Source of the DNA: Candidatus Azambacteria bacterium
GTDB lineage: Bacteria > Patescibacteriota > Minisyncoccia > GWC2-36-17 > WO2-46-25
Assembly (NCBI GenBank): GCA_016234725.1
Contig: JACRAK010000019.1
Span: 69,801 to 105,429, forward strand
Direction: 5' to 3'
Length of the DNA stretch: 35,629 nt
The notes below the pieces were generated by a model that made no database searches, was not told the DNA's origin, and saw only the letters and a list, made by a program, of their open reading frames with translations. This document shows, in pieces, positions 1 through 35,629 of the stretch; the stretch's first letter is position 1; each line of letters starts with the position of its first letter. The position numbers and the translations under genes are program-made.

Positions 1-1
1 G

Positions 2-688
2 CAAAGCCATGTCGATATCCCTGCTCATTCCGCGCCTTTGGGGCTTGCGTTCTTTCCCGAAGAAGGGTGGCCTGAAGAGTATTGGCATGATCTGCTTGTC
101 GCATATCACGGTTCGTGGAACAAAAGCGAGCCGACAGGGTACAAGCTCGTGCGGTATCGTTTGGACGAGCAAGGAAATTACATAGGAGTTGAAGATTTCA
201 TTTCCGGGTGGCTGCAAAGCGATGGGACGGTGCTCGGCCGACCCGTTGATGTTCTCATTCAACCCGGAGGAGTGATATTCGTGTCTGACGACAAAGCAGG
301 CGTTATTTACCGCATTGCGCGTGCGGGGAAAGAGGATGACGTTACGGAACACATCCGGTCAAAGGCAGACCTTATCCGCGTTGTAGCGCCGGGGCCGGGA
401 GAGGCGATCACAAGTCCGATCACCGTGAAAGGAGAAGCGCGGGGATATTGGTTTTTTGAAGCGTCGTTTCCCGTGAAGCTGTTTGACGGTAACGGAAGAG
501 AAATAGCGGTAGGCATCGCGCAGGCTGAAAAAGAATGGATGACGACCGATTTCGTGCCGTTTTCAGCGACGCTTACATTCACAAAACCATCCACCGCGGC
601 AGGAACGCTCGTGTTTGAAAAAGACAATCCGTCCGGTTTGCCGGAGCATGCGGACGCATTGCGCATCCCCGTTGTTTTTGAAAAGTAG
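2..688 (+). CDS. PQQ-dependent sugar (sorbosone-type) dehydrogenase C-terminal part with a C-terminal Gmad2-like Ig domain; 5' end outside the window
   Basis: Frame is open to the window start (QSHVDIPAHSAPLGLAFFPEEGWPEEYWHDLLVAYHGSWNKSEPTGYKLVRYRL...GRPVDVLIQPGGVIFVSDDKAGVIYRI); tail IRVVAPGPGEAITSPITVKGEARGYWFFEASFPV is Gmad2-like. Confidence 0.8.
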   Translation, partial: QSHVDIPAHSAPLGLAFFPEEGWPEEYWHDLLVAYHGSWNKSEPTGYKLVRYRLDEQGNYIGVEDFISGWLQSDGTVLGRPVDVLIQPGGVIFVSDDKAGVIYRIARAGKEDDVTEHIRSKADLIRVVAPGPGEAITSPITVKGEARGYWFFEASFPVKLFDGNGREIAVGIAQAEKEWMTTDFVPFSATLTFTKPSTAAGTLVFEKDNPSGLPEHADALRIPVVFEK

Positions 689-807
689 CGAAAGCTCTTT
701 CCGGCGGCTTTTGCGGCATGGGATTGACCTGCGCTTTTTTTGTTTTATCTTACACGGACAAATTTTGCTCGTTGAAAAAATATAACCATAAAACAAGGAG
801 GCAGTTT

Positions 808-1734
808 ATGAAGGCGACAGCGTTTATCTTTGAAGAAGAAGGCAAGGAAAATGACACGGAGGTTCCGGCGAGGGCAGCGGTTGATCCGCTAGCGATGTAT
901 TTTCAGGCAATACGCAAGTGCGAATTACTCACCGCGGAAGAAGAGATCGCGCTTGCGCGAAGGATCAAAAAAGAAGACAAGCAAGCGCGGGACGCGATGA
1001 TCAATATGAATCTTCGTCTTGTGGTCAATATCGCGAAGCGGCGTCTTCGCAGGGTACCGCTATTGCATTTGAAGCTCGCTGATCTTATTGCCGCGGGGAA
1101 CGAAGGACTTATCAAAGCAGTGGACAGATTCAAGCCGGCTCGCGGATGCCGTTTTTCTACGTATGCAACGTATTGGATCAAGCAGACGATTGATCGAGAG
1201 ATCGCAAATTGCGAACAAACGATCAGAAACCCGATACATATTGTCGATAGTTTTGCGTGGTATAACAAAACGGTATCTGTGCTGACCCACGAGCTTGGTA
1301 GAACGCCGACTGTCGCGGAGATCGCGATTAAGATGGAAAAAAGCGAGGCATGGGTAGAGGCGAGGATGAAGATCATCAAAAAATATGTTTTCCTTGATGC
1401 GCCACTTGCAAGCGGCGATACAGGAGAAAGTGCGCCCATATTCGGCGATCTCATCGAAGGAAGCGACGGGACCGAGGCGTATCGCTTTGCATTGCACTCC
1501 GCATTCAAGAAAAAATTTGCGGATGTATTTGAGCGTGTTTCGCTTAGCGAACAAGAGAAGGAAGTATTGTGTTTGCGTTATGGGATCGGCAGTGATGACG
1601 GCGAAGGGCTCACGCTTGATAAGATCGGCATCCGGCTCGGCCTCACGCGGGAGTGGATTCGCCAGATAGAAGCGAGAGCGCTTGGGAAGTTCAGAAAGGC
1701 GAAACACCTCAATTATTTGAGGGATCTCTTATAG
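808..1734 (+). CDS. RNA polymerase sigma-70 family sigma factor
   Basis: DPLAMYFQAIRKCELLTAEEEIALARRI; LRLVVNIAKRRLRR; FSTYATYWIKQTIDREI; C-terminal HTH LTLDKIGIRLGLTREWIRQIEARAL. SD aaggagg upstream of ATG 808. Confidence 0.93.
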   Translation: MKATAFIFEEEGKENDTEVPARAAVDPLAMYFQAIRKCELLTAEEEIALARRIKKEDKQARDAMINMNLRLVVNIAKRRLRRVPLLHLKLADLIAAGNEGLIKAVDRFKPARGCRFSTYATYWIKQTIDREIANCEQTIRNPIHIVDSFAWYNKTVSVLTHELGRTPTVAEIAIKMEKSEAWVEARMKIIKKYVFLDAPLASGDTGESAPIFGDLIEGSDGTEAYRFALHSAFKKKFADVFERVSLSEQEKEVLCLRYGIGSDDGEGLTLDKIGIRLGLTREWIRQIEARALGKFRKAKHLNYLRDLL

Positions 1735-1763
1735 ACAGATCTTCGTAGTGCAAAAACCAAAAA

Positions 1764-1797
1764 GGGGGGTCGTTATCAAACGACCCCCCTTTTTTAT
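1764..1797. terminator. Rho-independent terminator
   Basis: GGGGGGTCGtttatcaaaCGACCCCCC-type hairpin followed by TTTTTT. Confidence 0.85.
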
Positions 1798-1875
1798 TTT
1801 CTGATGAGGCCGCGCGGCGGAAATTCAAGGAATGCGTGGTATTTCTTATTTTTACAGAGGGGTTATACTGAAAGT

Positions 1876-2406
1876 ATGGCTCATATACTATATGTGATCG
1901 CAAAAAACGGTTTTCGCGACGAGGAATATTTTATTCCTCGTGAGGTTTTGGAGGCTGCGGGACACGCGATCGTAACCGCAAGCAACGGGGAAGCAGGGGT
2001 GGTCGCGGTTGGGTCTCATGGCGGAGAAGCGCGTATTGATGCGACTATCGCAGATATGAAAGCGGCCGCATTTGACGCGGTGGTATTTGCAGGCGGACCG
2101 GGGGCGGCTGAAAATCTCGATAACGAAGAAAGCTATCGGTTGATCCGTGAAACCGTTGCCACGGGCAAGCTGCTTGGCGCAATGTGCATCGCCCCGACGA
2201 TACTTGCAAAAGCGGGTGTATTGCGGGGGAAGAAGGCGACGGTATGGAGTTCCCCGTTAGATCAAGACCCTATCGCTATTTTAGAGAATAATGGCGCGGA
2301 GTATATCGATGCGCCTGTGGTTGAGGATAGTAATATCATCACTGCGAACGGCCCGAAAACGGCGCATGCGTTTGGTGAAGCGCTTGTAGCGCGTTTGCAT
2401 TTTTAA
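1876..2406 (+). CDS. DJ-1/PfpI family protein
   Basis: MAHILYVIAKNGFRDEEYFIPREVLEAAGHAIVTAS...AFDAVVFAGGPGAAENLDN...GKLLGAMCIAPTILAKAGVLRGKKATVW. Confidence 0.9.
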   Translation: MAHILYVIAKNGFRDEEYFIPREVLEAAGHAIVTASNGEAGVVAVGSHGGEARIDATIADMKAAAFDAVVFAGGPGAAENLDNEESYRLIRETVATGKLLGAMCIAPTILAKAGVLRGKKATVWSSPLDQDPIAILENNGAEYIDAPVVEDSNIITANGPKTAHAFGEALVARLHF

Positions 2407-2408
2407 TT

Positions 2409-2699
2409 ATGGAAGAGAGAAATTTTGAGCGCATACGAAGAATAAGAATTCCCGATGAAGAAGTACCTGCATGGATGGAGACGCTTCGGGAAGGGGGATT
2501 TAATGATGACGAAATTGATACGATCATGGCGTATTGCGATGCCGCATATTTTGAATTAAAAAGATCGGGATTGGCAGAGCAGGAAGTTGAGAAGATAAAA
2601 GAATCCTTTCTCAAAGGATACGGGAAGGCGCTTAGTGAAGGGGAGATCGAATATATCCGTAAGGCTATCGAGCAGCAGCTTGATGAACGGGCGCCATGA
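2409..2699 (+). CDS. Hypothetical protein, 96 aa
   Basis: ORF between the DJ-1 gene and the DUF167 gene, with ATGA overlap to the latter. Confidence 0.65.
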   Translation: MEERNFERIRRIRIPDEEVPAWMETLREGGFNDDEIDTIMAYCDAAYFELKRSGLAEQEVEKIKESFLKGYGKALSEGEIEYIRKAIEQQLDERAP

Positions 2700-2914
2700 G
2701 GTTTTTCATACACGTAAAACCAAAAAGCAGTACGGCGCGCGTCGAGCAGAAAAATGAAAAGGAGCTTACGGTGTGGGTGCGGGAAGTTCCGGAGGATGGG
2801 AAGGCGAATGACGCGGTAGTGCGAGCGGTCGCCGAGCATTTCGACGTCGCGCCTTCGCGCGTGAAAATTCTTCGCGGCGCAAGCGGCCGCAAAAAGGTGG
2901 TTGAGATCCTATAG
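2696..2914 (+). CDS. DUF167/YggU family protein
   Basis: MRFFIHVKPKSSTARVEQKNEKELTVWVREVPEDGKANDAVVRAVAEHFDVAPSRVKILRGASGRKKVVEI is typical of DUF167. Confidence 0.88.
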   Translation: MRFFIHVKPKSSTARVEQKNEKELTVWVREVPEDGKANDAVVRAVAEHFDVAPSRVKILRGASGRKKVVEIL

Positions 2915-2969
2915 TGGTATTGTGGACAACATTCTTGCGTTGTTTTTATGGCGGTGTGATAATAAAAGC

Positions 2970-3122
2970 GCACCTTTTAACCGCCGTGGGGAGCGAACCC
3001 CACGCATAACGGCCGTATCCAACATAAGAACGTACTATCATTTTCTCTTTTCTGATTTTGTCTCATGGCGGGGCGCTTCGGACGGGGAGTATGATGTTCT
3101 TATGGATACGGCTTTTTTCTTT
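2970..3122 (+). ncRNA. Candidate structured ncRNA ending in an intrinsic terminator
   Basis: Promoter-like TTGCGT-N17-GATAAT (2935-2963); hairpin CGTGGGG-AGCGAA-CCCCACG; rod CCGTATCC/GGATACGG + AAGAAC/GTTCTT + ATCAT/ATGAT; then TTTTTT. No good ORF. Confidence 0.45.
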
Positions 3123-3136
3123 TCTCAAAGCAACTC

Positions 3137-3257
3137 TTGACCCCGTTACAACCTCACCAAAAACCTCTTTTTTAATAAGAATACTAAGGCGAAGCCGCCT
3201 TACGGCTCTTACTTTGGAATATAGAGTGGCGCGTGTAAGGTTGTAAGCGGGGTTGAC
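3137..3257. repeat. Palindromic intergenic repeat family 1, copy 1
   Basis: Arms TTGACCCCGTTACAACCT / AGGTTGTAAGCGGGGTTGAC with central hairpin TAAGGCG-AAGC-CGCCTTA. Confidence 0.85.
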
Positions 3258-3304
3258 ACGAGTGGTATACTAAGGGAACAACTAAATACAAAGGAGGGCA
3301 TATC

Positions 3305-3409
3305 ATGTTCACAAGACATTGGATGCTGCCTGCTGTGGCACATTGCTGCGACGGCAAACGAACCAAGGGTGGCAAGCAACGCTTGCCACCCTTGGTTCGT
3401 TTTCATTGA
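3305..3409 (+). CDS. Putative 34-aa micro-protein MFTRHWMLPAVAHCCDGKRTKGGKQRLPPLVRFH
   Basis: SD aaggaggg 10 nt before ATG; TATACT box upstream; last third overlaps a strong terminator hairpin. Confidence 0.35.
   Translation: MFTRHWMLPAVAHCCDGKRTKGGKQRLPPLVRFH
3356..3402. terminator. 21-bp perfect hairpin terminator
   Basis: AAACGAACCAAGGGTGGCAAG-CAACG-CTTGCCACCCTTGGTTCGTTT. Confidence 0.8.
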
Positions 3410-3418
3410 ATGGCTAAT

Positions 3419-3450
3419 AAAAAAGACCCGCTTGTATAAGCGGGTCTTTT
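3419..3450. terminator. Bidirectional terminator
   Basis: AAAAAGACCCGCTT-GTAT-AAGCGGGTCTTTTT. Confidence 0.85.
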
Positions 3451-3460
3451 TGGCCTGCGG

Positions 3461-4126
3461 TCAGATGATAAAAACCGCGGTTTTTCTGTTCGTCCATGAA
3501 AAGAGCCATTGTGCGTCGTCAAGGAAGACGCGGATGCAGCCGTGCGAATCCGGGCGGCCGGGGAGCGCGCCGGCATGGATCCAGTAATCCCCGTAGAATC
3601 TTATGGCGTATTTCATCGGCGCGCCGCCGTTTGGCGGCGGATACTTACTTGAAATACGATCGCGATCTTTTCCCAGTACGCAAAAGTTTCCAGTTGGCGT
3701 AATACATCTGCGCTTCTTTTCATGCGCCCTGCCGCATTCGACTCTTCCGGCTGAAGAAGAGATCGGCCCCCATAAAACGAGCGCGCCGTTTTCATAGGCG
3801 CCGAACGCTTGCGCGCCAAGATCGATGAGAATGAGCTTCCCCTCAAGGCCTGCCAGTTCGCGCGGTACCGGTGTGTCGTGTTCCGCCGCTTCCCAGTCGG
3901 AAGGGACTTTAAGCGTCATTCCTTCCTTGATGCGTTCGGGGGATATGCGATTGATCTTTGCGACTGTTTTCCAGTGCCCGCCGAACATCTTCCACAGCGT
4001 GCCGCCTTTCTTCACTTTTTCGAAATAGAATGATTGTCCATTCTCTTCCGCAAAAAGGATCAGCGGCATGCAGAAAAGAAAAAAACATACAGCGACAAAT
4101 ACCGTGCCCGTCAGCGTCTTTCCCAT
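3461..4126 (-). CDS. L,D-transpeptidase (YkuD) with LysM-like N-terminal region
   Basis: Signal-like N-terminus, VKKGGTLWKMFGGHWKTVAKINRISPERIKEGMTLKVP (LysM-like), catalytic YWIHAGALPGRPDSHGCIRV. Confidence 0.9.
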   Translation of the reverse strand: MGKTLTGTVFVAVCFFLFCMPLILFAEENGQSFYFEKVKKGGTLWKMFGGHWKTVAKINRISPERIKEGMTLKVPSDWEAAEHDTPVPRELAGLEGKLILIDLGAQAFGAYENGALVLWGPISSSAGRVECGRAHEKKRRCITPTGNFCVLGKDRDRISSKYPPPNGGAPMKYAIRFYGDYWIHAGALPGRPDSHGCIRVFLDDAQWLFSWTNRKTAVFII

Positions 4127-4287
4127 TCCATCCTCCTTTCATCGGGTAGTTTTGTTGTTAAGTTGCTAGAACTCATACCGTACAATACGCGTTCCGTCTT
4201 GTAAATGCTCAAGCACTTGATTTATATAGTTTTTTGTGGTACTTTTGTTTCGTGATACTCACGCCCGCGAGGGCTTTTTCTATTATG

Positions 4288-4418
4288 CCCGGTAGTAGAA
4301 CTTTGACTGTTGTTTCCAACAGCAGAAAAATTACCGGGAAAAAATTATCACATTAAATAAAGAATTGGCAATATAAACCTTATAATACGGTTTTAATTGT
4401 CAAAGTTTCACTACCGGG
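4288..4418 (+). promoter_or_regulatory. Inverted-repeat leader upstream of typA with two mutually exclusive pairings
   Basis: CCCGGTA at 4288 can pair with TACCGGG at ~4332-4338 or with ACTACCGGG at 4410-4418 (2 nt from the typA ATG); inner CTGTTG-TTTC-CAACAG. Confidence 0.5.
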
Positions 4419-4419
4419 T

Positions 4420-6225
4420 ATGAACATCCGCAATATCGCCATTATCGCTCACGTAGACCACGGCAAAACGACGCTCGTGGACTCTTTGCTTAAGCAATCG
4501 GAGGCATTTAAGCTCAAAAGCGACGCCACGCAGGAGCTTATTATGGATTCAAACGCGATCGAGCGCGAGCGCGGCATCACTATTTTTTCAAAGAATGCTT
4601 CTTTTCGCTATCACGACGTGAAAGTGAATATCGTGGATACGCCGGGGCATGCCGATTTCGGCGGCGAGGTGGAGCGCATCATGCGCATGGTGGACGGCGT
4701 ATTGCTCGTGGTGGATGCAAAAGAAGGGCCGATGCCGCAGACGAAATTCGTACTGCGCAAAGCGATCCAGGCAGGGCACCCCGCGATCGTCGTGGTGAAT
4801 AAGATTGACAAGCAGGACGCGCGCCCGGCGTGGGCGCTTGAGCGCACCTACGATCTTTTCATCGAGCTTGGCGCGACCGACGAACAAATAGAGTTTCCGG
4901 TCATCTATGCGTCCGCGATGCAGGGCAAAGCGGGGACAGAACCGGATCTTGCGGCGATGACGAATATCCAGCCGCTGTTTGACGCGATCGTGAAGTATTT
5001 TCCCGCGCCGTCGGTGGATGCAAGCAAACCGCTTCAGATGCTCACGGTGAATTTGGTATACGATAATTATAAGGGCAAGATCGCCGTCGGGCGGCTGTAT
5101 GCGGGGACCCTGCGCAAAGGTGCGCAGGTGGCGCATATCGACCGGCAAGGGCATGTGAAAAAAGCGCAATTGACCAGCGTGATGCTTTTTGACGGGCTTG
5201 CGCGCACGGATGTGGAAGAGGCGATGGCGGGCGAGATCGTGGCGATCGCGGGCATTCCCGATATTTCCATCGGTGAAACGATCGCAGACCTTGCAAACCC
5301 CACGCCGTTGCCGGTGATCGCGATCGATGAGCCGACGATCAAAATGACGTTCGGCGTGAACACGTCGCCGGTGTCAGGCAAAGAAGGGCAGTATTGCACC
5401 TCGCGCAATTTAAAAGAGCGGCTGGAGCATGAACTTGAAACCGATGTCGCGCTTTCGGTCGCGCCGACGGACTCCGCGGATAAATGGGTGGTAGCGGGCC
5501 GCGGCGAACTGCATCTTGCGATCCTCATTGAAAAGATGCGCAGGGAGGGATACGAGCTTGAAGTGTCAAAGCCGGAAGTTATTTTTAAGGAAATGGAGGG
5601 GAAGACCGTGGAGCCGGTGGAGCTTGCGTCTATCGAAGTGCCCGAGCAGTTCTCGGGAACGGTGATCGAAATGATGGGCAAGCGCCTCGGGCAGATGAAG
5701 GATATGAAAGTGGACCGCGCGATCGCATACATGGATTTTGCGGTGCCGACGCGCGGGCTCATCGGCATCCGCAACCAGTTCCTCACCGCGACGAAAGGGA
5801 CGGGGATATTCAATACGATATTTTTGGGATACGAACCGTTTGCGGGCGCGCTCGATGCGGGCGCGCATGGTTCGCTGATCGCCTCGGAATCGGGTACGTC
5901 CACGGCATATTCTATGATGAACGTACAAGGGCGAGGCACGCTCTTTATCGCTCCCGCGACGGCGATCTACGAAGGCATGATCGTGGGCGAGAACGCGAAA
6001 GCGGAAGATCTTATCGTGAATGTGTGCAAGTTAAAAGAGCTGACGAACTTTAGAACGAAAGACGTCGGTGTCGGCGAGCATCTGGATGTGCCGCATCTCA
6101 TGGGGCTTGAGGACGCGCTTGATTATATCGGCGACGATGAACTTGTAGAAGTAACGCCCAAGAACGTCCGGCTCCGCAAGAAGCTTCTCACGGACGCCGA
6201 CCGGCGCAGAGCAAAGAAAGGATAA
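4420..6225 (+). CDS. typA: Translational GTPase TypA/BipA
   Basis: [26 protein letters not shown]...[12 protein letters not shown]...[18 protein letters not shown]...C-terminal TypA domain ([25 protein letters not shown]). Confidence 0.97.
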
Positions 6226-6230
6226 ATAGG

Positions 6231-6350
6231 GTTTACCCCGTTACGATCTTATCGCTGTTTCACTTTTTAATAAGACGATAAGGCGAAGCCGTCTTGCGGC
6301 TATTGCTATGGAATATAGGGCGGCATGTAAAAGATCGTAATGGGGTTGAT
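6231..6350. repeat. Palindromic intergenic repeat family 1, copy 2
   Basis: TTTACCCCGTTACGATCTT / AAGATCGTAATGGGGTTGAT with core AAGGCGAAGCCGTCTTGCGGCT. Confidence 0.85.
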
Positions 6351-6439
6351 ATCTTTCGTTCTTTGTGGTACATAGGCATTAATGGAACATTGAAAAATAA
6401 CGCACCGGTGAACGACACCACATAAAGGAGGAAGTGATC

Positions 6440-6775
6440 ATGATGGTAAAAGTCCCTCAGGCGACCGCGGTCGGGGCCTACATTTTCATCGCGTGGTTCT
6501 TTCTGTGTTTCTTATTCTTTGCGGCGAGCGCGTATTTCCGCCATAGAATGCGGGCGAAAGAAATGAAGCGAAAGCGGGGAGTGATGAAGAGTTTCACGCA
6601 GGCACAGATACTGGCATTGCAGCGGCACGACAATGCGCTACGGCGGCTCGCGGCCTGGTCGTGTGCCAATAAAGGCGTCAACCCCGCAAGTTCTCCCGCA
6701 GCAAAGAAGATGATGGAAGAGTGCGCGAACGCCTTTCGCGCGCTGATGAGCGACAAAGATCTCGAAAAAAAATAA
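6440..6775 (+). CDS. Hypothetical single-TM membrane protein
   Basis: SD aaggagg at 6425-6432; N-terminal hydrophobic segment AVGAYIFIAWFFLCFLFFAASAYF. Confidence 0.7.
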   Translation: MMVKVPQATAVGAYIFIAWFFLCFLFFAASAYFRHRMRAKEMKRKRGVMKSFTQAQILALQRHDNALRRLAAWSCANKGVNPASSPAAKKMMEECANAFRALMSDKDLEKK

Positions 6776-6787
6776 GAGGAGGAAGAT

Positions 6788-7105
6788 ATGAATACATACT
6801 ATCAGGTTCTCGGCGCAGAGAAGGCTCATGAGATCTGCGAATCGTTCGGCTTAGCTCCCGCAGAGGAAGCGGTCGTCAGAGAGATATTCTCCCGGTGGGA
6901 CCTCGTTGATATGGATCTCAAAGGAGAAGATAAGGCGACAGTGAATGATGTGAAGGCGGTCATTGCGGCAAACACGTTAAAGAGCAGGACCCGTCGGCGA
7001 TTGATCTGCTTTGCTGTTTCGACGATCTGCAATGAGGCTAAGAAGATCGACTGGGCGATCGAAGAGATGAATAAATATAATAAGATGGGAAAAGACCTGC
7101 ACTAA
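6788..7105 (+). CDS. Hypothetical protein, 105 aa
   Basis: SD aagaggagg 6 nt upstream; followed by a terminator. Confidence 0.7.
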   Translation: MNTYYQVLGAEKAHEICESFGLAPAEEAVVREIFSRWDLVDMDLKGEDKATVNDVKAVIAANTLKSRTRRRLICFAVSTICNEAKKIDWAIEEMNKYNKMGKDLH

Positions 7106-7116
7106 GCGGGCGCGCG

Positions 7117-7146
7117 AAGCCCCTCGTTACCACGAGGGGCTTTTTA
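7117..7146 (+). terminator. Rho-independent terminator
   Basis: AAGCCCCTCGT-TACC-ACGAGGGGCTTTTT. Confidence 0.9.
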
Positions 7147-7217
7147 TTCCCTGCATCTTGCCCATACGCGTGCGCGGGAGTATTATATGATCAGTATCGT
7201 AGTAATATTTGCGGCAC

Positions 7218-8135
7218 ATGACGCGGCACGAATTAAAGATCAACGGCATCAAGTGGGTGTATATCAATAAGCCCTCTGCCAAAGACATTGAGCAGATCAA
7301 AGAGATCTTTCCGTTCCATCCGTTGGTGATGGAGTCGATCGTCGCGCCGACGTTCCATCCGTTCATTGAGGATTTTGAGGGACATCTTTTTCTTATCCTG
7401 CACTTTCCCATCATTTTTCCCGGGCATCAGGCGAACAAAATAGCAGAGGTTGATTTTTTGATCACCAAAAAGACCCTGGTGACCATAACCTACATCGATT
7501 TTCCTCGGTTTGACCAGCTGTTCCGCTCGCTTTTGGAAGACGCGCATCTGCAAAAACAGTTCGCGAAGACGCACGCCGGATTTCTTTTATATTATATCAT
7601 CGACCGCCTTTTTCAGGCGCACATGAAAGACCTTGATTTCCTTGAAAAGGAAGTGACGCGCATCGAAGACAAGATATTCGAAAAACACGGCCGGCTCACT
7701 ATTGAGGACATTTCAAATGTGCGCCGCGATATCGTTGATATCCGGAGGCCGCTCCGGTCCCAGCTTTCTGCGCTTGCGTCGTTCCGCGACAAGGCGGAAA
7801 AGTTCTACGGAAAGGATTTCGCACCGTATCTTTTGGACCTTTCCGTGAACGAAGAGCGTGTCATTACCCTGATAGAAAACCAGAAAGAAACGATGGATGT
7901 GCTGTATGAAACGCAAACATCGCTGATGTCCGACCACATCTCGCAGATCATGCGGGTGCTCACTATATTTTCCGCGATCATTCTTCCGCTTTCGCTGGTG
8001 ACGTCGATATGGGGAATGAATCTCAGGGCGATACCATTGAGCGATTGGCAGTTCTCATTTTGGATCATCGTCATACTTATGATGCTTGTCGGCGCGGGGC
8101 TGTTGCTGTTCTTCCGCAAAAAACGGTGGTTATAA
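7218..8135 (+). CDS. corA: CorA family divalent cation transporter
   Basis: C-terminal two TM segments with SIWGMNLRAIPL (GMN motif); typical CorA cytoplasmic domain. Confidence 0.9.
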   Translation: MTRHELKINGIKWVYINKPSAKDIEQIKEIFPFHPLVMESIVAPTFHPFIEDFEGHLFLILHFPIIFPGHQANKIAEVDFLITKKTLVTITYIDFPRFDQLFRSLLEDAHLQKQFAKTHAGFLLYYIIDRLFQAHMKDLDFLEKEVTRIEDKIFEKHGRLTIEDISNVRRDIVDIRRPLRSQLSALASFRDKAEKFYGKDFAPYLLDLSVNEERVITLIENQKETMDVLYETQTSLMSDHISQIMRVLTIFSAIILPLSLVTSIWGMNLRAIPLSDWQFSFWIIVILMMLVGAGLLLFFRKKRWL

Positions 8136-8250
8136 GCCGCCATCTCTGGCTCATTCTTTCTTTTATCTTAACGGAAGCGCAGCCTTTCATTATTATTTTA
8201 TATAAAAGGGCGTGAGAGGATTAAAGAAAGAATGAGCCAGAGATGGCGGC
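8136..8250. repeat. Palindromic intergenic repeat family 2, copy 1 (28-bp perfect arms)
   Basis: GCCGCCATCTCTGGCTCATTCTTTCTTT at 8136 is exactly complementary to 8223-8250; core ttatcttaacggaagcgcagcc...ggcgtgagaggatta. Confidence 0.9.
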
Positions 8251-8287
8251 ACAGGAGCGCGGAGCGATTTCATAATTCAAATAAGCT

Positions 8288-8707
8288 ATGTATTCCTGGG
8301 CTTTTTTTGCGCTGTTGTCTGCCGGGTTTGCCGCGTGCGTTGCGATATTCGGCAAGATCGGGCTTGCGGGCATCGATACGACGCTTGCGACCACGGTACG
8401 CGCGGCGATCATGGCGGGGTTTCTCATCATGGTCTCTTTTGCTTTAGGCAAGGCAGGGATGCTTTCGACGCTTTCGGGGAAGGCGCTTGCGTTCATTGCA
8501 TTATCCGGCGTGGCAGGCGCGTTGTCGTGGCTCTTTTATTTCTTTGCATTGCAAAAAGGCCCTGCATCGGGCGTGGCGGCGCTTGACCGCTTGAGTGTGG
8601 TGTTCGTGCTGATGCTCGCCGTGTTCTTTTTAGGCGAGCATTTTACGCTAAAAAGCGCGGCGGGCGCAGTCCTGGTTGTCGTCGGAGCGGTATTGATGAG
8701 TTTGTAG
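8288..8707 (+). CDS. EamA/DMT-type membrane protein (half-size)
   Basis: MYSWAFFALLSAGFAACVAIFGKIGLAGIDTTLATTVRAAIMA...LDRLSVVFVLMLAVFFLGEHFTLKSAAGAVLVVVGAVLMSL. Confidence 0.85.
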   Translation: MYSWAFFALLSAGFAACVAIFGKIGLAGIDTTLATTVRAAIMAGFLIMVSFALGKAGMLSTLSGKALAFIALSGVAGALSWLFYFFALQKGPASGVAALDRLSVVFVLMLAVFFLGEHFTLKSAAGAVLVVVGAVLMSL

Positions 8708-8750
8708 AGGGTCATAGCAAGAGTTATAATAGGCATATAATCATAATCAT

Positions 8751-9518
8751 ATGAACGAACAGATAAAAAATGCGCTTGGCGGGGTGATGATCGTTGTTGC
8801 GGTGGTAGCGACCTATGCGGCCGCAAGCTATGTTGCGTCATATGCAAAGTCGGTTGATCCGTCGTCGTTCCGTAGTTTTTCGGTCTCCGGTGACGGGAAA
8901 TCGGTCGGTGTGCCCGATGTGGCGCAGTTCACGTTTAGCGTTATCACGGAAGGGGGTAAAGACATTGGCAAGCTCCAGCAGGAAAATACTCAAAAAGTGA
9001 ATGCGATCAACGCATTTGCAAAAGAGCAAGGCATTGACGACAAAGATATCCGTACGCAAAGCTATAACATTGATCCGCGGTATCAGTATTTTTCATGCCC
9101 GACAAGTGGCGGTGCGTGCCCGCCCGCAGAGATCGTGGGGTACACCATCAATCAATCAGTACAGGTAAAGGTGCGCGACTTCACGAAGATCGGCGTATTG
9201 CTTTCGGGCATAGTGCAGAAAGGCGCGAATTCCGTTTCACAACTGACATTTGCCATCGATGACCCGACCGGCGTGCAAAATGACGCGCGCGCGGAAGCGA
9301 TCGTGAAAGCGCGGCAAAAAGCAGAGGGGCTTGCCATGGCAGGTGGGTTCCGGCTCGGCAAATTGCTTTCTATAGAAGAATCGTCGTCTGTGCCGCCATA
9401 TCCGTATCCTGTCTATGAGCGCGCGTTGGGCGTGGGCGGCGGCGGTGTCGCTCCTTCCATCGAGCCCGGTTCGCAGGAGGTCTCGGTGAGCGTGACATTG
9501 CGATATGAAATGCGATAG
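8751..9518 (+). CDS. SIMPL domain-containing (DUF541) protein
   Basis: FSVSGDGKSVGVPDVAQFTFSVITEGGKDIGKLQQENTQKVNAINAFAKEQGIDDKDIRTQSYNIDPRY... Confidence 0.9.
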   Translation: MNEQIKNALGGVMIVVAVVATYAAASYVASYAKSVDPSSFRSFSVSGDGKSVGVPDVAQFTFSVITEGGKDIGKLQQENTQKVNAINAFAKEQGIDDKDIRTQSYNIDPRYQYFSCPTSGGACPPAEIVGYTINQSVQVKVRDFTKIGVLLSGIVQKGANSVSQLTFAIDDPTGVQNDARAEAIVKARQKAEGLAMAGGFRLGKLLSIEESSSVPPYPYPVYERALGVGGGGVAPSIEPGSQEVSVSVTLRYEMR

Positions 9519-9568
9519 ATGATATTTAATGTGCTTTATCGCGCGCCCCGCTTTTACCGCCTGAGTTC

Positions 9569-9607
9569 ACAATCTTACGAGGTCGCACCTCGTAAGATTG
9601 TTTTTTA
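9569..9607. terminator. 15-bp perfect hairpin terminator
   Basis: ACAATCTTACGAGGT-CGC-ACCTCGTAAGATTGTTTTTT. Confidence 0.9.
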
Positions 9608-9611
9608 GTTT

Positions 9612-10211
9612 ATGAAACGACCAAAGAAACTTGCAACGGCGTTTTTCCAGCGGCCGACGCTTACGGTGGCGCGCGGCTTGCTTGGCAAATATCTCGTGGT
9701 GGAGCACGGGCGGGAAACGCTCTCCGGAAAGATAGTGGAAACGGAAGCATACAGAGGCGAAGACGATCTTGCATGCCACACATCGAAAGGGAGGACGAAG
9801 CGCACCGAAACGCTGTATAAGAAGGCAGGAACGATATACGTGTATCTCGTGTACGGAATGTATTATTGCCTGAATATCGTGACGGAAAAGAAGGATTTTC
9901 CTTCGGCGGTGCTCATTCGCGCGGTAGAGCCGAGAGGAGGTATTGCGCGCATGGAAAAGAATAGGAAAATAACAGCATTGCATAATCTCGCATCTGGTCC
10001 CGGCAAGGTATGCGAAGCGTTTGGCATCACCAAGCGCATGAACGGCGTCGTTATCCCGTCGCCTCATATATGGGTGGAAGACAGGGGAGAGGCAGTGAAA
10101 GAGGAAGACATCGTAAAAGCGCCACGGGTAGGTGTTGCGTACGCAGGCGCATGCGCACGCTACCCGTGGCGGTTTTATATCAAAAGCAATGAATTCATTT
10201 CTAAAAAATAG
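9612..10211 (+). CDS. DNA-3-methyladenine glycosylase (AAG/MPG family)
   Basis: ARGLLGKYLVV...SGKIVETEAYRGEDDLACHTSKGRTKRTETLYKKAGTIYVYLVYGMYYCLNIVTE. Confidence 0.93.
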   Translation: MKRPKKLATAFFQRPTLTVARGLLGKYLVVEHGRETLSGKIVETEAYRGEDDLACHTSKGRTKRTETLYKKAGTIYVYLVYGMYYCLNIVTEKKDFPSAVLIRAVEPRGGIARMEKNRKITALHNLASGPGKVCEAFGITKRMNGVVIPSPHIWVEDRGEAVKEEDIVKAPRVGVAYAGACARYPWRFYIKSNEFISKK

Positions 10212-10254
10212 CATTTTCCCCTTCCTTTTTGAATCTGTTTTTTTGTGCTATGAT

Positions 10255-10282
10255 GTTTCAAGTTTCATGCTTCACGTTTCGT
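10255..10282 (+). repeat. Heptad repeat (4 units) upstream of sbcD-like gene
   Basis: GTTTCAA GTTTCAT GCTTCAC GTTTCGT. Confidence 0.6.
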
Positions 10283-10287
10283 GATCT

Positions 10288-11439
10288 ATGCTCCGCATCA
10301 TCCACACATCAGATATCCATCTAGGCGCAAAGTTCTCGTCGCTGGGGAAAAAGGCAGACGCGCAGCGGCAGGCGCTTAAAGATTCGCTCGCAAAGGTGGT
10401 TGACCACGCGCTTGCCTCAAAGGCGAACCTTTTTCTTATTACCGGCGATCTTTTTGATTCGAATTTTCCCTCTCCTCAATCGGTAAGTTTCGTAAAAAGC
10501 CAGCTCGCGCGGCTGAATGAAGCGCGGATCTGGACGATGATCCTTCCCGGCACGCACGACTGCCTTTCAAAGAGTTCCGTGTATGTGCGGGAGGATCTTT
10601 CGCATAATCTTCCGTATGTGTATGTATTTAACGATGCGGAAGTTTTTGCAAAAGAGATCTCCGATATTGACACGACGATATATGCAAAGCCAAGCGCCGC
10701 GAACAAATCAACCGAAAGTCCGGTCGCATTCTTGGCATCTGCGACAAAAGATGCGAAAACGCGCTACAAGATAGCGATGGCGCACGGGTCCGTGCAGATA
10801 GAAGGGAAGTCGGCGCCCGACGATATGCCCATTACTTTGCGGGAAGTTGCCGAAGCGGGCGTACAGTATCTTGCGCTCGGGCATTGGCACGGCGCGCAGG
10901 ATTTTTCATTCGGCAATACCGTCGCGTGGTATGCCGGGTCGCCCGAAGTCACCTATCAGGAAGGCAAGGGTGGCATCGGGCAGGGGTACGCCCTTGCGGT
11001 GGATGTCATGGAAACCGCAAAGGTAAAACCGATAAAGATTTCCGAAAAAGTCGTGAAAGAAGTCGATATCGATATGCAGATATATGAGAACGTGGAAAAC
11101 GTGGTGTTTGAGCTTGAAAAGCTCGCCGATAAAAATTGCTTGCTTTTGGTCAATGTATTTGGGTTTGCGGAGTCGGCGGTGTTTGTCGATCCTGATCGCA
11201 TCGCAGAGGAGCTTGCGGATAAATTTTTCAGTATCAAGGTGAAAAATACCACGGCGCTGAAATTGCCGGAGATCACGGCGCTCAATTACCCCGAAGAGCT
11301 TGTGGTTGGGCAATTCGTGCGTATCATGCAAAAAAAGCTTGAGGGCGCGCAAACACCCGAAGAACGCAAGATGATAGAAGACGCTGTGCAGATAGGTATT
11401 GCGGAATTGGAAGGTAAAAATGTGCTTTCAGAACTTTGA
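10288..11439 (+). CDS. SbcD/YhaO-like metallophosphoesterase (DNA repair exonuclease)
   Basis: MLRIIHTSDIHLGAKF...LFLITGDLFDS...MILPGTHDC...AMAHGS...LALGHWHG. Confidence 0.9.
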   Translation: MLRIIHTSDIHLGAKFSSLGKKADAQRQALKDSLAKVVDHALASKANLFLITGDLFDSNFPSPQSVSFVKSQLARLNEARIWTMILPGTHDCLSKSSVYVREDLSHNLPYVYVFNDAEVFAKEISDIDTTIYAKPSAANKSTESPVAFLASATKDAKTRYKIAMAHGSVQIEGKSAPDDMPITLREVAEAGVQYLALGHWHGAQDFSFGNTVAWYAGSPEVTYQEGKGGIGQGYALAVDVMETAKVKPIKISEKVVKEVDIDMQIYENVENVVFELEKLADKNCLLLVNVFGFAESAVFVDPDRIAEELADKFFSIKVKNTTALKLPEITALNYPEELVVGQFVRIMQKKLEGAQTPEERKMIEDAVQIGIAELEGKNVLSEL

Positions 11440-11472
11440 ACTACAAAACGCCACCTTCTTTGTTCTTTTTTC

Positions 11473-11579
11473 GAACCATCTTTTTGATTTTTTTCTTTTA
11501 TCTTAACGGAAGCGCAGCCATCCAATAATTATTATAAAAGGCGTGAGCGGATTAAAGAAAAAATCAAAAATGATGGTTC
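11473..11579. repeat. Palindromic intergenic repeat family 2, copy 2
   Basis: GAACCATC(-)TTTTTGATTTTTT...CTTTTATCTTAACGGAAGCGCAGCC...GGCGTGAGCGGATTAAAGAAAAAATCAAAAATGATGGTTC; same core as copy 1, different arms. Confidence 0.85.
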
Positions 11580-11623
11580 CACATACTGTTTGTTGTCGAT
11601 TGTTTTAAGTTATACGTTTTTAT

Positions 11624-13705
11624 ATGTTTCTTCGCTCGATCAGTGTAAAAAATTTCAAAAAATTCCCGGAACTCACGGTGCGTTTTCCGTCCGACATTAC
11701 GATAATAAAGGGTCCGAATGAGCAGGGGAAATCAACGCTCCTTTCGGCTATCATCGCCGGATTTTTTTACGACCCTAAAAAGAGCAATAAGGATATTGCG
11801 GCGTTGCGCGCGTGGAATTCGGAGAAACTATATCAGATCGCGCTTGATATCGAGCATCACGGCGAGGATATCGCGTTGCGCAAGGATTTCGAGGGAAAAG
11901 AGCTGGCGCTTGAGAACGCAACGACCGGCGCGAAAATGGCGACCATCGCCGCGGTTTCCGGATATCTGTATGAAATAGGCGCATTGCGTTCTGCGGCGCT
12001 GTTTGAGAATACGGCGTGCGTGAAGCACGACGCGCTTGCGCGCATCACCGAAGGCAAGCGGGAGATCGCGCAGGCGCTTGAAGAACTCATTACGTCTTCC
12101 GGAGAAAATGTGAGCGCCGACAAAGTGCTCAAAAAGATCAGCGATATCACTGCGGGGCTTCAGCGAGGCATGCGCGGGCAGGCAAAAACGCCCGGTCTGC
12201 TCAAGCAGATCGACGGCGATATCGCGGAGCTTACGGCGAAAAAAGATGCGATAGCCGCAGAGCTCAAGGACATCGGGGAGAAAAGCAGTTATTGCGGGGA
12301 GCTCACCGCGCATTATCACGCAATCGTACGGGAGCTTGAGATACAGCGGAGTCAATACCGCAATAACGGCGAATACTTCACGACCGTGGAGGAATTGCGG
12401 AAATTGCACGCACAGCTTGAAAAAGTGGAAGCCGACAGCATGGCGCTTAAAGACATTGAAAGCAAACAGGAATATCTTTCGTTCCAGCTCGAGAAGTTCC
12501 GGCATTTGCAGGCGTTCGATCAGGCAAAATGGTACGCCCAGCGCGAAGCATTGAGCGTGAAAAAAGCACAGCTTGCGCATTTCGAGGCGGAAGGAAAGCA
12601 GCTAAAAAATGGAGCGGGGAAAGGCAAGGTGCACATCAAGAAAACGCATTTTTTGGCATCGCTCATGCTGTGCGCGGTGGGGTTTTTGGGGTTTGCGTAT
12701 ACGCCGTTATTCGCGTTCTGGGGGTTGTTTGCCATCGCGGCAGTGTATAGTTTTGTGCTTAAGCGCGGGCTGGTGGTGCATGCTCCGGCAGTGGTGCGTG
12801 CGGAGACGGGCACGCTTGTGCACGAGATAGCGGTGCTTGAAAAACAACGCGATCAGGTGCTGGAAGAAAGCGGCGTGCACAGCGAAGACGCGCTTTTAGG
12901 GGTTATAAAGAAGGTGGGCGAACAGGCACAGGAGTTCGCGAAGCTTTCAAGCAAGCGGGAGGGTATCTTGCGGGAACGGACGCTTGAGGATTTTACGAAA
13001 GAGCGAAAAGAGCTTTTGCGCCGCATCGGCATCGAGGAAGCGAAAATTTCAGATGAACAAAAAGCCGCGGCGCCCAAAGGGGAGACCCAGCGCGCGCTTG
13101 AGCTTGATATCGCAAAAAAAGAACAAGACCTTGCGAAGCTCGAAAAAGAGATCGTGCGCACGGAAGAAGTGATGCGCGCGACGCCGTACGACCATGAAAT
13201 GCTCGCCAAAGCGGAGGAAGAGCTCGAATGGAAACAGCAACAGCGCGCGAATGCGGAATATAAATTAAAAACGCTTGAACTGTTGTATGCGGCGCTCGGG
13301 GAGGCGAAAGCAAAGACGATCGAAAAGTCGCGCCGCGCGATCGAGGAGTATATGCAAAAATATCTGCCCGTGGCGACCGAAGGAAGATATAAGAATGTAA
13401 CAGTGAAGGATGATCTTTCGTTTGAAGTATGGTCGGAGGAGAAAAAGGGGTTGATAGCGCCCGAAGAGCACCTTTCCAAGGGCACGATCGATCAGTTTTA
13501 TCTTGTCGCGCGGTTTGCGGTGCTGAATCTTTTAAATAAAGGCACGAAATCGCTGCTCTTGCTTGACGATCCGTTCGCGGGGTTTGACGCGTCGCGCAAA
13601 CAAAAAGTGCACGCGATGCTTCAAGACATGACCTCCGTATTTCAAATCATTATTTTTACGCACTCGTCCGAGTATGATGCATGGGGGAGTGTGATAGCGA
13701 TCTAG
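11624..13705 (+). CDS. SbcC/YhaN-like AAA ATPase with coiled coil and embedded transmembrane hairpin
   Basis: ITIIKGPNEQGKSTLL (Walker A), EEHLSKGTIDQFYLVARFA signature, SLLLLDDPFAGFD Walker B; hydrophobic THFLASLMLCAVGFLGFAYTPLFAFWGLFAIAAVYSFVL mid-protein. Confidence 0.88.
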   Translation: MFLRSISVKNFKKFPELTVRFPSDITIIKGPNEQGKSTLLSAIIAGFFYDPKKSNKDIAALRAWNSEKLYQIALDIEHHGEDIALRKDFEGKELALENATTGAKMATIAAVSGYLYEIGALRSAALFENTACVKHDALARITEGKREIAQALEELITSSGENVSADKVLKKISDITAGLQRGMRGQAKTPGLLKQIDGDIAELTAKKDAIAAELKDIGEKSSYCGELTAHYHAIVRELEIQRSQYRNNGEYFTTVEELRKLHAQLEKVEADSMALKDIESKQEYLSFQLEKFRHLQAFDQAKWYAQREALSVKKAQLAHFEAEGKQLKNGAGKGKVHIKKTHFLASLMLCAVGFLGFAYTPLFAFWGLFAIAAVYSFVLKRGLVVHAPAVVRAETGTLVHEIAVLEKQRDQVLEESGVHSEDALLGVIKKVGEQAQEFAKLSSKREGILRERTLEDFTKERKELLRRIGIEEAKISDEQKAAAPKGETQRALELDIAKKEQDLAKLEKEIVRTEEVMRATPYDHEMLAKAEEELEWKQQQRANAEYKLKTLELLYAALGEAKAKTIEKSRRAIEEYMQKYLPVATEGRYKNVTVKDDLSFEVWSEEKKGLIAPEEHLSKGTIDQFYLVARFAVLNLLNKGTKSLLLLDDPFAGFDASRKQKVHAMLQDMTSVFQIIIFTHSSEYDAWGSVIAI

Positions 13706-13711
13706 AACCAC

Positions 13712-14125
13712 ATGCGCTTTATTTTCTTTTTTTTCCGTGCGTGCGGCGCACATATTGTCGGCGCATGGAATACGGTCAAGAGGTCGGAATTTCTTTTCGA
13801 TAAATACGTGCTTGCCATGATCGCTCTAGCGGCGGCGATCAACGCGGCGCTGTGGTTTTATCTTGGGCGCGCGTTCCATCAGCCGCAGGACGCGTTCGTC
13901 ACGCTTCATTTTACCGCAGCGCTTGGCGCCGACCTCATTGGCGAAGCGTCCGAGATCTATACCGCGCCGTTTTATGCCGTACTGCTTTCGGGTGCGAACA
14001 TCATCCTCGCGCGGCTTCTGTACTCATACGATGTTCTGCTTGCCTATCTTTTAGTGACCACCGTGCCACTGCTCAATATATTCGTGCTGATAAATAGCGT
14101 TCTGCTCGTCTCGGTGAATGCGTAA
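13712..14125 (+). CDS. Hypothetical multi-TM membrane protein
   Basis: Four hydrophobic stretches; follows the YhaN-like gene by 6 nt. Confidence 0.7.
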   Translation: MRFIFFFFRACGAHIVGAWNTVKRSEFLFDKYVLAMIALAAAINAALWFYLGRAFHQPQDAFVTLHFTAALGADLIGEASEIYTAPFYAVLLSGANIILARLLYSYDVLLAYLLVTTVPLLNIFVLINSVLLVSVNA

Positions 14126-14131
14126 TGGAAT

Positions 14132-14159
14132 TTGACATATTGTGGTAAACGCGTATAAT
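14132..14159 (+). promoter_or_regulatory. Consensus sigma-70 promoter TTGACA-N16-TATAAT
   Basis: Perfect -35 and -10 hexamers. Confidence 0.85.
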
Positions 14160-14221
14160 AGTGTTATATCGTTCTTTTTTTCAACGCCCTAATAGTGGGG
14201 CCCAAACCAGGGAGGTGTTGT

Positions 14222-14302
14222 ATGACCAGAGCACCGAATAATGGCTTTGCATTCATCGAAAAGACCGGCGGCGAGAAGACGACCCCCGGGGCCAGGACCT
14301 AA
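14222..14302 (+). CDS. Putative 26-aa micro-protein MTRAPNNGFAFIEKTGGEKTTPGART
   Basis: GGGAGGTG SD at proper spacing downstream of a consensus promoter. Confidence 0.5.
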   Translation: MTRAPNNGFAFIEKTGGEKTTPGART

Positions 14303-14331
14303 CAACCCCGCCAAAAAAAGGAGGTGCTGAA

Positions 14332-14361
14332 ATGCGCCACTCACGAGATTCTCCCAAATAA
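14332..14361 (+). CDS. Putative 9-aa leader-type peptide MRHSRDSPK
   Basis: Near-perfect AAGGAGGTG SD, ATG, in-frame stop, then terminator. Confidence 0.35.
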   Translation: MRHSRDSPK

Positions 14362-14365
14362 TATT

Positions 14366-14397
14366 AAAACAGGCGTCCGACAAGGATGCCTGTTTTT
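14366..14397 (+). terminator. Rho-independent terminator
   Basis: AAAACAGGCGTCC-GACAA-GGATGCCTGTTTTT. Confidence 0.85.
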
Positions 14398-14447
14398 CTT
14401 TTTTATCTCTTGAACGATATGTATTGCGGCGATATAATTGACTATAT

Positions 14448-14474
14448 TTAGCACTCTGGTATGATGAGTGCTAA
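14448..14474 (+). promoter_or_regulatory. CIRCE operator (HrcA binding site) overlapping the groES promoter
   Basis: TTAGCACTC-N9-GAGTGCTAA exact; TTGACT (14438) -N16- TATGAT (14460) with the -10 inside the CIRCE spacer. Confidence 0.95.
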
Positions 14475-14486
14475 TAACTATTAATC

Positions 14487-14528
14487 ATTCTAGTTTCTAG
14501 ATTCTAGTTTCTAGATTCTAGTTTCTGT
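14487..14528 (+). repeat. Heptad tandem repeat (6 units) in the groES leader
   Basis: ATTCTAG TTTCTAG ATTCTAG TTTCTAG ATTCTAG TTTCTGT. Confidence 0.85.
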
Positions 14529-14535
14529 GAAAATC

Positions 14536-14826
14536 ATGAAACTACAACCCGTTTCCGACTATATCATCATTGAACCGCTCAAACAGGAAGTGAAAACAAA
14601 AAGCGGCATCGTACTTCCCGATACGGTGACAAAAGAAAAGCCGCAGGAGGGGAAGGTGATCGCGGCAGGTCCCGGCAGGACGCTTGAAAGTGGCGCGCAC
14701 GCCAAGATGCAAGTAAAGACGGGCGACAGAGTATTGTTCACCAAATACAGCCCTACGGAAGTGAAGATAGACGGCAAAGAATTTTTTGTTATCAAAGAAG
14801 AGGACGTAATGGCGATCGTAAAATAA
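14536..14826 (+). CDS. groES: Co-chaperonin GroES
   Basis: MKLQPVSDYIIIEPLKQEVKTKSGIVLPDTVTKEKPQEGKVIAAGPGR...GDRVLFTKYSPTEVKIDGKEFFVIKEEDVMAIVK. Confidence 0.96.
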   Translation: MKLQPVSDYIIIEPLKQEVKTKSGIVLPDTVTKEKPQEGKVIAAGPGRTLESGAHAKMQVKTGDRVLFTKYSPTEVKIDGKEFFVIKEEDVMAIVK

Positions 14827-14832
14827 GAGAAC

Positions 14833-14888
14833 GTAGAATGTAGCGAGTAGAACGTAGCAAGAAAATCCCTACTCCCTACTCGCTAAAT
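14833..14888. repeat. Heptad-phased inverted repeat in the groES-groEL spacer
   Basis: GTAGAAT GTAGCGA GTAGAAC GTAGCAA gaaaatc CCTACTC CCTACTC GCTAAAT, all in one 7-nt phase. Confidence 0.8.
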
Positions 14889-14900
14889 TTTAACTTCTAG

Positions 14901-16529
<1,629 letters not shown>

Positions 16530-16546
16530 TGAAAACGCGATCATCA

Positions 16547-16580
16547 AAACAAAAGAGCTCGTGATGAGCTCTTTTGTTTT
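16547..16580. terminator. Bidirectional terminator after groEL
   Basis: AAAACAAAAGAGCTC-gtgat-GAGCTCTTTTGTTTT. Confidence 0.88.
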
Positions 16581-16597
16581 TCATGTATACTAGAGAT

Positions 16598-17548
16598 ATG
16601 TTCGACCGAAATCTACTCCAAGAAAACGTTTCGCTCAAAGATCGCAACACCTACCGCGTAGGCGGCGCGGCACGCTACTTTTTTGAAGCGCACGATGCCG
16701 AGGCATTGCAGCGCGCGGTGCAAGAAGCGCATAAAAACGGCATGCGGTATTTTTTGCTGGGTAGCGGCACGAATGTGCTCGTGCCCGAAGAAGGGTTTGA
16801 TGGCATTGTGATCAAAGCAGATCATCAGCACATAGAGGTGCAAGGTGACGAGTTTTATGCCGATACGGGAATTCCGATGGGTGCGCTTGTCGCGCAGGCG
16901 GCATCGCTTTCGCTCTCCGGGCTTGAGTGGGCGGCGGGGTTGCCCGGTACGCTGGGCGGCGCGATATTTGGTAATGCCGGTTCGCATGGCGGAGAAACAA
17001 AAGATGTTATCGGTGAGGTTGAAATATTTGACCCCGCACATGGTATTGCACGATCCATCAGCGCAAAAGAATGCGGGTTTGGATATCGCCATAGCGCGTT
17101 CAAAGAAAATGGCGGTGTTATCGTGCGGGCGGTGTTGCGGCTGGAAAAAGGAGACGCTGCGGCGATCACTGCGCGCATGAAGGAAAACATGAACAAACGT
17201 ATCGCGCATCAGCCGCTCGCACAGCGCTCCGCAGGGTGCGTGTTTAAGAACGTAGAGCTTGCTGCATCGCGCGAGGGGAGTGAGCTTGCGCGCACACACG
17301 CTGATTTCACGGCGTTTCGCGACGCGCGTTTTTTGCCTGCGGGATTGCTTATCGATAAAGCGGGGCTAAAAGGAACGCGCGCGGGCGGCGCGATGATCTC
17401 GGACAAGCACGGGAATTTTATCGTGAACGAATCGCACGCGACCGCCGACGATATTATTCGGCTGATCGCAATCGCGAAAGCCGCGGTGCGGGAAAAATTC
17501 GGCGTGCGATTGGAAGAAGAGATCAGGATCATGCGGAGCAAGAGATAG
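16598..17548 (+). CDS. murB: UDP-N-acetylenolpyruvoylglucosamine reductase MurB
   Basis: NTYRVGGAARYF...FLLGSGTNVLVPEEGFDGIVI...GLEWAAGLPGTLGGAIFGNAGSHGGE...QRSAGCVFKN. Confidence 0.95.
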   Translation: MFDRNLLQENVSLKDRNTYRVGGAARYFFEAHDAEALQRAVQEAHKNGMRYFLLGSGTNVLVPEEGFDGIVIKADHQHIEVQGDEFYADTGIPMGALVAQAASLSLSGLEWAAGLPGTLGGAIFGNAGSHGGETKDVIGEVEIFDPAHGIARSISAKECGFGYRHSAFKENGGVIVRAVLRLEKGDAAAITARMKENMNKRIAHQPLAQRSAGCVFKNVELAASREGSELARTHADFTAFRDARFLPAGLLIDKAGLKGTRAGGAMISDKHGNFIVNESHATADDIIRLIAIAKAAVREKFGVRLEEEIRIMRSKR

Positions 17549-17757
17549 TATGTATTACTCTGTATAATATTGTATTACTCATAGGTTATCCACAGCTCTA
17601 ATGCGCGTGCGGTGTGGTATACTATGTACATACGCAGAGAGTATTGCGTAGTGCGTTGGAGAAAATGTAAGAAGTAAATAGTGAGGTCGACTATTTATAT
17701 TAACTCCCTTGCCGTTTAAGATCGCACAGATCAAAAACAGTGAGAGGAAAAAATATC

Positions 17758-17826
17758 ATGGCCGCAAAAAAGAAAAAGGCAGTCAAGAAGACTACCAAGA
17801 AGGCTGCAAAGAAGAAGAAACGATAA
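17758..17826 (+). CDS. Putative 22-aa lysine-rich (histone H1-tail-like) micro-protein MAAKKKKAVKKTTKKAAKKKKR
   Basis: gagagga SD-like sequence upstream; own terminator immediately downstream; 13/22 residues K/R. Confidence 0.55.
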   Translation: MAAKKKKAVKKTTKKAAKKKKR

Positions 17827-17837
17827 GCTTCTTCTCG

Positions 17838-17866
17838 AAACACCCCGCATTGCGGGGTGTTTTGTT
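17838..17866 (+). terminator. Rho-independent terminator
   Basis: AAACACCCCGCA-TTGCGGGGTGTTTTGTTTT. Confidence 0.88.
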
Positions 17867-17930
17867 TTATAGTGCGACGGGGATTCACAAGGTCATATTT
17901 TTGATATATAATGAAGGTATAAATACATAT

Positions 17931-18347
17931 ATGAAAATAGACATCAAAAGCACCAATTTAGAGCTTACACCCGCTATCACGGAGTTTGTTCACGAGAAGA
18001 TAGGGTCATTGGATAAGTTTATTGGGGGGTTTGCAATGCGGGAAGAAGAGTCGCCGGAGCGAAATCGGCTTGTGGAGGCGTTCGTTGAGCTCAGCAGAAC
18101 GACCAATCATCATCGGCAGGGTGATGTATTTAAAGCGGAGGTGAATATAAAGATCGGCGGGAACGTTGTGCGCGCGGAAAAAGAGGACATAGATGTCAGG
18201 GCGGCGATCGATCTGGTGCGGGAAGAACTAAAGGCGGAATTGCAGAAAGAAAAAGGAATATATGAGGCGAAATTCAAAAAAGGCGCGCGCACGATGAAGC
18301 GGCTTCTTTCCATTTCGCCGCTTGCGTGGTTTAGAAAAGAGGAGTAA
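17931..18347 (+). CDS. hpf: Ribosome hibernation-promoting factor HPF/YfiA family
   Basis: MKIDIKSTNLELTPAITEFVHEKIGSLDKF...VFKAEVNIKIGGNVVRAEKEDIDVRAAIDLVREELKAELQKEK. Confidence 0.88.
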   Translation: MKIDIKSTNLELTPAITEFVHEKIGSLDKFIGGFAMREEESPERNRLVEAFVELSRTTNHHRQGDVFKAEVNIKIGGNVVRAEKEDIDVRAAIDLVREELKAELQKEKGIYEAKFKKGARTMKRLLSISPLAWFRKEE

Positions 18348-18358
18348 TGATATAGCAT

Positions 18359-20965
18359 ATGTGGTTGTGGGATTCTCACGGACGGATCATAAAAAAGCTT
18401 GAGCGTACGGTGGCAGACATCAATCGACTCGAACCCTCGTTCGAGTCGATTATTTCCGGCGAACTTCCGGCACGCACCGCCGAGCTAAAAAAGAAGCTCG
18501 CTGATGGTGCATCGCTTGACGATATTTTGCCGGAAGCGTTCGCTTTGGTGCGTGAGGCGGCGAAACGCACGCTCGGCATGCGGCATTACGACGTCCAGCT
18601 GATGGGCGGCATCGCACTGCATCAAGGGAATATCGCGGAGATGAAAACGGGTGAAGGCAAGACGCTTGTTTCGACCCTGCCGACATATCTCAATGCGCTC
18701 ACCGGCAAAGGCGTGCATGTGGTGACGGTGAATGATTATCTCGCAAAGCGCGATGCGGTATGGATGGGGCAGGTGCATCACGCGCTCGGGCTTACCGTCG
18801 GGTGTATTGCGCACGATCAGGCGTTCGTGTACGACCCCGCATATAATAACAGCCAAAAAGACGAGGAGCGCGATGCGATGGGGAGCTTTAAGATCGTGCA
18901 CGAATTTCTAAAACCGGTACCGCGGCCCGAGGCGTACCGCGCCGATATCACGTACGGCACGAATAATGAATTCGGCTTCGATTATCTGCGCGATAATCTT
19001 ATCATGCGCCCTGAAGAGTACGTGCAGCGAAAGCATCACTATGCCGTTGTGGACGAGGTGGATTCCATTTTGATCGACGAGGCGCGCACGCCGCTGATCA
19101 TTTCCGCGCCCGATGAGGACTCCGGAAAGCTGTACAATACGTTTGCGCAGATCATGCCGAGCCTTGTTGCAAATACGCATTATAATGTAGATGAAAAACT
19201 GCGCGCGGTGGCGCTGACGGAAGAAGGCATCTCAAAAGTGGAACAGGTGCTTGGCATCGATAATATTTATGACACGACGATCTTTGGCGGTTCGGGTATC
19301 CGCTATGTGCATCATCTCGAACAAGCGTTGCGCGCCAAGGCGCTGTTTCAGCGCGATAAGGATTATATCGTCAAGGACGGCGAGGTGATCATCGTAGATG
19401 AATTCACCGGCCGCATCATGCCCGGACGGCGGTATTCGGAAGGATTGCATCAGGCGATCGAGGCGAAAGAAGGCGTGCAGGTGCGCAAAGAATCGCGCAC
19501 ACTCGCATCTATCACATTCCAAAATTATTTCAGGATGTATGAAAAGCTTTCCGGCATGACCGGTACTGCGGCGACGTCGGCTGAGGAATTCCATAAAGTA
19601 TATAAACTTGATGTCGTAAGTATTCCGCCTAACAAACCGAATATAAGGAATGACCTTGAAGATGCGGTATATAAAACCTCGAAAGGAAGGTATCAGGCGG
19701 TCGTGCGCGAGATCGTGGAGCGGCACAAGGAGGGCCAGCCGATCCTCGTGGGTACGGTGTCTATCGAAAAGAACGAATATCTTTCTACGCTACTGAAGCG
19801 CGAAGGCATACCGCATGAGCTTTTGAATGCGAAAAATCATGAACGCGAAGCGGAGATCATCGCGCAGGCGGGCAAGCTCGGGGCGGTGACGGTGGCGACC
19901 AACATGGCGGGTCGTGGCGTGGATATCATTCTCGGCGGCAATCCGGTGAACGAAGATGAGGCTAAAAAGGTCCGCGAGTCCGGCGGGCTGTATGTCATAG
20001 GTACGGAGCGGCACGAAGCGCGCCGTATCGATAATCAGCTCAGAGGCCGCGCAGGGCGGCAGGGCGACCCGGGTACCTCGAAGTTCTTTATTTCGATGGA
20101 GGACGACCTGACGCGCATTTTCGGTTCCGATAAGATCAAGCGGATGATGGACACGCTTGGCGTGCCGGAAGACCAGCCGATCCAGAACGGTATCATCTCG
20201 CGCGCGATCGAGTCTGCGCAAGGGAAGATCGAGGGGTTTCATTTTGACTCGCGCAAGCATGTGCTCGAATACGACGAGGTGATGAACAAGCACCGCGAGG
20301 TAGTGTATACATTACGCCGGGAGATCGTCGACACAGAGGAAGTGAAAGAAAAGATACTCGAGATCGTGGGCAAGCAATTTTCCAATGTGGTCCTGATGCA
20401 CACGCAGGATGAATTTGCGCAGAATTGGAATGTAAAAGAAATAGGCGAAGATGTGAATGTGATCGTGCCGCTTTCTAGCGAGGCAGAGGCGAAAATCACC
20501 GCGATCCAAAACGAAGAGCTCGGGCCCGAGGACAAGCGCAGGAAGCTTTTGGAATATTTACACGGGCTTGCCGTAGCGACGTACGAGCAAAAAGAAAAAG
20601 AACTTTCGTCGGAGTTGATGCGCCAGGTAGAAAAGATGGTGCTGTTACGCAACATCGATACGCTGTGGATGGATCATTTGGAGAATATGGAGTATCTGCA
20701 AGATTCGGTGCGCTTGCGCGCGTATGGCCAGCAGGATCCGTTGGTAGAATACAAAAATGAAGGCCACCGCATGTTCAAAGAAATGCTTGCCGCCATTGAC
20801 CGCAATGTGGCAACGACGATATTTAAGATCGGTCCGCCGCGCCAGCAGACGCAAGAAGCGCGCCCGGTAACGATATCAGCCGCGCCACACGCAGATAAAA
20901 TTGGCCGCAACGACCCCTGTCCGTGCGGTTCAGGCAAGAAGTACAAAAAGTGCCATGGGAAGTAG
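18359..20965 (+). CDS. secA: Preprotein translocase subunit SecA with C-terminal SEC-C motif
   Basis: MKTGEGKTLVSTLPTYLNAL; TYGTNNEFGFDYLRDNL; IGRNDPCPCGSGKKYKKCHGK. Confidence 0.98.
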   Translation: MWLWDSHGRIIKKLERTVADINRLEPSFESIISGELPARTAELKKKLADGASLDDILPEAFALVREAAKRTLGMRHYDVQLMGGIALHQGNIAEMKTGEGKTLVSTLPTYLNALTGKGVHVVTVNDYLAKRDAVWMGQVHHALGLTVGCIAHDQAFVYDPAYNNSQKDEERDAMGSFKIVHEFLKPVPRPEAYRADITYGTNNEFGFDYLRDNLIMRPEEYVQRKHHYAVVDEVDSILIDEARTPLIISAPDEDSGKLYNTFAQIMPSLVANTHYNVDEKLRAVALTEEGISKVEQVLGIDNIYDTTIFGGSGIRYVHHLEQALRAKALFQRDKDYIVKDGEVIIVDEFTGRIMPGRRYSEGLHQAIEAKEGVQVRKESRTLASITFQNYFRMYEKLSGMTGTAATSAEEFHKVYKLDVVSIPPNKPNIRNDLEDAVYKTSKGRYQAVVREIVERHKEGQPILVGTVSIEKNEYLSTLLKREGIPHELLNAKNHEREAEIIAQAGKLGAVTVATNMAGRGVDIILGGNPVNEDEAKKVRESGGLYVIGTERHEARRIDNQLRGRAGRQGDPGTSKFFISMEDDLTRIFGSDKIKRMMDTLGVPEDQPIQNGIISRAIESAQGKIEGFHFDSRKHVLEYDEVMNKHREVVYTLRREIVDTEEVKEKILEIVGKQFSNVVLMHTQDEFAQNWNVKEIGEDVNVIVPLSSEAEAKITAIQNEELGPEDKRRKLLEYLHGLAVATYEQKEKELSSELMRQVEKMVLLRNIDTLWMDHLENMEYLQDSVRLRAYGQQDPLVEYKNEGHRMFKEMLAAIDRNVATTIFKIGPPRQQTQEARPVTISAAPHADKIGRNDPCPCGSGKKYKKCHGK

Positions 20966-21170
20966 GATAAAACCGGGAATATATGAGCACTACAAAGGGA
21001 ATCGCTATGAAGTTATCGGCGTAGCTCAGCACAGCGAGACGCGTGAGGAATTAGTTGTGTATCGGGCGCTGTATGGAGACTTCGATTTATGGGTGAGGCT
21101 TGTTAAGATGTTTTTGGAAGAGGTTGAGGTTGATGGCAATAAAATCCCGCGGTTTAGGTTCGTGGAATAG
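20955..21170 (+). CDS. DUF1653 family protein
   Basis: RIKPGIYEHYKGNRYEVIGVAQHSETREELVVYRALYGDFDLWVRLVKMFLEEV; start overlaps the secA stop. Confidence 0.88.
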   Translation: MGSRIKPGIYEHYKGNRYEVIGVAQHSETREELVVYRALYGDFDLWVRLVKMFLEEVEVDGNKIPRFRFVE

Positions 21171-21201
21171 GTAGCTATAAAAAGGTGTTATTGAAAATAA
21201 T

Positions 21202-21519
21202 ATGCCGAACTACTTAAAGGAAGAACCAACTGAAGATATTCAAGAATATGTGAAAGAGCTTGAGAAAGAGCGCGGTTTCTCTGGAGATCCAATTCTTCAG
21301 AAGTGTCTTCTGCTCGGAGAAGAGATCGGTGAATTATTTAAGGCAATTAGGAAATCGGAAAAGTTGAAAATTGATCAAAAATCTACGCTTACTTCGGTAG
21401 AAGAAGAATTAGCTGATATTATAATCTATCTTTCTTCCATAGCAAATCGCTATAATATTGATCTTGAAACCGCTTTCAGAAACAAGGAAGAGGTCAATAA
21501 AAAGAGAGTGTGGAAATAA
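21202..21519 (+). CDS. MazG-type nucleotide pyrophosphohydrolase
   Basis: LLGEEIGELFKAIRKSEK...SVEEELADIIIYLSSIANRYNIDLETAFRNKEEVNKKR. Confidence 0.88.
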   Translation: MPNYLKEEPTEDIQEYVKELEKERGFSGDPILQKCLLLGEEIGELFKAIRKSEKLKIDQKSTLTSVEEELADIIIYLSSIANRYNIDLETAFRNKEEVNKKRVWK

Positions 21520-21546
21520 AGACAAATACTATTACGAATACAAATC

Positions 21547-22062
21547 ATGCCGGCGGAAAAGATCAGCTTACAACACGCGAAAGAAAATAAACTGTTCTAT
21601 TTTATCGCGAATGTGGTGGTGTATCGCGAGAGTGATAGGCGATGCCTTATGCTCAAGCGGAGCGAGCAGGAAAAGGTGCATCCGGGAAAATGGTGTGTTC
21701 CGGGCGGAAAATTGGAGTGGGAGCAATTGGATGTTGCAAGGCCGATGCGCGTGAATGGCGATGTGCTTGATTTTGAGAATGCGGTTGAGGAATTATTGAT
21801 GCGAGAGGTGCGGGAAGAAGCGGGTATAGAGATAGAACGGGAGCTGCACTACATCAACAGCGTTGCATTCGTACGGCCCGATGAGACCCCGGCAATTCTT
21901 ATTAAATTTGCAGCACGATACAAAGGCGGAGAGGTTGTAGTGGAAGAAGGTGCGTTCATTGATCATGCATGGGTGAATGAAGAAGAAGTGATGCATTACG
22001 AATGCATCAAAGGTATTCCCGAAGAGATCGCCAAGACGATCGGGATTTTCAAGAGAGTATGA
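21547..22062 (+). CDS. NUDIX hydrolase
   Basis: [12 protein letters not shown]...[20 protein letters not shown]. Confidence 0.9.
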
Positions 22063-22361
22063 AATACAATAAACTTGTCAGGGACAATATTCCCGAATAT
22101 ATTAAAAGCAAAGGTGAAACGCCAGTGACGCATGTTGCCGATGATGCGGAGTACTGGCAGAAGCTGAAAGAGAAATTGCAGGAGGAGGTCGCTGAATTTT
22201 TAAAAGATGAGAGCGCGGGGGAGATCGCTGATGTTTTAGAAGTTATCGATGCGATCTGCGAATATAAGAAATTTGATAAAAAAGAAGTGCATGAGGTGAA
22301 GGAGAAGAAGGCAAAGGAACGAGGGAAGTTTTCGAAACGAATTATTCTTGATGAAGCATAG
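22059..22361 (+). CDS. Phosphoribosyl-ATP-pyrophosphohydrolase-like house-cleaning NTP pyrophosphohydrolase
   Basis: [20 protein letters not shown]...[39 protein letters not shown] overlap with the upstream gene. Confidence 0.87.
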
Positions 22362-22363
22362 GT

Positions 22364-22834
22364 ATGAATAAAAAAAGAAAAGTACTTACATTGTGTGTTG
22401 TGCATGATCATCCGCGCGTATTGCTCGGGATGAAAAAACGCGGATTCGGGGAGGGGCGCTGGAATGGGTTTGGCGGCAAGGTGCAGGAAGGCGAAACAGT
22501 GGAAGAAGCTGCAAAAAGAGAACTTTTTGAGGAAGCGGGTATTTCGCTTGGTTCTATTGAGCGTGTCGGACGGCTTGATTTTGAATTTACGGCAACGCCG
22601 GGAGAGGTATTAGAGGTGCATATTTTCAGAGGAACAGGCGTACAGGGAGACCCATCGGAGAGCGATGAGATGAAGCCACAGTGGTTTCATATCGATGAGA
22701 TCCCATTCACCAGCATGTGGCCGGATGATAAGCATTGGTTTCCCATGTTCTTGGAAGGAAAGAAATTCTGCGGGAGATTTTTATTCGGCGAGGGCGATGC
22801 GATCGTGGAAATGGATTTGAGTGAGATGATATAA
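22364..22834 (+). CDS. MTH1-like NUDIX hydrolase (oxidised purine nucleoside triphosphatase)
   Basis: VLLGMKKRGFGEGRWNGFGGKVQEGETVEEAAKRELFEEAGI closely follows the MTH1 signature. Confidence 0.88.
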   Translation: MNKKRKVLTLCVVHDHPRVLLGMKKRGFGEGRWNGFGGKVQEGETVEEAAKRELFEEAGISLGSIERVGRLDFEFTATPGEVLEVHIFRGTGVQGDPSESDEMKPQWFHIDEIPFTSMWPDDKHWFPMFLEGKKFCGRFLFGEGDAIVEMDLSEMI

Positions 22835-22836
22835 CT

Positions 22837-23373
22837 ATGTCATTATATTTTATTACCGGTAGTGCGAATAAGTTTGCGGAAGCAAAAGCGATCCTTGGTG
22901 ATGTTGAGCAATTGAACGAAGAACTTCCTGAGATCCAGGAAGTCGATGCGAAAAAGATCATCGAAGCAAAACTTCAGAGAGCGAGAGAGTTACGGGAGGG
23001 AGGGTTCATTGTAGAGGATACATCGTTGTATTTTGATTGTTTGTGTGGATTGCCAGGACCGTTAATAAAATGGTTCTTTCGGGCACTTGGTAACGAGGGA
23101 ATATGGCACATGGTGGAAAAAATGGGAAATACGAAAGCGCAAGCATGTGTGCTTATTGGATATGCCGGTAATGACGGAAAAACATATTTTTTTGAAGGAA
23201 TGATGAGGGGGAATATTGTCGCTCCGCGCGGGAATGGAGGATTTGGATGGGACGCTATTTTTCAACCCGAAGGGTATACCCAGACATTCGGGGAAATAAA
23301 GCAAAAGGGAAAAAATGCGCTAACTACACGCCGCATTGCGCTTGAGAAGCTGAAGGAATTTTTGAATAAATAA
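22837..23373 (+). CDS. RdgB/HAM1-type non-canonical purine NTP pyrophosphatase
   Basis: LYFITGSANKFAEAKAILGDVEQLNEELPEIQEVDAKKIIEAKL...VEDTSLYFDCLCGLPGPLIKWF...GGFGWDAIFQPEG. Confidence 0.93.
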   Translation: MSLYFITGSANKFAEAKAILGDVEQLNEELPEIQEVDAKKIIEAKLQRARELREGGFIVEDTSLYFDCLCGLPGPLIKWFFRALGNEGIWHMVEKMGNTKAQACVLIGYAGNDGKTYFFEGMMRGNIVAPRGNGGFGWDAIFQPEGYTQTFGEIKQKGKNALTTRRIALEKLKEFLNK

Positions 23374-23377
23374 AAAT

Positions 23378-23845
23378 ATGAAAAAAAGCACGAAGAAAAA
23401 AATAGTGGTGGCGGTGAGCGGCGGGTTTGATCCGATCCATGTCGGACACGTACGGATGTTCGAGGAGGCAAAAAAACTCGGGGATGAACTGGTGGTGATC
23501 TTAAATAACGATAATTGGCTTCGTAAGAAAAAACATGTGATCTTCATGGAGCAGGAAGAGCGCGCAGAGATCATCAAAGCATTAAAGCCGGTTGACCGCG
23601 TGGTGCTGACCTCGCACAAAGAAGACCCGACCGACATGAGCGTATGTGCGGAGTTAAAAAAACTAAAGCCGGATGTATTTGCAAACGGCGGCGACCGAAA
23701 ACATGACAATATTCCTGAAGTAGCGACATGTCAGGCGATCGGGTGCGATATGGTATTTAATATCGGTCACGGCGGTAAGGTGCAGTCGAGCTCATGGCTC
23801 CTTGCGAAGTATCACGAGAAGATCAGTGGCGCTAAGAAAAAATAA
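23378..23845 (+). CDS. Cytidylyltransferase-family nucleotidyltransferase (TagD/RfaE-like)
   Basis: VVAVSGGFDPIHVGHVRMFEEAKKLGDELVVILNNDNW...FANGGDRK. Confidence 0.9.
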   Translation: MKKSTKKKIVVAVSGGFDPIHVGHVRMFEEAKKLGDELVVILNNDNWLRKKKHVIFMEQEERAEIIKALKPVDRVVLTSHKEDPTDMSVCAELKKLKPDVFANGGDRKHDNIPEVATCQAIGCDMVFNIGHGGKVQSSSWLLAKYHEKISGAKKK

Positions 23846-23880
23846 TAAAAACCCCCCGATGCTTGGGGGTTTTTATTATT
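23841..23880. terminator. Bidirectional terminator between convergent genes
   Basis: AATAATAAAAACCCCC-cgatgctt-GGGGGTTTTTATTATT. Confidence 0.92.
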
Positions 23881-24424
23881 TGTCGTAGTTTTCAATAAAC
23901 GCAATAAGATCGCGCGCTGCTTTTTCTTTCCCGCCGGGCTCAAATGAGTTGATGATCTCTGTGGCGAAGCGGACGGGGATCTGTGCGCGCTCCGCATCGG
24001 CATTTTCCCGTTCCGTGTGTTTTGCATAGAACGCGTCACGTATCGATTCCGAGTGAAGCGGGGTTATTTTGATTGGTGCGACAGAATATCCTGCGCTTAC
24101 AAGATCCGCAAGCGCGTACTCGACAACGGCGCAAATGCCGTGTTCATGCGCAAGGACGGCATCGATCGTCGCGCATTCGTACCCATAATAATTACCTGCG
24201 TGCTCGATGCATTCGGCAAACTCGTTATTTTTCTTTTTTTCTTCGAATTCAGCAAGCGAAAGAAAGTCGTAAAAGACATCGTCGTCTTTCTCGTTGGTGC
24301 GTTTTGTCCGCGTAGTGAATGATTTGATGATGCCAACGCGCTCAGGAATGAGCCGCACTACTTCTTTCATAAGCGTGCTTTTTCCGGAACGTGAATTGCC
24401 GACCAGTGCAAAAATAGTGTTCAT
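23876..24424 (-). CDS. Guanylate-kinase-like P-loop protein
   Basis: MNTIFALVGNSRSGKSTLMKEVVRLIPERVGIIKSFTTRTKRTNEKDDDVFYDFLSLAEFEEKKKNNEFAE. Confidence 0.82.
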   Translation of the reverse strand: MNTIFALVGNSRSGKSTLMKEVVRLIPERVGIIKSFTTRTKRTNEKDDDVFYDFLSLAEFEEKKKNNEFAECIEHAGNYYGYECATIDAVLAHEHGICAVVEYALADLVSAGYSVAPIKITPLHSESIRDAFYAKHTERENADAERAQIPVRFATEIINSFEPGGKEKAARDLIAFIENYDK

Positions 24425-24455
24425 AGTGGTACGATACTATAATAATACTATACGC

Positions 24456-25070
24456 ATGCAAGAGCTAGTAAAACAACTCACCCTGCAAGGATATCTCAAA
24501 ACACCGCGCATCATCGAGGCGTTCTTGGCGATAGATCGCAAGGATTTCGTGTCGGAAGACCAATACGACGAAGCGTATTGGGATATTGCGCTGCCTATCG
24601 GCTATGGGCAGACGATCTCACAGCCGGCGACGGTGGCGTTCATGCTTGAGCTTTTACAGCCGCAGGAGGGGGATACGATTATGGATGTCGGCGCCGGCTC
24701 ATGTTGGCAGACGGCGTTGCTTGCGCATATCGTGGGGAAAAAAGGGAAAGTATATGCCGTTGAACGAATATGTCCGTTGCTTGAAGAAAGCAAGAAACAT
24801 TTTGCGAAGTATGGATTCACGAATACGCAGTTTTTTTGCCGTGACGCCACGAAAGGATTGCCGGAATATGCGCCGTTCGATAAGATCATCGCCGCGGCAT
24901 CGGGGCATGCAATGATAGAGCGTTGGCAAGAAGAGGTGAAGGTGGGCGGGCGGATCGTGGTGCCTATTGAATTGAGCATATGGCTCTATGTTAAAAGATC
25001 GGAAACCGAATTTGAGAAGCATGAGCATCCCGGCTTTGTATTCGTGCCGCTGATAGAGGGCGGCAATTGA
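24456..25070 (+). CDS. pcm: Protein-L-isoaspartate O-methyltransferase
   Basis: IDRKDFVSEDQYDEAYWDIALPIGYGQTISQPATVAFMLELLQPQEGDTIMDVGAGSCWQTALLA. Confidence 0.92.
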   Translation: MQELVKQLTLQGYLKTPRIIEAFLAIDRKDFVSEDQYDEAYWDIALPIGYGQTISQPATVAFMLELLQPQEGDTIMDVGAGSCWQTALLAHIVGKKGKVYAVERICPLLEESKKHFAKYGFTNTQFFCRDATKGLPEYAPFDKIIAAASGHAMIERWQEEVKVGGRIVVPIELSIWLYVKRSETEFEKHEHPGFVFVPLIEGGN

Positions 25071-25150
25071 CATTCCTTCTCTTTTATCGCTACAGTTTAG
25101 GTAAGCAGTTGTTTTTTAAAAAAATCATACTACAAAGGAGGGTGCGCGCA

Positions 25151-25792
25151 ATGTTCAATGAAAACGACAAAAAGAGGTTTTTGGCGTTATGGAAAGAACT
25201 CGGTGGAAAGGAGGAAGACGGCCCGGGGGTATTCACTGCGGTGAATGCTCTGTATGCAAATCCTCAGAGGAGGTATTACACGGCAGGACGGATCCAGAAT
25301 TTTCTCGCGGAGCTCGATGAGGTGCGTCATCATATTGAGAACCCCGCGCTTGTCGAGGCGGCGGTTATGCTCAGTAATGTCATCCACAATTTACGGCTAA
25401 GCAACGGAAGCGAGCTCTCCAGTGCCAGCTTCGCCCGGGACCTGCTGTACTGCTCCGGTATTTCCGATGTGCATGCCGAAGGGGTGTATAATCTTATCGT
25501 TGCAACACGGGATCCGTTCATAACGCCGGAGCACGGGGACACAAAGATATTGCTCGACATTATCCTGTCTCCGCTCGGTGTTCCTTCCGAGAAGTTCGAC
25601 GAGAATACGCGGCTTCTTAGGGAAGAATATCCCTGGGAAAGCGAAGAGGTCTTCATGAAATATCAGGCGAATCAGGTGCATGCGTTCCTGCAGCATCCGC
25701 CCATATTCCGCACGGAGCACTTTAACAGAAAATACGGAGAGCGGGCGACGGACAATATCATGCGCCTGTGCGGCAATGCGATCACGCTATGA
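25151..25792 (+). CDS. Degenerate HD-superfamily phosphohydrolase-like protein
   Basis: Overall pattern follows the predicted metal-dependent HD phosphohydrolase family (RRYYTAGRIQNFL, FARDLL, LIVATRDP, LLDIILSPLG, LREEYPW, FLQHPPIFRT) but metal-binding H/HD positions are substituted. Confidence 0.55.
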   Translation: MFNENDKKRFLALWKELGGKEEDGPGVFTAVNALYANPQRRYYTAGRIQNFLAELDEVRHHIENPALVEAAVMLSNVIHNLRLSNGSELSSASFARDLLYCSGISDVHAEGVYNLIVATRDPFITPEHGDTKILLDIILSPLGVPSEKFDENTRLLREEYPWESEEVFMKYQANQVHAFLQHPPIFRTEHFNRKYGERATDNIMRLCGNAITL

Positions 25793-25796
25793 ATAG

Positions 25797-25838
25797 AAAA
25801 AAGGAGGGAGGGGAAAACACCCCCACCCCTCCTTTTTT
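25797..25838. terminator. Rho-independent terminator
   Basis: AAAAAAGGAGGG...CCCTCCTTTTTT. Confidence 0.85.
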
Positions 25839-25906
25839 ATTTATATACAGGGCTTGCCTAAATTATTTTTATGGGCTATATTGGGAAAACAGTTATTTAA
25901 ACAACT

Positions 25907-26179
25907 ATGGGATTACCCGCCAAACGAACAACCAGTACAAAAAGAGATCTGCGGCGCTCGCATCACGCCGTGTCTGCGGTTTGGGCAGGCAAGTGTTCGC
26001 GCTGCGGCAACTCCATCCTTCCGCATAAAGCATGCGGCAACTGCGGTTTTTACAAAGGAAAGGAAGTGATCAATGTGCTTGCAAAATTGGATAAGAAAGA
26101 AAAGAAAAAGCGAGAAAAGGAGCTTGCACAACAAGAGAAAACACACGCACACAAAAAAGAAGGCAAGGAGAAGGAGTAA
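25907..26179 (+). CDS. rpmF: 50S ribosomal protein L32 with charged C-terminal extension
   Basis: MGLPAKRTTSTKRDLRRSHHAVSAVWAGKCSRCGNSILPHKACGNCGFYKGKEVI. Confidence 0.93.
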   Translation: MGLPAKRTTSTKRDLRRSHHAVSAVWAGKCSRCGNSILPHKACGNCGFYKGKEVINVLAKLDKKEKKKREKELAQQEKTHAHKKEGKEKE

Positions 26180-26194
26180 CAACGTTCTTTCGCA

Positions 26195-26641
26195 ATGGCC
26201 AACAGGCATCTTTCCCGAAGCATCGTATTGCAATCACTGTACGAGTGGGACTTCTGGGGGAAACACAACGGAAAGTTGAAAGAGATCTTGGAACGAAATG
26301 TCCAGGAATTTGCGCCGGGGCTCCCCGACGTCGTTTTTATTTTTGATCTCGCCGATAAGGTCGTTGAAAAACTTCCTGCGATCGATGCGATCATCGAGAA
26401 GTGCGCGCCGGAGTGGCCCATCAATCAAATTACCGTCGTGGACCGCAATGTGCTTCGCATCGGCATCACGGAGCTTTTGTACGGCAATAAGAGCGAAGTG
26501 CCGCCGAAGGTTGCTATCAATGAAGCGATCGAGCTTGCAAAAACGTTCGGAGGCGAATCGTCGGGGCGGTTCATCAATGGAGTGCTCGGTACGCTGTATA
26601 AAGAAGTAAGCCAGATCAACGGTGACATGCAAAATACATGA
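26195..26641 (+). CDS. nusB: Transcription antitermination factor NusB
   Basis: [20 protein letters not shown]...[54 protein letters not shown]. Confidence 0.95.
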
Positions 26642-26705
26642 ATTAGGAATAATGAATTAGGAATTGAGCATCATCCATTCTTAATTCTTTCTTCCCAGTT
26701 CCATT
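26640..26705. repeat. Heptad-phased repeat upstream of rnc
   Basis: GAATTAG GAATAAT GAATTAG GAATTGA ... TTCTTAA TTCTTTC TTCCCAG TTCCATT. Confidence 0.65.
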
Positions 26706-26709
26706 ATCG

Positions 26710-27396
26710 ATGGATTGGTCAACATTAGAATCTCACATCAACGTTACGTTCGCGAATAAGGATCTTCTTGTTCAGGCGTTCGTACATCGTTCATATTTGA
26801 ACGAGAACCCTAATTTCTATTTGGATCATAACGAAAGGCTTGAGTTCCTCGGCGACGCGGTGCTTGAGCTTGTTGTGACCGACTATTTATATCATCACTA
26901 CCCTAATCCGGAAGGGGAGCTTACTGCGTGGCGGGCGGCGATCGTCAACGCGAAAATGCTTGCGAAGATCGCGGAACGCCTCCGCTTGAATTCATATCTT
27001 TTGCTTTCAAGAGGAGAGGCAAAAGATGCCGGCAAGGCGCGACAGGTGATACTTGCAAACGCGCTTGAAGCGCTTCTTGGCGCTATCCATCTTGATCAAG
27101 GGTATGCGGCGGCCGCGGGGTTTGTTCACGCGCAGATCATTCCGGAGCTCGCCGAGGTCATCACCGAGCAAAAATATAAGGATGCGAAAAGCTTACTGCA
27201 GGAGATCGCGCAAGATAAGCGCGGGATCACGCCGCACTATGCGGTTTTGAAAGAGTGGGGGCCCGACCATGCAAAGAACTTCCGCGTGGGAGTGTATCTT
27301 GGCGAGGAAGCGGTGGGAGAAGGGGAGGGCATATCCAAGCAAGACGCCCAGCAATTTGCCGCCGAAGATGCGCTTCGGAAATTGGGGTGGCGATAA
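26710..27396 (+). CDS. rnc: Ribonuclease III
   Basis: HRSYLNENPNFYLDHNERLEFLGDAVLELVVTDYLY...LANALEALLGAIHLDQGY...C-terminal dsRBD. Confidence 0.97.
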   Translation: MDWSTLESHINVTFANKDLLVQAFVHRSYLNENPNFYLDHNERLEFLGDAVLELVVTDYLYHHYPNPEGELTAWRAAIVNAKMLAKIAERLRLNSYLLLSRGEAKDAGKARQVILANALEALLGAIHLDQGYAAAAGFVHAQIIPELAEVITEQKYKDAKSLLQEIAQDKRGITPHYAVLKEWGPDHAKNFRVGVYLGEEAVGEGEGISKQDAQQFAAEDALRKLGWR

Positions 27397-27402
27397 ACAA
27401 CA

Positions 27403-27432
27403 TTTGACTTTTGACCTTTGACGGGCAAAGGT
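27403..27432. repeat. Heptad repeat plus complementary arm upstream of smc-like gene
   Basis: TTTGACT TTTGACC TTTGACG then GGCAAAGGTTC (complementary to GACCTTTG). Confidence 0.55.
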
Positions 27433-27448
27433 TCGATAGGGATATCCA

Positions 27449-29626
27449 ATGTTTTTAAGAAAGCTCGAACTGCACGGATTTAAATCATTTGCACACAATA
27501 CTACGCTTGAGTTTCAGCGCGGTATTTCTGCGATCGTGGGGCCCAATGGCGGCGGGAAATCGAACATTGCCGATGCGCTGCGCTTTGTGCTGGGCGAGCA
27601 GAGCATGAAAAGCATCCGGTCAAAAAAAAGCGAAGACCTTATTTTTTCCGGCTCCGCGACGCGAGGAAGGATGAGCATGGCAAACGTGACGCTTCATTTC
27701 GATAATCATGACAAAGCGTTTCCGGTTGATTTTGAATCGGTCATCGTTCAGCGAAAGATCTTCCGCGACGGCGAGAACCAATATTCCATCAATGGCGCGC
27801 AGGTGCGATTGAAAGATCTCGCGGAACTTATCGCAAAAGCAAAGCTCGGCTTGAAGGGATACACCATCATCAATCAGGGGATGGGGGACGCGATCCTTGA
27901 ATCATCGGCGAAAGAAAGAAAAGAAATTATTTTTGAGGCGTTGGGCTTGAAAGAGTTCCAGCTCAAGCGGGCGGATGCGATGTTGAAGCTGTCGCATACG
28001 ACGGTGAATCTTGAAAAAGCGGAGGGCATCGCAAGAGAGATCGAGCCGCATCTGAAGTTTCTCAAAAAGCAGGCGGAAAAGATCGAGGAGCGGCACGCTT
28101 CGGAAGAAAAGCTCGCGGCATTGGAGCGGACATATCTGCAAAAAAGAATGCGCGCGGTGAGCGCCGCAGTGCACCAACGGGAGGCCGAGGCATCGCGGGA
28201 AGAAACGCGCATCGCTGAGTTGCGCCATGCGATCGACGGCATTGCGCGCGAGATAGAAGAAAAACAAGGCGCGAGCACAACGGCGTTTGAGGGGGTTTCG
28301 GGGCTTGAAACGTCGCTTCTTGAAGAAGAGACGAAACGAAATGCGATCGAGCGCGAGATCGGTAAGGTGGAAGGAATGATCGCGGCATTTCGCGCGGAGA
28401 GCAATAAGGTCATCGCGATCAATGTTGCCTATGTGCGCGAACAGATGGAAGATCTGCGCCGCGAGCTTGCATCAGCGATGGAAGAACAGCAGGCGGATGC
28501 GATGCGGGAAAAATTACACGCATTCGCACATAAATTCGGCGTGTTGCTTGAAACGGTCCGTTCAGAGAAGGTAAAGGCGCCGCAAACAGGTGTGGATAAC
28601 TCGGCGCATCTCGCACAAGAGACCGCGCGGCTCGCGGAGCTTCTTGCGCAGTCCGGCGAGCGCGTGCGCTCCATAAAAGAACAGACAAAAAACACCTACG
28701 CCGCACACAGCGCGGAGCGCGAGAAAATATTTGAATTAAAGAACGCACAAAAAGAAAAAGAACACGCATGTGCGCGCGCGGAAGAACAGCGAAGCATGGT
28801 GCATAAGGAAATAGAAGAGCTCAATAAGGAAAAAGAAGTGCTTGATAAGGAAAAATTATTTTTGGAAAGCAAAGGAGCCGTTTTCCTTATCGAAGATGAT
28901 GGTGTCATGCTGACCGCCGATGAAGAAGAGATGAGGAGAAGCATCGAGCGGCTTCGTGTGCGGCTTGAGAACATTGACCTCATTGATGAGAACGTCGCCA
29001 GGGAGCATCAGGATACGCAAATACGGTATGATTTCCTTATTAAGGAAACGGAGGACCTTCGGCAGGCGATTTCCTCTTTGCATGAAGCCATTGGGGAGCT
29101 TGACGCGATCATCACGGGGCGCTTCAGGGAGGCGTTCAAAAAAATAAACGAGAATTTCCAGAAATATTTTTCATTGTTATTTGAGGGTGGTTCGGCGCGG
29201 ATCGAGGTTGTGGATAACACACAGGAAGAAACAGAGGAAGAAGAGGAGGGGGAGAAGCGGAACGCAAAAGAAGAATACGGTGTTGATATCGAGGTAACGT
29301 TGCCGCGCAAGAAGGCAAGCGGGCTTGCGGTGATGTCGGGAGGCGAGCGGGCGCTCACCTCGCTTGCGCTGTTATTCGCGCTGGTGTCTACCGCGCCGCC
29401 GCCGTTTCTCGTGCTTGATGAGATCGATGCACCGCTTGATGAGGCGAACTCATTGCGGTACGGGAAGATGTTGCACGAGTTGAAAGCGCATACGCAATTC
29501 GTGGTGATAACGCATAACCGCGAGACCATGCGGCAGGCAGATGTATTATACGGCGTAACGATGCAGGAAGACGGCGTGTCGAAGCTTCTTTCGATGAAAT
29601 TCGAAACGATGGCCGGCACCGTATAA
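27449..29626 (+). CDS. smc: SMC-family chromosome segregation ATPase, short (725 aa)
   Basis: MFLRKLELHGFKSFAHNTTLEFQRGISAIVGPNGGGKSNIADALRFVLGEQSMKSIRS...MSGGERALTSLALLFALVSTAPPPFLVLDEIDAPLDEANSLRY. Confidence 0.9.
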   Translation: MFLRKLELHGFKSFAHNTTLEFQRGISAIVGPNGGGKSNIADALRFVLGEQSMKSIRSKKSEDLIFSGSATRGRMSMANVTLHFDNHDKAFPVDFESVIVQRKIFRDGENQYSINGAQVRLKDLAELIAKAKLGLKGYTIINQGMGDAILESSAKERKEIIFEALGLKEFQLKRADAMLKLSHTTVNLEKAEGIAREIEPHLKFLKKQAEKIEERHASEEKLAALERTYLQKRMRAVSAAVHQREAEASREETRIAELRHAIDGIAREIEEKQGASTTAFEGVSGLETSLLEEETKRNAIEREIGKVEGMIAAFRAESNKVIAINVAYVREQMEDLRRELASAMEEQQADAMREKLHAFAHKFGVLLETVRSEKVKAPQTGVDNSAHLAQETARLAELLAQSGERVRSIKEQTKNTYAAHSAEREKIFELKNAQKEKEHACARAEEQRSMVHKEIEELNKEKEVLDKEKLFLESKGAVFLIEDDGVMLTADEEEMRRSIERLRVRLENIDLIDENVAREHQDTQIRYDFLIKETEDLRQAISSLHEAIGELDAIITGRFREAFKKINENFQKYFSLLFEGGSARIEVVDNTQEETEEEEEGEKRNAKEEYGVDIEVTLPRKKASGLAVMSGGERALTSLALLFALVSTAPPPFLVLDEIDAPLDEANSLRYGKMLHELKAHTQFVVITHNRETMRQADVLYGVTMQEDGVSKLLSMKFETMAGTV

Positions 29627-29654
29627 CGGGGCTTGTCCTGAGTTTATCGAAGGG

Positions 29655-29771
29655 TTGACCCCGTTAGAAGCTTTGCAATTGACTTCGGAAAACCGATGCC
29701 GTAGTCGTTAGACGGCTTCGCCTTTGCTCTTATACAAAAGCTTTCAACTATGAGCTTCTAACGGGGTTGAC
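29655..29771. repeat. Palindromic intergenic repeat family 1, copy 3 (inverted orientation)
   Basis: TTGACCCCGTTAGAAGCT / AGCTTCTAACGGGGTTGAC; reverse-strand core AAGGCGAAGCCGTCTAACG. Confidence 0.85.
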
Positions 29772-29824
29772 TATTTGCGGGTAATCGTATACCTTAGGGG
29801 AGATATTAGTTTTTAGAGGAACGC

Positions 29825-30151
29825 ATGCTTACTATCAGATTACAGCGCACCGGAAAGAAAAACGAACAGCATTTCCGCGTTGCGGTGATGGAAAAGACCA
29901 GATCAGCGAAAGGAAAGGCAATGGAAGTTGTCGGGTTTTTGAATCCGCGCAAAAAAGAACGCGCATTTAAAAAAGAGCGCATTTTGCATTGGATCTCAAA
30001 AGGCGCACAGCCGTCCGATACCGTGCATAATCTTTTGGTCACTGAAAAAATAATCGAAGGAACAAAGATACCGAAGCACAAAACGCCGCCAAAGAAAGAA
30101 GCTCCGGCGACAGGAGCGGAGGCGAAGTCGGCAGAAGAGCCAGCCGCGTAA
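29825..30151 (+). CDS. rpsP: 30S ribosomal protein S16
   Basis: MLTIRLQRTGKKNEQHFRVAVMEKTRSAKGKAMEVVGFLNPRKK... Confidence 0.95.
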   Translation: MLTIRLQRTGKKNEQHFRVAVMEKTRSAKGKAMEVVGFLNPRKKERAFKKERILHWISKGAQPSDTVHNLLVTEKIIEGTKIPKHKTPPKKEAPATGAEAKSAEEPAA

Positions 30152-30154
30152 GAA

Positions 30155-30271
30155 GTGAACCCCATTACAAGTTTATATGAAGTATTTTTTTATTGATGCA
30201 AGCCGTAAGGCGGCTTCACCTCGGCGCTCTATTAAAGAAAAAGGCATTGATGAACTTGTAACGGGGTGAAC
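30155..30271. repeat. Palindromic intergenic repeat family 1, copy 4 (inverted orientation)
   Basis: GTGAACCCCATTACAAGTTTA / TGAACTTGTAACGGGGTGAAC; core AAGCCGTAAGGCGGCTT. Confidence 0.85.
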
Positions 30272-30384
30272 GGAAGCGATGAATGTGGTAGAATGAAAGC
30301 ATAGAAAAAACGGTCCGTTTAGGTGTTTAATCTGAAGGTCGAGCGGCCGTTACGGTACAAGTTACGAATTATCCGAAAAAGAAC

Positions 30385-30699
30385 ATGGAGAATCATGCAG
30401 ATCGAGAATTCCTTGAAACGCTTGTAAAAGCGATCGTTGGAAATCCTGACGGCGTCAAAGTCGACAGGAGAGTAGACGAAATGGGCGTATTGTTAACGCT
30501 TCAAGTCAGCAAGGAAGATATGGGCGTAGTGGTCGGCAAGCAGGGGTCTACGGCGAAAGCCATCAGAACACTGCTTCGGATCGTCGGCGCGAAAAACAAT
30601 GCGCGGGTGAATCTTAAGATCGAGGAACCGGAAGGGTCAACACGGGTTCCGCGGGAGACGAGTGATGTGGAAGAAGTGATCAGCGGCATTAAGCTGTAA
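30385..30699 (+). CDS. KH domain RNA-binding protein (KhpA/YlqC-like)
   Basis: REFLETLVKAIVGNPDGVKVDRRVDEMGVLLTLQVSKEDMGVVVGKQGSTAKAIRTLLRIVGAKNNARVNLKIEEP. Confidence 0.9.
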   Translation: MENHADREFLETLVKAIVGNPDGVKVDRRVDEMGVLLTLQVSKEDMGVVVGKQGSTAKAIRTLLRIVGAKNNARVNLKIEEPEGSTRVPRETSDVEEVISGIKL

Positions 30700-30708
30700 C
30701 CATCAACC

Positions 30709-30743
30709 AAAACAAAAGCCCCCGCTCGGGGGTTTTTGTTTTT
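30709..30743 (+). terminator. Rho-independent terminator
   Basis: AAAACAAAAGCCCCCGCTCGGGGGTTTTTGTTTT. Confidence 0.88.
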
Positions 30744-30777
30744 AGCTCGAAAAGCAAGTTTGATGTAAGATAAATAT

Positions 30778-31476
30778 ATGAGATTCGACATTATTACTGT
30801 GTTTCCCGAGATATTCGATTCGTATTTTGGCGCGTCTATTATTAGGCGCGCACAGCAAAAAAAGCTTGTGGAGATACACGCCCATAACCTGCGTGATTTT
30901 GCTCTGGATAAGCATAAAAAAGTGGACGATCGGCCGTATGGCGGGGGAGCGGGAATGGTTCTTTTGGCGGAGCCGTTGCTTCGCGCGATGGCATTCGTTA
31001 CAAAAAAAATAGGCAGAAAAAAGTGCAAGGTGGTCATACTTTCTGCGAAAGGGAAACAATTCACCCAGGCAATGGCGTATACGTGGGCGAAGAAATATAA
31101 AAATATCGTATTCATCACGGGCCGATATGAAGGCATTGATGAGCGCGTGAAAAAAGCGTTGCGCGCCGAGGAGGTCTCTATCGGGCCGTATGTGCTTACC
31201 GATGGCGATGTGGCCGTGATGACGATCGTTTCCTCGGTCGCGCGGCTGGTGCCCGGCGTTATTGCATTCGAATCATTACAGGAAGAATCCCATTGGAACA
31301 CTTTGCTTAAGCGCGAAAAGGGGACGGACACGAAAGAAACCGGGTTGGAATATCCGCATTACACACGTCCGGAGGTGCTTATATATGGCGGCAAGAAGTA
31401 CCGAGTGCCTAAAGTGCTTTTGTCCGGCGACCATAAAAAAATTGAGGAGTGGCGGAAGCGGCAGAGGATTCATTGA
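30778..31476 (+). CDS. trmD: tRNA (guanine37-N1)-methyltransferase TrmD
   Basis: MRFDIITVFPEIFDSYFGASIIRRAQQKKLVEIHAHNLRDFALDKHKKVDDRPYGGGAGMVL...ITGRYEGIDERV...GPYVLTDGDVAVM. Confidence 0.97.
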   Translation: MRFDIITVFPEIFDSYFGASIIRRAQQKKLVEIHAHNLRDFALDKHKKVDDRPYGGGAGMVLLAEPLLRAMAFVTKKIGRKKCKVVILSAKGKQFTQAMAYTWAKKYKNIVFITGRYEGIDERVKKALRAEEVSIGPYVLTDGDVAVMTIVSSVARLVPGVIAFESLQEESHWNTLLKREKGTDTKETGLEYPHYTRPEVLIYGGKKYRVPKVLLSGDHKKIEEWRKRQRIH

Positions 31477-31510
31477 AAAAAGACCCGCAGAGTTTCTGCG
31501 GGTCTTTTTA
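31476..31510. terminator. Terminator between trmD and the convergent hypothetical gene
   Basis: AAAAAAGACCCGCAGA-GTT-TCTGCGGGTCTTTTTA. Confidence 0.9.
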
Positions 31511-31519
31511 TGGTGCGTG

Positions 31520-32356
31520 TTAGCAATGGTATCCATGGCGGATGCGGACGAGGTCATAGACCATGTCGCAAAACCGCCGTAGCGTGAATTCTCTTGACGC
31601 GACCTCATGATGCGAATATTTCTGGTAAAAAGGATCGTCTTTCCCAATGCCTTCAAATGCGTGCAATGCAAGGCCGTGCATTACATTGAGCGATTCCAGT
31701 CCGAACCGCTCTTCAATGGGTTTTCCGATGCAGAAATCCATGCCCCTGATGTCTGCGTGGAAAAATTCATAACACGGGGTATCAATGGTGATCAGCGCTC
31801 CTTCCGCTCTCTTTTTTCTGCTCACGGTGCGTTGGCCGCGGAACATGCCCCAGATGAAGCGATGGACATGCTTTCGCTTCGGCAGGATAAGCCGATGTTT
31901 TACAAGCGATACGATATCTCGCGCGAGCGCGAGATATTCTTCTTCTTTGCCGAGAGAGAATCGCGTATCGTTAAACTCTTGCGCTTTGTAGATCGTAACG
32001 GCGTGCCCGTTGACGCGCTCATGTCTGATGAGGTCATGCGGGAAGGGGAACAACATTTTGATTCCCGCGTCGGCACTTTCAAGGTGGTTGCCGTGTTTGG
32101 CGTTAGTCATTTCATGTTCGGGGATCTTCCATACGTGGGGAATGGGTGTTTCTATGACCTTGTCCGTTGGGTCGACGCCGTTCATTAGTATCGCCCGCGC
32201 TTTGTGCCTCTTTTCTCGTACGCTCTCCTCCGTTTCTCTGGCGTTGTTCTTGTTCTCGTCGTCGTTGCCCTTGAGGAACATAATCACTTTTGCCGTGTCC
32301 CTGTGAAAGACCCTTTCATTGGTAATACCAAGCGCCGCGATGCGGTTTTTGCCCAT
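31520..32356 (-). CDS. Hypothetical protein, 278 aa
   Basis: Long ORF with good SD (aaaggaggtgcc on the minus strand) facing a terminator; no family recognised. Confidence 0.7.
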   Translation of the reverse strand: MGKNRIAALGITNERVFHRDTAKVIMFLKGNDDENKNNARETEESVREKRHKARAILMNGVDPTDKVIETPIPHVWKIPEHEMTNAKHGNHLESADAGIKMLFPFPHDLIRHERVNGHAVTIYKAQEFNDTRFSLGKEEEYLALARDIVSLVKHRLILPKRKHVHRFIWGMFRGQRTVSRKKRAEGALITIDTPCYEFFHADIRGMDFCIGKPIEERFGLESLNVMHGLALHAFEGIGKDDPFYQKYSHHEVASREFTLRRFCDMVYDLVRIRHGYHC

Positions 32357-32460
32357 GGGGCACCTCCTTTAATTGTTAAACAGCGTTTGCTTCATACATA
32401 CTGCTTTTTCCTTGCGGAGTCAATGATAAAAAAGGGCTTAAAGACGGGATTGTGAGGGGC

Positions 32461-32488
32461 TTGACATGGGAAAAAATAAGAGTAGAAT
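32461..32488 (+). promoter_or_regulatory. 16S rRNA promoter TTGACA-N16-TAGAAT
   Basis: Consensus -35, good -10, ~75 nt upstream of the 16S 5' end. Confidence 0.8.
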
Positions 32489-32544
32489 GGTTTGGTAATG
32501 ATTGCCCTTTGACAATCAAGCAAGCTAAATTTTGAGTTTCGTAG

Positions 32545-32555
32545 AGAAGTCTTGA
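32545..32555 (+). other. 5' half of a putative pre-16S processing stem
   Basis: AGAAGTCTTGA is exactly complementary to TCAAGACTTCT at 35219-35229 across the gene. Confidence 0.65.
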
Positions 32556-33715
32556 TCTCTTTTTACTAAGAGTTTGATTCTAGCTCAGGATGAACGCTGG
32601 CGGTGTGGATAAGGCATGCAAGTCGAGCGGCTTTTCTTACTTTCGCAAGAAAGTTTGAAAGGTAGCGGCGAACGAGCTAGTAACACATTGGTACGTACCC
32701 CGAAGTCAGGTATAACTTGCCGAAAGGCAGGCTAATTCCTGATGGTCTCTACCGTAACAGGATGAGTAAAGAAGCAATTCGCTTCGGGAGCGGCCTATGG
32801 CCTATCAGCTAGTTGGTGAGGTAATGGCTCACCAAGGCTATGACGGGTAGGGGGCGTGAGAGCGCGACCCCCAGCGATGGGACTGAGACACGGCCCATAC
32901 TCCTACGGGAGGCTGCAGTCGAGAATCTTCCACAATGGGCGAAAGCCTGATGGAGCGACACCGCGTGTGGGATGAAGGTCTTCGGATCGTAAACCACTTT
33001 TTTATGGGATGAACCTTCGGGTGACAGTACCATAAGAATAAGAGGTTGCTAACTCTGTGCCAGCAGCAGCGGTAATACAGAGACCTCAAGCGTTATCCGG
33101 ATTTATTGGGCGTAAAGAGTCTGTAGGCGGTTTGCGTTTCTCTCCGCAAGGGGAGAACTTCAAGTCTGGTGTTAAATCTCAGAGCTCAACTCTGAAACCG
33201 CATCGGATACTGACAAACTTGAGAGCAGGAGAGGTGTGTAGAACTTATGGTGTAGGGGTGAAATCCGTTGATATCATAGGGAATACCAAAGGCGAAGGCA
33301 TCACACTGGCCTGACTCTGACGCTGAGAGACGAAAGCGTGGGGAGCAAAAAGGATTAGATACCCTTGTAGTCCACGCCCTAAACGATGAGTGCTAGCTAT
33401 TTGAAGTATCGACCCTTCAAGTGGCGAAGCTAACGCGTTAAGCACTCCGCCTGGGAAGTACGGCCGCAAGGCTAAAACTCAAAGAAATAGACGGGGACTC
33501 GCACAAGCAGTGGAGCATGTGGTTTAATTCGTCGGTAACCGATAACCTCACCAGGGCTTGACATGTACATGAAAGCCGTATGAAAGTATGGCCCTCTCAC
33601 AAGGACATGTGCACAGGTGCTGCATGGTTGTCGTCAGTTCGTGCCGTGAGGTGTTCCGTTAAGTCGGGAAACGAACGCAACCCCTATTGCCAGTTACAAG
33701 TGTCTGGCGAAACCG

Positions 33716-33851
33716 CCCCCCACTTTGCGCACAAAGTGCGCTAGAAAGTAGCGAGTAGTATGTAGCGAGTAGTGAAATGCATTCCGCGTTTTCTACTCCC
33801 TATGTTCTACTTTCTACTCGCTAGCGTTCGCTTTGCGAATAAAGTGGGGGG
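33716..33851 (+). other. Expansion of 16S helix 40 (V7 region) folding as a four-way junction with heptad-repeat arm
   Basis: CCCCCCACTTT/AAAGTGGGGGG base stem; GCGCAC-AAA-GTGCGC and TTCGC-TTT-GCGAA side hairpins; central GTAGCGA/GTAGTAT heptads pairing with CTACTCC/CTATGTT/CTACTTT heptads. Confidence 0.8.
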
Positions 33852-34470
33852 AGGAAGGAGGGGATGACGTCAAATCAGCATGGCCCTTTGATGCCCTGGG
33901 CCACACACATGCTACAATGGGAGGTACAATGGGTTGCCAAACCGTAAGGTGGAGCTAATCCCATCAAAACCTTCCTCAGTTCAGATTGAGGTCTGCAACT
34001 CGACCTCATGAAGATGGAATTGCTAGTAATCGCGGAACAGCAAGCCGCGGTGAATACGTTCTCGAGTCTTGTACTCACAATAAAAGCGCCAAGCAGCTTA
34101 GTTTTCTAAGCGGTTCAAATCCGTTTCTCTCTAACCGTTTGAGAGCATAGCCGAAGGATAGCGCATTGCCGCGAGGAAATGCGTGGAGGATCTTGAGGCA
34201 AAAGACAGCCCGAACATAAAAGAACCGGTCGACCTGCCAGTGGGTGGTGAGGGCAGGGAAGATCCGAAGAAAAGTTCGTTTGGGATGTCCGGAATAGAAA
34301 ATGAAGTGACCTTGGGAGATCTGATGGTTTGCGTTAGAATGAAACAACTGACCCCGGTAGTAGAACCTTCGGTTCACTACGGGGCAGGCGCAGCGTCAGA
34401 AGTCAGCTGGATCGTAGTAGTCGAAGCACATAAGAATTTATGTGCTCGATGAAGGCATCCACTCAATCAT

Positions 34471-34899
34471 ATGCTTACAGCAGATTACATTGTCGGTTTA
34501 GTTGATGGTGAAGGCAGTTTTACTGTTTACGTGAGGAATCCTGAAGATTTCTCGCCGCGTAAACGAAGGGTAAAAGTGGAACCGAGGTTTTATATAAAGC
34601 TCGTGGAGAAAGATAAGAAAATTCTCTACGAACTGAAGAAATTCTTCGGCTGCGGGAATGTCTATTTTCAAAAAGATATTCGCGCGAACCATCAGCAGTG
34701 CTATCGGTATGAGGTGGCGAATCGAACGCATCTTAAAGAGATTATCATTCCGTTTTTTCGGAAAAACGATCTCCGATTTCCGTCAAAGCAGAAAGATTTC
34801 AAAATCTTTTGCTCATTGATAGACATGATGCGGACAGGAAATCATCTTACTGAGAAAAGACAAGCCAAAATGTATCTGTTAAAGCAGAAAATGCATTGA
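34471..34899 (+). CDS. LAGLIDADG homing endonuclease (single motif), intron-encoded
   Basis: MLTADYIVGLVDGEGSFTVYVRNPE...FYIKLVEKDKKILYELKKFFGCGNVYFQKD...RYEVANRTHLKEIIIPFF...FKIFCSLIDMM. Confidence 0.92.
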   Translation: MLTADYIVGLVDGEGSFTVYVRNPEDFSPRKRRVKVEPRFYIKLVEKDKKILYELKKFFGCGNVYFQKDIRANHQQCYRYEVANRTHLKEIIIPFFRKNDLRFPSKQKDFKIFCSLIDMMRTGNHLTEKRQAKMYLLKQKMH

Positions 34900-34901
34900 G
34901 C

Positions 34902-34934
34902 TCGCCGCATACGGGAAATCCGTCCGTGCGGTGG
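34902..34934 (+). other. Group II intron domain V-like hairpin
   Basis: UCGCCGCA-U-ACGG-GAAAU-CCGU-CC-G-UGCGGUGG: CGC triad with G.U wobble, 2-nt CC bulge, short GAAA-containing tip. Confidence 0.72.
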
Positions 34935-35218
34935 GAACATACATTCTTAGTTTCAAAGAACATAATCGCCCGTCACACCAGGGAAGTCGGTAATGCCCGA
35001 AGTGCCACGTTTATTCGAGGTCCTAAGGCAGGATCGATGACAAGGGTGAAGTCGTAACAAGGCATGCGTAGCGGAAGCTGTGCATGGATCACCTCCTTTT
35101 TAGGGAGTTTTCTCTCTAAAAAGGTCGATGTTTTATTCTCTTTTTATTAAGGGTTAAGACCATATGATGGCTGGCCAATCACATCACAAACATTGGCAAC
35201 GCCGCGCAAGCGGCGGGG

Positions 35219-35229
35219 TCAAGACTTCT
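35219..35229 (+). other. 3' half of the putative pre-16S processing stem
   Basis: Complement of 32545-32555. Confidence 0.65.
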
Positions 35230-35240
35230 TTAAGACACTC

Positions 35241-35281
35241 AAAACAACAAACACCACGGTAAAACGCGGTGTTTGTTGTTT
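35241..35281 (+). terminator. Terminator of the 16S transcription unit
   Basis: AAACAACAAACACCACG-gtaaaa-CGCGGTGTTTGTTGTTT. Confidence 0.85.
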
Positions 35282-35290
35282 CTGAATAGG

Positions 35291-35443
35291 CCTATCGCTT
35301 GATAACCTTTCTGCTACAATCTCCATCTTTCGACTGCGGCATCGTAAAAATTTCTCAACGTATACTGTGTATATGCTTCGCAATTTTTACTTCGTCTCGC
35401 TCAAAATCTGAAGATTTCGCTACGAAAATTATCAAGCAATAGG
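35291..35443. repeat. Nested palindromic intergenic element
   Basis: Ends CCTATCGCTTGATAA / TTATCAAGCAATAGG (14/15); inner GTAAAAATT/AATTTTTAC and AAATCTGAAGATTT. Confidence 0.7.
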
Positions 35444-35457
35444 TCTAAAAAAATAAA

Positions 35458-35486
35458 AAGCCCATCCGTTATTTTGGATGGGCCTT
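35458..35486. terminator. Terminator hairpin
   Basis: AGCCCATCC-gttatttt-GGATGGGCCTT. Confidence 0.75.
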
Positions 35487-35539
35487 GGTCGTGAGTTCAA
35501 GAATTAATTGCAACGCTCGTTTAGGTATACTAGACGAGT

Positions 35540-35629
35540 ATGAAGAAAACAACTACAAGGCGCGGGCTGGGCAAAAACCCCATCACCCTGCGCGAACGGA
35601 GCATTATCGAGGTGAGATGGCGCAAAGAC
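35540..35629 (+). CDS. N-terminal fragment of a hypothetical protein, truncated by the window end
   Basis: MKKTTTRRGLGKNPITLRERSIIEVRWRKD open to the end. Confidence 0.5.
   Translation, partial: MKKTTTRRGLGKNPITLRERSIIEVRWRKD

Follow-up and report, generated by a model that had tools for sequence, protein, structure and literature searches.

The window, that is, the whole 35,629-nt stretch of DNA analysed here, forms the end of contig 5 in a Candidatus Azambacteria genome of 923 kb and 32 contigs. Its forward strand, which also bears the stems, hairpins, heptad arrays and RNase III gene located below, carries a 16S rRNA gene at positions 32562 to 35103 (3′ end approximate), with an Rfam RF00177 match at 32562-34125 (1250.7 bits). 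The gene was split by two insertions, one in helix 40 (h40) and the other, a LAGLIDADG intron, near the 3′ end; the true 3′ end was found after this intron, near 35100, with the anti-Shine-Dalgarno sequence CACCTCC. The h40 insert, 136 nt long (33716-33851), lay within this SSU_rRNA_bacteria match and exhibited exactly the coordinates, the two small hairpins and the heptad arm given in a preliminary description of this DNA. From established 16S numbering and aligned relatives, we take the enlarged helix to be h40, corresponding to E. coli positions 1158-1178. The spacing across h40 was 167 nt in the window versus 45-46 nt in relatives with a normal h40.

The insert was characterized, at its base, by a lengthened h40 stem, whose 5′ strand CCCCCCACTTT (33716-33726; sequence, fold, and alignment with the normal h40 of relatives) pairs with the 3′ strand AAAGTGGGGGG (33841-33851; sequence and fold). 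The first small hairpin, GCGCAC-AAA-GTGCGC (33727-33741), formed a local stem of 6 bp, with 3 of 200 shuffles as good, and the second, TTCGC-TTT-GCGAA (33827-33839), a local stem of 5 bp, with 12 of 200 shuffles as good. The second hairpin was complementary to the region of the first as well as to itself. Between them lay the heptad arm, of the form TAGAAA(GTAGNNN)n, loop, (NNNCTAC)n TA (33742-33823), which was delimited by sequence, fold and autocorrelation, and in which the core was paired, with one mismatch per 7 nt.

The predicted fold of the insert reached -75.9 kcal/mol (z = -11.5), a value equalled by 0 of 200 shuffles. The four-way junction previously proposed for this insert was possible and nearly isoenergetic, but was not the minimum-energy fold: in the trimmed insert of 133 nt, a single long rod scored -70.6 versus -66.7 kcal/mol for the four-way form, both energies excluding coaxial stacking. 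The rod scored better because the two small hairpins are mutually complementary.

The second insertion in the 16S rRNA gene, near E. coli position 1400, contained a LAGLIDADG-like single-domain ORF of 142 aa (34471-34899), with the stretch VGLVDGEGSF. Upstream of this ORF, a sub-threshold group II D1-D4 match was observed alone (34165-34252; 23 bits). These features agree with the 16IS9 introns, which are group-II-like (PMC11270868).

Heptad repeats in the genome of the window

The 11-mer GTAGCGAGTAG had 26 exact matches in the 0.92-Mb genome and 0 in the reversed control, with about 0.4 expected for an 11-mer. The genome-wide search for GTAGNNN heptads that had been suggested at the outset revealed a dispersed repeat, with 15 matches to four units in register versus 0 in the control. 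Moreover, windows with a 7-nt periodicity occurred at 9.5 per 100 kb, versus 0.4-1.7 at lags of 5, 6, and 8. The intergenic GTAG copies seen were mostly inverted pairs, with the GTAG arm leading. One of these, a palindrome retrieved by genome pattern search in the groES-groEL spacer (14833-14888), is indeed a copy of the h40 arm text, as first noted. The genome also hosts the heptad families TTCTAGN, NTGAANC, and GAATNNN, the first of which was represented in the window by an array at 14479-14513, found by a lag-7 window scan. Of the other structural RNAs checked in this genome, the 23S rRNA and the RNase P RNA were free of heptads; the 7-nt windows near the 23S rRNA gene fell in its flanks. 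The origin of the arm from resident heptads is well supported.

Among 95 relatives, the richest in GTAG was G005, a genome of the same order (its 16S rRNA being in L058), with 65 four-unit arrays and yet a normal h40. The spacers in its arrays were mainly TTG, GTT, TGA, or TTT.

Heptad arms of h40 across CPR lineages

Expanded h40 regions were gathered by spacing and length alone, regardless of repeat content; the flank patterns were exact, so that prevalence is not readable from these scans. Expansions were found in Moranbacteria, Liptonbacteria, Falkowbacteria, Parcubacteria, and further families. Over 20 expanded CPR h40 loops, the mean autocorrelation was 0.442, 0.367, and 0.326 at lags 7, 14, and 21, respectively, versus about 0.23-0.28 at other lags. 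In eighteen of the 20 loops, at most one of 300 dinucleotide shuffles reached the observed value, and the two exceptions were L061, which corresponds to genome G003 of the window's own family, and L089, a short one; three others (L054, L095, and L190) were judged by eye or by a simpler score, outside this formal test. The core varied by lineage (GTAG, ACAAC, AGCT, GAAT, CCAA, and others).

Some expansions were devoid of heptads. The h40 region of L061 (143 nt) exhibited two hairpins and no heptads, and L183 was another long expansion that was not heptadic. Short expansions without heptads (spacing of 73-102 nt) were also observed in L086-L091, belonging to families f40 and f64, which adjoin heptad-bearing Moranbacteria on the tree.

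In most of the other inserts, the combination of self- and mutual complementarity between the two small hairpins recurred, and the hairpins were better than those of shuffles. The four-way form usually lay within 0-9 kcal/mol of the best fold, and a minimum-energy fold with three separate arms was observed only in L125 and L055 among the 23 inserts. The inserts of L042-L208 exhibited two small GC hairpins that were both self- and mutually complementary, with GAA and TTC loops in several of them, so that an exchange between rod and cruciform is possible in many lineages.

The core of the arm was compared with the repeats of the genome that carries it. ACAAC, the h40 core of G390, was found in 66 arrays in the G390 sample and in 0 in seven other genome samples. 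Arrays of AGCT, the h40 core of G401, were found in G401 only (6 counts, or 3 with the strands merged, as this core is self-complementary). CAAC arrays numbered 82 and 66 in two genomes with CAAC h40 arms and 0-8 in the others, except for one whose arm has the related core CCAA and which contained 76; these counts have no usable reversed control because the spaced pattern is unchanged by reversal. Per 100 kb of their own genome, arm 11-mers were observed 12, 38, 18, and 30 times in G000, G390, G401, and G155, versus 4, 4, 4, and 11 times, respectively, when reversed; they were also enriched in G019. No enrichment was found for the arm 11-mers of G211 in its own genome, and the arms of G294 and G019 matched other genomes too and are thus not host-specific. 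The genome of L125 was the richest in GTAG heptads (115), and yet its h40 arm is of the GAAT type, which is also resident there (64); GAAT arrays were present in all 15 genomes tested. Among the cores tested, the h40 core thus usually belongs to a resident family of the same genome, and genomes seem to host several heptad families, of which h40 holds one.

The composition of the unit was examined in G390, using units located between two CAAC cores and themselves unconditioned. The core was kept in 84-99% of these middle units and the preceding A in 94%, versus two positions that carried only 0.0-0.5 bits. A CAAC spacing of 14 occurred in 96 cases, versus 3-9 at neighbouring spacings. In the inverted pairs of this genome, the CAAC arm came first in 11 out of 11, and the two arms shared the core and not the free bases, so that the heptads of a hairpin contain mismatches. 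The same pattern of core and free positions, less sharp, was found for GTAG, GAAAC, and TTCTA in G000.

Heptads were also found inside protein-coding genes. In its sense orientation, which is the sole strand that is stop-free in all frames, (CTACTCG)n reads as LLATRYS within ksgA and mnmA, identified by NCBIfam matches of 232 and 440 bits, respectively, and occurs twice in one glycosyltransferase (loci L021, L024, and L008/L011). Compared with solved homologues, the heptad segments of ksgA and mnmA were located in stretches that vary, and added little or nothing to the length. The copies in genes were single arms, not palindromes. As six-frame ORFs span more than 90% of the genome samples, the genic share of the heptads is not readable from them. 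The location of these copies indicates that the repeat enters sites that tolerate change, and h40 is best understood likewise. In L004 and L019, heptad arrays coincided with, or immediately preceded, the start of two prepilin-like frames (KKLLATRYSLHSERGYSLIELM and STRYSPPSPQKGFTILELIVVLG), resembling part of a leader peptide.

On a 16S rRNA tree built without h40, the heptad state required nine changes, at least eight of which were forced by supported branches; the h40 of L060 was masked and its row wrongly marked as expanded, which left the heptad count unaffected. The tree sister of the window was G003 (same family, 88%), and aligned relatives of the same order (nearest 85%) carried a normal h40. 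Conserved non-heptad versions of the insertion in relatives would, according to the preliminary description, have spoken for vertical inheritance; the non-heptad expansion of G003 differs in sequence from that of the window. Taken together, the expansion of G003 and the normal h40 of the same-order relatives suggest that the h40 expansion may be older than the heptads in this family, and indicate that the heptad arm of the window is not the inherited sequence.

The 16S rRNA genes of L208 and L084/L161 were 99.1% identical over 1018 nt before h40 and 100% identical over 234 nt after it. Nevertheless, h40 was a 144-nt heptad version in L208, whereas that of L084/L161 was 76 nt long and contained only a simple hairpin. 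A transfer of the 16S rRNA gene or a gene conversion is possible for this pair. Their gene neighbourhoods were only about 78% alike. A further comparison is suggestive: L048 resembles the L084 hairpin with an arm placed in its loop, in a gap-rich alignment. Between L154 and L164, which are about 92% alike overall, both small hairpins were unchanged and the CCAA core was largely kept, and the arms differed at variable positions. As judged from these comparisons, in many ultra-small bacteria of the CPR type h40, a surface helix, has been enlarged time after time by palindromic heptads of the kind dispersed in the same genome, of which the window provides one clear example. The initial proposal that an intergenic palindromic repeat had entered an rRNA expansion site is thus upheld by the 26 versus 0 genome matches, by the many CPR lineages concerned, by their different cores, and by the near-identical 16S pair.

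Origin and fate of the arm

We consider it probable that the tip of h40, tolerant in many CPR, has been repeatedly colonised by the heptad palindromes of the host genome, and that these are most likely retained. These palindromes are short inverted arrays of a 7-nt unit, in which 4-5 nt form the conserved core and the other 2-3 positions vary, and their core sequence differs between genomes. As the sequences show, the arm of the window is such an array of the resident GTAG family, the h40 inserts of other genomes use other cores, usually resident there, and arms have been gained or lost many times. Copying may take place at the DNA level, on single-stranded or hairpin DNA, by template switching, by repair at a cruciform, or by some mobiliser. 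Within the gene, the arm would be tolerated as it would fold on the ribosome surface into a long rod (or a cruciform), with stable GC hairpins flanking the folded arm. Selection would keep the core positions paired, and the variable positions would drift as internal mismatches.

Several findings count against this reading. In ksgA and mnmA, the heptads do not clearly lengthen the protein overall, which would be odd for a simple insertion, the match between arm and host is imperfect (L125, G211, G294, G019, and GAAT in all 15 genomes), and the expansions of G003, L089, and L183 are not heptadic.

The fate of the arm could also be different. An RNase III-type intervening sequence of genomic origin would be excised from the precursor, leaving a fragmented 16S rRNA, which we regard as rather unlikely, even though it is the strongest of the alternatives. 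The stem is long and stable and rnc is present: the gene noted earlier at this place is plausible by sequence, as a 228-aa ORF (26710-27396) in which the signature HNERLEFLGDAVLEL was read by eye. In addition, CPR rRNAs are rich in insertions, and those that are short and unexplained, at known sites in the 23S rRNA, have been proposed to be RNase III intervening sequences (PMC11270868). However, every heptad carries a mismatch, which is expected to weaken cutting, and the fully paired base of h40 is only 11 bp long. Retention of the arm in the mature 16S rRNA therefore seems most likely, a judgement which draws on two inferences: pairing appears to be maintained through divergence (L154/L164), and the mismatches should hinder RNase III.

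The repeats could alternatively be heptanucleotide SSRs that grew by polymerase slippage alone, with h40 as one tolerant place among others. Heptanucleotide repeats are the commonest class of long SSRs in many bacteria, for which slippage has been proposed (PMC4679880), and the variable positions were identical within some arms (L306). Slippage alone predicts neither the contrast between core and free positions in the unconditioned middle units of G390, nor the single polarity of its 11 inverted pairs, nor the unequal free bases of their two arms, and we therefore find it unlikely as the whole explanation.

RAYT (Y1) transposases are associated with GTAG-headed palindromes, and the heptads could be REP-type elements mobilised by such enzymes. 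The GTAG tetranucleotide fits this origin, and Y1_Tnp genes were found in G000 (two) and in G005 (four, with 65 arrays). However, different cores are found not only between genomes but also in a single genome, G000 yielded only a weak Y1_Tnp match (36 bits), and several genomes with GTAG arrays (G048, G066, G067, G080, and G084) had no Y1_Tnp gene; in a plain comparison of presence, the transposase genes did not track the arrays, and this origin is improbable. Finally, a periodicity of 7 nt that is merely a vertically inherited rRNA structure, unrelated to genomic repeats, would agree with the recurrence of the two-small-hairpin architecture across families and with its sharing by descent in L154 and L164, but is largely refuted by the difference in arm presence between the near-identical 16S genes of L208 and L084/L161, as well as by a core that differs by lineage and usually matches the host genome, and we give it very little credence.

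Colonisation of h40 by host heptads can be extended to a more general reading, which we put forward tentatively and hold to be somewhat doubtful. The inverted heptad ladder of CPR would be a distinct class of repeat, of a single polarity, in which a genome-specific core of 4-5 conserved nt is combined with 2-3 free positions. With an undescribed mode of copying, it would enter tolerant sites in rRNA and protein genes and build a retained, lineage-specific h40 arm, which might alternate between the rod and the cruciform.

Known repeats and rRNA insertions

Heptanucleotide repeats have been described in phylogenetically scattered bacteria, with many per genome and often in intergenic positions (PMC4679880). 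Like the STRR of cyanobacteria and the TAACTGA repeats of Beggiatoaceae and others, the CPR heptads are tandem 7-nt units. Unlike these, CPR arrays are often inverted, with one polarity and a conserved core with free positions; moreover, the core differs by genome and the RNA invaded is h40 of the 16S rRNA. The entry of such repeats into a structural RNA has its nearest parallel in heterocystous cyanobacteria, in which STRR heptamers were reported within the RNase P RNA gene (rnpB). The heptads also partly resemble Rickettsia palindromic elements (RPEs), which are repeats of reduced genomes located inside reading frames that they leave unbroken, and which occur in RNA genes as well. RPEs are longer, with a sequence that can be aligned family-wide, whereas the heptads share only the unit and the period.

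Like RNase III-excised rRNA intervening sequences, the h40 arm is a sporadic hairpin insert in a variable helix, with the flanking helix kept. Such intervening sequences are common in small genomes (PMC11270868). Unlike the intervening-sequence sites proposed in the 23S rRNA, 23IS2 and 23IS4 (PMC11270868), the arm is located in the 16S rRNA and has regular mismatches. It occurs in the same genes and lineages as the CPR group I and II introns with LAGLIDADG ORFs, one of which is present in the 16S rRNA gene of the window. However, no Rfam intron family reached the gathering score over the window, and the h40 insert, too short at 136 nt, does not encode a homing endonuclease, the LAGLIDADG ORF being in the separate downstream insertion. 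A survey of CPR rRNA insertions reported short uncharacterised ones, most of them under 200 bp, and its main text does not use the words "repeat" and "palindrome" (PMC11270868). In one open-access library, we found no paper dealing with h40 or with heptad repeats in CPR, nor one linking heptanucleotide repeats (PMC4679880) with CPR rRNA insertions (PMC11270868).

In most studies, expansion segments of rRNA are treated as inherited and slow to change. The h40 expansion appears to have been swapped repeatedly for the dispersed repeat of the host, once between 16S flanks that are about 99% identical, so that how such a segment arises can be studied directly. These results also point to a widespread class of CPR repeats with a simple, testable grammar, consisting of a core and free positions with a period of 7. 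Moreover, 16S surveys may be affected, as lineages that carry such arms could be overlooked or misrepresented through the primers, alignments, and length filters used near h40.
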